The notes beneath the pieces are model-generated. The model was given only the letters and a program-made list of their open reading frames with translations. It made no database searches and was not told where the DNA came from. 64,000 nt of DNA from Thermoanaerobaculia bacterium (GTDB lineage Bacteria; Acidobacteriota; Thermoanaerobaculia; Multivoradales; J023), in the NCBI GenBank assembly GCA_028066595.1, contig JALCBJ010000015.1:1-64000 (forward strand). The letters run 5' to 3'. Made by a program: the position numbers and the translations under genes. Below, piece by piece: positions 1-64,000 of the stretch; position 1 is the first letter of the stretch, and each line of letters starts with the position of its first letter.

Positions 1-2
1 CA

Positions 3-965
3 CTAGACGCGGATACCGTGGATGAAGGGGTCGGCGGGATCGTAGTGAAGAGTCGATTCGGCAGTGATGAACGCACGTCCGCGGATGGTCGGCAGGACGC
101 CGTGGATGCCGTCCCGCTCCGCCTGAACGATGGCGCCGTCGAAGGCGGAACCGATGACGCTCTCCTGACACCAGGTCATGCCCTCCTGGAGCTTGCCGTC
201 GGCGGCCAGACAGGCCAACTTGGCGCTGGTGCCCGTGCCGCACGGAGAGCGGTCGTACTCCCCTCCCGGGCATAACACGAAGTTGCGCCCGTCGCCGCCC
301 GATTTCGGAGCGCCGTTCACTTCCACGTGATCGATCGCGCCACCGTCGGCGCCGACGAGACCGGCCCGTTCGAAGCTGCGCCGAACGTCCCAGCAGAAGT
401 CGGTGAGCGCAGTGAGATGGCTGAGCTCCAGCTCGATACCGTCCGGAAGATAGCGCTCGTCCACAAGGAAGAACCAGTTGCCTCCCCAAGCCACGTCACC
501 CGCGATGGAGCCGTGGCGCTCGGTCTCGACTTCGACTGCGGCGCGGTGGCGGTAGCTGAAGACGTTGTCCAGTGACACTGTGCCGTCTTCGTGGAGCAGC
601 ACCTCCACGTCTCCTTCGGGTGACTCGAGACGATGACGTCCCGGTGCGATACGTCCGAGGTGCTGCAACGTCGCGACGACACCGAGCGTGCCGTGGCCGC
701 ACATGCGCAGGCAACCCACGTTGTTGAAGAACAACATTTGGCCCAGCGCTTCGTCGTCTGCTGGCGGAAGCAGCAGGGCGCCCACCATGGCGTCGAACCC
801 CCGCGGCTCGTTCACCACCGCAGAGCGAAACGAGTCATGATGCTGTTTGAAGACCTCCAAGCGGTCGGCGGCCGACGGCGACGGGCCGAGATCCGGCGCC
901 CCGTCGATCACCACGCGCGTGGGCTCGCCTTCGGTATGTGAATCGACGACTCGTACACTGTTCAT
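3..965 (-). CDS. 4-hydroxyproline 2-epimerase (proline racemase family)
   Basis: Cofactor-independent epimerase of the proline racemase family, 320 residues. Both catalytic cysteines are present: Cys89 in MCGHGTLG and Cys242 in DRSPCGTGTSAK. Two cysteines point to racemase/epimerase chemistry rather than the Cys/Thr trans-3-hydroxyproline dehydratase branch. The likely reaction is trans-4-hydroxy-L-proline to cis-4-hydroxy-D-proline in the cytoplasm, the first step of hydroxyproline catabolism; proline racemase itself cannot be excluded by eye. The open frame extends 54 codons upstream, but homology begins at MNSVRVVDSHTEGEP and the ATG at 965 has an AGAAAG sequence just upstream, so I chose it. 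It follows glgA on the same strand after 85 nt. Partner genes of the pathway would lie left of the window. Confidence 0.88.
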   Translation of the reverse strand: MNSVRVVDSHTEGEPTRVVIDGAPDLGPSPSAADRLEVFKQHHDSFRSAVVNEPRGFDAMVGALLLPPADDEALGQMLFFNNVGCLRMCGHGTLGVVATLQHLGRIAPGRHRLESPEGDVEVLLHEDGTVSLDNVFSYRHRAAVEVETERHGSIAGDVAWGGNWFFLVDERYLPDGIELELSHLTALTDFCWDVRRSFERAGLVGADGGAIDHVEVNGAPKSGGDGRNFVLCPGGEYDRSPCGTGTSAKLACLAADGKLQEGMTWCQESVIGSAFDGAIVQAERDGIHGVLPTIRGRAFITAESTLHYDPADPFIHGIRV

Positions 966-1050
966 CTTTCTCGCTCCGGAAGAGGCCGCTGGTGTTCTCG
1001 CATCGCGTCGCATCGAATCGCGCCGCGATCGTCCACAGACGGCCGTGGGT

Positions 1051-2520
1051 TCAAGCCACCATCGATCGATACAGGTCTTCGTACTCCACGACACGTCGAT
1101 CCCACGAGTAGTCGGCCCGCATGCCATTGGCCCGTAGCGTATTCCAGCTGTCTCGATCCTTCCAGGTGGTGAGGGCCGCTTTCAGTCCCCAGGTCAGGCC
1201 GGCAGCCGAGAAGTGGTCGAAGACGAAGCCGTTGCCGTCTCCCGTTTCGGGGTTCCAGAGCTGTACCGTGTCGGCCAAGCCACCTGTCCTGCGTACGATG
1301 GGAACGGTGCCGTATTTGAGGCTGTACATCTGATTCAAACCGCAGGGCTCGAACCGCGACGGCATGAGAAAGATGTCGGCTCCCGCCTCTACGCGATGTG
1401 CCAGTGGCTCGTTGTATCCCTGCCAGTAGAAGACCTTGTGCGGAAAAGTGCGTTGCAGCCAGTGAAAATGGTCTTGCAGACGATCCTCGCCCGAACCCAC
1501 GACGACGAGCCGGAGGTCGAGAAAACGCAGAGCCTCGGTGAGAGGATCGAAGGTCAGCTCGAATCCCTTCTGGGCCGTCAGGCGCGACACGATGCCCAGT
1601 ACCGGCGCACGCGGATCAAAGGGTAGACCCGTTTCCTCCATCAGGGCCCGCTTGCAGGCGGCCTTCCCCTCTGCCACGTCGTCGGGTCCGTAGTTCTTCG
1701 CGATATGAGGATCGGTCTCCGGATTCCAGACCGCGTAGTCTGCGCCGTTGACGATGCCGGTCACGGACTCCGCGCGGGCTCGCAGCAGAGGGTCGAGGCC
1801 CTCGCCGAATGCCTCGGTCTGGATCTCTCGGGCGTAGGTGCGGCTCACGGTGGCCACCACGTCTGCGTAGAGGATTCCGGTCTTGAGAAAGTTGACCAGT
1901 CCGGCACCTAGATCATCCTGGTACAGCTTGTGACTGTATTCCGACAGGCCTAGATTCTGCACGACATCGGCTGGGAACTTCCCCTGATAGGCGATGTTGT
2001 GGATCGTGAGAACGGTCTTCGTCTTGCCGAATCGCTCTGTGTCCCAGGCATAGAGAGTTCGGAGGTACAGAGGCAGGAGCGCCGTGTGCCAATCGTTGGC
2101 ATGGACCAAGCTGGGGCTCCAGCCCATGCGCTGGCAGCACTCCAGTACGGCGCGGGAGAAAAGCGCGAAACGCAAGTGCTCGTCCCAGTCGCCGGTGTAG
2201 ATGCCGGGACGGTCGAAAAGCTGTGGGCATCCGATGAGATAGAGATCCACAGAGCCCTGGGAGTGGGGAAGCTTGGTGGTGAAGACGCTGAAATGGAACC
2301 TGTGGTCACCCAATTCGATCGGTACGTGATGCAGGAAATCCACCGGCATTACTTCATGGCCGGAGAGGTCGGTCTGAGCGTGGAGCGGCATGAAGACACG
2401 CACATCGTGGCCCAACTGGCCGAGCCGTGCCGGCAGCGCCGCCGATACGTCGGCCAAACCGCCGGTCTTGGCAAACGGAGCCACTTCCGAAGCCGCGAAG
2501 CAGATGCGAAGGGGTTCCAT
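1051..2520 (-). CDS. glgA: Glycogen synthase (ADP-glucose type)
   Basis: GT5-family glycogen synthase of 489 residues, a normal length. It transfers glucose from ADP-glucose to the non-reducing end of a growing alpha-1,4-glucan in the cytoplasm. The ADP-glucose-binding KTGGLADV motif is at residues 18-25, HANDWHTALLPLYL in the N-terminal Rossmann domain, and the C-terminal donor site carries PSRFEPCGLNQMYSLKYGT followed by RRTGGLADTV. It lies 35 nt downstream of glgC, which makes its substrate, so the two form a glgC-glgA operon. The long N-terminal match makes the ATG at 2520 secure. No branching or debranching enzyme gene is in the window. Confidence 0.95.
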   Translation of the reverse strand: MEPLRICFAASEVAPFAKTGGLADVSAALPARLGQLGHDVRVFMPLHAQTDLSGHEVMPVDFLHHVPIELGDHRFHFSVFTTKLPHSQGSVDLYLIGCPQLFDRPGIYTGDWDEHLRFALFSRAVLECCQRMGWSPSLVHANDWHTALLPLYLRTLYAWDTERFGKTKTVLTIHNIAYQGKFPADVVQNLGLSEYSHKLYQDDLGAGLVNFLKTGILYADVVATVSRTYAREIQTEAFGEGLDPLLRARAESVTGIVNGADYAVWNPETDPHIAKNYGPDDVAEGKAACKRALMEETGLPFDPRAPVLGIVSRLTAQKGFELTFDPLTEALRFLDLRLVVVGSGEDRLQDHFHWLQRTFPHKVFYWQGYNEPLAHRVEAGADIFLMPSRFEPCGLNQMYSLKYGTVPIVRRTGGLADTVQLWNPETGDGNGFVFDHFSAAGLTWGLKAALTTWKDRDSWNTLRANGMRADYSWDRRVVEYEDLYRSMVA

Positions 2521-2555
2521 TCAGACCCTTGGCGGCGACGGGAGCGCGGTCCGCA

Positions 2556-3827
2556 TCAGATCACCGTCCCGGGTTGTACCGTCGCCTGGGCGGGTATCAC
2601 GATGATGCCGCCGCGAATGAAATAGTTGCCGGCGGGGTCGTCGTGTACCTGGACGTTCGATGTGTTCAGCAAACGACAGCCATCGCCCATGCGGGCGCCC
2701 GAATCGACGATCGCACGACGGATATGACAATCCCGGCCGATACCGAAAGGTACCTCATCGACGTCGTTGGTCGACTGGTCGAAGCTCGTACCCATGACCA
2801 CGCAGTCCTCCAGGACCGTCCCACGCCGCACCATCGAGCGGATGCCGATCACCGAACGCGTGATCCTGGCGCCGCGTAGGATGCTGCCTTCACACAGAAC
2901 GGACTGCTCCACTTCACAATTTCGGATCTTCACTCCGGGAAGAAAGCGCGGGTGAGTGTAGATCGGGTAGTCGCGGTGGTACAGGTTGAGAGGCGGATCG
3001 GAATGGGTGAGCTCGATGTTGGCTTCGTGAAAGGCCGGGATGGTTCCGATGTCGCGCCAGTATCCGCTGTAGAGAAAAGCGAAGACGTCCATTTTGCCGA
3101 TCGAGGAAGGGATGATCTCCCTACCGAAATCGGTCTTCGACGCGTCCTCGAGTAAGGCGGTTTTCAGCGGTCCGGATCGGAATACGTAGATACCCATCGA
3201 GGCCAAGAGAGTTCCCGGCTCGGCTTCCAGCCCGAGCTCGTCGATCATCGGCTTGTCGAGGGTCAAACGGTCGAGGACCACCGGATCCGTCGGCTTCTCG
3301 ACGAATTCGACGATGCGCCCTTTTCGGTCGACGCGCATGATTCCCAGCTGTGACGCCTGCTCACGCGGCACCGGCTTGACGGCGATGGTGAGATCGGCAT
3401 CGTGATCGCGGTGAGCCTGGACGAACTGCGCCATGCGCATGGCGTAGAGCTGGTCACCGGAGAGCACCAGGATGTCGCGCGGGTTGCCGTGAGTCAGCCG
3501 GCCCAGGTTCTGCCGCACGGCATCGGCGGTTCCCTGGTACCACTCGGTGTTGCTCAGATTCTGCTCCGCCGCGAGAATGTTGACGAAGCCCTTCGAGAAC
3601 ATGTCGAACCGATAGGTCTGCGCGATGTGGCGGTGGAGACTCGCGCTGTTGAACTGCGTCAGGACATAGATCTGCTCGATCTCCGCGTGCAGGCTGTTGG
3701 AGATCGGAACGTCGATCAGTCGAAATTTGCCCGCCACGGGGACGGCGGGTTTCGACCGGTGCGCGGTCAATGGCCACAGGCGGCTACCCTGTCCGCCACC
3801 GAGAATGGCGGTGATCACGTTCTTCAA
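2556..3827 (-). CDS. glgC: Glucose-1-phosphate adenylyltransferase (ADP-glucose pyrophosphorylase)
   Basis: Makes ADP-glucose and pyrophosphate from glucose-1-phosphate and ATP, the committed and usually allosterically controlled step of bacterial glycogen synthesis. The protein has 423 residues. The nucleotidyltransferase signature GGGQGSRLWPLTAHRSKPAV lies at residues 10-29, followed by GKFRLIDVPISN, the substrate-binding LSGDQLYAM and FVEKPTDP, and YWRDIGTI. The C-terminal third has the hexapeptide-repeat left-handed beta-helix typical of GlgC. It is the first gene of a leftward operon with glgA. The 170-nt gap to the divergent ATP-grasp gene at 3998 should hold both promoters. Confidence 0.95.
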   Translation of the reverse strand: MKNVITAILGGGQGSRLWPLTAHRSKPAVPVAGKFRLIDVPISNSLHAEIEQIYVLTQFNSASLHRHIAQTYRFDMFSKGFVNILAAEQNLSNTEWYQGTADAVRQNLGRLTHGNPRDILVLSGDQLYAMRMAQFVQAHRDHDADLTIAVKPVPREQASQLGIMRVDRKGRIVEFVEKPTDPVVLDRLTLDKPMIDELGLEAEPGTLLASMGIYVFRSGPLKTALLEDASKTDFGREIIPSSIGKMDVFAFLYSGYWRDIGTIPAFHEANIELTHSDPPLNLYHRDYPIYTHPRFLPGVKIRNCEVEQSVLCEGSILRGARITRSVIGIRSMVRRGTVLEDCVVMGTSFDQSTNDVDEVPFGIGRDCHIRRAIVDSGARMGDGCRLLNTSNVQVHDDPAGNYFIRGGIIVIPAQATVQPGTVI

Positions 3828-3997
3828 GTCGGGCGGACCTCGCGTAGGATGATCGTGGGTGCGGCGTTCGGAGGAGTCGTGCGAGAGGCATCTTACCGAG
3901 CGCCGGTGGCGTCCACCAGAGGCCCGGGTCCGAGTTTCGGTGCGAGTTTCCGGGCTCGCTCACCCCCAGAGTTCGTCAAGCGACCCAGGTATCCGTC

Positions 3998-5218
3998 ATG
4001 AAGCGTGTTCTGTTCTTCTCCCCAGCCTTTCCGGCCGAGATGCCCTACTTCTGCCGTGGGCTTGCCCGGGTGGGTGCGCAGGTCATCGGCCTGGGCGACC
4101 AGCCCGTGCCAGCGTTGCCCGACGTCTCGCGACACGCTCTCGCAGACTATCTGCAGGTTCCCAACATGTTCCACGAGGACGGAGTGGTACACGCGGTTCG
4201 CGACTACGCGCGGCGGGTGCGTATCGACCAGGTGGAGTGCCTTTGGGAGCCCGGCATGTTGCTGGCCGCCCGCCTGCGCGAAGAGCTGGGGCTCCCGGGC
4301 ATGACAGTGGAGGAAACCGTGCCGTTTCGTGACAAGTGGGTGATGAAAGAGGCTCTCGATGCCGCAGGAATCCGTACTCCTCGGCATCGTCGGGCGAGCG
4401 GCGGCGACGAGATCCGTCAGGCAGCCGCAGAGGTCGGCTTCCCACTGTGTGTCAAGCCGATTGCCGGCGCTGGCTCTGCGGACACCTTCCGGGTCGACGA
4501 CGAAGGACGTTTGGAAGAGGTCCTCTTGCTGACGCGGCACGTGCCGGAGGTCAGCGTCGAGGAGTGGATCGAGGGTGAGGAGTACACTTTCGACACGATT
4601 TGTTCGGCAGGCGAAATTCACTTCCACAACGTGTCGTGGTACCGGCCCCGTCCGCTGGACCAGCGCACACGGGAGTGGATCTCACCTCAGACGATTTCCC
4701 TACGCGACACCACCGGGGACCGTCTGGCTCCCGGCATCGAGATGGGGCGTGCGGTCCACGAGGCTTTGGGATTCCAGACCGGCTTCACTCATATGGAGTG
4801 GTTCCTGAAAGACGACGGGGAAGCAGTTTTCGGTGAGATCGGCGCCCGGCCTCCAGGCGCTCGTTCCGTCGACATCATGAACTACTCCTGCGACACATGT
4901 GTGTTCACAGGCTGGGCGGAAGCAGCCGTGCTCGGCAGTTTCAGCCAAGACGTGGGACGCAAATACAACGCTGCCGTCATCTTCAAGCGCGCGCAGGGCC
5001 AGGGCCGGATCCGCCGTGTGGATGGTCTGGAAACCCTGCAGGCCGAGTTCGGCGCCTGGATCAATCACATCGACCTGCTACCGGTGGGGGCGCATCGACG
5101 CAACTGGAAGGCGACGCTGATCTCCGATGGATTCGTCATGCTGCGTCATCCGGATCTCGACACCTGCCTTCGCATGGCCGATCGGATCGGTACGGATCTG
5201 AAGCTCTACGCGGCCTGA
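3998..5218 (+). CDS. ATP-grasp domain protein (carboxylate-amine ligase type)
   Basis: A 406-residue ATP-grasp enzyme, by family an ATP-dependent ligase that activates a carboxylate as an acyl-phosphate. The N-terminal pre-ATP-grasp Rossmann part (residues 1-105) begins MKRVLFFSPAFPAEMPYF. The ATP-binding domain contains FRDKWVMKEALDAAGI at about 110-125, FPLCVKPIAGAGS, SVEEWIEGEEYTFDT, and the metal-binding region FGEIGARPPGARS. The arrangement resembles PurK-, BacD- and carbamoyl-phosphate-synthase-like proteins, but the substrate cannot be told from the sequence. It stands alone between divergent glgC and the convergent cupin gene. A link to glycogen metabolism is not supported beyond adjacency. 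Confidence 0.82.
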   Translation: MKRVLFFSPAFPAEMPYFCRGLARVGAQVIGLGDQPVPALPDVSRHALADYLQVPNMFHEDGVVHAVRDYARRVRIDQVECLWEPGMLLAARLREELGLPGMTVEETVPFRDKWVMKEALDAAGIRTPRHRRASGGDEIRQAAAEVGFPLCVKPIAGAGSADTFRVDDEGRLEEVLLLTRHVPEVSVEEWIEGEEYTFDTICSAGEIHFHNVSWYRPRPLDQRTREWISPQTISLRDTTGDRLAPGIEMGRAVHEALGFQTGFTHMEWFLKDDGEAVFGEIGARPPGARSVDIMNYSCDTCVFTGWAEAAVLGSFSQDVGRKYNAAVIFKRAQGQGRIRRVDGLETLQAEFGAWINHIDLLPVGAHRRNWKATLISDGFVMLRHPDLDTCLRMADRIGTDLKLYAA

Positions 5219-5228
5219 GCAGCCGACC

Positions 5229-5247
5229 CTCGGATCTCAGATCCGAG
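5229..5247. terminator. Hairpin between convergent genes
   Basis: CTCGGAT at 5229-5235 and ATCCGAG at 5241-5247 form a 7-bp stem with a 5-base loop, in the gap between the stops of the ATP-grasp gene (5218) and the cupin gene (5237). It could end transcription from both sides, but only a CTT follows it on the plus strand and there is no real T-tract. Confidence 0.4.
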
Positions 5248-5605
5248 CTTGGTCCTCGACTGCGACTCTTCTCTCGCTGGGGGTCGAGCCCGTATGGGTG
5301 GTGGCCTGAGGTTCGAAGAGCAGCACATGGCATTCTTCGTCGGCTACCGGTAGGTGTTCCACCCCGGCAGGCACGATGAAGAACTGCCCCTCCTCCAGGT
5401 GGACGTCACGATCTCTCAGATGCAGCGTCATGCTTCCCTTCACCACGAGGAAGAGCTCGTCCTCGTGGTCGTGAGCGTGCCAGACGAACTCGCCCTCCAG
5501 TTTGGCCAGTTTGACGTACTGGCCGTTCAGCTCTCCGACGATACGCGGTGACCACAGCTCGTCGAAGAGCGCGAGCTTCTCCTTCAGATCGACTTTTTCC
5601 AACAT
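5237..5605 (-). CDS. Small cupin-domain protein
   Basis: A single-domain cupin of 122 residues. Cupin motif 1 is HAHDHEDELFLVVKGSM (metal-ligand His, His, Glu) and motif 2 is GQFFIVPAGVEHLPVADEE (His). It starts MLEKVDLKEKLALFDELWSPRIVGELNGQ, a pattern common in small cytoplasmic 'cupin domain-containing' proteins that may be metal-dependent mannose-6-phosphate-isomerase-like folds. The start at 5605 is chosen because GAGGAAGGA lies just upstream on the coding strand and cupin homology begins there; the open frame continues to 5917 but the extra part is arginine-rich shadow sequence. Substrate unknown. It is transcribed divergently from the SpoIIE-type phosphatase gene. Confidence 0.85.
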   Translation of the reverse strand: MLEKVDLKEKLALFDELWSPRIVGELNGQYVKLAKLEGEFVWHAHDHEDELFLVVKGSMTLHLRDRDVHLEEGQFFIVPAGVEHLPVADEECHVLLFEPQATTHTGSTPSERRVAVEDQARI

Positions 5606-5832
5606 AGGTCCTTCCTCGAGGTCGAGTGCCAACGAGTACGTTCGCGATCCGACGTCGGTTCGTCTCGTTCGTGTAAAGGAACGGTCTCGGTAGGGCTCTT
5701 CCTTAGACTCGTGCCGTTCTGCTGCGTAGTCTCTCAGCGGTCGAATGAAATCTCGTGACGAGCTGGATGATCTGTGCGAGCCCCATCTGTTCCCTCCCGG
5801 ATATCGAGACTTCTCCATGAGCTCGGGACACG

Positions 5833-8187
5833 ATGCGTGAGCTGATCGATCGCGCCGCCTGGTTGATGCTCGCCGTGTTGGGCGGCGTGCTCTTCGTATG
5901 GGCCCTTCCCAGGGCACTGCCCTTGATGCCGGAGACGCCCACCGTTGGCCCGGAGCAGGCAGAGGAGCTCGCCCGTGAAGCCCTGGCCCAGTTCGCCGGC
6001 CCGCTGTCAGAGGGCCTGCGTTCGTCGGTGAGGCTGGAGCACGACTCGGCGCTGGAGCGGCGTTTGATCGGCGATCTCGGTCGCGCGCAGTTGAAGCGTA
6101 TCCGGAGCGAACGGCTGGGTCGTCTCCTCACGTCGTGGCAGGTTCGGCTCGAGGAGCGGGACGGGCGATTGCACCGCGTCCGGGTCACGTTGCGAGGGGA
6201 GATCATGTCTGTGCGCGCGGCGCTCGATGGCGGCGGCACGGTACTGGCCGAGAAAGAGGCGATCCGCGACGCCTACGAGACGCTGGAGCCCTTCGTCGAC
6301 CTTTCCGTCTTCGAATCGGCCTTCGTCGTCCGGAATCAAGGCCGTCCCGATTCCTTGGAAGTCCGCTTCCCGGTGCTTCAGCCGTCGGCGGCGTTGGACG
6401 GTCTGTCCTACGGCATCGGCGTCTACTTCGAAGGCCGTCGGGTAGCCGGTTGGGGCACATGGCTCACGGATACCAGGGCCCACCGCAACGAAACCGATGT
6501 CGATAGCTGGAACGTCCTGCACGTCTCGCGACTGGCGACGATCGGCGTCCTCTTCTTGCTCCTGGCGACCTCGTTCTATCGCTACTACGATGCCGGCAAG
6601 TTGCGCCTCCGCCGGTCGTTGCATCTGGCGGCTCTGGTCGTGGCGGCTGGATTCGTCTGGGCGTGGACCGCCGAAGTATCGGCGGCACGGCCGATGGGCA
6701 TGGCCCTCGTAGTCCTCTTCGTCGCGCTGATGGCGTTTCTGACGTTTCTGACGACCGGCGTCGGCGACGCCGTGGCTCGCGGGCGTTGGCACCATCGCCT
6801 TGCGGCCTTCGAAGCACTGTGCCGAGGAGACTTTCGCAACGCTACGGTAGCGCGCGCTGGACTCCATGGCCTGTGCGGCGGGATCTTCCTCGGTGGTGCC
6901 AGCCTGGCCTTGGCGGTGCCCTTGCGATGGTATGGGGCGGGGCCGCTGGCCGGTCAGGTCTTGGAGCAGTCTTTTCTCGGCACTTGGCCGGGTGTCGCGG
7001 CTCTATCGACCGACATCTTCCTGCGGCTGGTGCCGCACTTGCTGCTGCTCCTCGTCCTGGTGCCGCTCCTCATGCACCGGCTCGGCGCCAACTGGGGTTC
7101 GGTCGCGTCGCTGGTCGCCTCGGCGCTGATGATCACTCCGCCGGTGCAGCCCGTGCCTCTGGCACAGGCGGTTCCGTGGTTACTCGTGGTATCCGCACTG
7201 CCGCTCTTTCTTTTCTTCTACAGCGACCTGCTCGCTTCGGTCGTGGCGGCGGTTCTGGCGCGCATGTTGGTGGTGTCCTGCCCTCTGCTTCTATCCGACA
7301 ACACGTGGATGAATCTGGGCGGTGCGGCGACGCTGGCGCTGGTGATCACAGGGCCTCTGGTGTCGATGCGCTGGCTCGGTTCGGAGCGCTCCTTCACCTA
7401 CCAGTTCGATCCCGTGTCGGACGTGCCGGGGGACGTGTTGCAGCGTATTCGCGAGCGAGAGCGGCAACGGGTTGAGCTGGAAACAGGTCGCCAGATCCAG
7501 GCGGCCATCCTGCCTCAACTGGCCGACGAAGTCCGGGGCGTCGAAGTGGCTCACGCCTTCACTCCGGCGACCGAGATCGGAGGCGACTTCTACCACGTCC
7601 TGCCGCTCGACGACAGTCGACGCCTGGCGGTGGCGCTAGGTGACGTCGCCGGCCATGGGGTCGCGTCCGGGCTCGTGATGTCGGCGGTACGCGGTGCTCT
7701 CGAGGTTCATCTTCACTACGAGCCGGACGTTCCACGAGTGTTCCGCAGCATCAACCGCCTGCTCTATGAAGGTGGCGGGTTGCGAATGCTGACAACGCTC
7801 GCCTACGGAGTCTTGGATCCCGTGTCGGGTGAGCTGACCTTCGCCGGTGCCGGACAGATCTGGTGGATCGTACGAGCGGGTGGTGAGGTGGAGGAGATCC
7901 AGCCGGCCGTCTATCCCTTGGGAGTCCGCGCGGAATGCAGGGTCGAGGTGCGGAGCCTTCGTCTCGGCTCCGGCGATGCTGTCTTTCTCGCCAGCGATGG
8001 CGTTGCCGAGGCATGCAACGAACGAGAGGAACCGTTCGGCTACGATCGCGTGGTCGAGGCCCTGCGCCGCAGCGCGGGAGGCGGGGCGCGGGACATTCTC
8101 GACGCTGTGCGACTCGATGTCGCGGATCATGTGGGTGCCTGTGAAGCCGAGGACGACCGAACGTTCCTGGTCCTGAAGCTGCCATAG
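5833..8187 (+). CDS. Membrane-anchored PP2C/SpoIIE-type serine phosphatase
   Basis: A 784-residue protein with a C-terminal SpoIIE/RsbU phosphatase. The N-terminus has a membrane segment at residues 9-30 and a roughly 200-residue extracytoplasmic region. Next comes a hydrophobic core of about eight segments (about 230-525), a short charged linker RERERQRVELETGRQIQ, and the phosphatase from about 555. The metal-binding acidic residues are all there: EIGGDFY, GDVAGHG, LASDGVAEA and EDDRTFLVL. The expected role is dephosphorylating an anti-anti-sigma factor in a partner-switch pathway in response to an envelope signal. No STAS or anti-sigma kinase gene lies nearby, so its partner must be elsewhere. 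A strong hairpin follows the gene. Confidence 0.88.
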   Translation: MRELIDRAAWLMLAVLGGVLFVWALPRALPLMPETPTVGPEQAEELAREALAQFAGPLSEGLRSSVRLEHDSALERRLIGDLGRAQLKRIRSERLGRLLTSWQVRLEERDGRLHRVRVTLRGEIMSVRAALDGGGTVLAEKEAIRDAYETLEPFVDLSVFESAFVVRNQGRPDSLEVRFPVLQPSAALDGLSYGIGVYFEGRRVAGWGTWLTDTRAHRNETDVDSWNVLHVSRLATIGVLFLLLATSFYRYYDAGKLRLRRSLHLAALVVAAGFVWAWTAEVSAARPMGMALVVLFVALMAFLTFLTTGVGDAVARGRWHHRLAAFEALCRGDFRNATVARAGLHGLCGGIFLGGASLALAVPLRWYGAGPLAGQVLEQSFLGTWPGVAALSTDIFLRLVPHLLLLLVLVPLLMHRLGANWGSVASLVASALMITPPVQPVPLAQAVPWLLVVSALPLFLFFYSDLLASVVAAVLARMLVVSCPLLLSDNTWMNLGGAATLALVITGPLVSMRWLGSERSFTYQFDPVSDVPGDVLQRIRERERQRVELETGRQIQAAILPQLADEVRGVEVAHAFTPATEIGGDFYHVLPLDDSRRLAVALGDVAGHGVASGLVMSAVRGALEVHLHYEPDVPRVFRSINRLLYEGGGLRMLTTLAYGVLDPVSGELTFAGAGQIWWIVRAGGEVEEIQPAVYPLGVRAECRVEVRSLRLGSGDAVFLASDGVAEACNEREEPFGYDRVVEALRRSAGGGARDILDAVRLDVADHVGACEAEDDRTFLVLKLP

Positions 8188-8592
8188 CTGTTGAGGCTGC
8201 TGCCGGTCCCACCGGATCGACCTCTCGCCGGCACGCGCCAGGGAGGGGCGGTGCCGGCGAGAGGTTGGTCGTATCGTTCCTCTCGCGTGTGGTCTTGGGC
8301 CGTCGCTCTGGATAAAAGCAAGGTCGATGCCAACCTGTGGAAGCCGATTCCTGCGCCGGAACAGCCTCTCGGTGACGCTGTGGGCGGCAGAAACCACCGA
8401 CGACACTGCGGTTTCTGCACTCGTTGGTGCGAAGCTTGCCGGGTTCGACGTTCTGGCCCTCGCCGTGGCCTTGCGACGAGAGATCTCTGCTTCGCGGCGG
8501 CAAGAGCTACCCCGACGTCGAAGTGGCGTATACGGACTGCGTGATCGGTGCCCTCCGTAGCCACCGCTCCGGTTGGCTAAACTGCAGGAACC
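8188..8592. other. 405-nt gap, mostly without recognised content
   Basis: No credible coding frame on either strand: the open frames here are arginine- and proline-rich and lack ribosome sites. Near the left end lies the strong hairpin annotated separately. The right end carries the GCAGGAA ribosome site for the DUF1611 gene and probably its promoter. I see nothing else definite. Confidence 0.6.
8221..8264 (+). terminator. Long hairpin downstream of the SpoIIE-type gene
   Basis: CCTCTCGCCGGCAC at 8221-8234 pairs perfectly with GTGCCGGCGAGAGG at 8251-8264 (14 bp). Inside, after one unpaired base, CGCC at 8236-8239 pairs with GGCG at 8247-8250, leaving a 7-base loop. It starts 33 nt after the phosphatase stop codon. 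The sequence after it is only mildly T-rich, so it is a probable rather than a canonical intrinsic terminator; it could also protect the 3' end of the message. Confidence 0.65.
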
Positions 8593-9729
8593 ATGAGCCG
8601 ACGTCAGCGCGCGCTGCTCCTCACCGAGGGTTTTCTGTCTCAGATCTTCGCCAAGACGGCACACGGCATCCTGCGGGGTCCGAGCCGCTACGAGCTGGTG
8701 GGGGTCGTCGACTCGGCTCACGCCGGGCAGACGGTGGGTGATGTGCTGCCGATGTTGACGGCGGGTGGTGCACAGGCGGGTCCGGATGGTGGACGATCGG
8801 CGACGTTGCCGATCTTTCGCGACCTGACAGAGGCCGCAGCGGCGATAGACGAGGCGGAGGCGGCGGAGGTGCTGATCGTCGGCATCGCCACGCCGGGTGG
8901 AACGTTGTCGGAGCCACTGCGGGTCGCCCTCTTGGACGGCGCGCGACAGGGCTTGGTGCTGGTCAATGGGCTGCACCAGCTCCTGGAAGACGACGAGGAG
9001 ATCGTCGGCGCGGCGCGAGCGTCGGGTGCGGAGCTCGTCGACGTACGAAAGCCGCCCTCGGCCGGCGATCTGAGCTTCTGGTCGGGCGAGGTTCTGCGTT
9101 GCTCGGTTCCGCGCGTTGCGATTCTGGGCATCGACTGTGCCGTTGGCAAGCGAACGACCACGAGTCTATTGGTGAGTGAGCTCCGCCAGCGAGGAGTGAA
9201 CGCGACCATGATCTACACCGGCCAGACCGGTTGGCTCCAAGGTTGGCGCCACGGTCTGATCCTCGATGCCGTCCCCAACGACTTCGTGTGTGGGGAGTTG
9301 GAGCGGGCCATCCTGGAATGCGTCGCCGAGGAAGCGCCCGACGTGATTCTCTTGGAGGGTCAATCGGGGCTACGCAACCCCTCGGGCCCCTGTGGCGGCG
9401 AGCTGTTGTTGGCCGCTGGTGCGTCGGGAGCGATCCTCCAGGTGGCTCCGGGCCGCCCGGCCTTCAAAGGCCTGGCCTCCATGCTCGACGAAGTACCCGC
9501 GGTGGCCATGCCCACGGTGCGATCTGAGGTGGCTCTGATCGAGGCCTTCGGCGTCGGTGTCTGGGGCGTCGGTGTTCATCCCGAAGGATTGGACCCAGAG
9601 GCGGCACGGGCCGAGCGCGACCGCCTCGCGACCGAGCTTGGAATTCCTGTCGCGCTTCCCTTCGAAGACGGGGTCGGTGCCCTGGCAGAAGCAGTCGTTC
9701 GACACTCGAACGTGCCGGTGAGCCCGTAG
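8593..9729 (+). CDS. DUF1611 P-loop protein (DgcN-like N-acyltransferase)
   Basis: A 378-residue DUF1611-family protein: an N-terminal Rossmann-like domain (about 1-165), then a P-loop domain with GIDCAVGKRTTTSLL at about 178-192, GQTGWLQGWRHGLILDAVPNDF, and LLEGQSGLRNP. Members of this family have been described as DgcN, which N-acylates D-glutamate so that an enolase-superfamily racemase, DgcA, can convert it to the L form. The presence of a dipeptide-epimerase-type enzyme two genes downstream (11361-12437) fits this pairing. The ATG at 8593 has GCAGGAA upstream. The D-glutamate assignment rests on family knowledge and gene context, not on a residue I can point to. Confidence 0.8.
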   Translation: MSRRQRALLLTEGFLSQIFAKTAHGILRGPSRYELVGVVDSAHAGQTVGDVLPMLTAGGAQAGPDGGRSATLPIFRDLTEAAAAIDEAEAAEVLIVGIATPGGTLSEPLRVALLDGARQGLVLVNGLHQLLEDDEEIVGAARASGAELVDVRKPPSAGDLSFWSGEVLRCSVPRVAILGIDCAVGKRTTTSLLVSELRQRGVNATMIYTGQTGWLQGWRHGLILDAVPNDFVCGELERAILECVAEEAPDVILLEGQSGLRNPSGPCGGELLLAAGASGAILQVAPGRPAFKGLASMLDEVPAVAMPTVRSEVALIEAFGVGVWGVGVHPEGLDPEAARAERDRLATELGIPVALPFEDGVGALAEAVVRHSNVPVSP

Positions 9730-9787
9730 ATCCGTCGATCTGTCAACGGCACCGCCTGGTGTCTCGGTGGACGCGTATCGTAGCTGT

Positions 9788-11350
9788 ATGCGAGTCCTTT
9801 TCCTGGCGGCCGTGACTTCGCTGGTCATGTGCCTTCCCAACGACGCTGCGGCCCAGAGCTGGGCCGGACAGGGTCGCCTGTCGGGCGTCGTTCTCGACGA
9901 GCACGAGGAGCCGCTCGAAGGCGCCGAGGTGCGCGTGTCCCTGGGCGACCACGGCGGTCCACCGGCCGTCTCGACCAACCGAAAAGGCCGATGGTCCATG
10001 CTCGGCCTGGCGTCCGGTCGCTGGAGTCTGGTCGTGTCGGCGGACGGCTACCTGCAGAGCGATGGTGTAGTCGACGTGGCACCGGGCCCGTCGGGAAGGC
10101 TACGCGTCGTCCTGCGACCATTGAGTGAGGCGACAGGCATCTTTGCCGAACAGGCGCAGAGCGTTCTCGGCTGGATCCAGCGCGGCAACAGTCTCCTGGA
10201 ACAAGGGAAGCCGTTGGAAGCACGGGCCGAGTACGAGAAGTCACTGCCCCACCTCGGAGAAAGTCAGAAGGCGGAGGTGCTGCAGGCCGTCGCGCGAACC
10301 CACGCGCTCGAGCGGAACCTCGACGGCGCGTCCTCGGCTTTGCGCAAAGCGCTGGTCTACGCTCCCGACGACGACACTACTCGTCAACTCTTCACTTCGC
10401 TGCTCGCCGGATTCGGTCGCGGTGACGAGGCCGCCGAGTGGTTAGTGCGCTTGGACACGGAGGGCGCAGAAGCACTTCGCGAAGAGATGGGATTGGTTCC
10501 TGGAACGACGATCCAGGCGCCGACCGATCGAGCTCTACCGGTGGACTTGCCGGTCCTGGACGCCGAAGCACACCGCACCGGTACCTACAGGCTGCGCATC
10601 GACGGACCCTCTCCCCTCGGCTCGCTCGATGCTTTTCTGGAGCGCACCGGGAAGGAACGGTCGCAGATCGAGGCAGTGAATCCGGGTGCCGGACCGATCG
10701 ATCTGGCGGAAGAGTCGTTCGAGGTCTTCGTGCCGGAGGGGTACGAACCCGGTGCATCGGGCTGGGGTCTGATGGTGTGGGTGAGTCCCGGTAACTATGG
10801 CGGCCTGCAACGCCCCGACAACCTGGCGACGTTGGCCGACAAGCGAATGATCTGGATCGGCGCCAATTGGGCCGGCAACTACCGAAAAGTATGGGATCGC
10901 GTACGGCTGGCACTGCACGCTGCCCACGCCATGGCCAAGCTCTACGATCTGGATTCGAGCCGGATCTACGCTGCCGGCTATTCGGGTGGCGGCCGCATGG
11001 CGACTTGGCTCAGCATGCTCTATCCGGAAGTGTTCCATGGCGGTTTCTTCGTCAAGGGCGTCGACTACTATGAGAACGTCGCAATGCCCGACAAGCCTGG
11101 AGCTCATTGGCCCGCCGCCTTCGGCGAGCCACCTCGGTCGACCTGGCCACAGGTGAAAGAACGGAACCGCTATGTATTCTTTACCGGCGAGAACGACTTC
11201 AACCGCCTGCAGACCAAGACGTTCGCGCGGCGATACGAGGACGACGGGTTTCGTCATGTGCACTACCTGGAAGAGCCTGGGGCCAACCACTACACGGCCT
11301 TCGGTGGAGAGATCCTGAGCCAGGTCATCGATATGCTGGATGACCGGTAG
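9788..11350 (+). CDS. Exported TPR/esterase-like alpha/beta-hydrolase
   Basis: A 520-residue multi-domain protein. From the second ATG (9788) it has a good signal peptide, MRVLFLAAVTSLVMCLPNDA, so I start there rather than at 9767. Then follow a carboxypeptidase-regulatory-like beta-sandwich (GRLSGVVLDEHEEPLEGAEV, about 30-110), TPR-like helices (about 120-220), and a hydrolase domain resembling secreted PHB-depolymerase-like esterases. That domain has the nucleophile elbow GYSGGG, VFFTGENDFN before the acid, and GANHY for the histidine. The lone AspTrp-type oxyanion region is FVPEGYEPGASGWGLMVWVS. Its 3' end nearly touches the epimerase gene, so the two are probably co-transcribed with the DUF1611 gene. 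Substrate unknown. Confidence 0.75.
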   Translation: MRVLFLAAVTSLVMCLPNDAAAQSWAGQGRLSGVVLDEHEEPLEGAEVRVSLGDHGGPPAVSTNRKGRWSMLGLASGRWSLVVSADGYLQSDGVVDVAPGPSGRLRVVLRPLSEATGIFAEQAQSVLGWIQRGNSLLEQGKPLEARAEYEKSLPHLGESQKAEVLQAVARTHALERNLDGASSALRKALVYAPDDDTTRQLFTSLLAGFGRGDEAAEWLVRLDTEGAEALREEMGLVPGTTIQAPTDRALPVDLPVLDAEAHRTGTYRLRIDGPSPLGSLDAFLERTGKERSQIEAVNPGAGPIDLAEESFEVFVPEGYEPGASGWGLMVWVSPGNYGGLQRPDNLATLADKRMIWIGANWAGNYRKVWDRVRLALHAAHAMAKLYDLDSSRIYAAGYSGGGRMATWLSMLYPEVFHGGFFVKGVDYYENVAMPDKPGAHWPAAFGEPPRSTWPQVKERNRYVFFTGENDFNRLQTKTFARRYEDDGFRHVHYLEEPGANHYTAFGGEILSQVIDMLDDR

Positions 11351-11360
11351 CGAGGAGCTG

Positions 11361-12437
11361 ATGAAGATCGAATCCGTACGTGGTTGGAACGAGTCTGTCG
11401 GGCTGACCCGGCCCTATTCCATCGCGGGTCGTCGGATCGAAGCGGTGAGTCTGTTCTACGTCGAAGTGGTCACGGAGGACGACGTAGGGATCGGCTCGGC
11501 GTCACCCTCGGAGTCGGTCACAGGCGAGTCGGCAGCAGCCTGCGGGGACGCTTTGGCGGTGGCTGCGGATGTCCTACGAGGCGAAGACGTGACCCGCATC
11601 GGCCGCCTCCAGCAGTTGCTGGAAACACACCTGGGGGAGACGCCGGCAGCGCGTGCTGCCATCGACATGGCATTGTGGGATGTCTTTGCCAAGGGCTTGG
11701 GAGTGCCAGTGGTCGACCTGTGGGGCGCCCGTCGCGACGAGCCCATCGCAACCTCGATCACCGTCGGCATTCAGAGCGTGGAGCAAGCGATGGCCGATGC
11801 CGAGGAGTATCTGCAACGCGGCTTCCGCTGTCTGAAGATCAAGATCGGTGATGACTTCGCTGCCGACATGGAGCGCCTTGGGGCACTGCGGGCTCTCGCA
11901 GACGAGACGGCCGGGGAGGGCCAGGTGGCGATTCGCGTCGACGGAAACCATGGCTTCGACCTGGAGGAGCTCCGCCGGCTTGCGGACGGGGCGCACCGGT
12001 TGGGCGTCGAGCTCGTCGAACAGCCGGTCCCACCGGCCGCGGATGACGAGCTGTGCGCTCTGCCCGACGACACCAGGGCACTCCTGGCAGCAGACGAGTC
12101 ACTCGTGGAGGAGCGACACGCGGTGGGTCTGCTCCGCGGGATGCCCTACCGACACTGGAACCTCAAGCTCATGAAGCACGGTGGGCCCACCCCAGCTCGG
12201 GCTATCGCCCATCTCGCCCATACCGCCGGTCTAGGACTCATGTGGGGCTGCATGGACGAGAGCGTCGCCTCCATCGCCGCGGCCCTCCATGCAGCCTACG
12301 CCAGCCCCGCGACCGAGCGTCTCGATCTCGACGGTAGCTTCGATCTTGCTGATGACCGTGCCGTCGGCGGTTTCCGATTGGAGAACGGGCGACTCCATCT
12401 GTTGGACGAACCCGGGCTGGGCGTCGCCTGGGCCTAG
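11361..12437 (+). CDS. Dipeptide epimerase / N-acyl-amino-acid racemase (enolase superfamily, DgcA-like)
   Basis: Enolase-superfamily enzyme of the muconate-lactonizing subgroup, about 358 residues. Catalytic and metal sites are visible: LKIKIG (the KxK acid/base), IRVDGNHGFD (first metal Asp), LVEQPVP (Glu), LLAADESL (Asp), NLKLMKHGG (second-face Lys) and the C-terminal LDLDGSFDLADD. These match L-Ala-D/L-Glu epimerases, which recycle murein peptides, and the related DgcA of D-glutamate catabolism. An ATG at 11340 overlaps the hydrolase gene; the ATG at 11361 (MKIESV) is where homology starts and has GAGGAG close upstream. It ends 8 nt before the convergent ADOP gene. Confidence 0.86.
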   Translation: MKIESVRGWNESVGLTRPYSIAGRRIEAVSLFYVEVVTEDDVGIGSASPSESVTGESAAACGDALAVAADVLRGEDVTRIGRLQQLLETHLGETPAARAAIDMALWDVFAKGLGVPVVDLWGARRDEPIATSITVGIQSVEQAMADAEEYLQRGFRCLKIKIGDDFAADMERLGALRALADETAGEGQVAIRVDGNHGFDLEELRRLADGAHRLGVELVEQPVPPAADDELCALPDDTRALLAADESLVEERHAVGLLRGMPYRHWNLKLMKHGGPTPARAIAHLAHTAGLGLMWGCMDESVASIAAALHAAYASPATERLDLDGSFDLADDRAVGGFRLENGRLHLLDEPGLGVAWA

Positions 12438-12445
12438 CAGCCCGC

Positions 12446-15172
12446 CTATTCGGGCCGCAGCGCGACGCAAGGGTCGGTGCGGCTGGCGCGCAGGGCCGGA
12501 GCCAAGGGAGACAGTACTCCAAGAGTCAAGAGCGCGATGGCGGTCGTACCGAGAACCGCCACATCGGCGTGCTGTACCTCGAAGAACAGGCTGCCCGCGA
12601 GGCGCGCCAAACCGAGACCGGCCGTCAGGCCAAGGGCCAAGCCGATCGCGCAGAGCCCCAGCCCCTCGCCGACTACCCGCAGCAGAACCTGATTCGAAGT
12701 TTCGCCGAGAGCCATGCGGATGCCGATCTCGGATCTGCGCACGGTGATCATGAACGACAGCACTCCGTAGAGCCCGAGGCCGGCGAGGACGAACGCTGTG
12801 GCGCTGAAGACCAGGAACCAGACAGCCATCTGACGGGGCAGGGACAGCGAGGCGGCGACGGTGTCGACGAGGTTCGACGGTCGGACGATGGCGACCCGCG
12901 GATTGATCTCGACCAGACGGGAGAGGATCGACGGGGCGATGTCCACCGGCGAGTCTCGGTCGGTCTTGATGACCAGCCGCATCTCGCGCGGTGAGTAATA
13001 GGCGGATTGGTAGGCCTGGGCGTGGGGCACGTACCATTGATTTTTCCCGGCCTGGTCCAAGCGGCCGTCACGTACGTCCTCCACCACGCCCACCACCCGC
13101 AGGAAGGGCGCGTCTTGGGAGAACACGCGGAAGCGCTTGCCGACGGGCTCCTCGCCTTGGAAGAACGACCTGGCGAACGACTCGTTGACGACCGCCACCG
13201 GCTCGGAGTCGACGGTGTCCCCGGCTCCGAGGAGCCGGCCGCGAACGGCACGGATGTCCAGAGCGGCGAACATACCGGGCGTGGCTTGTTGGACCTGGGC
13301 AAAGGGAGCCGAAGCGATGTTCGACACCGGCTGTCCTTCGAATTCGATGGACCAGATGCTGCCAGAGCCGGTCAGGGGCAGCCGCTGCATGGCTCCAGCA
13401 GCAATGACGCCCGGCGTCGTGGCGAGCGCCTGCTCGGCCTGGCGGTAGTAGGTCACGATCTGCTCTGGAGACGGCAGAACCGTCTCCGAGGGCACGACGT
13501 CCAACACCAGGACGCCACGAGCCTCGAACCCGGGGTCGACGTCGAGAATGTTGAGCAGGCTACGTACGGTCATTCCGCATCCGACCAGCAGCACGGCGGC
13601 CAAAGTCATCTGGCTTACGACGAGGGAGGACCGCAACCAGCGAGAGCTGCCCGACGTGCGTCCCAGGGAGGCCACGCGGCCGAGAAGAGCGTCTTGCCGG
13701 GCGAGGCTGCGGAGGGCCGGCCAAAGCCCGAAAACCACGGTGGTCAACGTCGTCACGAGGAGGCAGAAGCCGACCACCCGCAGATCCAAGCTCGGCATTC
13801 CGAAGCGGAGCAGTGCATCCGGCAACATCGGCGGCAAGATGCGAGCGACCCACGCAACGACCGTCAGCGCGCCGACAGCGCCGAGCACCGAGACGACGGC
13901 GGAGTCGATCATCAGTTCCGCTACCAGCCGTCCCCTGGAGGCACCCAATGCGCGGCGCATGGCGAGTTCCCGTTGCCGTGCTGCGCCGCGGCTCAGCTGA
14001 ACGTTGGCCAGGTTGGCGCAGGTGAGAAGGAGCAGCAGGCCGACGGATGCCAGAAGGGCTGTCATCGGCAGACGCACGCCCGCGGTCTGGGCGGTGCGCA
14101 GGAGCTGGGTGCGAGTCGCAAACCCGTGCTCCTCGTAGAACTCGGGGAAGGCCCGGGCCGATTGGTCTGCAAGGAGCCCGACCGCGGTTGCCGCTTGCGA
14201 CACCGTGGTGTCGCCGGAGAGCCGGGCGATGACGTTCAGATAGTGATTGTTACGCCCCCAAAGATCATCGCGGTCGATCGGCAGAGGAACCCAGGCCTCG
14301 AACTGCGCGACGGGAAAGTGGAAGTCGGCGGGCATGACGCCGATCACCTCGGTGGCCTGGTCGTCGAGATAGATCTTCTCGCCCATAATGTCCGGACTCG
14401 AGCCGAAGGCACGCTGCCACAGGCGGTGGCCCAGCACGATCACCGGGTCGGCACCCTCGAGACTCTCACTGGCGTCCGGAAATCTGCCCATGGCCGGCTG
14501 GATTCCCAGCATCGGCAGCATCTCCTCCGTGACGTGAGCGACCTGGATCCGTTGAGGCTCCGGGTCCGACGCAAGCAGGACCATGCCCGAACGCCAGGCG
14601 CCCACCGCGGTGAAGACGTCGAGTGCGCCGAGATCGATGAACTCGGGTTCGGAGCTGCCATACCAGCCGTCCCCGCCCGTGTTGGTTTCGATGCTGACCA
14701 AGCGGTCGGGCTCGGCGAAGTCTGGAGCGCGAAAGAGGATCGAGTCGGCGACCATGAAAACCAGAGTGCAGAGGCCGATGCCCAACACCAGGGTCGCGGT
14801 GACCACCGTGGCAGCCGTCGGTGACCTCGACCAGCGGCGAAGCGAGGTTCTCAGTTCGATGGCCAGAGTGCGGAGAGGTTCCGCGGCACTTGATCTCTTG
14901 GCAGGCATTCGTTTCTCCTGTGAGCTGAGGCGTGGGTGCAGCGGCCGAATCCAACCGTGGCGGACCAGCCCACCGAGCTGTCGCAAACACCAAGACGCGG
15001 TCCGCCGCCGGCCCGTTTCTTCGAGGCGCCGCTGGAATTCTTCGATCAGATCTCCAGCGATGAACTCGCTTTGGTGCGAGGGAATCAGCCGCTCCAGGGC
15101 TCCCGCCAGCCAGTGCCGAAACCGTCTGCCGCTGGGCTGAAGAGAACTGGACTCGCGTCGTTCGTTGCTCAT
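12446..15172 (-). CDS. ADOP-type ABC transporter permease (MacB/FtsX-like)
   Basis: A 908-residue permease of the acidobacterial duplicated orphan permease (ADOP) type: two MacB/FtsX halves fused without an ATPase. Residues 1-90 form the permease-prefix region (ALERLIPSHQSEFIAGDLIEEF) seen in these proteins. A membrane segment near 130 (VTATLVLGIGLCTLVFMVA) is followed by a large periplasmic MacB core domain and three segments around 390-480. A second periplasmic domain then leads to a closing four-segment bundle with the FtsX-type RSEIGIRMALG near 810. The role is probably envelope export or mechanotransmission. It is translationally coupled to the upstream padR gene by an ATGA overlap at 15169-15172, so PadR is its likely regulator. 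Confidence 0.9.
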   Translation of the reverse strand: MSNERRESSSLQPSGRRFRHWLAGALERLIPSHQSEFIAGDLIEEFQRRLEETGRRRTASWCLRQLGGLVRHGWIRPLHPRLSSQEKRMPAKRSSAAEPLRTLAIELRTSLRRWSRSPTAATVVTATLVLGIGLCTLVFMVADSILFRAPDFAEPDRLVSIETNTGGDGWYGSSEPEFIDLGALDVFTAVGAWRSGMVLLASDPEPQRIQVAHVTEEMLPMLGIQPAMGRFPDASESLEGADPVIVLGHRLWQRAFGSSPDIMGEKIYLDDQATEVIGVMPADFHFPVAQFEAWVPLPIDRDDLWGRNNHYLNVIARLSGDTTVSQAATAVGLLADQSARAFPEFYEEHGFATRTQLLRTAQTAGVRLPMTALLASVGLLLLLTCANLANVQLSRGAARQRELAMRRALGASRGRLVAELMIDSAVVSVLGAVGALTVVAWVARILPPMLPDALLRFGMPSLDLRVVGFCLLVTTLTTVVFGLWPALRSLARQDALLGRVASLGRTSGSSRWLRSSLVVSQMTLAAVLLVGCGMTVRSLLNILDVDPGFEARGVLVLDVVPSETVLPSPEQIVTYYRQAEQALATTPGVIAAGAMQRLPLTGSGSIWSIEFEGQPVSNIASAPFAQVQQATPGMFAALDIRAVRGRLLGAGDTVDSEPVAVVNESFARSFFQGEEPVGKRFRVFSQDAPFLRVVGVVEDVRDGRLDQAGKNQWYVPHAQAYQSAYYSPREMRLVIKTDRDSPVDIAPSILSRLVEINPRVAIVRPSNLVDTVAASLSLPRQMAVWFLVFSATAFVLAGLGLYGVLSFMITVRRSEIGIRMALGETSNQVLLRVVGEGLGLCAIGLALGLTAGLGLARLAGSLFFEVQHADVAVLGTTAIALLTLGVLSPLAPALRASRTDPCVALRPE

Positions 15173-15522
15173 TGCGCCCTCAGCGGCTCACTGGAGTAGT
15201 CGGTACCCGTGCGCATGGCGTCGAGCTCGTGCAAAGTCCGCTGAAGCGCTTGGTCGCCGAGCGCGGTCGTGCGGTAGTGCTTGCGTCGTCGTCCCCCGCG
15301 TTCGGCCCTCGGCGCACTGATCTCGTAGGTCAACAAGCGCCGCGACTCGAGGCGGTCCAGAGTTTTGTAGATGGCGCCGAGAGCGACCTCGCGACCTGTC
15401 CGCGACTCGATCTCCCGGCCCATCTCCGCGCCATAGGCTTCGGATCCCAGACGGTGAATCGCCAGAACGACGAGTAACTCGAACTCACTCAGTCGATTTG
15501 GTTTTGGCTTCTTGAGTTGCAT
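15169..15522 (-). CDS. PadR-family transcriptional regulator
   Basis: A 117-residue PadR regulator: winged helix LSEFELLVVLAIHRLGSEAYGAEMG (about 11-35), recognition region GREVALGAIYKTLDRLESRRLLTY, and wing GGRRRKHYRTTALG, followed by the C-terminal dimerisation helix. PadR proteins of this size are usually repressors released by a ligand. Its stop codon overlaps the start of the ADOP gene (ATGA), and padR-ADOP pairs are a characteristic acidobacterial arrangement, so it most likely represses its own operon. The start at 15522 has AGGACAGGG just upstream. Confidence 0.93.
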   Translation of the reverse strand: MQLKKPKPNRLSEFELLVVLAIHRLGSEAYGAEMGREIESRTGREVALGAIYKTLDRLESRRLLTYEISAPRAERGGRRRKHYRTTALGDQALQRTLHELDAMRTGTDYSSEPLRAQ

Positions 15523-15563
15523 CCCTGTCCTGTTGGCCGAAGTCCCGTGGAGGTCGACTCCTT

Positions 15564-15590
15564 ATGTACGACATCTACACTAATATAGTT
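15564..15590 (-). promoter_or_regulatory. Possible PadR operator and promoter of the padR-ADOP operon
   Basis: Upstream of padR an ATGT-N3-ACAT dyad lies at 15564-15574, and an AT-rich stretch at 15581-15590 reads TATATTAG on the minus strand, a plausible -10 region. PadR operators often contain ATGT/ACAT half sites. The rest of the surrounding DNA is GC-rich, so this AT island stands out. No -35 box could be fixed. Confidence 0.4.
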
Positions 15591-15650
15591 CTGGAAGGGC
15601 GCAAACCGCCCCCGGCCAGCATCGGTTGCGCTGATTCCGATTGGCGCGCG

Positions 15651-17144
15651 TCAGTCCGTCTGAGACCGAGCGAGTTCGCCGACCAGGCGAATGGCGCGAG
15701 CGACTGTGTCGGACCAGGGTACGGCGCAGTTCAGACGAATGCAGTTGCCGTAGCGTCCCGAGGCCGAGAAGATCGGACCGGGGGTGATCGAAATATCCTC
15801 CGCCAGCGCAGCCCGATGCAGGGCAAAGGCGTCGACGTCCTCGGGCATCTCCACCCACAGGAGGTAGCCGCCGGCCGGTCGAGTCACACGGGTCCCGGAC
15901 GGGAAGTGCTCGCCGATTTCGGTGATCATGCGCCGGACCAGGTCCTTGAAGGAGCGACGGAGCTTCCGGACGTGGCGGCTCAGCCCTCCTGCCGCCAGGT
16001 AGTCGGCGATGGCCAGTTGGGTCGGTGTGGCGGTGGCGAGGGAGCTAGCGTATTTCTGCATCACCACCTCTTTGCGGAAACGACCGGGTGCGATCCAGCC
16101 GACCCGCAGCCCGGGTGCGAGGATCTTGCTGAAGGAAGACAGCAGCAGTACATTGCTGCCGGCACCATCCTCTGTAGCCAGCTCTTGGTCGAAACTGTGG
16201 AGTGTCCGCGGGCGGGGGCCCTCGAACCCGAGCTCGCCATATGTGTCGTCCTCGATCAGCGGTACCCTCGCTGCGCGCAGCCGCTGCACCAGAAGCCGCC
16301 GATACTGGTCGGGCATGCGGTGTCCCATGGGGTTGCCGAAGCTCGACACCACCACCACCGCCGCTAGCTGTCCGTCGGACAGCGCCTCTGCCACGGCGTC
16401 GGGACAGATCCCTTCCCGCGGATCCGTGGCCAGCTCCAGGGCCTTGACGTGGAGATTCTCCAGAACCTGAAGAAAGCCGTGGTACGTGGGGGATTCGATC
16501 GCCACGGTGTCCCCGGGACGGACCACCACTCGCAGCGCGAGGCTGATGGCCTCTTGGGCGCCGGTGGTGACCACCAGATCGTCGGCTGTGAGGGAGCTTC
16601 CGCCAGCCACCGCGAGCCTGGCGATCTGGCGGCGTAGCTCCGGTCGACCCGGGATGCTGTCGTAGGACTGGCTGACGATGGGCTCGCGTCGGACGGCTCT
16701 CGAAAGCAAGCCATTGAGGCGAGAGATAGGCAGAAACTCCGGTGCCGGTACCGCTGCTCCAAACGGCATCACCAGCCCCGGCTGACTGGCCTCGCGCACC
16801 AGTTGCTCGATCAGGTCGGCCGCGTCGAGCTCCGACGGTGCATCGCAGGTCGGCGTCCGTGCTGGCTCGGGTGGCGCGTTCGCTGCGGCCAGTTTCACAT
16901 AGTGGCCGCTTTGAGGCCTCACCTCTACAAGACCCCGATCCTCCAGTAGGCGGTACGCTTCCATGACCGTTGTCAAGCTCACCGCGAGGCGGCGGCTCGT
17001 CTTGCGCAACGATGGGATGCGTGTTCCCGGTGCCAAAGTACCCTGGTGGATCAGCTGCTCGATGTCATCGGCGACCTCTCGGTAGAGCGGCATCGAGTCC
17101 CTAGAGCGTCGGGAAGACGGGTTTTCGGGAGGAGTCATCGGCAC
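15651..17144 (-). CDS. MocR-type regulator (GntR wHTH fused to aminotransferase class I)
   Basis: A 497-residue PLP-dependent transcription factor of the MocR/PdxR family. The N-terminal GntR winged helix (about 18-85) reads PLYREVADDIEQLIHQGTLAPGT and LAVSLTTVMEAYRLLEDRGLVEV. The fold-type-I aminotransferase domain has FGNPMGHRM, IEDDTYGEL, and the PLP lysine in SSFSKILAPGLRVGW at about residue 337. Such proteins sense PLP or an amino compound and control a neighbouring gene, here almost certainly the divergent EamA transporter 91 bp away. A cluster of direct repeats lies between them. The effector is unknown. Confidence 0.93.
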   Translation of the reverse strand: MPMTPPENPSSRRSRDSMPLYREVADDIEQLIHQGTLAPGTRIPSLRKTSRRLAVSLTTVMEAYRLLEDRGLVEVRPQSGHYVKLAAANAPPEPARTPTCDAPSELDAADLIEQLVREASQPGLVMPFGAAVPAPEFLPISRLNGLLSRAVRREPIVSQSYDSIPGRPELRRQIARLAVAGGSSLTADDLVVTTGAQEAISLALRVVVRPGDTVAIESPTYHGFLQVLENLHVKALELATDPREGICPDAVAEALSDGQLAAVVVVSSFGNPMGHRMPDQYRRLLVQRLRAARVPLIEDDTYGELGFEGPRPRTLHSFDQELATEDGAGSNVLLLSSFSKILAPGLRVGWIAPGRFRKEVVMQKYASSLATATPTQLAIADYLAAGGLSRHVRKLRRSFKDLVRRMITEIGEHFPSGTRVTRPAGGYLLWVEMPEDVDAFALHRAALAEDISITPGPIFSASGRYGNCIRLNCAVPWSDTVARAIRLVGELARSQTD

Positions 17145-17173
17145 GGAAACAGTCTACCCTAGAGAAAACTGTT

Positions 17174-17207
17174 CTGGTATCACTTCGTATTGTCTGTATC
17201 TGTTATC
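17174..17207. promoter_or_regulatory. Direct repeats in the MocR/EamA divergent promoter region
   Basis: Three related words lie in the same orientation: CTGGTATC at 17174-17181, CTGTATC at 17194-17200 and CTGTTATC at 17200-17207. The reverse complement of the first contains ATACCA, the half-site sequence of the MocR protein GabR, and MocR operators are typically direct repeats. An additional AACAG/CTGTT inverted pair flanks the left side. These are candidate operators for the regulator at 15651-17144. Confidence 0.45.
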
Positions 17208-17235
17208 TATCCCCGCGACCTGTCAATCTACCGTC

Positions 17236-18252
17236 ATGCAATCACAGCACTCCAGCAGTTTGTCCTCAGCCCGCACAGCACTCCGCCCGACCGTTCTTCT
17301 CGCCTTTGCAGCGATCTACCTCATCTGGGGCTCGACCTACCTCGTCATCCGCTTCGCCATCGAAACCATCCCGCCCTTCCTCATGGCCGGGATGCGGTTC
17401 CTCGTGGCCGGAGTATTGCTCTACGCCGTGCTGCGATGGAGCGGCGTCGCACGTCCTACCTGGGCGCAGTGGCGGTCCGCCGCATTCCTCGGCGTCCTGA
17501 TGATGTGTGGCGGCAACGGTCTCGTGACCTGGTCGGAACAGACGGTGCCATCGGCTTTGGCGGCGCTGATGGTGACGACGGTGCCATTGTGGATGGTGGC
17601 GTTGGACGCCCTGTTCTACGGAGGGCCGAAGCCAGGAGCGCGTGTCGTCGTGGGCCTTGGATTGGGCCTTCTCGGCGTCCTGGTACTGGTCGGGCCGTCG
17701 GAGGGTACGGTTCACCCGACGGGAGCTGCGGTGCTGCTACTCGCCACGTTCCTTTGGGCTCAAGGGTCCTTGCGCGGGCGCTCGGCCAAGCTGCCACGCT
17801 CACCGTGGATGACGGCTGCTCTCCAGATGGTGGGCGGTGGCTTGGTTCTTCTCTTGATGGCCACTTTGTTCGGAGAATGGCAGCGTTTCGATCCGGCCGC
17901 CGTCTCAGCGCGTTCTCTATGGGCCGTGGCCTACCTCGTCATCGCTGGCTCGATCGTAGCTCTGTCGGCCTATGTCTACCTGTTGCGCGAGACCGCCGCC
18001 GCGTCGGTCTCGACCTACGCCTTCGTCAACCCCGTGATCGCACTCTTCCTGGGTTGGTTGGTAGGGGAGCCGTTGAACGTTCGTTCCTTCCTCGGGGCAG
18101 CTCTCGTCATCAGCGCAGTGATCCTCATTCACTGGGCGAAGACCTCGGCGGCAAAGCGTGGATCGAGCCGGGGCGACTCTTCCGAGCCGTCGGCGGAGGA
18201 TACTGTCCGCGTCCGGGAACTGGCGCCCGCGGCCTGCCCGTCCGATCGGTGA
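17236..18252 (+). CDS. EamA-family (DMT superfamily) exporter, YedA-like
   Basis: A 338-residue inner-membrane drug/metabolite transporter with ten predicted membrane segments in two EamA repeats. The first repeat starts LLAFAAIYLIWGSTYLVIRFA (about 20-40) and contains MAGMRFLVAG. The second carries LLRETAAASVSTYAFVNPVIALFLGWLVGEPL, a signature of YedA/RhaT-like exporters. The likely role is efflux of a metabolite or amino acid. It is divergent from the MocR regulator and probably controlled by it. The last 35 residues are an unusual soluble tail rich in serine and charged residues. A strong terminator follows directly. Confidence 0.9.
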   Translation: MQSQHSSSLSSARTALRPTVLLAFAAIYLIWGSTYLVIRFAIETIPPFLMAGMRFLVAGVLLYAVLRWSGVARPTWAQWRSAAFLGVLMMCGGNGLVTWSEQTVPSALAALMVTTVPLWMVALDALFYGGPKPGARVVVGLGLGLLGVLVLVGPSEGTVHPTGAAVLLLATFLWAQGSLRGRSAKLPRSPWMTAALQMVGGGLVLLLMATLFGEWQRFDPAAVSARSLWAVAYLVIAGSIVALSAYVYLLRETAAASVSTYAFVNPVIALFLGWLVGEPLNVRSFLGAALVISAVILIHWAKTSAAKRGSSRGDSSEPSAEDTVRVRELAPAACPSDR

Positions 18253-18257
18253 GAAAG

Positions 18258-18290
18258 AAAGACCCGAGCCGTCCCACCGGCTCGGGTCTT
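18258..18290. terminator. Strong bidirectional intrinsic terminator
   Basis: GACCCGAGCCG at 18261-18271 pairs with CGGCTCGGGTC at 18278-18288 around a 6-base loop; two further A-T pairs extend the stem. AAAGAAA precedes it and TCTTCC follows, giving a tract on both strands. It sits between the convergent EamA gene (stop 18252) and the secreted-protein gene (stop 18311). Confidence 0.85.
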
Positions 18291-18310
18291 CCTGAGTGGG
18301 AGCTACGGAA

Positions 18311-20455
18311 CTAGTTGACGGTCACCGACCAGGCGGTCGTATTGCCCGACTCGAAACCATCGCTGAAGATGGAGTCGGCAACGTTGATCTGGAAGACGAC
18401 TGACTGACCGTCGGGATTGGTGATGGTCACGCCGACGACGTCCAGAGTGGCACCACTGGCGTCGAGATCGATCGTCAGCGAGGTCGGCGAGTTGAACACG
18501 ACGGAGTTGACCGTGGTGCCGGGGTCGTTCGTCGTGACCTCTAGCTCCTGCCGACAGCTCGGCATGCCCGTGCTGGGGGTCTGATAGAAGCCGGTGCCGG
18601 TGACGTCGACCAGAGTAGAGGCTCCGGAGATTGCTCCCGGAGCGGCGATGACGAACGTCGGAGCGGGAGCCAGGATTCGGCCGAGGGCGGAGCCCCAGTT
18701 GCCTCCCGTGGCTACCGCCGGAGTGTCCTGGTATTCCTGAATGACGTAGAAGGTCATGTCGTCACAAGGATCGACCGTGACTTGGGAGTAGTCACCCCAA
18801 CGCGTAGCGCGCGGATTGGTCTCGAAAGAATGACGCATGTTGCCCGTGTTCGTACCGCTGAGGTAGGCGGCAGGTTCGCTGAACCTGCCGAGCGGGTCGC
18901 TGGCCAAGCGCCCGGCCCACATGGCCGAAGGAGCCATGTCGGTCGTGTTGTTGCCGGTTGCGCCGACCACCGCGTGTCCCTGACCATTGACCGCGACACT
19001 GCCCATGTAGACGTGGGTCGGGTCATCGTTCAGAGCATTGACGCCGTCGAAGACGTTTCCGTCCTGGATCAATGTCTCGTTGTCGACATCGACCTCGAAG
19101 AAGACGACGGAATGGCGGTCACCCGTGGCAGGGAACAGCTCCAGGTCGCCGGACGGGCCGTCCACGGAGCTGGTCATGGCAGTCCACAAGCGACCATCGC
19201 GAACCATGTTGCCGCCCAGCGGTCGGAAACCGAGGGGATCGAGGCCCCACGAGGTGCCGGCTCCGGTGGGTGCCGGTACGCCGGGGTAGGGAACGCCGTT
19301 ACCGTAGCCGTCGTTCTTGTTGCTGACGGTGATGTCGAACCAGGTGAGGCTCGGGGTTCCGGGAGCGCCACCCGGATTCGCGATCTTGCCCAGTTTGAGG
19401 TTGGTATCCGAACCCGCATCGTGGGCCAAGATGTAGCCAGTGGTAGCGTTCGGGTCGAAGTTGTCGGTCGGCATAGGCGACCAGATCGGCACGCTGCCCA
19501 GCAATCCCGTGAACGCGGTCGTGATCGACGACGCGTCTCCGCCTCCACCCGGCAGCTGGTTCAGCGGGACCACGAAGACCGATGTGTTCGTGCCGCCGCC
19601 ATTTCCGCAGCCGCCAGGTGAACCGATGTCGAACATGTTGGCGCCGATGTAGATCGCGTTGACGTCGACTCCGAGCATCGGATAGTCGGCGAAGCAGTTG
19701 GTGTCCGGAGCTCCGCCGACGGTGTCGCGCGGGATGATGAAGTACTGCGTCCACACCGTGGCACCGTTCAACGTCGGGCCATTGGAAAGCGCGATGAGGA
19801 TGCGGTTGTTGGCGAGCGCTCCCCCGGCGATGTCGAAGGCGATCAGCACCCAACGGTCGTTGACGCGATCGAAGCGCACTCGCGGATCGCCACCGCCGTC
19901 GTCTGCGGGATCCACCGCAGCGACCCAGAAGTCGTTGTCTGCCACGTCGAGTCCCGCCGACGCACCGGTGGTCTTGTCGTGGATTCGGTAGGTATTGTTC
20001 TGAGCGGTGAAGAACTCTGTCGGTCCTACCGCACCCATGGTGTCGGGTGGTGTGCTGAAGAAGCCCGATACCCCGGAGGCGTCATTGAGGTCGATGCTCT
20101 CGACCGCCAGATCGACGGAGAACCCGACGCCGATCGCGCCGCCCTTCTGCTGCGCGGGACGCTCCCAGGCGTGGCCGACATCGACGGTCTTGTTGCCGCG
20201 GAGTTTGCGAAAGTCCTCCTTGTCGAACTCGCCGGAGGGCTCGGGCACCTCTCGCACGATGATTTTTCGGCCTTTCAGGGCCTTGGCTCGGCTGGCGTCC
20301 ACCAGATCCTGATGGACAGCCTGGAACGGTGAAAGCTGAGGCTCTTTTTCTTCAGCCGCAACGGCGGACGACGCCGGCCAGAAAAGCGACACGAGGGCCA
20401 GAGCGTAGGCGATCCGAGACGCTCGGCTGCGAGCGTAGTTCGTTCTACATTGCAT
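18311..20455 (-). CDS. Large secreted protein with C-terminal DGFESG motif
   Basis: A 714-residue exported protein of unknown function. The start at 20455 gives a clear signal peptide (IAYALALVSLFWPASSAVAA) and a GGAG ribosome site; the open frame continues 54 codons further but without coding character. The mature protein is rich in Gly, Asp, Asn and Thr and looks like a beta-propeller or repeat-type surface protein, with phrases such as FFSTPPDTMGAVGPTEFFTAQN and RVRFDRVNDRWVLIAFDIA. It ends in an Ig-like domain and the tail IFSDGFESGNTTAWSVTVN. Tails of the form F-x-D-G-F-E-S-G-x-T-x-x-W recur on exported proteins of some bacteria and probably act in sorting or anchoring. Transcribed alone. 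Confidence 0.8.
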   Translation of the reverse strand: MQCRTNYARSRASRIAYALALVSLFWPASSAVAAEEKEPQLSPFQAVHQDLVDASRAKALKGRKIIVREVPEPSGEFDKEDFRKLRGNKTVDVGHAWERPAQQKGGAIGVGFSVDLAVESIDLNDASGVSGFFSTPPDTMGAVGPTEFFTAQNNTYRIHDKTTGASAGLDVADNDFWVAAVDPADDGGGDPRVRFDRVNDRWVLIAFDIAGGALANNRILIALSNGPTLNGATVWTQYFIIPRDTVGGAPDTNCFADYPMLGVDVNAIYIGANMFDIGSPGGCGNGGGTNTSVFVVPLNQLPGGGGDASSITTAFTGLLGSVPIWSPMPTDNFDPNATTGYILAHDAGSDTNLKLGKIANPGGAPGTPSLTWFDITVSNKNDGYGNGVPYPGVPAPTGAGTSWGLDPLGFRPLGGNMVRDGRLWTAMTSSVDGPSGDLELFPATGDRHSVVFFEVDVDNETLIQDGNVFDGVNALNDDPTHVYMGSVAVNGQGHAVVGATGNNTTDMAPSAMWAGRLASDPLGRFSEPAAYLSGTNTGNMRHSFETNPRATRWGDYSQVTVDPCDDMTFYVIQEYQDTPAVATGGNWGSALGRILAPAPTFVIAAPGAISGASTLVDVTGTGFYQTPSTGMPSCRQELEVTTNDPGTTVNSVVFNSPTSLTIDLDASGATLDVVGVTITNPDGQSVVFQINVADSIFSDGFESGNTTAWSVTVN

Positions 20456-20768
20456 GGAGTCTCCAAGAGCTTGGTTGAATAGGGACCGACGAGGATTCCT
20501 GCGGTAGAGGCTCCTCCTCGGGAGCAGTAGCGCGGCCGCAGGCGCGGGTTGATCAGAGCATCCAACCGGATCCGAAGATTCGTGGTTCTGGCACAGCGCG
20601 CCGGCGAGCTTTCGCAACGCTATATCGAATAGAGACGACGCCAGCGGGGGCCGCGAGGGGCACGGATAGGTGGACGGGACTGAGCAAACAGCGCCGGAGA
20701 GCGCGGAGTATGTACGCGTTACGTTATCGCAATTCGAACGGCTCGAGCCTCGAGGCCCCGAGCCTCCG
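20456..20768. other. 313-nt gap between secreted-protein and glycosyltransferase genes
   Basis: Contains the ribosome site and presumably the promoter of the secreted-protein gene at the left, and a terminator-like hairpin at the right, annotated separately. No credible gene on either strand. Confidence 0.6.
20740..20764 (-). terminator. Nested hairpin after the glycosyltransferase gene
   Basis: GGCTCG at 20740-20745 pairs with CGAGCC at 20759-20764, and the space between them contains the self-complementary GCCTCGAGGC. It begins 4 nt past the stop codon of the glycosyltransferase gene on the minus strand and is followed by GTTCGAATT, without a long T-run. Confidence 0.4.
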
Positions 20769-21476
20769 TCAAAACGGCCTGCCGGGAACGCTGTAGCGGA
20801 AGACGGTCGACAGGATCTTGTAGCCGGCCAGGATGGTTCCTTTGAACGTGCCCGTGATCTTCGACACGCCGACGCGTTTGCGGTAAGAGACCGGTACTTC
20901 CATGACTCGGAGTCCGTGTCGGAGGGCTTTCACCTGCATCTCGGCGGTCCAGCCGAAGTCAGGGTCGCGCATTTGTAAGCGCTCCAGTGCGGTCCACGCA
21001 ATGGCTCGAAACGGACCTAGATCGGTGTAGCGGTGACGGTACAGCAGCCGGATGAGCCCACAGGCGACCAGGTTGCCCATGCGGGCCTGAGGTAACAGGG
21101 CCCCGCGTTCGCGGCGGCCGAGTACCCGTGAGCCGATCACGAGATCGGCCTCGTCTTGCAGGATCGGACGGACGACGTCGGGCAACTCCTCGGGATGATC
21201 GGAGAAGTCGGCATCCAGAAAGACCACGACGTCGGGCGAACCGGACCGACGCAGATGATCGAGTCCTGCAAGGCATGCACTGCCGTAGCCCTGTCGTACT
21301 GCGGCGACGACCTCGGCATTTCCAGCGCGGGCGACCTCGGCAGTGCGATCCACGGAATTGTTGTCGGCCACGACGACCCGTCGCACGAAATCCCTCGGAA
21401 TCGCGGCCAGGACCAACGGTAGGGAAGCCTCCTCGTTGTAAGCCGGGATGACGACGTCGATGGATGGCTGGGGCAT
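20769..21476 (-). CDS. Family 2 glycosyltransferase (DPM1-like)
   Basis: A 235-residue GT-A-fold glycosyltransferase. DVVIPAYNEEASLPLVLAAIP at the N-terminus is the nucleotide-binding strand, and DADFSDHPEELP carries the metal-binding acidic motif. YTDLGPFRAI and DPDFGWTAEMQVKAL are typical of the polyprenyl-phosphate glycosyltransferase (DPM1-like) branch. No C-terminal membrane segments are present. The likely role is transfer of a sugar to a lipid carrier or glycan on the cytoplasmic side; donor and acceptor are unknown. It is divergent from the small membrane protein gene at 21645. Confidence 0.9.
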   Translation of the reverse strand: MPQPSIDVVIPAYNEEASLPLVLAAIPRDFVRRVVVADNNSVDRTAEVARAGNAEVVAAVRQGYGSACLAGLDHLRRSGSPDVVVFLDADFSDHPEELPDVVRPILQDEADLVIGSRVLGRRERGALLPQARMGNLVACGLIRLLYRHRYTDLGPFRAIAWTALERLQMRDPDFGWTAEMQVKALRHGLRVMEVPVSYRKRVGVSKITGTFKGTILAGYKILSTVFRYSVPGRPF

Positions 21477-21644
21477 GGCGTGCTTACGGACGTCGTGGAC
21501 TCTGGGTTCGGTCGGCAGACGGTGGGCAGTGAATCCTGAGTGAGGTTGGTGGAACCGCGGAGCCGGAGGATATAGTGCCGGTGGATCACCGTCCGCAGTC
21601 GAAACCGTCGAGTGGAGCTCGACTCACTAGCCCTGGAGGTCGTC

Positions 21645-21815
21645 ATGAAGCTCTCCGCGCCCACGAAGCCTGTCTTCATCGTTTCCCTGGTCTTTGCAGT
21701 GCTGGGTCTGCTCGGTTTCTTCGGAGTCGTGGCACCAGTGGCGGCGCACTCGTTTTGGCTGATGACCATCGCCTACGTGGTGCTGGCCGTCGCCTGCGCT
21801 CTCAAGGGGCTGTAG
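21645..21815 (+). CDS. Conserved small membrane protein (56 residues)
   Basis: A 56-residue protein with two hydrophobic segments, VFIVSLVFAVLGLLGFFGVV and SFWLMTIAYVVLAVACALKGL, joined by a short turn. The ATG at 21645 (MKLSAPTKPVF) has GGAGG five to six bases upstream; the longer open frame from 21612 adds non-homologous residues. Small proteins of this pattern (MKLSAPT..., ending in a LKGL-like tail) occur in several bacterial phyla with no assigned function. Probably an inner-membrane protein. Confidence 0.72.
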   Translation: MKLSAPTKPVFIVSLVFAVLGLLGFFGVVAPVAAHSFWLMTIAYVVLAVACALKGL

Positions 21816-21917
21816 CGCGGCTGTCGATGGAGTCCGAACAGGACGCCTCGGGCTGTGCGGTGGTACTCTTCGCCTCCGCGTGATCGCCCGAACCTCGTCC
21901 CGATCGTCGACTCCTCC

Positions 21918-22445
21918 ATGCCTGCCCTTCCGTTTCGAGATCAGAGTCCTCGCTGCGGCGAGCGTGTCTGGCTGGCGCCGTCCGCGGTCGTCACGGGAAA
22001 CGTGACGCTCGGAGATGACGTTTCGTTCTGGTTCCACACCGTCGCTCGGGGTGACGTGCATTGGATCCGCATCGGTGATGCCACGAATGTGCAGGATGGC
22101 TCGGTGCTCCACGTTTCCCACGGTACCCATCCGCTCGAGGTAGGGCGTGGCGTGGTCATCGGCCACTCCGCCGTTATCCACGGATGTACGATCCGAGATG
22201 GCGCACTCATAGGCATCGGTGCTCGCGTGCTCGACGGAGCGGTTATCGGTGAGCAGGCCCAGGTGGCAGCCGGTGCCGTGGTGCCACCAGGCATGGAGGT
22301 ACCACCCGCTACGCTCGCTATGGGCATTCCAGCTCGGGTGCGGCGCGAGCTCAGCGACGAAGAGCGCGTCAACATCGCGGCGATCCGAGACCGTTACGTC
22401 TCGCTGAAGGAGGAGTATCGTCGCGTTTCTGGCGACGGCTTCTGA
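21918..22445 (+). CDS. Gamma-carbonic-anhydrase-like protein (YrdA/PaaY family)
   Basis: A 175-residue left-handed beta-helix protein of the gamma-class carbonic anhydrase superfamily. The metal-ligand histidines are visible: ARGDVHWIRIGDATNVQDGSVLH, VVIGHSAVIHGCTI. The hexapeptide repeats run from about residue 20 to 140, followed by a C-terminal helix. Trimeric zinc or iron proteins of this kind may hydrate CO2 or have an unknown role; activity varies in the family. The ATG at 21918 (MPALPFRDQ) fits homology, though no clear ribosome site precedes it. It ends 41 nt before aspS. Confidence 0.87.
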   Translation: MPALPFRDQSPRCGERVWLAPSAVVTGNVTLGDDVSFWFHTVARGDVHWIRIGDATNVQDGSVLHVSHGTHPLEVGRGVVIGHSAVIHGCTIRDGALIGIGARVLDGAVIGEQAQVAAGAVVPPGMEVPPATLAMGIPARVRRELSDEERVNIAAIRDRYVSLKEEYRRVSGDGF

Positions 22446-22486
22446 CCCCTTCTCGGCCACCCCATCCAGTTCTTCCAGGAGTTCCC

Positions 22487-24325
22487 ATGTCCGTGTATTC
22501 CGATTCGTCCTCCCAGCTCGAACGTCGTCCTGCCGGCACCTTGCGCGCAGACGATACGGGTCGGCGGGTCTTGCTGCGTGCTTGGGTGCATCGCCGCCGC
22601 GACCTAGGTGGTCTGCTGTTCCTAGATCTGCGCGACCGATCAGGCATCGCCCAAGCGGTGGTGTATCCGGAGGACGCCGCCGAGGTCTACGAGACGCTCG
22701 AGGCGGTTCGCCCCGAGTGGGTCGTGGAGGTCGAGGGCGAGGTGGTGGAGCGCGAGAGCAAGAATCCAGACCTGGCCACGGGATTCGTCGAGGTACGCGT
22801 CGAGCGTGCGCAGGTGCTCGCTGTTTCCGACACACCTCCGATCCAGGTGGAGGGCCAGGTCGACGCCGCGGAGGAGCTGCGCCTCAAGCATCGCTATCTC
22901 GAGTTGCGTCGGCCCGAGCTGCAGGAGAACTTCTTGCTCCGCGACAAAGTCACGTTGGCGGTACGCAACTACCTGCACGAGAACGGTTTCGTCGATCTCG
23001 AGACGCCGATCCTCACTCGCTCGACACCCGAAGGAGCGCGCGACTACCTGGTGCCGAGCCGCGTCCATCGGGGCCAGTTCTACGCCTTGCCGCAGTCGCC
23101 TCAGATCTTCAAGCAGATCCTGATGGTCGCGGGCTTCGAGCGCTACTACCAGATCGCCCGCTGCTTTCGCGACGAGGACCTGCGGGCGGAGCGTCAGCCC
23201 GAGTTCACCCAGATCGACCTCGAGATGTCGTTCGTTTCGGAGCAGGACGTGCAGAGCTTGACCGAAGGGCTTCTGGCAGCGGTCATGCCCCTCGCGGGAA
23301 TCGACGTCGAGCTGCCGTTGCCGCGCATGACATGGCGCGACGCGATGGCCCGCTATGGCTCTGACAAGCCCGATCTGCGCTTCGGCTGTGAGATCGTCGA
23401 TCTATCGGAGATCCTGGGGTCGTCTGGCTTCCGAGGCTTCCAGGCGGCGGTGGGCTCGGGAGGCGTGATCCGTGGTTTTGCCGTACCCGCGGCCACGGCT
23501 GCTGGCCCCACCGGTGCCAGTCGGGCCAGCAGGAAGCAGGTGGACGGCTGGGTGGAAGTGGCCCGCCGCTACGGCGCGGCCGGCGCTTTGACTCTCCGCC
23601 ATCGCGATGGCGAGTTGCAATTTCAGGTCAAGAATACGCTCACGGAACACGACATGCGGGCGGCTGCCGACGCCTTGGGCCTGGAGGAGGACGGCCTGGC
23701 GCTGATCGTCGCTGGCGACCCGATGACCACTGCCAAGGCGCTGGGTGCGCTGCGTCTGCAACTAGCCGAGGACTTTGGGCTGATTCCCGAGGATCGCCAC
23801 GCCTTTCTCTGGGTGACGGAGTTCCCGCTGGTGGAGTGGGACGAGGAGGAGGGGCGTTGGTTCGCCATGAACCATCCCTTCACGGCTCCCGATCCGCGAG
23901 ACCTCGACCTCCTGGACACCGCTCCTCAGGAGGTTCGTTCCCGGGGCTACGACGTGATCATGGACGGCGTCGAGCTCGGCGGTGGCTCGATCCGCATCCA
24001 CACCCCGGATCTCCAACAACGCGCCTTCGAGCTGCTGGGAATCGACGCGGAGGAAGCCCGCTCTCGTTTCGGTTTTCTTCTCGATGCGCTGCGCTACGGC
24101 GCGCCGCCCCATGGTGGAATCGCCTTGGGTCTCGATCGGATGATCATGCTCATGGCGGGCACGCCCTCGATCCGCGACGTGATTCTCTTTCCCAAGACGG
24201 CCCGAGCTACCTGTTTGATGACCGAGGCTCCGTCGCCGGTGGAGGCGAAGCAGCTGGAGGAGCTGGGATTGCAGGTCGTTTCGCGGGACGAGTCTCCGGC
24301 CGACGGCTCGTCCGACGAGGGTTGA
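22487..24325 (+). CDS. aspS: Aspartyl-tRNA synthetase, bacterial type
   Basis: Class II synthetase of 612 residues, normal for the bacterial type with the inserted GAD domain. The N-terminal OB-fold anticodon-binding domain reads RRVLLRAWVHRRRDLGGLLFLDLRDRSG. Catalytic motif 2 is YYQIARCFRDEDLRAERQPEFTQ and motif 3 is GIALGLDRMIMLMAGTPSIRDV. It charges tRNA-Asp with aspartate. Whether it also charges tRNA-Asn cannot be told here because no gatCAB or asnS gene is in the window. It is followed after 3 nt by aroB, which it probably co-transcribes. Confidence 0.97.
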   Translation: MSVYSDSSSQLERRPAGTLRADDTGRRVLLRAWVHRRRDLGGLLFLDLRDRSGIAQAVVYPEDAAEVYETLEAVRPEWVVEVEGEVVERESKNPDLATGFVEVRVERAQVLAVSDTPPIQVEGQVDAAEELRLKHRYLELRRPELQENFLLRDKVTLAVRNYLHENGFVDLETPILTRSTPEGARDYLVPSRVHRGQFYALPQSPQIFKQILMVAGFERYYQIARCFRDEDLRAERQPEFTQIDLEMSFVSEQDVQSLTEGLLAAVMPLAGIDVELPLPRMTWRDAMARYGSDKPDLRFGCEIVDLSEILGSSGFRGFQAAVGSGGVIRGFAVPAATAAGPTGASRASRKQVDGWVEVARRYGAAGALTLRHRDGELQFQVKNTLTEHDMRAAADALGLEEDGLALIVAGDPMTTAKALGALRLQLAEDFGLIPEDRHAFLWVTEFPLVEWDEEEGRWFAMNHPFTAPDPRDLDLLDTAPQEVRSRGYDVIMDGVELGGGSIRIHTPDLQQRAFELLGIDAEEARSRFGFLLDALRYGAPPHGGIALGLDRMIMLMAGTPSIRDVILFPKTARATCLMTEAPSPVEAKQLEELGLQVVSRDESPADGSSDEG

Positions 24326-24328
24326 CGC

Positions 24329-25471
24329 TTGGTTCAGTCGGTCGAGCGATTCGAATTGAGAGCTGCCGGTGGTGCCCAGACGGTGCTGCTGTACGGGGAC
24401 GGTGCACTCGACGTCGCCCTGGACGAGATATGCCCGTGGCTGAAGGGTCGCACTGCGTTCTTCCTTTCCTCCGAGCCGATCCTCGGTCACCAGGGGGATC
24501 GCCTTCGCGAGTTGCGGAGCGCCGCCGGCCGCGACGTGTCTTTGCGGGCGGTGGACGGCGAGGCGGCCAAAGACGGCCTCGGCCCAGCGGCAGCCCTGTG
24601 GCAAGAGATGATCGCCTCGGGAGGCAAACGGGACTCGCGATTGGTGACGTTCGGTGGCGGCTCGATCGGTGACCTCGGCGGATTCCTGGCGGCTTGTTTC
24701 CTGCGCGGCATCGAATACATACAGATTCCCACGACGCTGCTGGCACAGGTGGACGCGGCGATCGGCGGCAAGACGGCCGTGGACGTCGGCGGCAAGAACA
24801 CGGTCGGCGCCTTCCACCACCCGCGTTGGGTCGTCGGCGACAGCCGTGTCCTCGCGACTCTGCCTGCGGGGGAGTTGCGAGCCGGGCTGGTGGAATCGGT
24901 GAAGATGGCGGCGCTCCTCGATACCGACCTGTTTCGACGGTTCGAACGTGATCTGGATCGTCTGCTGGCCGCCGATCCCGGCGTGCTAGGACCGGTGGTG
25001 GCGGCTTCGGCACGGGCCAAGGTGCAAGTGGTTTCCCAGGATCCCAAAGAAAAGGGGTTGCGGCGGGTCCTCAACTTCGGCCATACGTTCGCTCACGCCC
25101 TCGAAAAGCAGCTCGACTATCGCCACTTGCGCCACGGCGAAGCGGTGGCCTACGGACTGCTCTTCGTGGTCCGACTGGCGCGCGAGCTGAACTTTCTAGA
25201 GGACGACCTGGATCGACGCCTTCGTCGGTTGCTGATCCGGTTCGATCTCCCCGAGCTGCCGATGAGGGAATTGCGCGCGGGCAGCGACCGCGATGTGACT
25301 GAGCAACTCGTGGCATGGATGCAGCGCGACAAGAAGGCGACGGAGGAGGGAATCCGATGGTGCATGCCCCGCGGCCTCGGCTCGTTCGACCTCGACGTCG
25401 TAGCCCCACTCGACCGGGTGGGCGATCTGATCCGCCGATTCTTGGCGGATCCATGGGCCGAGCCGGTCTGA
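24329..25471 (+). CDS. aroB: 3-dehydroquinate synthase
   Basis: Second enzyme of the shikimate pathway: DAHP to 3-dehydroquinate, NAD- and Zn-dependent, about 380 residues. Motifs: TFGGGSIGDLGGFLAACFLRGI, QIPTTLLAQVDAAIGGKTAVD, the metal ligand Glu in GLVESVKM, and His in LNFGHTFAHALE and LRHGEAVAYG. The start is a TTG at 24329, 3 nt after the aspS stop, with GAGGG upstream; there is no in-frame ATG before the conserved part, which makes the TTG likely. Confidence 0.94.
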   Translation: MVQSVERFELRAAGGAQTVLLYGDGALDVALDEICPWLKGRTAFFLSSEPILGHQGDRLRELRSAAGRDVSLRAVDGEAAKDGLGPAAALWQEMIASGGKRDSRLVTFGGGSIGDLGGFLAACFLRGIEYIQIPTTLLAQVDAAIGGKTAVDVGGKNTVGAFHHPRWVVGDSRVLATLPAGELRAGLVESVKMAALLDTDLFRRFERDLDRLLAADPGVLGPVVAASARAKVQVVSQDPKEKGLRRVLNFGHTFAHALEKQLDYRHLRHGEAVAYGLLFVVRLARELNFLEDDLDRRLRRLLIRFDLPELPMRELRAGSDRDVTEQLVAWMQRDKKATEEGIRWCMPRGLGSFDLDVVAPLDRVGDLIRRFLADPWAEPV

Positions 25472-25599
25472 CGGCTCGTTCGTAGCCGGTCGTCTATACT
25501 TGGCGTTTTCCGGCCGGTACGCCGTCCGCTTGATGCGAGATCCCAACGTGCAGTTTGCCTCGAGGTACAGATACCGCGACGTGATGGACGTCTGATCCG

Positions 25600-27552
25600 T
25601 TGAGCCAAGATACTCCCAACAATCCGGGCCGGCCGGGGCCGTCGTTTTCGGCGACGCATATCGCACGACCGAGCGAGATTTTCCCGACGGAAGGGGGTAC
25701 CTCCGACTCGAAGCCGACCCCACGGCCACCCGAGGGCGGAGGTGTGGTCGGCAGGAGGCTCCGACGGCTCAAGCTGCGCCACATGCTGTTCGTCCTGCTG
25801 CTCCTCCCGGGCATTCTGCCGCTCCTGTTCAGCTCGATGCACCTGTTGCGGCGCAACCAGGAGATCGTCAAGTCGCAGCAGCAGGAGATTCTCGCCAACA
25901 CCGCACAGAACTTCGTTGGGCAGCTGAGCGACGACCTCGCCCGCCGTAGGGTGGCTCTCGAAGAGTTCGGCTACGGCATCTTGGCTGCTCCGGGAAGCTC
26001 CAGCGTGCTGGAACGTGTCAGCGAACCGTGGGTGGCGGAACAGCTCGGACGTTTCAGCACGGACCAAGGGCCGTTCCTGGCGCTCAGCGCCTACGCGGAG
26101 AACCGCCAGGGGATCGGCGGCAGCCAGGGCAATTTCAACGCGCAGGTGGACCAGGCACTTGTGGAGGCCTTCGATACCGCGCTCCGCCTCGGCAGGCCTG
26201 CCTATACCTTCGCCATGCTGTCGGCAGGCGATCAGCCGGCGGTCGCCGTGGCGGTGCCGGTCGAGAAGACCCGACCACCGACATCCGGCGACGGGTCGGA
26301 TCAAGAGCCGCCAGAGATCCTGGTGATGCAAACGCTCCTGCCCCTGGAGTTCGGCCGCCCCGGATCCTACGAGTCGTTCGAGCTGGAAGAGTTCTTCATG
26401 GTGGATGCCGATGGCAGCCTCTTGTGGTCGGCCGACGGCAGTCCGGACATTGAGCGGGCGCTGCTCGAGTCCCAGATGGTCAGCGACTTCGGACGCGGCA
26501 TGAAGTTCAGCGTGACCCAGGAGTATCCGCTGGAGGTTCGTGGCAAGACCCAGGCGACTCTGGCTCGCATCGTGCCGGTACAGGAGACGGGCTGGGGTGT
26601 GGTCGCGCACAAACCGGCGTCTCAGGCGTTCGAGCTGGTCCGACAGATGGTCATCGACGTCATCCTGTGGTCGATCACCGCTGTCGTGTTGGCCGCATTC
26701 ATCGCAGCCTTGGCGACACGCTGGTTCAGCCGCCCCATTCAGCGTCTGGCGGAGACCAGTCATGAGATCGCCGCGGGCAAGTTCGACCGGCGAGTGCCCG
26801 TCGAAGGGTTGGTGACCGCCGAGATCGCCGATATGGCGACCGACTTCAACCGCATGAGCGAGTACGTCGAGAAATACATCGAGCAGCTACGCCGAGCCGC
26901 TGAAGCCAACCGCTCGTTGTTCATCAGCTCGATCCGTGCGTTCGCTGCAGCCATCGACGCGAAGGACCCGTACACCCGGGGTCACTCGGAGCGGGTTGCG
27001 GCCTACAGTCGCTCGATCGCGCGCTACCTGGGTCTTCCCAAGGACGCGCAGGAGAAGGTCTGGATCTCCGCTGTGCTCCACGACGTGGGCAAGATCGGTG
27101 TTCAAGACAGCGTGCTGCAGAAGCACGGCGTGCTGACCCCGGACGAATTCGAGCAGATGAAGCTGCATCCGGTGATCGGTGCCGACATCGTGGAACCGAT
27201 CTCGGCTCTCAAAGACATGATTCCGGGCATCCGGTGGCACCACGAGGCCTGGAACGGCACCGGCTATCCCGATCGCCTGAAGGGTGAGCAGACGCCTCTC
27301 ATGGCGCGGATCATCGGAGTTGCCGATACCTTCGACGCCATCACCACGAACCGCCCGTACCAGACCGCATCGTCGCCGGAATACGCCATCGAGACGATCA
27401 AGAAGCTGACCGGTACGAAGTTCGACGCCAAGGTGGTCACCGCGTTCCTCCTCGCCTGGGAGGCCGGGCATATCCAACTGGATCGACAGCGAGCCGAGCG
27501 CAGCACGCGCAGCTTGCATACGCCGGAGACGTCACACGCAGTCGCCGGATAG
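25600..27552 (+). CDS. Membrane HD-GYP cyclic-di-GMP phosphodiesterase with sensor and HAMP domains
   Basis: A 650-residue receptor. Residues 1-55 are a proline-rich cytoplasmic tail, then a membrane segment (about 61-81), a periplasmic Cache-like sensor (about 90-345), a second membrane segment (about 355-378), HAMP (RWFSRPIQRLAETSHEIAAGKF), and HD-GYP (about 450-630). All catalytic motifs are intact: GHSERV, HDVGKIG, KLHPVIGADI, HHEAWNGTGYPD. It should hydrolyse c-di-GMP in response to an envelope signal. The start is a TTG at 25600 by frame; the start is the uncertain part. It lies 128 nt after aroB. Confidence 0.92.
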   Translation: MSQDTPNNPGRPGPSFSATHIARPSEIFPTEGGTSDSKPTPRPPEGGGVVGRRLRRLKLRHMLFVLLLLPGILPLLFSSMHLLRRNQEIVKSQQQEILANTAQNFVGQLSDDLARRRVALEEFGYGILAAPGSSSVLERVSEPWVAEQLGRFSTDQGPFLALSAYAENRQGIGGSQGNFNAQVDQALVEAFDTALRLGRPAYTFAMLSAGDQPAVAVAVPVEKTRPPTSGDGSDQEPPEILVMQTLLPLEFGRPGSYESFELEEFFMVDADGSLLWSADGSPDIERALLESQMVSDFGRGMKFSVTQEYPLEVRGKTQATLARIVPVQETGWGVVAHKPASQAFELVRQMVIDVILWSITAVVLAAFIAALATRWFSRPIQRLAETSHEIAAGKFDRRVPVEGLVTAEIADMATDFNRMSEYVEKYIEQLRRAAEANRSLFISSIRAFAAAIDAKDPYTRGHSERVAAYSRSIARYLGLPKDAQEKVWISAVLHDVGKIGVQDSVLQKHGVLTPDEFEQMKLHPVIGADIVEPISALKDMIPGIRWHHEAWNGTGYPDRLKGEQTPLMARIIGVADTFDAITTNRPYQTASSPEYAIETIKKLTGTKFDAKVVTAFLLAWEAGHIQLDRQRAERSTRSLHTPETSHAVAG

Positions 27553-27775
27553 ACGCGCAGATTCGAGCGGTTCGTCCGACACGTTCTGCCGATCGACACC
27601 TCACCCTGTCGTTGACCCGCAGTCGCGGGAGGCGCGATCGACGTGAACGTTCGGCAGATTGGGTGGAGACGCTCGGGATCTCTTTGCCTGGGCGAGCGTT
27701 TCCGCTAACCTTCTGGCATCGGATCGAGATCGCAACGCCCGCGGCGTCCGGCGTGAGGCCGCCCTACGGAAGACC

Positions 27776-28141
27776 ATGTCGTTCGAGTACACCCTTGCCA
27801 ATCTACTGGCCAACAACGACCGCGCCATAGCTGTCATCTTCGTAGACGAGACGGGTGAAACCGTGGATCTCGCGGTATCCGACTTCACCCACTACGACAT
27901 GAAGATCATGGGCGCGTATATGGGCATCTACCTTCGGCAGATGCAGGAGCTGGCGACCAAGCTCGAGGCAGGCTTGCCGGACGTCCTACATATCGAGAAG
28001 GACAAGATCCATCTCTTCACCGCGCCCTTGCCCGATGGCTACCACTTGGTGCTGGTGCAGCGCCGGCCGGCCAACGTGGGCTTGTCGCGCCGAACACTAT
28101 TGAAGGCACGGGACGAGATCGCCCGCGAGATCTTCGACTGA
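27776..28141 (+). CDS. Roadblock/LC7-like small protein (tentative)
   Basis: A 121-residue protein, MSFEYTLANLLANNDRAIAVIFVDETGETVDL, with an alpha/beta pattern ending DGYHLVLVQRRPANVGLSRRTLLKARDEIAREIF. This arrangement resembles MglB/roadblock proteins, which regulate small GTPases such as MglA. I see no GTPase gene beside it. The ATG at 27776 is chosen over the frame start at 27659 because coding character begins there. It lies between an HD-GYP receptor and ftsY; a link with either is only suggested by position. Confidence 0.6.
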   Translation: MSFEYTLANLLANNDRAIAVIFVDETGETVDLAVSDFTHYDMKIMGAYMGIYLRQMQELATKLEAGLPDVLHIEKDKIHLFTAPLPDGYHLVLVQRRPANVGLSRRTLLKARDEIAREIFD

Positions 28142-28324
28142 GCGGGTAGGCTCGCACGGCATTCCGTTCGACCGGAGCTCCGCGTGTGTCGGTCGGACGG
28201 TTCGTGCGCCATACTTGCTGCCGGCGGAGCTCTCCTTCCTCTCCTGCACCGCGACGAGCAGCCGGCAATCCGGCGTGGCCCCTCGCGGTCTGAACGACGT
28301 TGCTGCACCTGAGCCGAGACACCG

Positions 28325-29329
28325 ATGAACAAAGACGAGTCACAGATTTCCACCACGGGGCCAGGCGGCGAGCTCCGTTTGGCCGACGAGCGAGAGTTTC
28401 CCTTCGAGCAGAAGAAGGGGTTTTGGAAGAAGCTGAAGCGCGGTCTCTTCATGACCCATACCGAGATGCTCGAACGCCTCGATGCGGCGGTCGAGGGTCG
28501 AGCGGTACTGGACGACGAGACGCTCGAGTATCTCGAAGAGAGCCTCATCGCGACGGATCTGGGTGTGGAAACGTCGCTCGAGTTGATCGAGAAGCTCAAG
28601 GAGCAGATCAAGCCGGGCGAGACGCGCGATCTCTTTCGAATTCAGCAGATCCTCGCCGACGAGGTCTCGGTGCTGCTCTTGGACGCACCCCGTCCACCTG
28701 AGCGGCCGGCCACAAACGCGCCCTTGGTCACGCTGGTCGTCGGTGTCAACGGCGTCGGCAAAACCACGTCCATTGCCAAGCTCGGCCGCTACTATCAGCA
28801 GCGGGGTGAGAAGGTCCTCTTCGCTGCCGGCGACACGTTTCGAGCCGCCGCGATCGAACAGATCGCCCTTTGGGGGGAACGCCTCGGCATCAACGTCGTC
28901 CGGCAGAATGCAGGGGGCGATCCTGCAGCGGTGGTCTTCGACGCGCTGAAGGCCGGCAAGGCTCGCAACGTGGGTCACGTCATCGTCGATACGGCGGGAC
29001 GCCTGCACAACAAAGAACACTTGATGAAAGAGCTGGAGAAGATCAAACGGGTGATCGCCCGCGAGGCCGAGGGTTGGCCCGTCCGTACGCTTCTCGTGCT
29101 CGATGCCACCACCGGTCACAACGCCGTCAGTCAGGCCAAAGAGTTCCAGCGCGCGGTCGATCTCGACGGTCTATTTCTCACCAAGCTCGATGGCACAGCG
29201 AAAGGCGGTATGGCGGTGGCCGTCGCCCGAGAGCTTCGTACGCCGATCCTCTTTCTCGGAGTGGGCGAGACACCCGAGGACATCATCGAATTCCGTCCGC
29301 GGGAGTTCGCGACCGCGCTCTTCGAATAG
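28325..29329 (+). CDS. ftsY: Signal recognition particle receptor FtsY
   Basis: A 334-residue SRP-type GTPase that docks SRP-ribosome complexes at the membrane. The NG domain is complete: four-helix N domain (residues about 45-120), P-loop GVNGVGKTTSIAKLGRYY at about 139-156, AAGDTFRAAAIEQI, DTAGRLHNKEHLM, LVLDATTGHNA, TKLDGTAKGG, and the C-terminal FLGVGETPEDIIEF. The acidic A domain is short, with a basic GFWKKLKRGLF amphipathic helix for membrane targeting. Its stop codon overlaps by one base the GTG start of ribD. Confidence 0.97.
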   Translation: MNKDESQISTTGPGGELRLADEREFPFEQKKGFWKKLKRGLFMTHTEMLERLDAAVEGRAVLDDETLEYLEESLIATDLGVETSLELIEKLKEQIKPGETRDLFRIQQILADEVSVLLLDAPRPPERPATNAPLVTLVVGVNGVGKTTSIAKLGRYYQQRGEKVLFAAGDTFRAAAIEQIALWGERLGINVVRQNAGGDPAAVVFDALKAGKARNVGHVIVDTAGRLHNKEHLMKELEKIKRVIAREAEGWPVRTLLVLDATTGHNAVSQAKEFQRAVDLDGLFLTKLDGTAKGGMAVAVARELRTPILFLGVGETPEDIIEFRPREFATALFE

Positions 29330-30525
29330 TGGATCCGGCGCAATGTCCAGCGCCTCCGAAGTCGGGCCCGATTCGAGACGGCGACCGACAGCGCTTGGCG
29401 CGTTGCCTGGAGCTGGCTCTGAACGGTCGCTTCGGCGCCGCACCGAATCCGATGGTGGGCGCACTGGTGTGCGACGCGCGTGGACGCCAGGTCGGGGAGG
29501 GGTTTCACCGCGAGGCGGGAGGTCCCCACGCCGAGGTGGAGGCACTCGCCTCGGCACGCTCTGCGGGTGCCGAAGTCGCTGGCGGTAGCGTCTTCGTGAG
29601 CTTGGAGCCGTGCTGTTTCCATGGCAAGACACCGCCATGCACGGCGGCGTTACTCAACGCCGGTATCGAGAGGGTGGTGGCCATTCACCGTGATCCCAAT
29701 CCGCGGGTTGCCGGTGGCGGGTTCCGACAGCTTCAGGAGGCGGGGGTCGAGGTGGCTTGGCTCGCGGCCGACGACCCTTTGGTGTCTCGGGCTCTGCAGG
29801 CCAACTGGCGATTTCTGGTGCAACAGATCGCGCAGCGCCCAGCCGTCACGCTCAAGTGGGCCATGAGCCTCGACGGCCGCATCGCAACTTCTACCGGTGA
29901 GAGTCAATGGATCTCGAGTCCCGAGGGAAGGAGTTGGGCACTGGAGCTCCGAGACGAGCACGACGCGATCCTGGTCGGATCGGGGACCGCCTTGGCGGAT
30001 GATCCTCGCCTCACGCGTCGGTCCGGCCGGAGAAAAGGTGCGATCTTGCGGATTGTTCTCGACCGCAGACTGCGCCTTCGTCCGACCGCACGAATGCTGA
30101 CGGAAAAGGGGCCGGTGCTCGTCTATACGGGGCCGGGAACACCGGGGGACTCGACACGGGACGCGCGGACCGCTACCCTGCGCGCGGCGGGAGCCGAAGT
30201 CATCCAGTTGGAAGACCCGTCTCCTGCCACCGTTCTGCGTCATCTGCATGGGCGTGGCATTCAGAGCCTTCTGATAGAAGGTGGTGCCGAGGTTCTCGGT
30301 GCATTTGCTACGAACCATGCTTTCGACCGCGTGGCCGTGTGCTGTGCAGCGCGCCTCATCGGCGGTGCCCAGGCACCTGGCCCGCTGGGCGGACGGGGTT
30401 TCGAGATCCTCGAACAGACCCCTCGTCTCACGCCCTTCTCCTCCGAAATCCGAGGTCCGGACATGGTCCTCACCAGCTTTCGAGATCGATGTTTACGGGA
30501 CTTGTACGAGAGTGTGGGCGGCTGA
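29329..30525 (+). CDS. ribD: Bifunctional riboflavin biosynthesis deaminase/reductase RibD
   Basis: Two-domain enzyme of about 398 residues making 5-amino-6-(ribitylamino)uracil phosphate precursor. The N-terminal Zn deaminase has PNPMVGALV, HAEVEAL (zinc His and catalytic Glu) and SLEPCCFHGKTPPC (zinc cysteines). The C-terminal NADPH reductase has RPAVTLKWAMSLDGRIAT, WISSPEGR and LLIEGGAEVLGAF. The GTG at 29329 overlaps the ftsY TAG by one base (TAGTG) and no ATG lies in frame before the conserved region, so I infer translational coupling. The 3' end overlaps ribE by 37 nt. Confidence 0.94.
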   Translation: MDPAQCPAPPKSGPIRDGDRQRLARCLELALNGRFGAAPNPMVGALVCDARGRQVGEGFHREAGGPHAEVEALASARSAGAEVAGGSVFVSLEPCCFHGKTPPCTAALLNAGIERVVAIHRDPNPRVAGGGFRQLQEAGVEVAWLAADDPLVSRALQANWRFLVQQIAQRPAVTLKWAMSLDGRIATSTGESQWISSPEGRSWALELRDEHDAILVGSGTALADDPRLTRRSGRRKGAILRIVLDRRLRLRPTARMLTEKGPVLVYTGPGTPGDSTRDARTATLRAAGAEVIQLEDPSPATVLRHLHGRGIQSLLIEGGAEVLGAFATNHAFDRVAVCCAARLIGGAQAPGPLGGRGFEILEQTPRLTPFSSEIRGPDMVLTSFRDRCLRDLYESVGG

Positions 30526-31163
30526 CTTCAGAGCCTGAAGATTCCACTACCGGAGGCGTGCTCCTGCGCGTGGGCCATTCCCGGGACTTGGCGTCCCGTC
30601 TGGGGCTCGGCGCGAGTCTCTCGGTTTCCGGTGTCTGTCTCACGGTGATCGAGCAGACCGATCCCGAAGCGCCCGAAGGCGTAGCAGCTGCTGGGATCGA
30701 GGCGATCACCGCCGTCGAGCTGTCGCCCGAAACCTTGCGCCGTACGACTCTCGGGGCGCTCGAGTGCGGCTCCACGGTGAACCTGGAACCGGCATTGGCG
30801 GCGGGTGAGCCCCTCGGCGGCCATTGGGTCCAAGGACACGTCGATGCGACGCTGGAGGTGCGCGAAGTACGACAGCTCGGCGACCACGCCGAGCTGTCGA
30901 TCGAACTGCCTTCGCAGTTCGCGGCGTACGTGGTAGAGAAGGGGTCGGTGACGCTCGACGGCGTCAGCCTGACGGTTTCCGCACTCCACTCACAGTCCTT
31001 CGAGGTCGCCCTGATCCCACATACCTTGCTTGTTACCAACCTCGACCTGCTCACGGTCGGCTCGCGCGTGAATTTCGAGGTCGACGTCCTGGCGAAATAC
31101 GTTCACCGCGCGCTTGAGACCACCGGCCGGCTCGATTCGGGAATGTCCCGGGGGGTGTCATGA
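30489..31163 (+). CDS. ribE: Riboflavin synthase, alpha chain
   Basis: A 224-residue riboflavin synthase that dismutates two 6,7-dimethyl-8-ribityllumazines. Two lumazine-binding repeats are clear: MFTGLVRECGRL with LGASLSVSGVCLTV in the first, and GHWVQGHVDATLEV with VEKGSVTLDGVSLTV in the second. The ATG at 30489 lies inside the 3' end of ribD in another frame, so translation is coupled. Its stop overlaps the next ATG (ATGA at 31160-31163). No ribBA or ribH is in the window, so the rest of the pathway is encoded elsewhere. Confidence 0.95.
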   Translation: MFTGLVRECGRLTSEPEDSTTGGVLLRVGHSRDLASRLGLGASLSVSGVCLTVIEQTDPEAPEGVAAAGIEAITAVELSPETLRRTTLGALECGSTVNLEPALAAGEPLGGHWVQGHVDATLEVREVRQLGDHAELSIELPSQFAAYVVEKGSVTLDGVSLTVSALHSQSFEVALIPHTLLVTNLDLLTVGSRVNFEVDVLAKYVHRALETTGRLDSGMSRGVS

Positions 31164-32200
31164 CAACGGCGAGCAAAAGCCGAAGTCGTAGCCGGAAGGA
31201 CGACCTCGATCGTGGGGGCGGGCCGACCCGCGCGGTCCGGCAGCTGCCTGAGCCTGTACACTTCTGGATTGCCCATGCCCCGCGTTCGTGGCGTTTCTGT
31301 TCCGTTCTCTGGAGCGATCTCGCGCGCGGCAAGCTCGGTGGCTTCAAACGATCGACCGCCGAGCACGATCTCCCGGAATACGATCTCGACCACCTGGATG
31401 ATCTCTTTTACGTTCCCCCGGTCAACCGGTCGTTGGCGGGCCGGCGCACCGAGTTGCTCGGTGAGCTCGTCGCGGCGGGGGTTCCGGCACTGGTGCAACT
31501 TTGGCCCGGTGAGACGATTCCCAAGAAGCTGATGGCTGCCGGTGAGGGGCTCCTGTTTCCGATCTACGACTTGCTCCAAGCGCTCCTCAAGGGCGAAGTG
31601 GAGCAAATCTTGAAGCTGCCGGAAGGAGCCACGGTGGTCTGGCCGCTGATTCCCGGGATCAGTGACCACGTGGAGACCTGGGAAGAGGGCTGTGAGCTCC
31701 TCGCGGCCAAGAATGTGGCATCGGTGCAGCCACTGACGCTGTCACTGGAGGCCAAGGAGAGACGCGCCCTGGCGGAAGGCCGTCCTGATCACACGTTCGA
31801 CGCGCTCTTTCACGGCAGCCGGCCAAGCGAGCACCGGTTCGGCCGGGTAGCTTGCGAGCATGGCCTCTCGCCCTGGACCGCCCGACCTCCGACAGGGCGA
31901 TCCCGTTTGCTCAACAATCGGCGATTGGCGGCCCATTTGGCGCTGGCTGGCGAGATGTGCCTGCGCCTGGAACGAGTGAGCCAGGGTCAGGGATTGCTGC
32001 GTGCCGCCCGCGGTGCGGAATCGACGTCTCACGACTTGGAGGCGTTGGCGCGCGAGGGCAACCTACGTGTGATGGACTGGCTGGACCGGTATGGTCTGGT
32101 GCTCGTCAAGGAGCTGGCGGACGAAGGCGAATCCGAGCTCTATACGTCGATCCTGCAACGCTATCTGGGCTTGGTCGACGGCGACGACGAGGAAGAGTGA
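31160..32200 (+). CDS. Uncharacterised protein of the riboflavin operon
   Basis: A 346-residue protein I cannot assign. It starts with a basic, serine-rich stretch (to about residue 25) and then alternates alpha/beta structure, e.g. [53 protein letters not shown] and [20 protein letters not shown]. The last pieces look like beta-alpha units of a TIM-barrel-like fold. The C-terminus is acidic ([10 protein letters not shown]). No signal peptide or membrane segment. It overlaps ribE by ATGA and is followed one base after its stop by the threonine aldolase GTG, so it is certainly co-expressed. A role in flavin or PLP metabolism would be speculation. Confidence 0.7.
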
Positions 32201-32201
32201 A

Positions 32202-33284
32202 GTGAGCGGTGTCGGACCGGTGGATCTCCGTTCGGACACGGTGACCCGCCCGTGTGACGACATGCGCCGCGCCATGGCCTCGGCCGAGGTGGGCGACGAT
32301 GTCTTCGGAGAAGATCCGACGGTTCGAAGGCTGCAGGAGCTCGCTGCCGAGCTCACGGGAACCGAGGCCGCGCTCTTCGTGCCCTCGGGCACGATGGGCA
32401 ACCAGGTGGCTCTCAGCCTTCATGCGCAGCCCGGAGCCGAGCTGATTTGTGCGCAGGACAGCCACGTGGTGCTCTATGAGATGGGTGCGATGGCCGTGCT
32501 CTCCGGCTTGATCCCGCGCCTGGTCGTCGCCGAAGGCGGATTGTTGGAGGCGGGCGATCTCGCTGCGTCCATCCCTCCCGAAGCTCCCTACCGATCTCGA
32601 ACCCGCCTCTTGGTGGTGGAGAACACGTTCAACATGTCGGGAGGACGGGTCTACGATCGTGCTCGACTGGACAGCGTCCTGGCCGTGGCCGACGATCGCG
32701 GTCTGCGCAAACATCTCGACGGCGCCCGGGTGTTCAACGCTGCAGCGGCGCTAGGTGTACCCGTTGCCGAGCTCTGCCGTGGCTTCGATTCCGTCAACTT
32801 CTGTCTTTCCAAGGGTCTTGGCGCCCCTGTCGGATCCCTGCTCTGCGGCGATGAGGGGTTCATCGCCGAGGCCTGGCGGATCCGCAAGATGCTCGGTGGC
32901 GGCATGCGACAGGTGGGTGTGATCGCGGCCGCAGGTCTCGTGGCCCTGGAGAAAGGACCGGCCCAACTCGAGGCGGACCACGCCAACGCTCGGCATCTGG
33001 CCGACGGTCTGGCCGGCATCCCTGGACTCCACGTGGATCCCGAGACCGTAGAGACCAATATTCTCGTGTTTCGTGTCGATGGATCGTTCGGCGACGGCTC
33101 TCTCGAGGAGCCAGGGGATGCGGCGGACCTGGTCGCTCGTTTGGGCGAGCGAGGCATTCTGGCCATCCCCGTGGCCTCCGACGCGGTTCGCCTGGTCACT
33201 CACCGCGACGTAGATCGGGCGGACTGCGATCGCGCGCTAGAGGTGCTGCGGGAGCTCGGCGCTCTCCCTCAGTCTGCGAAATAG
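32202..33284 (+). CDS. ltaE: Low-specificity L-threonine aldolase
   Basis: PLP-dependent fold-type-I lyase of 360 residues that cleaves L-threonine or L-allo-threonine to glycine and acetaldehyde. Motifs: [60 protein letters not shown], and the PLP lysine in [14 protein letters not shown]. The start is GTG at 32202, one base after the stop of the previous gene, with GAGGAAGAG upstream; the frame's earlier ATG lies inside that gene. Its last 16 bp overlap the convergent helicase gene. Confidence 0.92.
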
Positions 33285-35356
33285 TCCTCGATTCTCTGCA
33301 GCTGTGCGCTGTCGTCGTGAGCCGGCACGGTCGCATCGCCCTGTAGCAACTCCTGACCCGGAACATGCACGTGCTCCGACACGAGGCTCCGGAGATCGCG
33401 GATATCCCCGAGAAGCGGGGACAGCTCTCCGACCTCGTAGGAGCGATATCTGTTGCCGACCTCTTCGGGCTTCATCAGATAGAGGTACCGTTTGGCGCGG
33501 GTCACGGCGACGTAGAGCAGGCGGCGTTCTTCTTCGTAGTCCGCCTCCTTCCCTAGGCTTTGGAACGAAGGAAACCGACCGGCGTTCATCTGCAGGATGA
33601 AGACCGCGTGCCATTCCAGGCCTTTGGCGGAATGGACGGTCGACAACGTGACCCACTCGTCCTCCTGGTCGTCGCTCGGTCCGCCGCGGCCGAAGTCGGG
33701 CGGATCGATCGCCAGATCGGCCAGGAACGACTCGACCTCGGCGTATCGGCCGGCGATCACCGCCAGACTGTCGAAGTCGTTGCGCCGCTGGTTGGCGTCG
33801 TCGTATTTGCGCTCCATCCAAGGCGAATAGGCATCCAGGACCTGCTCCAGTCGCGCCGATACGCCGACGGAATCGGCGGAGGCGCGTTGCAGCAGATCCG
33901 ACAAGCTGGAGAGCTCGTTGCCGTATCTCCGGGACGTGAGCTTCGGTTGCACCAGGACCCTTACGTCGCCGTCGCGCTCGATGACGTGATCCGTGATGGC
34001 GCGTGCGGTCTTGGGGCCGATCCCCTCGAGCAGCTGTAGTGCGCGAAACCAGGCCGGTCCGTCGAAGGGATTCGCCGTCAGCTTGAGCAGTGCACAGACG
34101 TCCTTGATGTGTGCGGCCTCCACGAAACGGATACCGCCGAATTTGCGGAACGGGATGTTGCGTTGTTGGAGCTCCAGCTCCAACTCGGCGGTGTGCCAGG
34201 CGGCACGGGCGAGAACGGCGATCTCCGAGAGCGGCACACCCTCCTCGCGTAGCTCCAGAATGCGTCGCGCGACGAACTCGGCTTGGCCGTGGTCGTCGGG
34301 AGTGCGCACTAGCGTCGGTATCTCGCCCTCGTCCAGATCGCTGAAGAGCTCCTTGCCGATCCCTTCCTTCGCCGACCGCAGCACGCCATTGCCCAGGTCG
34401 AGGATCGGCTGTGTGGACCGGTAGTTCTGCTCCAGTTTCGTGATCTCGGCGCCCGGGAAGATCTTCGAGAAGTCGAGGATGTTGCGCACCGTGGCACCAC
34501 GGAATCCGTAGATCGATTGGGCGTCGTCACCCACCGCCATGATGTTGCGATGTACCGACGCCAGGAGTGCGGAGATGTGAGCTTGGAGACGGTTCGTATC
34601 CTGGAACTCGTCCACCAGTACATGGCGATAGCGCGCTGCCAGCTCCTGGCGGACCTCGGTGTGGTGGCGTAGGAGGTCGCGCAGCAAGAGAAGGAGATCG
34701 TCGTAGTCGAGGACGTTCTGTTCTTGTTTTCGGCGCCGGTACCGCCCGAAGAGATCCTCGATCGCACCGAGGTCATCGAGAAACTGGGGCATGTCCTGTT
34801 CCAAGAGGTCGGTGAATGGCGCCTGCGTGTTCACATGCTTGGAGAACAGATCGACCAGGGTGTCGGAGCGGGGGAAACGCTTGCCCTGGCCGGCGTAGCC
34901 AGCCTCAGAGCGCACGATCCCTACCAGGTCGACGGCATCGGTGCGATCGAGAATGGTGAACCGCGGGTGGAAGTCGAGGCGCTCGGCATAGCGACGAAGA
35001 ATCAGGTTGGCGAAGGAGTGAAACGTACCGCCCGAGACGCGCCGACAACGCTCGTCGAGTAGACCCGTGGCGCGACGGAGCATTTCCTGAGACGCTCGCC
35101 GAGTGAACGTTAGGAGCAAGATCGACTCGGGTCGGATACCTCGCTGTACCAGCCAGGCGACCCGATGCGTCAGCGCCCGGGTCTTGCCGGTGCCGGCGCC
35201 CGCGATCACCAGATGTGGACCCTCGTCGGCCGTGACGGCTCGATACTGAGCCTCGTTGAGAGCCTCGCGGAGGTGCTGTTCGAACAGAGGATCGGGAGGT
35301 GGCGTCGACGTCTCGCTCGGACGCTCAGCGGCGGCTCTGTTCTCGGGCCCGTCCAT
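33269..35356 (-). CDS. UvrD/Rep/PcrA-family ATP-dependent DNA helicase
   Basis: SF1A 3'-5' DNA helicase of 695 residues. All motifs are visible: I AGAGTGKTRALTHRV, Ia LTFTRRASQEML, II LVDEFQDTN, III GDDAQSIYGFRGA, IV LEQNYRSTQ, V STVHSAKGLEWHAVF, VI EERRLLYVAVTRAK. It is close to UvrD/PcrA in size and lacks a nuclease domain, so it is a stand-alone helicase for repair or replication restart. The 5' end overlaps the end of the cytochrome gene by 32 nt on the same strand, which points to translational coupling of two unrelated functions. Confidence 0.94.
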   Translation of the reverse strand: MDGPENRAAAERPSETSTPPPDPLFEQHLREALNEAQYRAVTADEGPHLVIAGAGTGKTRALTHRVAWLVQRGIRPESILLLTFTRRASQEMLRRATGLLDERCRRVSGGTFHSFANLILRRYAERLDFHPRFTILDRTDAVDLVGIVRSEAGYAGQGKRFPRSDTLVDLFSKHVNTQAPFTDLLEQDMPQFLDDLGAIEDLFGRYRRRKQEQNVLDYDDLLLLLRDLLRHHTEVRQELAARYRHVLVDEFQDTNRLQAHISALLASVHRNIMAVGDDAQSIYGFRGATVRNILDFSKIFPGAEITKLEQNYRSTQPILDLGNGVLRSAKEGIGKELFSDLDEGEIPTLVRTPDDHGQAEFVARRILELREEGVPLSEIAVLARAAWHTAELELELQQRNIPFRKFGGIRFVEAAHIKDVCALLKLTANPFDGPAWFRALQLLEGIGPKTARAITDHVIERDGDVRVLVQPKLTSRRYGNELSSLSDLLQRASADSVGVSARLEQVLDAYSPWMERKYDDANQRRNDFDSLAVIAGRYAEVESFLADLAIDPPDFGRGGPSDDQEDEWVTLSTVHSAKGLEWHAVFILQMNAGRFPSFQSLGKEADYEEERRLLYVAVTRAKRYLYLMKPEEVGNRYRSYEVGELSPLLGDIRDLRSLVSEHVHVPGQELLQGDATVPAHDDSAQLQRIEDYFAD

Positions 35357-37508
35357 CGGTCGACTTTATCCCGGTGGCCGGCACTCTGGTGGCCGGCACT
35401 CCGGCGTCCGGCACGAGCGCGTTGGGTGCTCCGACCTTTGGCGCTTCGGCAGCTCCCTTTTCTCCGCTCTCAGCGCCGAGCTCCCGCAGCGCGCGAGCCA
35501 TGAAGGCGGCATCGTCGCTCCACTCCAGGCCGTGGCGTAGCGTGCGCAAGGCCTCGGGGCGCCGATCGGATTTGAGGAGCACCCGAGCCAGGTCGAGTCG
35601 GGGCCGCGCGGCCCTGGGCTCGATGGACAGACTTCGTCGCAATGCCTCCTCTGCCTGCTCGAGCTTCTCTCGCTTCTCGTGAAGTAGCCCGAGCTGCATC
35701 CAGCCGTTGGCATGGAGTGGTCGCAGCTCCACCACCGTTCGAAGAGTCGCCACCGCGTCGTCCAGGCGGCCGGCACGGGAATAGACGACTCCCAGGTTGT
35801 AGAGCAGATCGGGATCCTCGTACTCCGACCGATCGCGAGCCGATTCCAGGTACTCGATCGCTGCATCGAGGTCAGACGATGCCCGCGCGAGACCCAGCCA
35901 GGTCAAGGCTCGAACGTTGCTGGCGTCGCGCTCCAACACTTGTCCCAGGATCTCGTCTGCGCGAGGTGTGCGGCCCGAGCGCAAGTAGCCACGGGCGAGC
36001 TGGAGCCACGGCTCCTCGGCGGTCGTCGCTGTCGCACTGAGGGCCAGACCCAGATGCCGGAACGAAGCCTCGTTGCCTCCGATCAACTCGACTCCGAAGG
36101 CTTTGTACAGCTCGCCGGTAGCTCCATCGGGCGCCGCTTCCGGTAGATAAAAGTCCATGTCCATCAATGTCGGCTCGAACTGTGTTCGGGGTGCTTCCAG
36201 GCTCGTCTCGGGAGCCCCGCCTCCCGGCAGGCGCTGGATCTTGTGATCGGTCATCACCACGTGGATCACATCTCGGGTGCGACGGCGGGGCATGTGGCAG
36301 GCCGCGCAATCGCCGGAATCTACGCCTCGCATGTGCAAGGGCAACGTGTTGCCGGCACTCTCGAAGTGCTTCAGGCGGCAGGCCTCTTCGGTGTGGCAGG
36401 ACATGCACGCCTGCCGGTAGTGCTCGGCCCGCTGGGCCTTCGGCACCTTGCGGTGGGGATCGTGGCAGGTCAGGCAGGACAGGCGTTGCGACGGTTCGTC
36501 GGTACCGCTGGCGGAGAAGCAGGTACTTTGCCGCAGTCGATACGGGTGGTGGTTGATCTCGAAACGATCGCTGTGGGCTGCCTCAGCCTCTTCTGGATCG
36601 AAGAAGACGATGTAGTCGTCGAGATCTTCTCCGGGGCGATAGGAGTAGACACGTCGGCCGAAGCGCCGGCTGGGCATCAGAGCCACCGATGGTTGCAGGT
36701 GGCATTGCTCGCAGACGTCGTCGCGCAGCTTCGGGCTCAGCCGACCCGGATTGACGATCTTCGAGCGAACCTCGTCGTCGAGCCCGCCGATGTAAGCGGC
36801 CTCGATGTGCTCTTCTCCCGGACCGTGGCATCGCTGGCAGCCCGTGCCGTGTGGAAGATTGGTGGGAAACAGATGTGGATCGCCATAGCGATCGGGTTGT
36901 GCTTCGATGTCGGGCGGGTAGGCGTTGTGACAGAACATGCATTCCCGCTGGACGCGGCGAAGCAGGCCGAGATGCGCGGCTTCGTCGAAGCCAGGCGCCA
37001 TGTCCCAGTGTTTGCCTTGGCTGTACCAGGCCACCGGCAGTACGAAGAGCTCGCCCCCTGGCTGCTGGAGAAGATAGGACCGGGAGGTATGGCCGGAACC
37101 GAGAACCCAGTCCACTTTGGATTCGAAGACTTCCACGGCTCTACCCTCGGAGTCCTCGTGCCAGCGTCTGAACACAGGGCGGTCCTCAGCGCTGCTTCGC
37201 CGCATCTCGTACCATCGCTTCGAGGGCTCGTGGAAGAAGCGTCCCGCAGTGGGGTTCTCAGGAGTCGAGTAGATCTCGATCTGCTCTACTTCGGCGGCGT
37301 CGCCGAAGGCGCGTGCCATCCCTACCTCGCGGTAGCTCTCAGCTAGGTCAGCGTGGCAGGTGGCACAGGCCGCGTCGTCGACATAACCACCTGTCCGGTC
37401 GTCCACAGGCGAAACCGATGGTTGCGGCGCGTCCGCTCGTAATGCGCCCGGAGGAGCGAAGAGCAGCTGACTCAGCGTCAGCACGAGCAGCAAGTTCTCT
37501 CGGCTCAT
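35325..37508 (-). CDS. Exported seven-heme cytochrome c with TPR domain
   Basis: A 727-residue protein: a signal sequence (LLLVLTLSQLLFAPPGALRADA), then a multiheme region with seven CxxCH sites (CATCH at 48-52, CMFCH, CQRCH, CEQCH, CLTCH, CMSCH, CAACH) between residues about 48 and 410. It is followed by TPR-like helices from about 480 to 680 and a short repeat tail. Such cytochrome/TPR fusions are periplasmic or surface electron carriers or redox-complex scaffolds; electron partner unknown. A GGAGG lies only one base before the ATG at 37508, closer than ideal. Its 3' end overlaps the helicase start by 32 nt. Confidence 0.88.
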   Translation of the reverse strand: MSRENLLLVLTLSQLLFAPPGALRADAPQPSVSPVDDRTGGYVDDAACATCHADLAESYREVGMARAFGDAAEVEQIEIYSTPENPTAGRFFHEPSKRWYEMRRSSAEDRPVFRRWHEDSEGRAVEVFESKVDWVLGSGHTSRSYLLQQPGGELFVLPVAWYSQGKHWDMAPGFDEAAHLGLLRRVQRECMFCHNAYPPDIEAQPDRYGDPHLFPTNLPHGTGCQRCHGPGEEHIEAAYIGGLDDEVRSKIVNPGRLSPKLRDDVCEQCHLQPSVALMPSRRFGRRVYSYRPGEDLDDYIVFFDPEEAEAAHSDRFEINHHPYRLRQSTCFSASGTDEPSQRLSCLTCHDPHRKVPKAQRAEHYRQACMSCHTEEACRLKHFESAGNTLPLHMRGVDSGDCAACHMPRRRTRDVIHVVMTDHKIQRLPGGGAPETSLEAPRTQFEPTLMDMDFYLPEAAPDGATGELYKAFGVELIGGNEASFRHLGLALSATATTAEEPWLQLARGYLRSGRTPRADEILGQVLERDASNVRALTWLGLARASSDLDAAIEYLESARDRSEYEDPDLLYNLGVVYSRAGRLDDAVATLRTVVELRPLHANGWMQLGLLHEKREKLEQAEEALRRSLSIEPRAARPRLDLARVLLKSDRRPEALRTLRHGLEWSDDAAFMARALRELGAESGEKGAAEAPKVGAPNALVPDAGVPATRVPATGIKSTDGRAREQSRR
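35373..35417 (-). repeat. Three 15-bp tandem repeats in the cytochrome gene
   Basis: Near-identical 15-bp units at 35373-35387, 35388-35402 and 35403-35417, each built around CCGGCAC. In the protein they encode the five-residue repeat VPATG, VPATR, VPDAG near the C-terminus. They lie inside the 3' end of the gene just before the overlap with the helicase start. Confidence 0.85.
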
Positions 37509-37624
37509 GCCTCCAAGTCTACCGGCCGCGTTTCGCCGAAGATCGTGGCGATGTAGACTCCGACACGAACGGCCCAGACCCGTGTCCTACTCGTGACCGC
37601 CGAATTCGACTCGGAAGGAACGCC

Positions 37625-38365
37625 ATGAGCCAAGCTACACTCCGCTTCACTTTTGTCCTCGCCGCCTTACTCTTGCTCGCGATGGTGTCGTCGCCGGTCG
37701 TCGCGGATATTCTGATCATGACCGACGGCAGCCGCCTCGAAATCGAGGGCGAATGGCGTGAGAAGGGGAGGGTGATCGAATTCACCCTGCCCAACGGAAC
37801 CCTCGGATCGGTGCGCGCTTCGGAGGTGGATCTGGACGCCAGCAGGGAGGCGACACGTATCGCCAACGAACCGCCGGCTGATGAGGCCGAAGAAGGCGAA
37901 GAGGAAGAGAAGCCTGCGCCAGTGGCGGTCTGGACGAACAAGGACATTCCTCAGGCTGCACCCGACGTGATCGCGGGAGCGACGGCCTCGGTGGACGCGC
38001 AGGCCGTGCAGGTGACCACGTGGCAAGCTGAGCCGGGCGACGATGCCAACGTGGTCTCGATCATTCGCGGCACGCTGCAGAACTTCGGTAACAACCGCGT
38101 CACCGGACTCAGCCTATCGGTGACGATCACCGGCAGCCGCCCTACCGGTACCGATCCGTCCCTGATGCGTCAGGCACGTTTGGACGCCACCGAGTTGTCA
38201 CCTGGCGAAACCACTGACTTCGTGGCCGAGGTGCGACGCGGTGACGTGGCGAGTGTCGGCTCCGTAGAGGAGTTCGGAAATCCACAGGCTGCATTCGAAG
38301 TGCTCTTCGATTCCAATCCACAGGACGACGAGAGTGATGTGGAACTGGACTCAGATGAGCCCTGA
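37625..38365 (+). CDS. Secreted or periplasmic acidic protein, unknown function
   Basis: A 246-residue exported protein. MSQATLRFTFVLAALLLLAMVSSPVVA is a clear signal peptide; AAGGA lies five bases before the ATG at 37625. The mature N-terminus (ILIMTDGSRLEIEGEWREKGRVIEFTLPNGTLGSV) resembles small beta-barrel 'regulatory/SH3-like' segments seen in acidobacterial secreted proteins. Next comes an acidic stretch (EEAEEGEEEEKP) and a beta-rich domain with LQNFGNNRVTGLSLSVTITG, similar to extracellular FxLYD-like domains. The C-terminus is acidic. No enzyme motif. It is convergent with the acyl-CoA synthetase gene 12 nt away. Confidence 0.75.
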   Translation: MSQATLRFTFVLAALLLLAMVSSPVVADILIMTDGSRLEIEGEWREKGRVIEFTLPNGTLGSVRASEVDLDASREATRIANEPPADEAEEGEEEEKPAPVAVWTNKDIPQAAPDVIAGATASVDAQAVQVTTWQAEPGDDANVVSIIRGTLQNFGNNRVTGLSLSVTITGSRPTGTDPSLMRQARLDATELSPGETTDFVAEVRRGDVASVGSVEEFGNPQAAFEVLFDSNPQDDESDVELDSDEP

Positions 38366-38377
38366 GGCCAGACCGAG

Positions 38378-41146
38378 CTAGACGGCGGACACCCTGATCC
38401 TGGCATCGACAACCAGGTAGCCACCGCCTGGCTCCCGAGCGAAGAGCGGGTTCAGGTCTAGAGAAGCTATTTCCGGTACCGCCTCTGCTAGCCGTGAGAT
38501 GCGCAGCAGGGCATCTTTCAGGGCCTCGACGTCGGCGGCGGGGTGGCCGCGGTACCCTTGGAGCAGGCGGTATCCCTTGACGCCACGCACCATCTCGTGG
38601 GCGTCGCGGTCCGATAGCGGCGCTACACGAAACTGCACATCGCGCAGGATCTCCACGTGGATTCCTCCGAGGCCGAAGGCGACCAGGGGACCGAAGACTG
38701 GATCTTGGTCGACGCCGATCATGACTTCCGCCGATCCGGTCACCATGGGTTGAACCAACACGCCGTCCATCGCGTCGCGCAGCCCCGCCGCGTCCAGCGA
38801 TGCAGTCATGCGCTCGTAGGCACGCCGAACTCCGTCGGTGTCTTCGAGGTCGAGGGCGACGCCTCCGTATTCCGTCTTGTGCACAAGCTTCCTCGAGGCG
38901 AGCTTGATCGCCACCGGGTAGCCTATTTCGTCCGCGAGCCGAGCTGCTTCGTCCGGGCTATCGGCAAGGCCGCCCGGTGCCAGGTCGAGACCAGCTGCCT
39001 CGAAAACCGCCAACGCCTGGTCGATGGCCAGCCAACCGTCGCCGTGATCATCCAGCGCACGTCGGCAGATTTCCCGTGCTCGGGTCAGGTCCTGGTTCGC
39101 CGGTTCCGGAAAGACGCCTGGGTCGTCGCGGCGCCACTCCGCGTAGCGTGCGATCTTTCCCAGGGCGCGTCCCATTTCCTCGGGAAAGGCGAAGACGGGG
39201 ATGGCCTCGTCCTGAGGTGCCTCGAGGCGGTAGGTGACTGCCTCGTCGCCGACGATCGAGGCCAGCACGGGCTTGCGTGGTGCTCCGTTTTCGCGGGTAG
39301 CTGCCATGCCTTCCGACACCGCGAGGCCGATCTCCGTCGTACTCCACAGCCCAGCCGGAGTGTAGATCACTGCCACCGCGTCGATCTGGTCGTCGGCGAG
39401 CAGGATCTTCACCGCCTTGCGATATTGCTCCGGGTCGGCCGAGGCAATCATGTCGACCGGGTTTCCGGCGCTGGCTTCGGCAGGCAGAAACTCACGGAGT
39501 TTGGCTTGCGTGGCGTCCGTCAGCGGCGCGACCTCTAGACCAGAGGCCTCCATCGCGTCCGCACACAAGATGCCCGGTCCGCCGGCGTTGGTCACCACAG
39601 CGACTCGGCGCCCGCCCGGTAGGGGTTGATCTACCAAGGCTCGGGCTATGGAGAACATCTCCTCCAGGGTCTCGGCGCGCAGGATGCCGGTCTGCTGGAA
39701 CAACGCGTCAACGGCCGTGTCCGCCGCCGTCAAGGCTGCGGTATGTGACGAGGCTGCTCGTTGGCCGGCGCGTGAGCGACCCGCCTTGACCACGACGATG
39801 GGCTTGGATCGACCCACCCGCCGAGCGATGCGGGCGAATCGGCGAGGATTGCCGAAGCTCTCCAGGTAGAAGAGCACCACCTGAGTTCGTGGGTCTTCCT
39901 CCCAGTATTCCAGCAGGTCGTTTCCCGATACGTCGGCCTTGTTGCCGACGCTGACGAAGGACGACAGTCCTAGACCGAGGCGACGGGCGAGGGCGATGAT
40001 GGCGATTCCGAGCGCACCGCTCTGGGATCCCAAAGCAACGGTTCCGGGCGGTGGCATGAGTGGGGCAAAGGACGCGTTGAGCTGCACGTTCGGATCTGTA
40101 TGAAGCAGGCCCAGGCAATTGGGGCCCACCATGCGTAGACCATTTCGACGTACGGTTTCGAGCAAGCGATCTTGCGCCTCGCGTCCTTGTTGGCCTACCT
40201 CCGCGAACCCTGCTGTGATCACCACCAATCCGTGTACCCCGGCTGCAGCGCACTCATCCACGACTCGTTGGACCAGCCGGGCCGGTACGGCGATCACGGC
40301 CAGATCGACCGACGCACCGATGGCAGCGATCGTCGGATAGGCTCGGATGGATCCCACGTGGTCCGCCTTGGGGTTTACCGGGAAGACCGGGCCTTGAAAC
40401 TCCGACTTCACCAGTGCGTCGAGAATGCGATAGCCCACGCTGGACCTCTTGCGGGAGGCTCCCATTACGGCCACCGACCGTGGGTAGAAGAGAGAGTGCA
40501 AGGACGCCGCTGCGTAGACGCGGGTGCTGAGATCGTCGAAGTCTGTTCGGCCGGAGGGCTGAGGCATGGCGCGGGTGGAGAACGTCAAGTGGAGCACCGG
40601 GCCATCTCGTTCCTCTTCGACGTCGAAACCGTCGCGCTGGAACAGCTCGACGAGGGGAATGTTGTCCTCGTGGGCCGTTCCCACCATCCGATCGACTCCG
40701 TGCTGTGCGGCCAAGACCATCAGCCGTTCCAGCAGCAGGCCGGCGAGTCCTCGGCGACGGCGCTCCGGAGCCACTGCCAACGTCACCGCGGCTTCACGAG
40801 GTTGGGAAAGTCGGTACGCAGCGAATCCCCAGATCCGACCTTTGGGGCTGCTTTCCTCCGCAGATTCCGTGCACGCTACGAAGGCGTGTCCCGGCGGCGA
40901 CGAATCGGTCAGCAGGACGGCGAGGCGACTCGCGGCGTCCTCGACCCCCAGACTGCGCGCGACGTCGGCCTGCTCGGTCCTGTTCAAGCGGCCGAGGAAC
41001 CGCTCCAGCTCGTAGAGATCTTCCGCCTCCATGGTGCGCAGGGCCAGCCGTGCGCCATCTCGCAAGACCAGTCGCCCCGAATGGCGGTCACCCCAGCCGT
41101 CGTCGGGCAGGAAGGTGGGTCGCAGCGTCCGATCGGAGTGGGTCAT
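38378..41146 (-). CDS. N-terminal GNAT fused to NDP-forming acyl-CoA synthetase (Pat/Acs-like)
   Basis: A 922-residue fusion. Residues about 20-195 are a GNAT acetyltransferase (VTLAVAPERRRRGLAGLLLERL is the acetyl-CoA-binding motif A). Then come a CoA-binding domain (about 225-350, SVAVMGASRKRSSVGYRI), a succinyl-CoA-synthetase-like part with the phospho-histidine loop GQRAASSHTAALTAADTAVD, and a C-terminal ATP-grasp (GYPVAIKLASRKLVHKTEYGGV) near 760. It is related to protein acetyltransferase Pat/PatZ and to ADP-forming acetyl-CoA synthetases, but in PatZ the GNAT is C-terminal. The conserved His suggests the synthetase half is active. Substrate unknown. Confidence 0.88.
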   Translation of the reverse strand: MTHSDRTLRPTFLPDDGWGDRHSGRLVLRDGARLALRTMEAEDLYELERFLGRLNRTEQADVARSLGVEDAASRLAVLLTDSSPPGHAFVACTESAEESSPKGRIWGFAAYRLSQPREAAVTLAVAPERRRRGLAGLLLERLMVLAAQHGVDRMVGTAHEDNIPLVELFQRDGFDVEEERDGPVLHLTFSTRAMPQPSGRTDFDDLSTRVYAAASLHSLFYPRSVAVMGASRKRSSVGYRILDALVKSEFQGPVFPVNPKADHVGSIRAYPTIAAIGASVDLAVIAVPARLVQRVVDECAAAGVHGLVVITAGFAEVGQQGREAQDRLLETVRRNGLRMVGPNCLGLLHTDPNVQLNASFAPLMPPPGTVALGSQSGALGIAIIALARRLGLGLSSFVSVGNKADVSGNDLLEYWEEDPRTQVVLFYLESFGNPRRFARIARRVGRSKPIVVVKAGRSRAGQRAASSHTAALTAADTAVDALFQQTGILRAETLEEMFSIARALVDQPLPGGRRVAVVTNAGGPGILCADAMEASGLEVAPLTDATQAKLREFLPAEASAGNPVDMIASADPEQYRKAVKILLADDQIDAVAVIYTPAGLWSTTEIGLAVSEGMAATRENGAPRKPVLASIVGDEAVTYRLEAPQDEAIPVFAFPEEMGRALGKIARYAEWRRDDPGVFPEPANQDLTRAREICRRALDDHGDGWLAIDQALAVFEAAGLDLAPGGLADSPDEAARLADEIGYPVAIKLASRKLVHKTEYGGVALDLEDTDGVRRAYERMTASLDAAGLRDAMDGVLVQPMVTGSAEVMIGVDQDPVFGPLVAFGLGGIHVEILRDVQFRVAPLSDRDAHEMVRGVKGYRLLQGYRGHPAADVEALKDALLRISRLAEAVPEIASLDLNPLFAREPGGGYLVVDARIRVSAV

Positions 41147-41213
41147 CGTATGACTCTATCGACGCCGGTTCTCGAGACCCCCACCCGGCGGGGTCGTGCC
41201 GAGAACTGAGAGT

Positions 41214-42593
41214 TCAGGGTAGCTTGCCGGCGCGGAACTGTTCCAGGTACCGTTTCATCGTCGCCACGACCTCTTTTTTTTGAGTCGACAGATCGTTGGA
41301 CTCCAGGGGATCGTCGATCAGGTCGTACAGCTCGACCCGACCGTCCGAACCTTCGATCAGTTTGTAGCGTGGACCGCGGACAGTGAGGAGCGAGCGCTCG
41401 AATGGAGCCGTGTCGCCTGCTGGGATCTTCTTTCGGATGGTCTCCAGGAACGGCTTGGGATAGGCGATCTGAGCAAAGGTCAGAGATGCTTCGGCCGTAT
41501 CGCTCTCGGGTTCGGAGAGTGGAAGTGTCCTGGCATGGTGTCGGACGCCCGCGAGCTCGAGGACGGAGCCGAAAAGGTCGTGGTTCTGGACCGGCTGCGC
41601 GATGCGGCGTGGCTCCGGGAGGCGGCGGGGATTCCACAACAGGAGAGGAACGCGCAACAGCGGTTCGTATACCGACAGTTTGTGGCTGAGCATGTGATTC
41701 TCACCCAGGTGCTCACCGTGGTCCGAGGTGATCACGATCACCGTGTCGTCGAGCACGCCCCGCTGGCGCAGGCCTTGAATCAGCTGGCCGAGCATTCTGT
41801 CGGTGTAGGCGATCTCCGCGTCGTAGAGGGATGTCAGGATCTCCAGCTCCTGCGGTTTCACGTCCATGAACGGCAGACGCAAGATGTATCCATACTCGCG
41901 CGGTGAGTAGAAGGAGCGCAGACGCTGGACCACGTGCGGCTTCGCATGCTCCGGCAGAAAGTGCTGATCGAACGGGCGGGTGGGGCGGTACGGAAGGTGC
42001 GGCTCGAAGTAGTTGATGAAGACGAAGAACGGGCGATCGTCCGCTGGCCTTCCGTCGATCCAGGTCAGGACCCTCTCGTTCGTCAGCCTTGCGCCCCGAT
42101 CAGCCTCTGGATCGTCGACGGAGATGCCTTCGACCCGCGCGTTCTGCTGATGAAACAGCTCCTCGAAGACATCGAACCCCTGCTTGAGGCCGCTGACTTC
42201 GTTGGTCCACACGTTGTTGGAGAAGCCTGCGGTTCGGTATCCGCCGGCACGTAGGCGCTCAGCCAGGGTGTCGAAGCGCTCGTCTAGGGTCCACTGCTCG
42301 GCATGGGTGTTGTGGTCTCTAGGAAACAGGCCGGTGAACATCGACGCATGGCTGGGAAGAGTCCAGGAAGCGGCTGCGATGCCGTTCTCGTAGACCGTGC
42401 CTTCGCTCGCCAGTCGGTCGATGTTGGGTGACGTCTTGCGTTCATACCCGTAGGTCGACAGATGGTCGGCGCGGAGGGTGTCGATGACGATCAGGAGAAC
42501 ATTGGGGGGATTCTCTTCCGTGTCGACGGAAGTGGCGACGTGCAGCGTCCAGACGAGGACGAGCCAGGGCAAGGCGAGACGACGGATGGACAT
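41214..42593 (-). CDS. Exported sulfatase-like hydrolase with Thr nucleophile position
   Basis: A 459-residue alkaline-phosphatase-superfamily protein with an N-terminal signal sequence (LALPWLVLVWTLHVATS). Metal ligands are in LLIVIDTLRADHLSTYGY (Asp38) and ITSDHGEHLGEN; EPHLPYRP is also conserved. In place of the formylglycine motif C/S-x-P-x-R it reads SWTLPSHASMFTG, with Thr78 in the nucleophile position. It is therefore not a formylglycine-type sulfatase unless Thr works differently; phosphoester or phosphonate hydrolysis, or a transferase reaction as in LtaS and EptA, is possible. It stands alone, transcribed away from the HlyD operon. Confidence 0.85.
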   Translation of the reverse strand: MSIRRLALPWLVLVWTLHVATSVDTEENPPNVLLIVIDTLRADHLSTYGYERKTSPNIDRLASEGTVYENGIAAASWTLPSHASMFTGLFPRDHNTHAEQWTLDERFDTLAERLRAGGYRTAGFSNNVWTNEVSGLKQGFDVFEELFHQQNARVEGISVDDPEADRGARLTNERVLTWIDGRPADDRPFFVFINYFEPHLPYRPTRPFDQHFLPEHAKPHVVQRLRSFYSPREYGYILRLPFMDVKPQELEILTSLYDAEIAYTDRMLGQLIQGLRQRGVLDDTVIVITSDHGEHLGENHMLSHKLSVYEPLLRVPLLLWNPRRLPEPRRIAQPVQNHDLFGSVLELAGVRHHARTLPLSEPESDTAEASLTFAQIAYPKPFLETIRKKIPAGDTAPFERSLLTVRGPRYKLIEGSDGRVELYDLIDDPLESNDLSTQKKEVVATMKRYLEQFRAGKLP

Positions 42594-42694
42594 GGTTTCT
42601 GAGACCTGTGAGATGGTCCGAGGTGGGGAAGCGCAGGACGCGACGGTATCAGGCTGTCTTCCGGTTTGTAAGATCGTCTCCTATCGGAAGGAGA

Positions 42695-42731
42695 TGTCCG
42701 ATTCTGGGACGTGGTGTCCCGCTTTCGGACA
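42695..42731. promoter_or_regulatory. Two tandem TGTCC-N7-GGACR dyads
   Basis: Site 1: TGTCC at 42695-42699, seven bases, GGACG at 42707-42711. Site 2: TGTCC at 42715-42719, seven bases, GGACA at 42727-42731. Both span 17 bp and their centres are exactly 20 bp apart, close to two helical turns, as expected for cooperative binding of a dimeric regulator or of a sigma-54 enhancer-binding protein. Site 2 is a full TGTCC/GGACA match; site 1 has one mismatch. They precede the adaptor operon by 220 nt and could also serve the divergent sulfatase-like gene. Confidence 0.6.
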
Positions 42732-42853
42732 CTGAAATGTCGATCTACCCCTGGTTTTCCAACGAATGTTGTAGTTTGGGCCGACTACGCAACCCGGCGC
42801 CGCCGGTGTCGTATCAAGCCGCAGACCGGCCCACCCCTCGGCCTCCCGCCCCC

Positions 42854-42871
42854 CTGCGTTGATCAACGCAG
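42854..42871. promoter_or_regulatory. Perfect 18-bp palindrome in the leader of the adaptor operon
   Basis: CTGCGTTGATCAACGCAG is a perfect inverted repeat with no spacer, 82 nt before the adaptor start codon. It could be an operator for a dimeric repressor or part of the leader RNA. It is distinct from the dyads at 42695-42731. Confidence 0.55.
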
Positions 42872-42953
42872 AGTCGACCCAACCGCCGTACTCGATGTCG
42901 CTCTGACCGAATCCCGAACACCCTGAGCGTCGATCAGTCGTCAGGAGATAGCC

Positions 42954-44207
42954 ATGGATGTCGCACGTCCCGATCTGAAACGGAAGAAGCAGCGGAAGCG
43001 CATGATCTTCGGCTCACTGGCCGTTCTTGCGGTCATCGCGATCACAGTCGCCGTGTCCAGTCTGGAACCGGCCGCGCGGGAGGTCGACCGGGCCACGGTT
43101 TGGACGGATACCGTGAAGCGCGGTGAGATGCTGCGCTCCGTGCGCGGCGCCGGCACACTGGTGCCGGAAGAGATTCGTTGGATCGCTGCCGAGACCCAAG
43201 GTCGTGTGGAGCGCATCCTGATCGATCCGGGTGCCACGGTGGAGCCTGAGAGCGTCATTCTCGAGCTATCCGATCCGGACACCGAGCAAGCTGCCGAGGA
43301 CGCGCAACTGGCGCTGGCTTCTGCCGAAGCCAACTACATCGATTTGAAAGTGCGCCTGGAGAGCCAGGTGCTAGATCAGGAGGCCAATCTGGCCCGCGTG
43401 AAGGCCGACTATCAGAGTGCTGTCCTCGACGCCAAGGCGAATCAAGAGCTGTTCGATCATGGACTGATTCCCGACATCGACCTGGAGTCGGCCAAGCTCA
43501 ACGCCGAGCAGCTGACGGTGCGCTACGAGATCGAGCAGAAGCGGATCAAGAAGTTCGCCGAATCTGTGGAAGCTCAGTTGGCCGTCGAGCGCAATCGTGT
43601 CGAGCAGGCCCGGACTCTGGCTACGCTCCGCGGGGCTCGCCTCAAGGCGCTCCAGGTACGCGCCGGCATCCAAGGAGTGGTCCAGCTGGTGCCGGTGGAA
43701 GAAGGCGAGCGCGTGGCCCCGGGTACCAACCTGGCCCGCGTAGCTGACCCCACCGAACTGCGTGCCGACGTTCGGATCGCAGAGACCCAGGCCAAAGACA
43801 TTCAGGTGGGACAGCAGGCCAAGATCGACACCCGCAACGGCATCATCGACGGACACGTGGTACGCATCGATCCGTCCGTACAGCAGGGCACGGTCACGGT
43901 GGAAGTAGCTCTGGACGGAGCGCTACCGAGGGGCGCCCGGCCCGATCTCTCGGTCGATGGCACCATTGAGTTGGAGCGGCTGGTAGACGTGCTCTATGTC
44001 GGTCGTCCGGTCTACGGCCAGCCCAATTCGAAGGTCGGGATGTACAAGATCGGCGCGGACGGCGAGACGGCACAGCTCGTGCAGGTCCACCTCGGACGCA
44101 GTTCCACCACGACCGTCGAGGTCATCGAGGGCCTGCTCGAAGGCGACGAGGTGATCCTCACGGATTCCAGTCAATGGAGCGACGCTGAACGAATTCGCCT
44201 CCGCTGA
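42954..44207 (+). CDS. HlyD/MacA-type periplasmic adaptor protein
   Basis: A 417-residue membrane-fusion protein. A basic tail (KRKKQRKR) precedes one membrane anchor (about 17-36). Next come the barrel-sandwich/lipoyl half (GRVERILIDPGATVEPESVILELSDPD), a long alpha-helical coiled coil (about 110-225, rich in Glu, Ala and Arg), the second lipoyl half (RAGIQGVVQLVPVEEGERVAPGTNLARV), a beta-barrel and a membrane-proximal domain. It should bridge an inner-membrane ABC transporter and an outer-membrane channel. AGGAGA precedes the ATG by six bases. Two ATPase genes follow on the same strand, but no permease. Confidence 0.92.
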   Translation: MDVARPDLKRKKQRKRMIFGSLAVLAVIAITVAVSSLEPAAREVDRATVWTDTVKRGEMLRSVRGAGTLVPEEIRWIAAETQGRVERILIDPGATVEPESVILELSDPDTEQAAEDAQLALASAEANYIDLKVRLESQVLDQEANLARVKADYQSAVLDAKANQELFDHGLIPDIDLESAKLNAEQLTVRYEIEQKRIKKFAESVEAQLAVERNRVEQARTLATLRGARLKALQVRAGIQGVVQLVPVEEGERVAPGTNLARVADPTELRADVRIAETQAKDIQVGQQAKIDTRNGIIDGHVVRIDPSVQQGTVTVEVALDGALPRGARPDLSVDGTIELERLVDVLYVGRPVYGQPNSKVGMYKIGADGETAQLVQVHLGRSSTTTVEVIEGLLEGDEVILTDSSQWSDAERIRLR

Positions 44208-44332
44208 CGTTGTATAGGAAGAGACACAGGCATTCTGGGACGAATGGCATTGGATGCAGCACTGGCTGTAACAACTCAGCCCGCATCCCGTAGACAAGTC
44301 AAGACCGCGAGAACCAACAGGAGACGGAGCCC

Positions 44333-45034
44333 ATGAGCGACAAATCGTTGATTCACCTGGAAGGCGTGACCAAGGTCTTCTATACCGAGGACGTGGAGAC
44401 CCACGCCCTGTCGGGCATTCACCTCGACATCTTCCCGGGCGAGTATGTTTCGATTTCGGGACCGTCCGGCTGTGGCAAGTCGACGCTGCTGTCGATCCTC
44501 GGTCTGCTCGACACGCCCACCGAGGGAACCTACGTACTCAACGAGCAGCTGGTGACCAACCTCAGCCTTTCGGACCGCGCGCGAATCCGCAACCGGGAGA
44601 TCGGCTTCATCTTCCAGGCGTTCAACCTGATCGGCGATCTCACCGTGTACGAGAACGTCGAGCTACCCCTTACCTACCGCGGCACGCCGTCTGCGGAGCG
44701 TAAGAAGAAGGTCCAGAACGCGCTCGAGCGTGTCGGAATGGCACATCGTATGAAGCACTATCCTGCGCAGCTCTCCGGTGGTCAGCAGCAGCGTGTGGCC
44801 GTGGCCCGCGCCGTCGTCGGTGATCCGTCGATCCTGCTCGCTGACGAGCCGACCGGTAATCTCGACTCGTCGAACGGCGAGGCAGTGATGAACCTTCTGG
44901 AAGAGCTGCACGAGGCCGGTTCCACGATCTGCATGGTGACGCACGACCCGCGGTACGCCCGCCACGCCGAGCGCAGCATCCAGCTCTTCGATGGTCGCGT
45001 CGTCGAGGAGAAGGACGCCGTCGCCACGGCCTGA
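44333..45034 (+). CDS. MacB/LolD-type ABC transporter ATPase, first copy
   Basis: A 233-residue ATPase. Walker A is GPSGCGKSTLLSILGLLDTP, Q-loop FIFQAFNLIGDLT, signature LSGGQQQRVAVARAVVG, Walker B SILLADEPTGNLDSSNG, and H-loop MVTHDPRYARHA. These match the MacB/LolD group, which powers FtsX/MacB-type permeases. No permease domain is fused and none is encoded in this operon. Likely partner permeases are ADOP-like proteins elsewhere; the ADOP at 12446 is one candidate but nothing links them. Confidence 0.93.
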   Translation: MSDKSLIHLEGVTKVFYTEDVETHALSGIHLDIFPGEYVSISGPSGCGKSTLLSILGLLDTPTEGTYVLNEQLVTNLSLSDRARIRNREIGFIFQAFNLIGDLTVYENVELPLTYRGTPSAERKKKVQNALERVGMAHRMKHYPAQLSGGQQQRVAVARAVVGDPSILLADEPTGNLDSSNGEAVMNLLEELHEAGSTICMVTHDPRYARHAERSIQLFDGRVVEEKDAVATA

Positions 45035-45044
45035 GCCCTTTTGT

Positions 45045-45084
45045 AGGAGCCCTCTTCGCCCCCCAAAGGGGGGCGTTCGCTCCT
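45045..45084 (+). terminator. Two-part hairpin between the two ATPase genes
   Basis: Outer stem AGGAGC (45045-45050) with GCTCCT (45079-45084) and inner stem CGCCCCCC (45057-45064) with GGGGGGCG (45068-45075) around an AAA loop. It begins 10 nt after the first ATPase stop codon. The inner stem is very stable; the region after it is C- and T-rich rather than a pure T-run. It may end most transcripts after the first ATPase. Confidence 0.6.
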
Positions 45085-45107
45085 CTCGTATGCTCGGCCG
45101 ATCCAGC

Positions 45108-45179
45108 CTACGCGTTGGCCCTCCGGCCCTGTCGGAGGAGGGTCGGGCGTAGCATTCCGGCCCCCTTTCCAACGGGGGC
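45108..45179. repeat. Two further hairpins in the ATPase gap
   Basis: A nested structure: CTACGC (45108-45113) with GCGTAG (45147-45152), enclosing CCTCCG (45120-45125) with CGGAGG (45133-45138). Directly after it, GCCCCC (45160-45165) pairs with GGGGGC (45174-45179) around TTTCCAAC. With the hairpin at 45045-45084 this makes three stem-loops in 135 nt. C- and G-run hairpins of this kind are often interspersed repeats. Confidence 0.55.
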
Positions 45180-45216
45180 GCTGGAGGGATTCGAATACCG
45201 GGTCTGGGACGCATCC

Positions 45217-45222
45217 ACTAGA
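45217..45222 (+). promoter_or_regulatory. Possible -10 box before the second ATPase gene
   Basis: TAGAAT lies 26 nt before the ATG at 45249, downstream of the three hairpins. No convincing -35 box at 16-18 nt was found. It would allow the second ATPase to be expressed separately from the first. Confidence 0.3.
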
Positions 45223-45248
45223 ATGAGACCCATGCCCCAGGAGCTCAC

Positions 45249-45929
45249 ATGCCGCTGATCCGAACCCGCAATCTCGAGAAGTTCTTCGAGACCGGCTACG
45301 GCCGCACCTACGTTCTTCGCCGCATCGATCTCGACATCGAGCCTGGCGAGTTCGTCACCATCATGGGCCCGTCGGGTGCCGGGAAATCGACTCTGCTACA
45401 CATCCTCGGCATGCTCGACGGTGCGTGGAACGGAGACTACGAGTTCGACGGCCATCCCGTGCATCGGATGAAGCCCAAGCAGCGTAACGAGCTGCACAAA
45501 CAGAACATCGGGTTTGTCTTCCAGAGCTACCATTTGCTCGATGACCTGACGGTCTACGAGAATCTGGAAGTGCCGTTGTCGTATCGAAAGATCAAGCGAG
45601 CCGAGCGGCAATCGATGGTCGCCGATATCCTGGATCGTTTTCAGATCGTGGGCAAGAAAGATCTTTTCCCGAACCAACTTTCCGGAGGCCAGCAGCAGCT
45701 GGTGGGCGTGGCTCGCGCGGTGATCATGAACCCGAAGGTCATCTTCGCCGACGAGCCGACCGGCAACCTGCACACTGCCCAGGCGGACGAGATCATGGAG
45801 CTCTTCCAGCAACTCAACGGGGAAGGCACCACGATCGTGCAGGTCACGCACTCCGAGCGCAACGCGGAGTACGGCAAGCGGATCATCCATCTCAAGGACG
45901 GATGGCTGGACCGCGACGACACGGCCTGA
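45249..45929 (+). CDS. MacB/LolD-type ABC transporter ATPase, second copy
   Basis: A 226-residue ATPase similar in plan to the previous one. Walker A GPSGAGKSTLLHILGMLDG, Q-loop FVFQSYHLLDDLT, signature LSGGQQQLVGVARAV, Walker B VIFADEPTGNLHTAQ, H-loop QVTHSERNAEYG. The signature has Leu where the usual R follows LSGGQQQ, and the D-loop region is H-T-A rather than the usual D-S. AGGAG precedes the ATG by six bases. It could form a heterodimer with the first ATPase, but it may also serve a different permease. Confidence 0.92.
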   Translation: MPLIRTRNLEKFFETGYGRTYVLRRIDLDIEPGEFVTIMGPSGAGKSTLLHILGMLDGAWNGDYEFDGHPVHRMKPKQRNELHKQNIGFVFQSYHLLDDLTVYENLEVPLSYRKIKRAERQSMVADILDRFQIVGKKDLFPNQLSGGQQQLVGVARAVIMNPKVIFADEPTGNLHTAQADEIMELFQQLNGEGTTIVQVTHSERNAEYGKRIIHLKDGWLDRDDTA

Positions 45930-45960
45930 CATTTGTGTCCGAAGCCGAAGCTGGGAGACC

Positions 45961-46986
45961 GTGAGTCCCTCGGTCTCGGTTCTGCTGCCGGTCCGCGATG
46001 CGGAACGGACGCTGCCCACTTGTCTGCGTAGCCTCGAGCGCCAGACCCTGAGAGACTTCGAGATCGTCGTCGTGGACGACGGCTCGACGGACGGTACGCC
46101 AACTGTCCTCAATGGATGGATGCGCCGCGAGCCCCGACTGCGCGTCGTGCGGACGGAGGCACGGGGGCTGGTGCCTGCACTCAACGAGGGTCTCCACGAG
46201 TGCCGAGCGCCCTTCGTGGCCCGCATGGATGCGGACGACGCCATGTTGCCGGCTCGGTTGGCGAAGCAGTCGGTGCTGCTGTCGAGCGACCGGGACCTGG
46301 GCGTCGTCTCGTGTCGTGTGCGATGTTTTCCCAAAGGCAGGATCGCCGGTGGATTTCGCCACTACGAGAGCTGGCTGAATCGGCTCCAGACACCGGAAGA
46401 GCATCGTGCGCAGCGGTTCGTGGAGAGCCCTGTCGCCCATCCTTCGGTCATGTTCCGCACCGACCTCGTCCGTCGGGTAGGTGGCTATCGCAGCGTTCCG
46501 GAAACCGATCCTTGGCCGGAAGACTACGATCTCTGGTTGCGCCTGTTGGAGGACGGAGTTCGTTTTACCAAGGTACCGGAGATTCTCCACCTTTGGCGCG
46601 ACCGCGACGATCGCCTCACCCGTAGCGATCCCCGATATGGCAAGGACCGATTCGTCGCCTGTAAGGCTCACTTCCTCGCTCGAGGGCCGCTCTCGGACCG
46701 GCCACCCGTCGTGGTTTGGGGGGCAGGCCAGACCGGACGCCGTCTGGTCAAGGCGTTGGCGCGGGAATGCCGAGTCCCCGAAGCCTTCGTCGACATCGAT
46801 CCAAAGAAAGTGGGCCGGCGCCCTTACGGTATCCCGGTACACCGCGCCGAGGAGCTATCGTCACTGCTACAGCCGCACGCCATCGTCTTGGTGGCCGTCA
46901 GTCGTCGCGGCGCTCCAGAGATGATACGTCCGAAGCTCGCTGAGGCGGGTTTGGTGGAGGGCCGGTCGGCGTTCTTCGCTGCGTAG
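45961..46986 (+). CDS. Family 2 glycosyltransferase with C-terminal Rossmann-like domain
   Basis: A 341-residue protein. Residues 1-225 are a GT2 domain: VSVLLPVRDAERTLPTCLRSL, VVVDDGSTDGT, RMDADDAMLPARL (the metal-binding motif), and the C-terminal PWPEDYDLWLRLLEDG acid. Residues about 248-341 form a separate nucleotide-binding-like domain starting VVVWGAGQTGRRLVKAL with VDIDPKKVGRRPYGIPV, like the small Rossmann domain of PglD- or methyltransferase-associated proteins. GTG at 45961 is the start. It is 31 nt after the second ATPase on the same strand and may be co-transcribed, suggesting an envelope glycan. Confidence 0.86.
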   Translation: MSPSVSVLLPVRDAERTLPTCLRSLERQTLRDFEIVVVDDGSTDGTPTVLNGWMRREPRLRVVRTEARGLVPALNEGLHECRAPFVARMDADDAMLPARLAKQSVLLSSDRDLGVVSCRVRCFPKGRIAGGFRHYESWLNRLQTPEEHRAQRFVESPVAHPSVMFRTDLVRRVGGYRSVPETDPWPEDYDLWLRLLEDGVRFTKVPEILHLWRDRDDRLTRSDPRYGKDRFVACKAHFLARGPLSDRPPVVVWGAGQTGRRLVKALARECRVPEAFVDIDPKKVGRRPYGIPVHRAEELSSLLQPHAIVLVAVSRRGAPEMIRPKLAEAGLVEGRSAFFAA

Positions 46987-47007
46987 CCGGGAACCGGAGC
47001 CGGCAGC

Positions 47008-47718
47008 TCAGAGGTCCACCGGTATTCGTTCCATCAACTCGATCCGCTGACGTGTGAAGCGCATTCGAAACGCGATCGGCTCGACACCTTTCTCGACGAC
47101 GGACCGCAGGATGCGTCCGTAGTCGGGATCGATCTCGTCGGCTGGACGAAATCGCGTGCAGTCGGCCCGTCCGACGAAGAAGAACATCACGCCGCGCTCG
47201 CCCTGCTCGACTACTCCCGCCAACTCTCGGAGGTGCTTTTGACCTCTGGTGGTCACAGCGTCGGGAAAGGCAGCATGCTCGCCCACTCGCCACGTCGTGT
47301 TCTTGATCTCGACCCAGCAACGCGGCCGGCCGCCGTCCGGATCTTCGAGCAGGACGTCGATGCGGCTTCGGTCGTTCTCACCGTAGGGCACCTCACGACG
47401 CTGGTATGGGTAGCCTGCCAGCTCGGCGATTCTTCCGTTCTCGATCCAGGCTGCGACGGCGCGATTGGGATTTGCCGTGTTCACGCCTACCCAGGTGCGC
47501 CCCATCCGGATCATCTCCAGTGTATGACGCAGCTTTCGCTTCGGATTCCTCGAGTCGGAGATCAGCACCGGCCTGCCCGGCTCCGAGCAACCCTTCATCG
47601 ATCCCGAGTTTGCGCAATGGACCGTGATCGTTTCGCCGGTGGCCAGCTCCACGTCGGCCAGGAAGCGCTTGTAGCGCCGGATCAGGCGACCTTCGATCAG
47701 GTCATCGGGCAGGCGCAT
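47008..47718 (-). CDS. sfsA: SfsA family protein (DNA/RNA nuclease SfsA)
   Basis: A 236-residue SfsA protein. It has the OB-fold N-terminus (LIEGRLIRRYKRFLADVEL with VHCANSGSMKGC) and the PD-(D/E)XK-like core: RIDVLLE, CWVEIKNTTW, FPDAVTTRGQKHLREL. SfsA was named for sugar-fermentation stimulation and is described as a nucleic-acid-binding nuclease-like protein; its physiological role is unclear. It is the last gene of the leftward operon starting at 53878 and follows the Ste24-like gene by 20 nt. Confidence 0.93.
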   Translation of the reverse strand: MRLPDDLIEGRLIRRYKRFLADVELATGETITVHCANSGSMKGCSEPGRPVLISDSRNPKRKLRHTLEMIRMGRTWVGVNTANPNRAVAAWIENGRIAELAGYPYQRREVPYGENDRSRIDVLLEDPDGGRPRCWVEIKNTTWRVGEHAAFPDAVTTRGQKHLRELAGVVEQGERGVMFFFVGRADCTRFRPADEIDPDYGRILRSVVEKGVEPIAFRMRFTRQRIELMERIPVDL

Positions 47719-47738
47719 GGTACGAGGCCTGGGTGCTC

Positions 47739-49034
47739 TCAGGCTGCCGGTTCGGGGGAGGGTTCCAGGCGTTGGTCCGCATACTCCGAGCGGTGGACGC
47801 CCAGAGCCCGGATTCGCTGGGCCACCGGAGGGTGGGAGTAGTAGAGCGCTGCGTAGAGGGGATGGGGGCTCGGGTTGGTGAGGTTGTCGGCGGCGAGCCG
47901 GCGAAGCGCTCGCGCCATTCCACCCGCTTCCGCGGTGTCGGCGGCAAAGCGATCGGCTTGGAACTCGAACCTACGCTGCATCGCCAAGATGAACAGCGAC
48001 AACACCATTTCGAGGGGGGTATAGAGCAGGCCGAAGAAGACGAGCCCGGCGTGCACCGACATCTGCTCCATGGAGAATGCTTCGAACAAACCGTGCTGCT
48101 GGAGAAAGAATCCCAGCAGGAAGAAGAGCACACCGGTGTGTAGCAGGCTCACCACCGTCATCAGCGGGATGTGCCGCCTTCGATAGTGACCTACCTCATG
48201 GGCCAGGACGGCCACCAGCTCGTCCTCCGGGTGTTTTTCGATCAGGGTGTCGAAGAGGGCGATGCGTTTGGTCTTGCCGAAGCCGGTGAAGAAAGCATTG
48301 GAACGCGTCGACCGGCGCGATCCGTCGATGACGAAAATGCCGTCGAGCCCGAAGCCGACTTTGCGTGCGTAGTCCTCCAATGCCTGCCGGACGCTGCCCT
48401 GGTCGAGTGGAGTGAACCGATAGAAGAACGGCAGGATCCAGGTAGGTAAGACGACTTGCACCAACAACGTGACCGCCGCAACCAGTAGCCAGCTCCACAG
48501 CCAGGCGTTCTCCACACGTTGGAAGAAAACCAGGATCGCAGCTACCACCGGTCCGCCGAGCGCGGCTCCGAGAGCCAGACTCTTCACGAGATCGAGAACG
48601 AAGGTCTTCGGTGTAGTGCGATTGAAGCCGTAACGTTCCTCGATGACGAACGTCGACCAGATGGAGAATGGCAGGTCCACGGCCGCCTTGCCCACGACCA
48701 GCGCCCCGATGAACAGGAGGCCCGTCCACAGCTCGGACAGATCGAAACCACGGAGCCAGCGGTCGAGAACGTCGAATCCACCCAGCCACCAGAATGCGAG
48801 GAGCGCCGCCAGGTCGAAGGTCGAGGTCCAGAATCCGAAGCGGCTGCGCTCACGGGTGTACTCCTGTGAGCGGCGAAAGCGTGTTTCGTCGTAGACACCT
48901 TCCAGCTCCGGTGGCGGCACAGAACGCAGCGCGTTGAGGTTGAGGATGGTGGCGATGCGGCCCAGCGCCCAGGACACGAGGAGCGCGGCCAGGATCACCG
49001 CTGAGTAGAGGTTCAGCGATGGCGGATCGATCAC
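47739..49034 (-). CDS. M48 family (Ste24/CAAX-protease-like) metallopeptidase
   Basis: A 431-residue integral membrane zinc protease. Five to seven membrane segments surround the catalytic part, where HEVGHYRRRH holds the zinc ligands and Glu, and EFQADRFA the third ligand. GSRRSTRSNAFFTGFGKTKRIALFDTL is the Ste24 signature. In bacteria such proteins are quality-control or lipoprotein-related proteases. It is translationally coupled to the DUF4340 gene by an ATGA overlap at 49031-49034. The coupling of a Ste24-type protease with a gliding-type ABC system and SfsA looks stable here, but the reason is unknown. Confidence 0.92.
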   Translation of the reverse strand: MIDPPSLNLYSAVILAALLVSWALGRIATILNLNALRSVPPPELEGVYDETRFRRSQEYTRERSRFGFWTSTFDLAALLAFWWLGGFDVLDRWLRGFDLSELWTGLLFIGALVVGKAAVDLPFSIWSTFVIEERYGFNRTTPKTFVLDLVKSLALGAALGGPVVAAILVFFQRVENAWLWSWLLVAAVTLLVQVVLPTWILPFFYRFTPLDQGSVRQALEDYARKVGFGLDGIFVIDGSRRSTRSNAFFTGFGKTKRIALFDTLIEKHPEDELVAVLAHEVGHYRRRHIPLMTVVSLLHTGVLFFLLGFFLQQHGLFEAFSMEQMSVHAGLVFFGLLYTPLEMVLSLFILAMQRRFEFQADRFAADTAEAGGMARALRRLAADNLTNPSPHPLYAALYYSHPPVAQRIRALGVHRSEYADQRLEPSPEPAA

Positions 49035-50518
49035 GTGCCGTCTCCGACGACGTCGTCTTCCGCGGCCGCGTCAGCTGGAGGCGGAACGGGCTCGGCATCG
49101 CGCAACGCCTTGACGGCTTCGAGCAGCTCATCCACTTTTTCCGCGGGTAGCAGTAGGACGACGTCCCGACCCTCGGCGCGGGCAGCGAAGAGTCCCTCGT
49201 CCGTAAGGCCGTAGAGGAGCATGTTCTCTTCACCGTCCTCGTTCACTAGGGTGACACGGAGCTGCGGTTCCTCGAGATCCAGCTCGACGGCGTCGGACTC
49301 GGCCAGCAACCGCTCGGCTCTCACTTCCGAGAGCGGGTAGAGCACGTTGGACGCTGCGGTGTAGGGCACTTCGTCTCCCGCCATGTCTCCCTCGGCGTTC
49401 TCTGCCACACGGGCCGTATCGCCCAGGGTACGCAGCCAGTCCGACTCGTGACGACGAATCGCTAGAAGCTCCTCTCCCACCTGGTCGAGGATGGCCTCGT
49501 CGACTCGAAAGACCGGTAGGTGAGTCCAGGCTGTGGAGCGCCAGGATTCGGGAGATGCGACCACGGCCTCCGTCACTGGGCCGGATATGAGTCGGACGAG
49601 CTGGCCGTCCTCGCCACCCACGCGAGCCAACGGCTCGGTCGCCTCGAGCTCGGCCAGCTCGAGCTGCCAGGGCGCCTCTTCGTCGGTCATGGTGATCTCG
49701 AAACGAGCCTGCGCCGCGAATGCCGAGCGCGCTTCTTCGCCGTCTTCGAAGCTGGCTGCTTCGAGGGCCGCGAGGCTCGACAACAGGCCGCGGACCCGAT
49801 CTCGATCGGCACGATCCTGGATCGGTTCGTCGAGCAGGAAATCCTCACCGTCTCCGGCGCGGAGCAGCGCCGCGCGGCGGCCGTCGGTGGACATCCAGGC
49901 AAGCCGTTGGACGTCGCTCTGGCGACCGAAGAACAGGCGTTTGTCCCGCCAGTCTCCGGCGCTCTGCGCGACCTTCTCACGAAGGGACTCACCGAACCCG
50001 GTCTGTACGACTCGACCCTGGGCCGCCGTACCACCGGTCTCTCCCGTCACGCGGACCAAGGCATCTTCGGACAAGGGTACATCGGCGCCCACCTCGAGCG
50101 TCGCCTCGTCTTCCGAGGTCGACACGACGATCGAGAAACGGGGTTCGTCGAGGCCCGCGGCTGTCGTGTCCACGTTTTCCAGAGACCGCTCGATCCGCAA
50201 ACCGATCAGCTCGCCGAGGAAGCCGAGGACCGCCTGAGCATCCGCACGGGCCTTCTGCGGCATCGCGACGTGCCATTCGGGCTCCTGGCTGGCATCGTCC
50301 TCGTCGTCGGCGACCTCGGGAAGAACGCGCTCGAGCCTCACCTCCCGCCCCTCGGCACGGAGAGTCACCGCCGTAACGTCGTCGGCCTCCAGAGCTAGGA
50401 CTTGGGTCTCCAGCTCCTTCTTCTCGTCCGTAGACGGCAGGTCGCGCTCCACGAAGTAGACGAAGGCACCGAGGGCTGCGGTAACGACTGCCAGAATCGC
50501 AAGGGTCTTCGGCTTCAT
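49031..50518 (-). CDS. DUF4340 protein of the GldG-type ABC operon
   Basis: A 495-residue DUF4340 family protein. One N-terminal membrane anchor (ILAVVTAALGAFVYFVERD) is followed by repeated beta-alpha domains of the type EADDVTAVTLRAEGREVRLERV and RFSIVVSTSEDEATLEVG, repeated about twice. It is largely acidic and presumably faces the periplasm. DUF4340 proteins occur beside GldG-like genes and are thought to belong to that ABC system; function unknown. It starts 21 nt after the GldG-like gene and overlaps the protease gene by four bases. Confidence 0.87.
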   Translation of the reverse strand: MKPKTLAILAVVTAALGAFVYFVERDLPSTDEKKELETQVLALEADDVTAVTLRAEGREVRLERVLPEVADDEDDASQEPEWHVAMPQKARADAQAVLGFLGELIGLRIERSLENVDTTAAGLDEPRFSIVVSTSEDEATLEVGADVPLSEDALVRVTGETGGTAAQGRVVQTGFGESLREKVAQSAGDWRDKRLFFGRQSDVQRLAWMSTDGRRAALLRAGDGEDFLLDEPIQDRADRDRVRGLLSSLAALEAASFEDGEEARSAFAAQARFEITMTDEEAPWQLELAELEATEPLARVGGEDGQLVRLISGPVTEAVVASPESWRSTAWTHLPVFRVDEAILDQVGEELLAIRRHESDWLRTLGDTARVAENAEGDMAGDEVPYTAASNVLYPLSEVRAERLLAESDAVELDLEEPQLRVTLVNEDGEENMLLYGLTDEGLFAARAEGRDVVLLLPAEKVDELLEAVKALRDAEPVPPPADAAAEDDVVGDGT

Positions 50519-50539
50519 GACGATCTGTTCCTCTCGTCT

Positions 50540-52063
50540 CTACCGCCGTCGGCGCAACGCGATCCAGATGCCCAGGAACAGCGCTGATCCGGGCATCAAC
50601 AACAGCACGACCGCGCCGAGGGAGTAGATCTCGCCGCTGGCCATCGTCAGCTGGGTCTGCTCGGGCATCCGCCCCTCGATCTCGATCAGCTCCTCGCGCT
50701 CCACCAGCCAGTTGAAGGTGTTGACGAAGAGGAGACTATTGGCGCCCTGAGCCAGAAGGGAATCGGTGGCGAAGTCGAGGTCACCGAAGACGACGATACG
50801 ACTTTCGCCGGCCGACTCGTCGCTCTCGGAGCCATCTGTTTCGGAATTAGCAGCCGTATGTTCGGAATTCCCACCGAGTGCCACTGCGACCGCCAGGCCC
50901 AATGGGCCGGAGAGGTCTTCGGCGTCCTGGGCCACGCCCTCTTCCGAGACGTTGGTCTCACCCCAAGCCTGGTCGGTAGTGCTCACCAGCGCCTCGATCT
51001 GTGCTCCTTCGGGCCCCTCTCCGGCGTTCACCGACGTTGCGCCGGCGAGCATGACCGGCGCGCGCGTCTGAGCCAGGCTCTCCACCACGGGATGGCTGCC
51101 GAACGCATCCGTGTAGATGGTGTCGGGGCCGAAAAAGGCGACGCTGGCACCCGGGTCGATCACCACGTTCCGAGCGGTCTCGATGCCGTAGGCTGCCAGC
51201 CACTCACTGAGACCGACATCCTTGAGTGCCGTGGTACCCGCCTCGAAGCTCGGCTCGAGGAATACGAGAAGACGTCCGCCATCGCCAACCCAGCGGCTCA
51301 GCGATTCCAGCTCCGGTGGCGTGAAACGCGTCGTAGGGGCCGAGATCACCACGAGGTCGGTTCCCTCCGGAACCGCCGGCTCGTCCAGCGATTGCCAGGT
51401 GTCGATCTCGAAATTGTCCCGACCGAGGAGGCGCCGGGCTTCCGACAAGGAGCGCTGCGAAGTGCTGCCTTCGAGGGTCGTCTCGCCGTGGCCGATGGTG
51501 AACACTACCTTGGGCTTCTCGGCCTCTACCAGAGACAGGATGGCGCTGGTGATCTCCTGTTCGCCCTTGAACTCCTTGATCTTGGGACTGCCGCCCATCT
51601 GGGCGGCCGAATAGTCGTACTCCACCAACTCGTATTGGTTGACGACTCTCTTGTCTCCCTCGCTCTCGATCACCAGAGTGTTGGCGCTTTCGATACCGAG
51701 GTCGGCGACGAGCTGCTGGAACTCCAGGGCGCTCTTCGCACGATCGAGGTCGCGTCGCACGATGCGGGCAGGATTGGCGGCGACGTAGCGGTCAACGAGC
51801 TCGTCGACTTGTGCGTAGGAAGGTGCCGACGGGTCGAGGAGGACGATCAACTGGACATCGCGATCGAGACCCTGGACGATCTTCTCGGACTTCTCCGACA
51901 GCGTGTAGATGTCGCTGCCCGTCCAGTCGAAGCGCTCGTAGTGGCGCAAGCCCAGGTAGTTGACGAGAGCGAACAAGGCCAGCACCACGACGACGCCGGC
52001 TGTCAGCAGGCTTCCCTGGGCGATGGCGCCCGGACGTTGAGACTTGGTTTCGTTCGGACTCAT
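50540..52063 (-). CDS. GldG-like auxiliary component of an ABC system
   Basis: A 507-residue protein with an N-terminal membrane segment (GSLLTAGVVVVLALFALVNYL), a large periplasmic part and a C-terminal segment (IYSLGAVVLLLMPGSALFLGIWIAL). VIDTWQSLDEPAVPEGTDLVVISAPTTRFTPPEL and RLLVFLEPSF are typical of GldG/DUF4350-type domains. A GTG at 52066 immediately precedes the ATG at 52063; I use the ATG. It sits 4 nt after the permease stop. In gliding Bacteroidetes GldA/F/G form an ABC complex; in other phyla the same set occurs without gliding. Confidence 0.85.
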   Translation of the reverse strand: MSPNETKSQRPGAIAQGSLLTAGVVVVLALFALVNYLGLRHYERFDWTGSDIYTLSEKSEKIVQGLDRDVQLIVLLDPSAPSYAQVDELVDRYVAANPARIVRRDLDRAKSALEFQQLVADLGIESANTLVIESEGDKRVVNQYELVEYDYSAAQMGGSPKIKEFKGEQEITSAILSLVEAEKPKVVFTIGHGETTLEGSTSQRSLSEARRLLGRDNFEIDTWQSLDEPAVPEGTDLVVISAPTTRFTPPELESLSRWVGDGGRLLVFLEPSFEAGTTALKDVGLSEWLAAYGIETARNVVIDPGASVAFFGPDTIYTDAFGSHPVVESLAQTRAPVMLAGATSVNAGEGPEGAQIEALVSTTDQAWGETNVSEEGVAQDAEDLSGPLGLAVAVALGGNSEHTAANSETDGSESDESAGESRIVVFGDLDFATDSLLAQGANSLLFVNTFNWLVEREELIEIEGRMPEQTQLTMASGEIYSLGAVVLLLMPGSALFLGIWIALRRRR

Positions 52064-52067
52064 CACA

Positions 52068-52808
52068 TCATCTCCACTTCTTCGCCTCGACGGCGCGGAC
52101 GGTGAGGAAGAGGAACAGGGCCGTGGTGGTCAGGTAGTAGACGAGCCGCCGGCTGTCGACGATGCCCTTGGAGAAGTCCTCCATGTGGCTGAGCAGGTCT
52201 GCGTAGCCGAATACCAGTTGGAGCGTTTCGCCCGTCGCCAGGGAACCGAACCACGGCACGAGGAAGAAGACCATCATCATGGCGAAGGTGGCCGCCGCCG
52301 CCACGATCTGGTTCTTGGCGAAGCTGGAGCCGAAGAGGCCCACCGCCAGGAACATCGAGCCGAGGCCCAACACGCCCAGGTAGCCGGAGGAGACCGGGCC
52401 CCAGTCGACGTCGCTGTAGCGTTCGATGATCAGCGGGTACAGGACGGTCGGCAGCCAGAGGAAGCACCAGAAGATCATCGCAGCGCAGAACTTCGCCAAG
52501 ACCATCTGGGTTTCCGACAGCGGCGACGTGAGAAGGATCTCGAGCGTGCCACTGCGCCGTTCCTCGGAAACCAGGCGCATCGTGATCATCGGCGTGACGA
52601 AGATCAGCGTGATCCAGAAGAAGAAACTGGTGAACAGGATGACGAAGGGTGTGACCTCACCCGCAGCACGCGGGTCCGAGAGGAAGCTGACGATCATCAA
52701 GAACGACAGGCCCTGGACGAAGAGGAAGAACGTCGAGACGGCCCAGGCGAGGGGTGACACGAAGTAGGCCCGCAGCTCGCGCTGGAGCAGAGCGAGGAAA
52801 CTGCTCAT
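52068..52808 (-). CDS. ABC transporter permease (GldF-like)
   Basis: A 246-residue ABC-2 type permease with six membrane segments, beginning FLALLQRELRAYFVSPLAWAV. It contains TMRLVSEERRSGTLEILLTSPLS, a hallmark of the GldF/NosY-type permeases. Its start overlaps the end of the ATPase gene by four bases (ATGA, 52805-52808). It is the membrane-spanning half of a transporter with the ATPase at 52805-53878. Confidence 0.9.
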   Translation of the reverse strand: MSSFLALLQRELRAYFVSPLAWAVSTFFLFVQGLSFLMIVSFLSDPRAAGEVTPFVILFTSFFFWITLIFVTPMITMRLVSEERRSGTLEILLTSPLSETQMVLAKFCAAMIFWCFLWLPTVLYPLIIERYSDVDWGPVSSGYLGVLGLGSMFLAVGLFGSSFAKNQIVAAAATFAMMMVFFLVPWFGSLATGETLQLVFGYADLLSHMEDFSKGIVDSRRLVYYLTTTALFLFLTVRAVEAKKWR

Positions 52809-53878
52809 TGCGGATCCTCTCCTTTTTCGGCGTTCGCGGGCTCGACGTCGTCGGTGGGCTCGACCTCGTCGGAAGGCTCGGTTTCGCTAGCCACCCCCTC
52901 CGACGAGCCTTGCGAAAGGGCTCCGGCTGGTTCCGTCGGTTCTCCCTGCGCTGTCGTCAACTGGACAAAGAGCTCCTCGAGGGAGGGTCTACGTTGGCTC
53001 ATCTCCAACAAGGTCCAGCCCCGTTCCACGGCGAGTCGGAACACCGACTCTCTTGGGTCGGCGTCGCGGACGTGGCGTGCTCGGAACCGCCCCGTGACGG
53101 AACCATCGGCCGAGACGTGCTGCATGCCTTCGAGCGCGGTGAGGGCTTCGATGGCGTCGGCGCCGGTGCCGTCGGACGCCACGAGGGTTACCACCAGCTC
53201 CGGTGACAGATCGCTATGGCCCTGTAGCTCGGCCGGCGTACCCTCGGCGATGACGCGACCACGATCGATGATCAGCACTCGCTGACACAGTTGTTCGACC
53301 TCGGGCAGGATGTGTGTGGACAGGATCAGCGTACGCTCGCGGCCCAGGTCGCGGATCAGCTCACGGATGGAGATGATCTGTTTGGGGTCGAGTCCTACCG
53401 TGGGCTCGTCGAGAATCAACACCTTGGGGCCGTGGAGTATCGCCGCTGCCAAACCGACGCGCTGGCGGTAGCCCTTCGACAGGGTGCCGATGATTTGATC
53501 TTTCACCTCGCCGAGCAGGCAGCCGCTGATGGCGCGATCGATCGCCGGCTGGCGCTCGCGTCCCGGCAGGCGGGCGAGTCGGGCTCGAAAGGCCAGATAC
53601 TCGGCCACTCGCATCTCGGGGTAGAGCGCGACGTTTTCGGGAAGGTAGCCGAGCTCCCGCCGCGCGACGGCGGGTTCGTCCAGGAGGTCGTGACCTGCGA
53701 TGGTCACCGATCCGTCCGTCGGTGGCAGAAAGCCGGTCAGCATGCGCAACGTGGTGGTCTTGCCGGCACCGTTCGGCCCCAAGAGTCCGAGGATCTCTCC
53801 GTCCTCTACTTGGAACGAGACGTCGCGGACGGCCGTCAGATCACCAAAGCGGCGCGTCAAACCGCGTGCTTCGATCAT
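52805..53878 (-). CDS. ABC transporter ATPase (GldA-like)
   Basis: A 357-residue ATPase, first gene of a six-gene leftward operon. Walker A is GLLGPNGAGKTTTLRMLTG, Q-loop YLPENVALYPEM, signature TLSKGYRQRVGLAAAI, Walker B VLILDEPTVGLDPKQ, and STHILPEVEQLC. The C-terminal 110 residues after the ATPase core include a regulatory part and a long acidic Pro/Glu/Thr-rich tail (about 315-357) of unknown role. The 252-nt gap upstream to 54131 should hold its promoter. Confidence 0.93.
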   Translation of the reverse strand: MIEARGLTRRFGDLTAVRDVSFQVEDGEILGLLGPNGAGKTTTLRMLTGFLPPTDGSVTIAGHDLLDEPAVARRELGYLPENVALYPEMRVAEYLAFRARLARLPGRERQPAIDRAISGCLLGEVKDQIIGTLSKGYRQRVGLAAAILHGPKVLILDEPTVGLDPKQIISIRELIRDLGRERTLILSTHILPEVEQLCQRVLIIDRGRVIAEGTPAELQGHSDLSPELVVTLVASDGTGADAIEALTALEGMQHVSADGSVTGRFRARHVRDADPRESVFRLAVERGWTLLEMSQRRPSLEELFVQLTTAQGEPTEPAGALSQGSSEGVASETEPSDEVEPTDDVEPANAEKGEDPQ

Positions 53879-54130
53879 GAGCGAGGCTCTCCTGACAGAG
53901 TTACAGTGCGTCGTTGGATGGGTTGCTTGCGCGGGACACGCGAGGACCCGAGGATGGGGTGGGGAAACTCCGGCGCTGCGTCTGGCGACGCGGCCGGACT
54001 CACGCCGGAGGCCGCGTGGGCGCAGTGCGAATGATGCCAGGATTCGACGGCCGAATCAAAGAGCCCGGCTTTCGGGAGCGACGACTGCTAATCTTTCGAA
54101 ACGACTCACGTACACCGGGAGAGCCACTTC

Positions 54131-54412
54131 ATGAAGTCAGCGTACGAACTGGCGCTCGAGCGCCTGGAGTCACAGGGCATCGAGCGACCCGACGCGGCCA
54201 AGCTGGGTGAGGACGTCAAGGCTCGGATGGCGGAGATCCGCGCGAAGGCCGAAGCCGAGCTTGCCCAGACCGAGATCTTGCACCGACAGCGTCGAGCCAA
54301 GGTGGCGAGCCCTGGGGAGCAAGAGAAGGAAGACGAGGAGTACGCCATCGATCGGCGCCGCATCGAGGATCAGCGGGACCGCAAACTGGCGGAGCTGCGA
54401 GGCGAGGTCTGA
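54131..54412 (+). CDS. Small charged coiled-coil protein
   Basis: A 93-residue, highly charged, mostly helical protein: MKSAYELALERLESQGIER, DVKARMAEIRAKAEAELAQT, and EEYAIDRRRIEDQRDRKLAELRG at the C-terminus. No signal or membrane segment. GGGAGAG lies nine to ten bases before the ATG. Proteins of this kind are conserved hypotheticals near M48/PHA genes in related bacteria in my impression only; no function known. It ends 13 nt before the convergent M48 gene. Confidence 0.65.
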   Translation: MKSAYELALERLESQGIERPDAAKLGEDVKARMAEIRAKAEAELAQTEILHRQRRAKVASPGEQEKEDEEYAIDRRRIEDQRDRKLAELRGEV

Positions 54413-54425
54413 GATCTGGCGCTGC

Positions 54426-56324
54426 TCAGCTCTCGACCACCGCTCGTTCTCGGAGCGCCTCCGCAGCCGAGGTCATCGGTGCATGCTCCAGGATGTCCTG
54501 GATCCGCTCCAGCGCTTTCACATGATCTCCAAGACCTTGGTAGAGCACGACTTCGCCGTATAGATTCTGTGCCAATGCCTCCAACCGGGCTTGGACCTTC
54601 TCGACGTGCTCGCCGTCCGGGTAAGAATCCAGATACGCTGAGCCGTTGGCGAGTAGCTCGAAGCTCGAAGCTACGCTCTCGAGTCGTTGTGCCGCGAGAC
54701 GCCGGAGCTCTTCGTCCGCCGATTCCTGTGCCAGCTGTTGGAGGCCCACGAGCTCTTCCAGATGTGGCGTGAGATTGCGCAGGCCGCGCAGCGCACGTCG
54801 GCCTGCTTCGGTGTCCGGGCCCGCACCACGGGCTCGTAGGTAGTACTTGACCGCTTGCGACTCGCGCCGCGACCGGCTGTAGGCGTTGGCAAGGGCCAGC
54901 GCCACGTCGGGAACTTGCTCTACCTGCGGCCAGTTGGACAGGAAGGTCTCCAGGAACGGCGTCTGGTACACGCCACTGTCCCAGATCTCCAGCGCCTTCG
55001 GAAACGCTTTGGCCGCCTGCGCATCCAAGCTGCGGCTCTCCGACTCCAGCGTAGCGATCAGAGGGCTGTCCGGCGTCACGGCGCGGACCTCTTCGATCTC
55101 TGCCCGGTAGGTGGCGAGGAGCGCGCCGTAGTCGCGGGCCACGTCATCGAGCTCCAGCTCCCGATCGCGAAGACGGTGGAGGTGGGAGAGACGCAACTCG
55201 TCGGCGGCTTCGCCACGGGGCCAGGCCGCCAGTGCGCTCCGTTCGAGGAAGATTCGCAAGTCGGTCTGCCAAAAGGGACGATGCTGTTCCTCCGATGGAT
55301 GGGACGCCGGTACGCGGGAGCGCCGATCGTTCGGATCGCTGCGCCCCGGTGGCTGCTCGGTCACCGCATCGTCTTCCTCCAACTCGTCGCGGAACTCCAG
55401 AAGTACGTTCTGGATGCCTCGGCGGTAACCGTCGGCATCTCCCTCAGGGTGGATTCGCAAATTCCCGGCCCGTACTCCGGCCGCTCGTTGGCGCGTGTCG
55501 GAGAAGGGATGGGTTCGCCAGTAGCCGTAGTCCTGGTTCGGCGGTAGCTTCTCGTTCATCAGTGCCCAGAGCTCCTGGGCGCCCTTCGGATCGAAGCCGG
55601 CGGCTGCGGCGAGGCGTTGGCCTTCGATGTCTGCCTCGTCCTCGAAGCCGCGGCTGAATTTGCGCATCAGAAGCTCGGTGAAGACGATCCCGCTCGCCGC
55701 CGCTCCCTGTACCAAGCTGCCTTTTCGGTTGTCGTTGCGACCGTATACGGAGCTCGTCGAGGCCGCGGGGTCGCTGTCGACGCCGATCATTACGCCCAGG
55801 AGAGCTGCCTGACTCAGAATGTTGAGAAGCGTCGCCCGGCGCTGCATCCGTTGGCCGTGCCCGTAGACCACGTGGGCCACTTCATGGCCCAGAAGGTTGG
55901 CGAGCATGTCGTCGTCGAGGCCGAGGTCGAGCATTCCGCGTGTCACGAAGATCTGCCCTCCAGGCAGCGCGAACGCATTCGGTGCCGGCATGTCGATGAG
56001 GTAGAACGTAAACGGAAACTGCCGATAGTCGGAGACCGCCGCCAATCGGTAGCCGATGTCGTGCACCCGGCGTGCCGCTTCGGCATCGTCGTGCTCACCG
56101 TAGAAGGCCAGAGCCTTCTGCGCGGCGTTCAGGCTTTGCTCGAAGAGTCTCTCGTTGGAGATCGTGGGTGGCACGTCCGCTGCTGTCTTCGGGGCCGGGT
56201 CGGACGCTCCGGAAGCCTGGTTGGGATCCGAGGTAGCGAACGTAGGTACCGAGAAGTGGACCAGGAGGCCGAGGACGCACGTGGCGAGTCGTCGAAGGGC
56301 TGGGCCGCGGTAGAGGATCTCCAT
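54426..56324 (-). CDS. Exported M48-family metallopeptidase with TPR-like tail (BepA-like)
   Basis: A 632-residue exported protein. From the ATG at 56324 it has a signal sequence (LATCVLGLLVHFSVPTFA). The M48 domain has GHEVAHVVYGHGQRM (zinc ligands and Glu), FEDEADIEGQRLA (third ligand) and the region YWRTHPFSDTRQRAAGVRAG. The rest, from about residue 320, is helical and repetitive like TPRs. This domain order resembles BepA, an outer-membrane assembly protease and chaperone of Proteobacteria. The open frame continues upstream to 56498, but that part overlaps the divergent gene's promoter and is not protein-like. Confidence 0.88.
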   Translation of the reverse strand: MEILYRGPALRRLATCVLGLLVHFSVPTFATSDPNQASGASDPAPKTAADVPPTISNERLFEQSLNAAQKALAFYGEHDDAEAARRVHDIGYRLAAVSDYRQFPFTFYLIDMPAPNAFALPGGQIFVTRGMLDLGLDDDMLANLLGHEVAHVVYGHGQRMQRRATLLNILSQAALLGVMIGVDSDPAASTSSVYGRNDNRKGSLVQGAAASGIVFTELLMRKFSRGFEDEADIEGQRLAAAAGFDPKGAQELWALMNEKLPPNQDYGYWRTHPFSDTRQRAAGVRAGNLRIHPEGDADGYRRGIQNVLLEFRDELEEDDAVTEQPPGRSDPNDRRSRVPASHPSEEQHRPFWQTDLRIFLERSALAAWPRGEAADELRLSHLHRLRDRELELDDVARDYGALLATYRAEIEEVRAVTPDSPLIATLESESRSLDAQAAKAFPKALEIWDSGVYQTPFLETFLSNWPQVEQVPDVALALANAYSRSRRESQAVKYYLRARGAGPDTEAGRRALRGLRNLTPHLEELVGLQQLAQESADEELRRLAAQRLESVASSFELLANGSAYLDSYPDGEHVEKVQARLEALAQNLYGEVVLYQGLGDHVKALERIQDILEHAPMTSAAEALRERAVVES

Positions 56325-56397
56325 AGTGAGATCATAGAGCACGTTCCATGCCTGCTCGCGGCGCGGGGAGTAGTGGCCTGTGGTACCTTCACGCGCT

Positions 56398-56676
56398 ATG
56401 AGCGAATTGGAAATCAAGGTGGCGACGTCCAAGCCGGGGATGGACGTGATCCGCCCGGACCTCGACGCGGCCCTCAAGAAGCAGTTTCCCGGGGGCATGA
56501 TGAAGACTTCTTGGGACGGCGACGTTCTGAATCTCTCCGGCCCCGGCGCTCAGGGCACGGTGGTCCTGGAGGGCGGACACCTGTTAGGCCAGGCGACGCT
56601 CAAGCCACCGGCGAGCATGATGCGTGCGGTCATCGAAGAGAAGGTGACCAAGGCGCTGACCGAGGCCGCCGGCTGA
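56398..56676 (+). CDS. Polyhydroxyalkanoic-acid-system family protein (PHA granule region)
   Basis: A 92-residue protein, MSELEIKVATSKPGMDVIRP, with LDAALKKQFPG, TSWDGDVLNLSGPGAQGTVV and a C-terminal amphipathic helix, VIEEKVTKALTEA. This pattern (W-x-G-D-x-L, G-x-x-G, then IE and AL) matches the PHA-system family of about 90 residues. Their role is unknown, perhaps binding lipid or polymer granules. The start at 56398 has no clear ribosome site; the frame opens at 56380. Divergent from the M48 gene. Confidence 0.65.
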   Translation: MSELEIKVATSKPGMDVIRPDLDAALKKQFPGGMMKTSWDGDVLNLSGPGAQGTVVLEGGHLLGQATLKPPASMMRAVIEEKVTKALTEAAG

Positions 56677-57410
56677 GCAGGGAGGGACGGGTTCTTCCGG
56701 ACCCGCTCCTCGCCCTTCGGGAGCGGTCGGATTCACCTCGGCCGTGGTTGTTTTTCCGCGATGGCTTCGACTGGCAATGGATCAGCCATCGCCAGACCGC
56801 GGAGTGGGTGATGCGGACCGCAGATGCTCTGGCGGCGGCTCCGACCGCGCCGGTATCGGTGCTCGCCTCGTTCGGAATAGAAACGTTGGTGACGAGGTTG
56901 GCGTCGAGACTCGCGGACGTCGGACTCGACCTGGTAGCAGACGTCTCGGATACTTGGACTCCGCCACCGGCTCCGAAGCATTTCGCCGTGGAGCGGGCGC
57001 GCCCTCTGCCGGATCCGGCGATCTCTTGCTCCAGTCTCGTGCGAGCGACGTCTTTGACCGACGCCATCGGCCCTGATCCGGCCGGCACGCGACCGATCGT
57101 CGTCTCGGCACGGGAAGTGGATGATCTCGAGGCACTCGCTGCGGTGACTCTAGAGCTGGACGCTGCCTGGGCCTTGGAACCCACGCCCGAAGCGTTCGTC
57201 GGAACGATCCGCTGGGTGCGGCCGACGATACTCGTCGCTCCACCTCGAGCGCTCGAAGCCCTGGCCGAGGTCTGGGACGGATCGGATCGGAAGTGGTCGC
57301 GGCTGCGGGTGATCGTCGTTCGTGGGGGGGAGGACTCCCTGGTCACCGAAGGACTCGACCATTGGAAGAAGATGTTCCACGCTCGGATCGAGTGCTGGAC
57401 CGGGTCGTAA
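56673..57410 (+). CDS. Truncated AMP-binding-like protein
   Basis: A roughly 245-residue open frame that reads as coding. Its start WLFFRDGFDWQWISHRQTAE and end TILVAPPRALEALAEVWDG...WSRLRVIVVRGGED resemble the first part of an acyl-CoA-synthetase (AMP-binding) fold. However, the phosphate-binding motif (S/T-G-T-T-G), the A5 motif and the C-terminal lid domain are missing. A CTG at 56673 overlaps the PHA-protein stop (CTGA), a TTG lies at 56748, and no ATG occurs before the conserved part, so the start is unsure. It is either a shortened gene or a decayed acyl-CoA ligase beside lipid genes. Confidence 0.45.
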   Translation: MSREGRVLPDPLLALRERSDSPRPWLFFRDGFDWQWISHRQTAEWVMRTADALAAAPTAPVSVLASFGIETLVTRLASRLADVGLDLVADVSDTWTPPPAPKHFAVERARPLPDPAISCSSLVRATSLTDAIGPDPAGTRPIVVSAREVDDLEALAAVTLELDAAWALEPTPEAFVGTIRWVRPTILVAPPRALEALAEVWDGSDRKWSRLRVIVVRGGEDSLVTEGLDHWKKMFHARIECWTGS

Positions 57411-57626
57411 GCGTCTATCGGTACTATGCCGCTTCGCGTCATTCGGTCGTGCGGTCGAGTTCCTGTACGCTGATTTGTCTCAGGCCTCATGCTGGTAGGA
57501 TGGGGATCCGCCCTGTGCCGCACTGCGGCGCCCGCCACCGCAGCACCGCATCCGTGAGTGCACCGGCACGCAACGGTCCGGAACGAGAACCGACGACGGG
57601 CGGCCCGAACGAACCGAGAGGTACCC

Positions 57627-59063
57627 ATGGCCAATACGACCAGCTCCGACGAGCAGAATCAGCACAACGGAAACGACCTCCTCCAGGTCGCGAAGGAAGA
57701 GGTCGGCGAGCGCGCCGATTCGGTTCGCTGTCCCGGTGCACCGGCCATAGCCAAGCGCAAGAAGAGCGCTGTCAAGGCGGGTAGCAAAGGTCGCATCGCC
57801 ATCGTCGATGGTTGCCGCACACCCTTTACCAAAGCGGGTGAGCACTTCAAGTCGATGGATGTGGTGGATCTCTCGAGCGTCGCCGTAGCCGAGCTCATCC
57901 GGCGCTCGGGAATCGACCCCAAGGAGATCGATCTTTCGGTCTTTGGTGTCGTCGTACCCGCTTTGGCGGCACCCAACCTGGGACGTGAGGTGGTCCTACG
58001 TACGACACTTCCGAAGTCGATCCCCGGTATCGCGGTGAACCTGGCGTGTGCGTCGTCGAATCGGGCCATCACGCAAGGAGCAGAAGCGATCCTCTCTGGC
58101 CAGGCCGAAGTCGTCCTGGCAGGCGGTGCGGAGAGCCTGTCGACCGTTCCGATCACTTACAGTCGTAACGCTTCGCAACGTTTCATCGAGTTGTCCAAGG
58201 CCCGATCCGTGGGTGCGAAGATTTCCACGTTGGCGAAGATCAGTCCCAAGGATCTGGCGCCGATACCACCGGCTATCGCCGAATACACAACGGGCGAGAG
58301 CATGGGTGAATCGGCCGAGAAGATGGCCAAGGAAAACGGGATTTCCCGCGCCGCGCAGGACGAGATCGCGCTGCACTCTCATAGCCGAGCGGCCGCAGCC
58401 CAGGCCGAAGGACGCTTCGATGGCCAGATCGTGCCGACGTTTCCTCAGCCCGACTATGACGCGGCGGTGACCCACGACACCGGTGTGCGAAAGGACTCGT
58501 CCCTGGAAGCCCTGGCCAACCTCCGCCCGGTCTTTGACCGAGCCTACGGTTCCCTCACGGCGGGCAACTCGTCGCCGCTGACGGACGGAGCGTCCGTGGT
58601 GCTGCTGATGCCCGAGAAGAAAGCGCAAGCATTGGGATTGGAGCCCCTCGGGTACATCCGTTCATGGGCCTATTCGGCGCTCGATCCGAGTACTCAGCTT
58701 CTCCAGGGTCCGGCCTATGCGGCACCCCAGGCGCTGGATCGAGCCGGCCTGGGACTGCAGGACATGGATCTTCTCGAGATGCACGAAGCGTTTGCCGCAC
58801 AGATTCTGTCGAACATGAAGGCTTTCGCGTCGAAGAAGTTCGCCAAGGAGGAGCTCGGCCGAGCCAAACCTCTCGGCGAGATCGACTTCGATAAGTACAA
58901 CGTCAACGGTGGTTCGATTTCCATCGGCCACCCGTTCGGTGCCACCGGCGGTCGGGTCACCATTCAGCTGCTGAACGAGCTGAAACGGCGGGATCTACAG
59001 TTCGGGCTCATGACGGTCTGCGCCGCGGGCGGCAACGGCTTCGCGATGGTGGTGGAGCGGTAA
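57627..59063 (+). CDS. Acetyl-CoA acyltransferase (thiolase, FadI-like)
   Basis: A 478-residue thiolase catalysing the last step of beta-oxidation (or its reversal). The nucleophile Cys141 is in VNLACASSNRAITQ, then HEAFAAQ (His), NVNGGSISIGHPFGATGGR (His), and TVCAAGGNGFAMV (second Cys). TAGNSSPLTDGASVVLL is characteristic of the FadI/trifunctional-type branch. The N-terminal 55 residues are an unusual charged extension without homology (MANTTSSDEQNQHNGNDLL). The ATG at 57627 has GAGAGG upstream. It is 32 nt before the CoA-transferase gene. Confidence 0.92.
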   Translation: MANTTSSDEQNQHNGNDLLQVAKEEVGERADSVRCPGAPAIAKRKKSAVKAGSKGRIAIVDGCRTPFTKAGEHFKSMDVVDLSSVAVAELIRRSGIDPKEIDLSVFGVVVPALAAPNLGREVVLRTTLPKSIPGIAVNLACASSNRAITQGAEAILSGQAEVVLAGGAESLSTVPITYSRNASQRFIELSKARSVGAKISTLAKISPKDLAPIPPAIAEYTTGESMGESAEKMAKENGISRAAQDEIALHSHSRAAAAQAEGRFDGQIVPTFPQPDYDAAVTHDTGVRKDSSLEALANLRPVFDRAYGSLTAGNSSPLTDGASVVLLMPEKKAQALGLEPLGYIRSWAYSALDPSTQLLQGPAYAAPQALDRAGLGLQDMDLLEMHEAFAAQILSNMKAFASKKFAKEELGRAKPLGEIDFDKYNVNGGSISIGHPFGATGGRVTIQLLNELKRRDLQFGLMTVCAAGGNGFAMVVER

Positions 59064-59095
59064 GGCTTGGCGGGGGAGTTGGAGGGAGGTTTGCC

Positions 59096-60328
59096 ATGAA
59101 CGACTCCTCGCAACCCCTCCACGGCGTCCTCGTCGTCGACCTGTCCCGTCACCTACCGGGTCCACTGGTGACCCGGCTGTTGGCCGATCTGGGTGCCCGG
59201 GTCGTCAAAGTGGAGGAGCCTCGCCACGGCGACCCGACTCGTCAAGCTCCACCGTTCACCGATGAAACGTCGAGCCTGTCGGCGCTCTTGATCCACGGCC
59301 ACGAAAGCCTCGCGCTCGATCTCAAGAAGGATGACGGACGCCGTGCGCTGGAAGATCTGCTGCTACATGCGGACGTGTTCGTGGAGAGCTTCCGGCCCGG
59401 CACCCTGGCCCGCCTCGGCTTGGAGCCGGACCGCCTGATGGAAATGTTCCCGCGACTGATTCTGTGTTCCGTCTCGGGCTTCGGACAGGACGGCGAGCTG
59501 GCCTGGCGTGCGGGTCACGATCTGACCTATCAGGCCATGGCCGGGACCCTCGCTGCCGGCGGCGGTATGCCTGCCGTGCAAGTGGCGGACTACGCTGGAG
59601 CGTGGAGCGCCGTAGCTGCTGTCACCGCGGCACTCTTTCGCCGCGAGGCCGAAGGAGAGGGCGGTCGGGGCTGCCGAATCGATCAGAGCCTGCTCGATGC
59701 CGCCGGCCATGCTGCGATCACCTCGTGGGCTTCCGAAGCAGATGGTGCCAAGGGTGTGGGCCAACCGCTGCTGCTCACCGGTGCCTATCCTTGCTATGAC
59801 CTCTACCGCACCAAGGACGACGGAACCCTGGCGGTGGCGTTCCTAGAGCCGAAATTCTGGCGGAGTTTCTGTGAGGCGGCCGGCCACAAAGGCTTGATTC
59901 CCAGGCAGTTCAGCAAGGACCCGAAGGCTCGCCGCGAGGTCGAAGGTATATTTCGTGCCCGCACGCGCGACGAATGGGCGGACTTCGCCATCCGCCATGA
60001 TCTCCCGGCCGAACCCGTCCTGTCCCTCGAGGAATCGGAACAGCACGGCCAGGTTCGGACGCGGGCTCTGACGAAGCGAGGAGACGACGGTCTGCGGCGG
60101 CTCGGCTACCCAGCCATGATCGACGGCCACCGTCCCCGTGGTGCGGATCGCATTCCCGGTCTGGGTGAAGATACCGATGCGCTGATCGAGGAGTTCGGTC
60201 TCGCGGCAGATGTCCCGGTGGGCAAACGAAAGCGCAAAGGTATCGGACGACGGCGAAGCGTCAAGGCATGGGCGTCCAAGGTGGCGACACGAGTGATGGC
60301 GAAGCTGTCCTCGCCGGATGGTGACTAG
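59096..60328 (+). CDS. CoA-transferase family III (alpha-methylacyl-CoA racemase-like)
   Basis: A 410-residue CaiB/BaiF-family protein. N-terminal HGVLVVDLSRHLPGPLVTRLLADLGARVVKVEEP is the family signature. GHDLTYQAMAGTLAAGG carries the catalytic Asp region as in alpha-methylacyl-CoA racemases (GHDINY), and QSLLDAAGHAAI follows. It may racemise 2-methyl-branched acyl-CoAs or transfer CoA. The C-terminal 35 residues (KRKRKGIGRRRSVKAW) are basic and not part of the fold. It follows the thiolase and likely shares its transcript. Confidence 0.87.
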   Translation: MNDSSQPLHGVLVVDLSRHLPGPLVTRLLADLGARVVKVEEPRHGDPTRQAPPFTDETSSLSALLIHGHESLALDLKKDDGRRALEDLLLHADVFVESFRPGTLARLGLEPDRLMEMFPRLILCSVSGFGQDGELAWRAGHDLTYQAMAGTLAAGGGMPAVQVADYAGAWSAVAAVTAALFRREAEGEGGRGCRIDQSLLDAAGHAAITSWASEADGAKGVGQPLLLTGAYPCYDLYRTKDDGTLAVAFLEPKFWRSFCEAAGHKGLIPRQFSKDPKARREVEGIFRARTRDEWADFAIRHDLPAEPVLSLEESEQHGQVRTRALTKRGDDGLRRLGYPAMIDGHRPRGADRIPGLGEDTDALIEEFGLAADVPVGKRKRKGIGRRRSVKAWASKVATRVMAKLSSPDGD

Positions 60329-60425
60329 CTTGGAACGGCTCTCGAGCCGGCGTGGGTCGCTCGCTGTCGGCAGCGGAGTCACTGCCGGCGACATGGGAGT
60401 GTCTGCGGGCTGGTATTGCACTGTG

Positions 60426-60507
60426 GCCGGCGGGACGCCGGCGCTCCCAGCGAGTGCTACCGCAGGCCGCCGAGAGGTCTTGCTGGGACCGCCGGCATCT
60501 TGCCGGC
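60426..60507. repeat. REP-like inverted doublet
   Basis: Two 26-base units lie in inverted orientation, 60426-60451 and 60482-60507, separated by 30 nt. Each contains a hairpin with a 3-base loop: GCCGGCG/CGCCGGC on the left, GCCGGCA/TGCCGGC on the right. Aligned in the same orientation they match at 22 of 26 bases. One of the differences is a G-C pair replaced by an A-T pair in the stem, a compensatory change. The outer ends TCCCAGC and GCTGGGA also pair. This is the build of a REP doublet (BIME/REPIN). Confidence 0.75.
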
Positions 60508-60553
60508 CTGCCTTGGACTCGAAAGCCGTCCAGGCGCGCTAGCCTTGCACGCC

Positions 60554-62182
60554 GTGACCACGCCTTCCCCGGCCGACAGGCCAGACACCGACTCGCCCTG
60601 GACACCCCTGGGTATCCCTGCGTTCCGCGCTCTATGGCTGGCCGCCATCGCTTCGAATCTGGGGACATGGGCGCATGAGGTAGGCGCGGCGTGGCTGATG
60701 ACGTCGCTGACGTCTTCGCCGACCCTGGTCGCCCTGGTGCAGGCTGCGGCGACCCTACCGATGTTCCTGTTGGCCCTACCGGCAGGAGTGGCGGCTGACC
60801 TCTTCGATCGGCGCAAGATCCTGCTGTTGGCCCAGGGCTGGATGGCGGCCTCCGCGTTCCTGCTGGCGGCCTCGACCTGGCTCGAGCTGGTGACCCCGCC
60901 GGTTCTCTTGCTACTGACGGCGTCTTTGGCCATCGGCATGGCGCTGTCAGCTCCGGCCTGGCAGGCGATCACGCCCGAGCTGGTGGGTTTCGGCGCGCTG
61001 CCCAAAGCGGTGGCGCTCAACAGCATGGGCTTCAATGTAGCGCGTGCTCTGGGCCCGGCCATGGGTGGTCTGCTCTTGGCACTGGCTGGGCCGTGGGCGA
61101 ACTTTGCGGTGAATGCTCTGTCGTTCAGCGGGGTGCTCCTGGTGTTGTTGCGCTGGCGTCGGGAGCCCGAGCGCTCCAGCTTGCTGCCTGAGGAAGGTTT
61201 CCTTGGAGCGCTGCGACTGGGCATGCGCTACGTGTTCAATTCGCCGCGCATGAAGACCGTGCTGCTGCGCAGTGGGCTGTTCGTACTTCCCGCGAGCGCG
61301 TGGTGGGCGCTCCTGCCGGTGGTCGCCCGTTTCTCCCTCGACCTCGGCCCGGGTGGCTACGGCGCACTGGTCGGATGCTTTGGAGCCGGTGCAGTCTGCG
61401 CTGCCTGGATGCTGCCGCCGATTCGTAAACGCCTCGACGCGGACGCTTTGTCGCTCATGGCTTCCGGCATCTTCGCGGTGTCCCTCGTGATCCTCGCCGT
61501 GTCGAGCCGTGGTGCGCCGGGTGGTGCGTTGGCTGCTGGCGGCGCCGCTGTGTTGGGCGGGGGTGGTTGGCTCACCGTGCTGTCAGGCTACAACGTGGCT
61601 GCGCAGAGCGCCGTTCCGGCCTGGGTGCGGGCGCGGGCATTGTCGATCTACATGCTCGTCTTCTTCGGTAGCCTGTCCCTTGGGTCGGCGCTTTGGGGAA
61701 CCGTGGCCGAGCAGTTGGGGAGCTTCGTCGCGCTTCTCGGCGCCTCGGCTGCGCTGCTGCTCGGTTTGTTCAGCGGCAAGCGACGGTTGGGTCAGGTGGA
61801 CCCGAGCCGGCTGGCGCCGTCACGTCACTGGCCGACTCCGCTGGTCCACATCGAGCCCGAGCCGGAAGGCTCGGAAGTACTGATCACGGTGGAATACCGG
61901 GTCGATCCATCGGACGCCGAGGAATTCATGGCAGCCATGTGGGTCGTAGGTCGCAGCCGCCGCCGCGCCGGCTCGGTGCGCTGGGGATTGTGGAACGACA
62001 CAGCCGACCCCGAACGGTGGGTCGAGTCGTTCGTCGATGAGTCCTGGACCGAATACCTACGGCACCACGAACGCCTCACCGGACTGGACGCGTCGATCGA
62101 GGGCCGGGCGACCGCATTCCATCGAGGCGAGGAACCACCCGTCGTCTCACACTACGTCGCGGTTCGCCGGCAGGGGCGCTAG
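60554..62182 (+). CDS. MFS exporter of the MFS_3 family with C-terminal ABM-like domain
   Basis: A 542-residue transporter. Residues 1-410 hold 11-12 membrane segments beginning FRALWLAAIASNLGTWAHEVGAAWLMTSL, with ADLFDRRKILLLAQGW between segments 2 and 3, typical of the EntS/MFS_3 group. The C-terminal 110 residues form a soluble domain, VLITVEYRVDPSDAEEFMAAM and WVESFVDESWTEYLRHHERL, like the antibiotic-biosynthesis-monooxygenase fold carried by this family. Start: GTG at 60554. Substrate unknown; related proteins export siderophores or drugs. Confidence 0.88.
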   Translation: MTTPSPADRPDTDSPWTPLGIPAFRALWLAAIASNLGTWAHEVGAAWLMTSLTSSPTLVALVQAAATLPMFLLALPAGVAADLFDRRKILLLAQGWMAASAFLLAASTWLELVTPPVLLLLTASLAIGMALSAPAWQAITPELVGFGALPKAVALNSMGFNVARALGPAMGGLLLALAGPWANFAVNALSFSGVLLVLLRWRREPERSSLLPEEGFLGALRLGMRYVFNSPRMKTVLLRSGLFVLPASAWWALLPVVARFSLDLGPGGYGALVGCFGAGAVCAAWMLPPIRKRLDADALSLMASGIFAVSLVILAVSSRGAPGGALAAGGAAVLGGGGWLTVLSGYNVAAQSAVPAWVRARALSIYMLVFFGSLSLGSALWGTVAEQLGSFVALLGASAALLLGLFSGKRRLGQVDPSRLAPSRHWPTPLVHIEPEPEGSEVLITVEYRVDPSDAEEFMAAMWVVGRSRRRAGSVRWGLWNDTADPERWVESFVDESWTEYLRHHERLTGLDASIEGRATAFHRGEEPPVVSHYVAVRRQGR

Positions 62183-62434
62183 TACGGTATCTGCTCGACA
62201 CCCACATCGCCTTCCTCACCACACCAGAAGATCGATCTGGGAAGACCGGGAACGCCGCTGCCTCCGGCACCAAGAATGCGGCCGGTTCTGGGGTCGTGAC
62301 CTACCACTGTCCTTTTCAGCCGATGACCCTCTCGGCATTGGGAGACGATGGATAGGTCAGGATCCCGGGAAAAGTCGGTTGAAGGGAAAACGGCGTAGGT
62401 ATCCCAAGGATCTGGAGCTGCCGGGCCAGTGACG

Positions 62435-62456
62435 CGACTAGCTGAGAGACTAGTCG
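62435..62456 (-). terminator. Hairpin overlapping the stop codon of the TPR gene
   Basis: CGACTAG (62435-62441) pairs with CTAGTCG (62450-62456), 7 bp with an 8-base loop, and includes the TAG stop of the TPR gene. No T-tract follows on the minus strand. It may end the TPR transcript or be accidental. The 267-nt gap 62183-62449 otherwise shows no gene. Confidence 0.35.
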
Positions 62457-64000
62457 GCAGGCAAACCGAGGCCTTCGACGATCGGGAGACTGACCTGTCG
62501 CATCTTTGCAAGCTCGCGATCCATACGGTCCCCAAGCGCTCGGTACTCCGGCGTCTGGTGGAGACGGCGGAACTGTGGATCAGTGCGGTGCATACGCACA
62601 TGGTTGAATCCGCTTGCAAACGCCTTGTTGAGCCACGCTATAGCGTCTTCATCTTGATGCCGAACGCTAGCGACGGCGGCTAGCACCCACAGCGGATCCC
62701 ACGATTCATTGTCAGATTCGATCTGCTCTTGAGCCCACACCTCGGCGGCCTCGAGATGTACCTCCGCCTCGTCTTCCCGACCCTGTTCCGCGAGCAGCCA
62801 GGCAAGGCGCACAGATACTTTCGGATACGGACTATTGGAACGATCAAGGACCTCTTCGAGATGAGGCAAAGCGGCGTCGAGATTGCCGGCCCAGATTTCG
62901 ACTTCCCCCAGCTGTCGCCACGCACGGGACCACTCGGGAGAAGCTGCGGTCATTTTCTTGAGACGCACTCGAGCGTCCTCATGATCGCCACGGACCATGC
63001 TGAAATAAGCCAGATTCAGTTGGGTAAAACCAGCCAGCGGCTGTTCCGCCAAGACACGCTCGGCGACCGCCCAACCCGCGGCTTCGAATCCGATCTGAAA
63101 GAGGTAGAGGGGCAGACCCGAGCGACCCATGCGGCCGAGGTCTCGGCTCTGAAGCTCGAGCGCCACGTCCCAGTGGCCTAGGGCTGAGGCCATGGAGGCA
63201 GCGTTGTAGATCGCTTCGTCGAAGTCGGGATCGCGCTTCAAGGCTTCTAGGTTGAGGCGCAGACTTTCCGAAAGGCGCGCGCGGCTGAAGGCGACCATCG
63301 CTAAGGCTTTGAACGCCTGGGGTAAATCGGGGTTGAGTGCCAAGGCACGCTGGGCAGCCTCTTCGGCGCGCTGACGCCACTCGATGGGGAAATCCCAACG
63401 GATCACCCGCATGGCATAGGCGTTGGCAAGACCGGCTTCGGCCAATGCAAAGCTCGGATCGATGACCAGGGCCTGCTCGAATCTCTGGATCGCCTCCTCA
63501 TTACCTTTCAAGGTGTGACGTCGGTAAGCCTGCCGGCCTCTGAGGTAGAGCTCATAAGCGCTGGCCTCTGTGGTGGCGAGTTGATTGAGCTGAGCCAGCT
63601 GAGAGGACTCAATCTCGGTCTCCAGCGCTTCTGCCACTTGCACCGCGACCTCTACTTGCACGACGAAGAGATCCGCGACCTCCGCGTCGAACTCCCGGGA
63701 CCAGAGAATCTCTTCGGTATTCGCGTCGATGAGGCGCAGTGCGATGCGCATGGTTGCATCGCCGGTCCGGACGCTGCCTTCGAGAATGCTCCCGGCGCCT
63801 AGGTCGTTGCCGATGGCGCCGGCCCCAGCAGTTTGCTTCTTGAGAGCCCGAGTCGACGCTCGTGCGACCACCCTCAGGCCATCGATCTGGGCCAAGACCG
63901 ACACCAGCTGCTCCGAAAGACCTTCAGCTAGGTAAGCGTATTTTTCGTTGGGACCGATATGACGTAGGGGCAGCACCGCGATGCGTCGATCATCGAGCTT
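62450..64000 (-). CDS. TPR protein with FlgO-like N-terminal part, incomplete at window end
   Basis: The 516 visible residues read from the right window edge (KLDDRRIAVLPLRH...) without a start codon, so the gene continues beyond 64000. IAVLPLRHIGPNEKYAYLAEGLSEQLVSVLAQIDGLRVVAR resembles the FlgO/adenylate-cyclase-linked domain, ending near EILWSREFDAEVADLF. From about residue 145 there are TPR helices: YLRGRQAYRRHTLKGNEEAIQRFEQALVIDPSFA and ALNPDLPQAFKALAMV. In Acidobacteria this pair is usually attached to a Ser/Thr kinase or a CadC-type DNA-binding N-terminus, which would lie to the right. It was not possible to tell which. Confidence 0.85.
   Translation of the reverse strand, partial: KLDDRRIAVLPLRHIGPNEKYAYLAEGLSEQLVSVLAQIDGLRVVARASTRALKKQTAGAGAIGNDLGAGSILEGSVRTGDATMRIALRLIDANTEEILWSREFDAEVADLFVVQVEVAVQVAEALETEIESSQLAQLNQLATTEASAYELYLRGRQAYRRHTLKGNEEAIQRFEQALVIDPSFALAEAGLANAYAMRVIRWDFPIEWRQRAEEAAQRALALNPDLPQAFKALAMVAFSRARLSESLRLNLEALKRDPDFDEAIYNAASMASALGHWDVALELQSRDLGRMGRSGLPLYLFQIGFEAAGWAVAERVLAEQPLAGFTQLNLAYFSMVRGDHEDARVRLKKMTAASPEWSRAWRQLGEVEIWAGNLDAALPHLEEVLDRSNSPYPKVSVRLAWLLAEQGREDEAEVHLEAAEVWAQEQIESDNESWDPLWVLAAVASVRHQDEDAIAWLNKAFASGFNHVRMHRTDPQFRRLHQTPEYRALGDRMDRELAKMRQVSLPIVEGLGLPAD

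Follow-up and report, generated by a model that had tools for sequence, protein, structure and literature searches.

An inverted two-dyad array precedes a permease-less adaptor/ATPase operon

The window (the whole 64-kb stretch of DNA that was analysed) contains an operon encoding a HlyD/MacA-type periplasmic adaptor and two ABC ATPases, preceded by a 37-bp array of two 17-bp dyads with a start-to-start distance of 20 bp (Table 1). The operon resembles tripartite ABC exporters of the MacAB/DarBCD type in having a HlyD adaptor and MacB/DarD-type ATPases, but differs from them in that its matches lie below the family cut-offs and that it carries two ATPase genes and no permease gene. The stretch from the array to the HlyD start contains a perfect 18-bp palindrome, absent from the same-genus genome G001, which is possibly a second operator.

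Table 1 Positions of the array, the operon and other features in the window
Feature	Position	Strand	Basis or remark
ADOP orphan permease	12446–15172	−	
37-bp inverted two-dyad array, putative enhancer (UAS), TGTCCGATTCTGGGACGTGGTGTCCCGCTTTCGGACA	42695–42731	.	Ortholog conservation and matrix score
Dyad 1, TGTCC-N7-GGACG	42695–42711	+	Pattern match in window
Dyad 2, TGTCC-N7-GGACA; orientation opposite to dyad 1 in the ortholog consensus	42715–42731	−	Pattern and ortholog consensus
Sole −24/−12-like candidate, TGGGCCGACTACGCA	42777–42791	+	GG-N9-GC spacing, score at background
Perfect 18-bp palindrome, CTGCGTTGATCAACGCAG	42854–42871		
HlyD/MacA-type periplasmic adaptor, first gene of operon	42954–44207	+	Pfam HlyD_3, HlyD_D23; NCBIfam RND_mfp, DarC below cut-off
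ABC ATPase 1 (MacB/LolD/DarD type)	44333–45034	+	Pfam ABC_tran; NCBIfam
ABC ATPase 2	45249–45929	+	Pfam ABC_tran; gene order in relatives

An earlier, sequence-only reading had described the array as two tandem TGTCC-N7-GGACR dyads 20 bp apart. Both dyads match that pattern exactly, but the symmetry kept across genomes is inverted rather than directly tandem: the left half, TGTcCGnTtctGGGA, and the right half, reverse-complemented as tGTnCGntngcGGGA, are inverted copies of TGTcCGnTtytGGGA, and the most strongly conserved ortholog alignment columns are TGTcCG, GGGA and their mirror images. An inverted array, TGTCCGattctGGGAc-n5-gTCCCgctttCGGACA, is thus a better description of the pair than identical tandem dyads.

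In the window, the single-dyad pattern TGTCC-N7-GGACR gave four strand matches against 0.46 expected, a number reached by none of 100 shuffles, with a third matching place at 48723 inside a coding gene. Genome-wide, single dyads were close to chance (24 + 22 matches versus 17 + 14 for a reversed control pattern) and are therefore uninformative; the pair is the unit that matters. A genome scan for TGTCC-N7-GGACA, which the sequence-only reading had proposed, accordingly looks for the wrong unit and stays near random, whereas the expectation of conservation upstream of orthologous operons was borne out for the pair. With a half-site matrix whose training set consisted of orthologs alone and excluded the window, the window array reached a score of 37.0, compared with a maximum of 11.9 in a background of 400 kb sampled from the same genome; as a unit, the 37-bp pair is far from chance. 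Degenerate tandem patterns were also tried as the unit, with genome counts not clearly exceeding those of reversed controls, and a covariance model of the array that used sequence alone proved too insensitive for diverged copies, for which the half-site matrix worked better.

Arrays of the strict form number about one to a few per genome, so the array is not a repeat, and no DNA repeat of the region was found in the genome. Chance occurrence or a dispersed repeat, for which the near-random frequency of single dyads might speak, is refuted by the conserved position of the array upstream of orthologs and has a negligible probability.

The array is conserved and coupled to −24/−12 promoters in orthologs

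Of 58 related genomes, 18 have an array of 37 or 38 bp ahead of their HlyD ortholog, and such an array is also found upstream of HlyD in more distant Acidobacteriota. The spacing is mostly 38 bp in orthologs and 37 bp in the window's genome, and ortholog arrays are found 120–300 bp upstream of the start codon (for example, TGTCCGCTTCTGGGACGGCAGCATCCCGCGAGCGGACA). In Opitutae the array is diverged (nTCCCATTTTTGGGACG-n5-ATCCCGnnTTCG, ~112 bp before the −24/−12 site); HlyD operons of this group (L133, L161, L170, L191 and others) have a TCCCATTTTTGGGACG-type diverged array at about −150. Upstream of the same adaptor gene in L162 (Rhodanobacteraceae) and L186 (Acidobacteria) there is instead a compact 16-bp palindrome (TGTCCGGAACCGGACA and TGTCCGATTCCGGACA), which suggests a related but shorter site. 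HlyD orthologs ~53% identical at loci of family f4, genus g7 (for example, L217), are without the array, and most of these genomes are without the A3 regulator described below, so that control of the HlyD operon differs within the order.

Downstream of the array, nearly all orthologs have a canonical −24/−12 site, mostly TGGCAYG-N4-YTGC, as scored with a matrix hand-set from the consensus; examples are TGGCATG-GCTC-TTGC (G010), TGGCACG-GGCT-TTGC (G004) and TGGCATG-AACC-TTGC (G005). Distances from the array centre to TGG cluster at about 68–70, 81–83, 90–95, 104–105, 126–127 and 138–141 bp, in steps of about 11–12 bp, close to one helical turn. A null model of random positions was rejected, with many of the values related by descent and shared ancestry uncorrected; we take this phasing as supportive of, and not as proof for, a sigma-54 enhancer.

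The promoter positions also bear on whether the array could be an RNA hairpin, either a terminator or a 5′-UTR structure. The array does fold, at −21.6 kcal/mol (z = −3.6). It has, however, no T tail, and ortholog arrays lie upstream of the −24/−12 element and hence outside the transcript. Compensatory pairing of the arms was likewise not found: variable arm positions are mostly unpaired (columns 9, 11 and 12 broken in 8, 6 and 15 of 21), with modest covariation. We consider an RNA structure very unlikely.

An NtrC-type regulator accompanies the array in relatives

Linked to the array in several groups is a gene for an NtrC-type response regulator, here A3, with Response_reg, Sigma54_activat and HTH_8 domains, a receiver signature LNYTRDTTSG and a GAFTDA loop. 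GAFTDA is among the GAFTGA variants described as retaining activator function (PMC4641369). The gene order of the operon in families f5, f6, f7 and f8, as well as other Acidobacteriota, is HlyD, ATPase, in some cases a second ATPase, and A3 as the last gene; in Opitutae, A3 is encoded 1.4–4 kb upstream of the HlyD operon on the same strand. The A3 ortholog group was cleanly separated in a search of 59 genomes (E at most about 1e-227, next 1e-153). Array and A3 occurred together in 15 genomes and were both missing from 38, with the array only in three and A3 only in two (Fisher p = 3e-9, with no correction for phylogeny). Completeness is 82–86% for two of the three array-only genomes; in one A3-only genome, G052, HlyD is at a contig edge and the upstream sequence is too short to show an array, and the other, G041, has a divergent HlyD (41% identity).

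The sequence-only reading had noted that no regulator gene is close to the array, and in the window this holds. Nor was an A3 gene found in the window's metagenome-assembled genome (MAG; 95.4% complete), although it is present in the same-genus G001 and in G002–G005. One neighbour of A3 in G001, the single one tested, was also not found in the window's MAG, so both may belong to an unassembled stretch; either loss of A3 or a gap in the assembly would fit its absence. The first regulator candidates, chosen by neighbourhood, were dropped once the A3 family emerged: an FHA-type activator (G003), a large activator (G003/G006) and a chromosomal neighbour (L202).

Array and sigma-54 sites precede some ADOP permease genes

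The window's genome has 67 matches to the ADOP family (Acidobacterial duplicated orphan permeases, TIGR03434). Among 65 ADOP genes examined, four have a 37-bp array upstream, at −160 to −179, with scores of 14.7–25.7 (against the same background maximum), and in all four the array is followed by a −24/−12 site at −64 to −77 scoring 14.1–15.1 (TGGTACGTGTTTTGC, TGGAACGAACCTTGC, TGGTACGAGCCTTGC and CGGCACGTGCCTTGC). ADOP genes in G001, G003, G006 and G052 likewise have an array and a −24/−12 site, weaker in G001. These pairs tie the array to sigma-54 in the window's own genome, despite the promoterless-looking operon in the window. The ADOP permease gene within the window has no array upstream.

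To our knowledge, and by the family's own description, ADOP permeases are orphans without ATPase partners. In contrast to that description, some ADOP genes here have a predicted enhancer and a promoter type in common with a permease-less adaptor/ATPase operon.

The window operon is without a canonical −24/−12 site

At the window locus, the paired dyad-symmetric sites that a sigma-54 enhancer (UAS) requires are present, and the genome encodes rpoN (one Sigma54_DBD match, E 5.8e-67). GG-N10-GC is absent throughout the 222 nt that separate the array from the HlyD start, and within 4 kb no sigma-54 site scored above background. The sole candidate, with its GG-N9-GC spacing and background score (Table 1), is probably not a working sigma-54 promoter, in agreement with the sequence-only reading, which had seen only an imperfect candidate here. 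G001 and G002, the nearest two array-bearing relatives, also have no credible −24/−12 site, and a sigma-70-like promoter was not found at the window locus either. The array in the window's genus would then be an enhancer of the HlyD operon, the core promoter having diverged or given way to another.

A serious rival, which we hold possible but do not favour, is that sigma-54 control has been lost: A3 would still bind the array in the window's genus, while the HlyD operon has lost its sigma-54 core promoter and is read from a different one, leaving the array as a relic or in another role (repressor site or regulator sink). It partly overlaps our preferred reading of the array as an A3 enhancer because the same regulator would still bind the array. 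The absence of a canonical −24/−12 site in the window, G001 and G002 fits such a loss, and the 18-bp palindrome close to the gene might be an operator of more recent origin. Against it, no sigma-70-like promoter has taken the place of the missing site as far as the search at the locus could detect, and the array scores near consensus in the window's genome (G000), G001 and G002 (37.0, 37.1 and 37.1) while the sequence around it has almost completely diverged between G000 and G001, which argues that selection still acts on the array.

The missing site would equally suit a regulator unrelated to sigma-54 (TetR, GntR or similar) that uses the array as an ordinary operator, and the size of the dyads is right for many dimeric repressors. 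The tight coupling of the array, in many genomes, to −24/−12 promoters and to an NtrC-type gene makes this improbable.

A predicted sigma-54 regulon would join adaptor, ATPases and orphan permeases

We therefore return to the reading that we consider likely on the comparative sequence evidence: that the array is an enhancer (UAS) for an A3-family NtrC-type regulator, and that a sigma-54 regulon joins the adaptor/ATPase module and orphan permeases. The suggestion of the sequence-only reading that a cooperative regulator, possibly a sigma-54 enhancer-binding protein, acts here is strongly supported by ortholog conservation, by the coupled −24/−12 promoters in relatives and in the same genome and by the operon-encoded NtrC-type regulator in related families. 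Two dimers of A3, a protein with a receiver, an AAA+ sigma-54 activator domain and a Fis-type HTH, would occupy the two inverted dyads, which lie about two turns of the helix apart, and build an oligomer that touches sigma-54 RNA polymerase by DNA looping; this contact would switch on the HlyD adaptor/ABC ATPase operon. The same regulator may co-induce ADOP orphan FtsX-type permeases (4/65), giving a tripartite exporter with shared adaptor and ATPases. From what was computed (the array, its conservation, its −24/−12 coupling at orthologs and at the genome's own ADOP genes, regulator linkage and co-occurrence, and rpoN), we infer that A3 is the protein that recognises the array, that its binding has an activating effect, and that the permeases form a complex with the adaptor and the ATPases.

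More tentatively, one sigma-54 activator might coordinate a permease-less adaptor/ATPase operon with selected ADOP members, meaning that a shared ATPase/adaptor set energises interchangeable permeases, and one genus might keep the enhancer under selection without a canonical −24/−12 core; we regard this combination as doubtful, if conceivable.

Enhancers of this kind are already known. The array is like NtrC-family enhancer sites in its paired dyads, in its distance and stepped spacing to −24/−12, and in the linkage of an AAA+ response regulator to the target operon; it differs from them in the missing −24/−12 element in the window. No description of the TGTCCG...GGGA site, of its family of regulators or of a link to, or regulation of, ADOP genes was found in the literature searched (open-licence papers).

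In Acidobacteriota, the ADOP permeases make up very large families for which no ATPase partner has been assigned. The shared enhancer and type of promoter point to a candidate partner module and regulator for some of them, so that the powering and control of orphan permeases become testable. The array is a predicted binding site for a family of regulators that occurs in both Acidobacteriota and Verrucomicrobiota, and its sharing suggests which permeases and ATPases work together.

A further sigma-54 activator of the window's genome, L088 on contig C195, was considered as an A3 ortholog; being ~50% identical over the AAA+/HTH part, with a GAFTGA loop and its own ABC/FtsX cluster, it was taken as a paralog of A3. 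On the same contig (L389:4615-10650) are encoded an ABC ATPase, two FtsX-type permeases, a sigma-54 activator (containing an assembly gap) and a probable histidine kinase; together they resemble a complete regulated exporter in its own right, paralogous to the adaptor/ATPase system.
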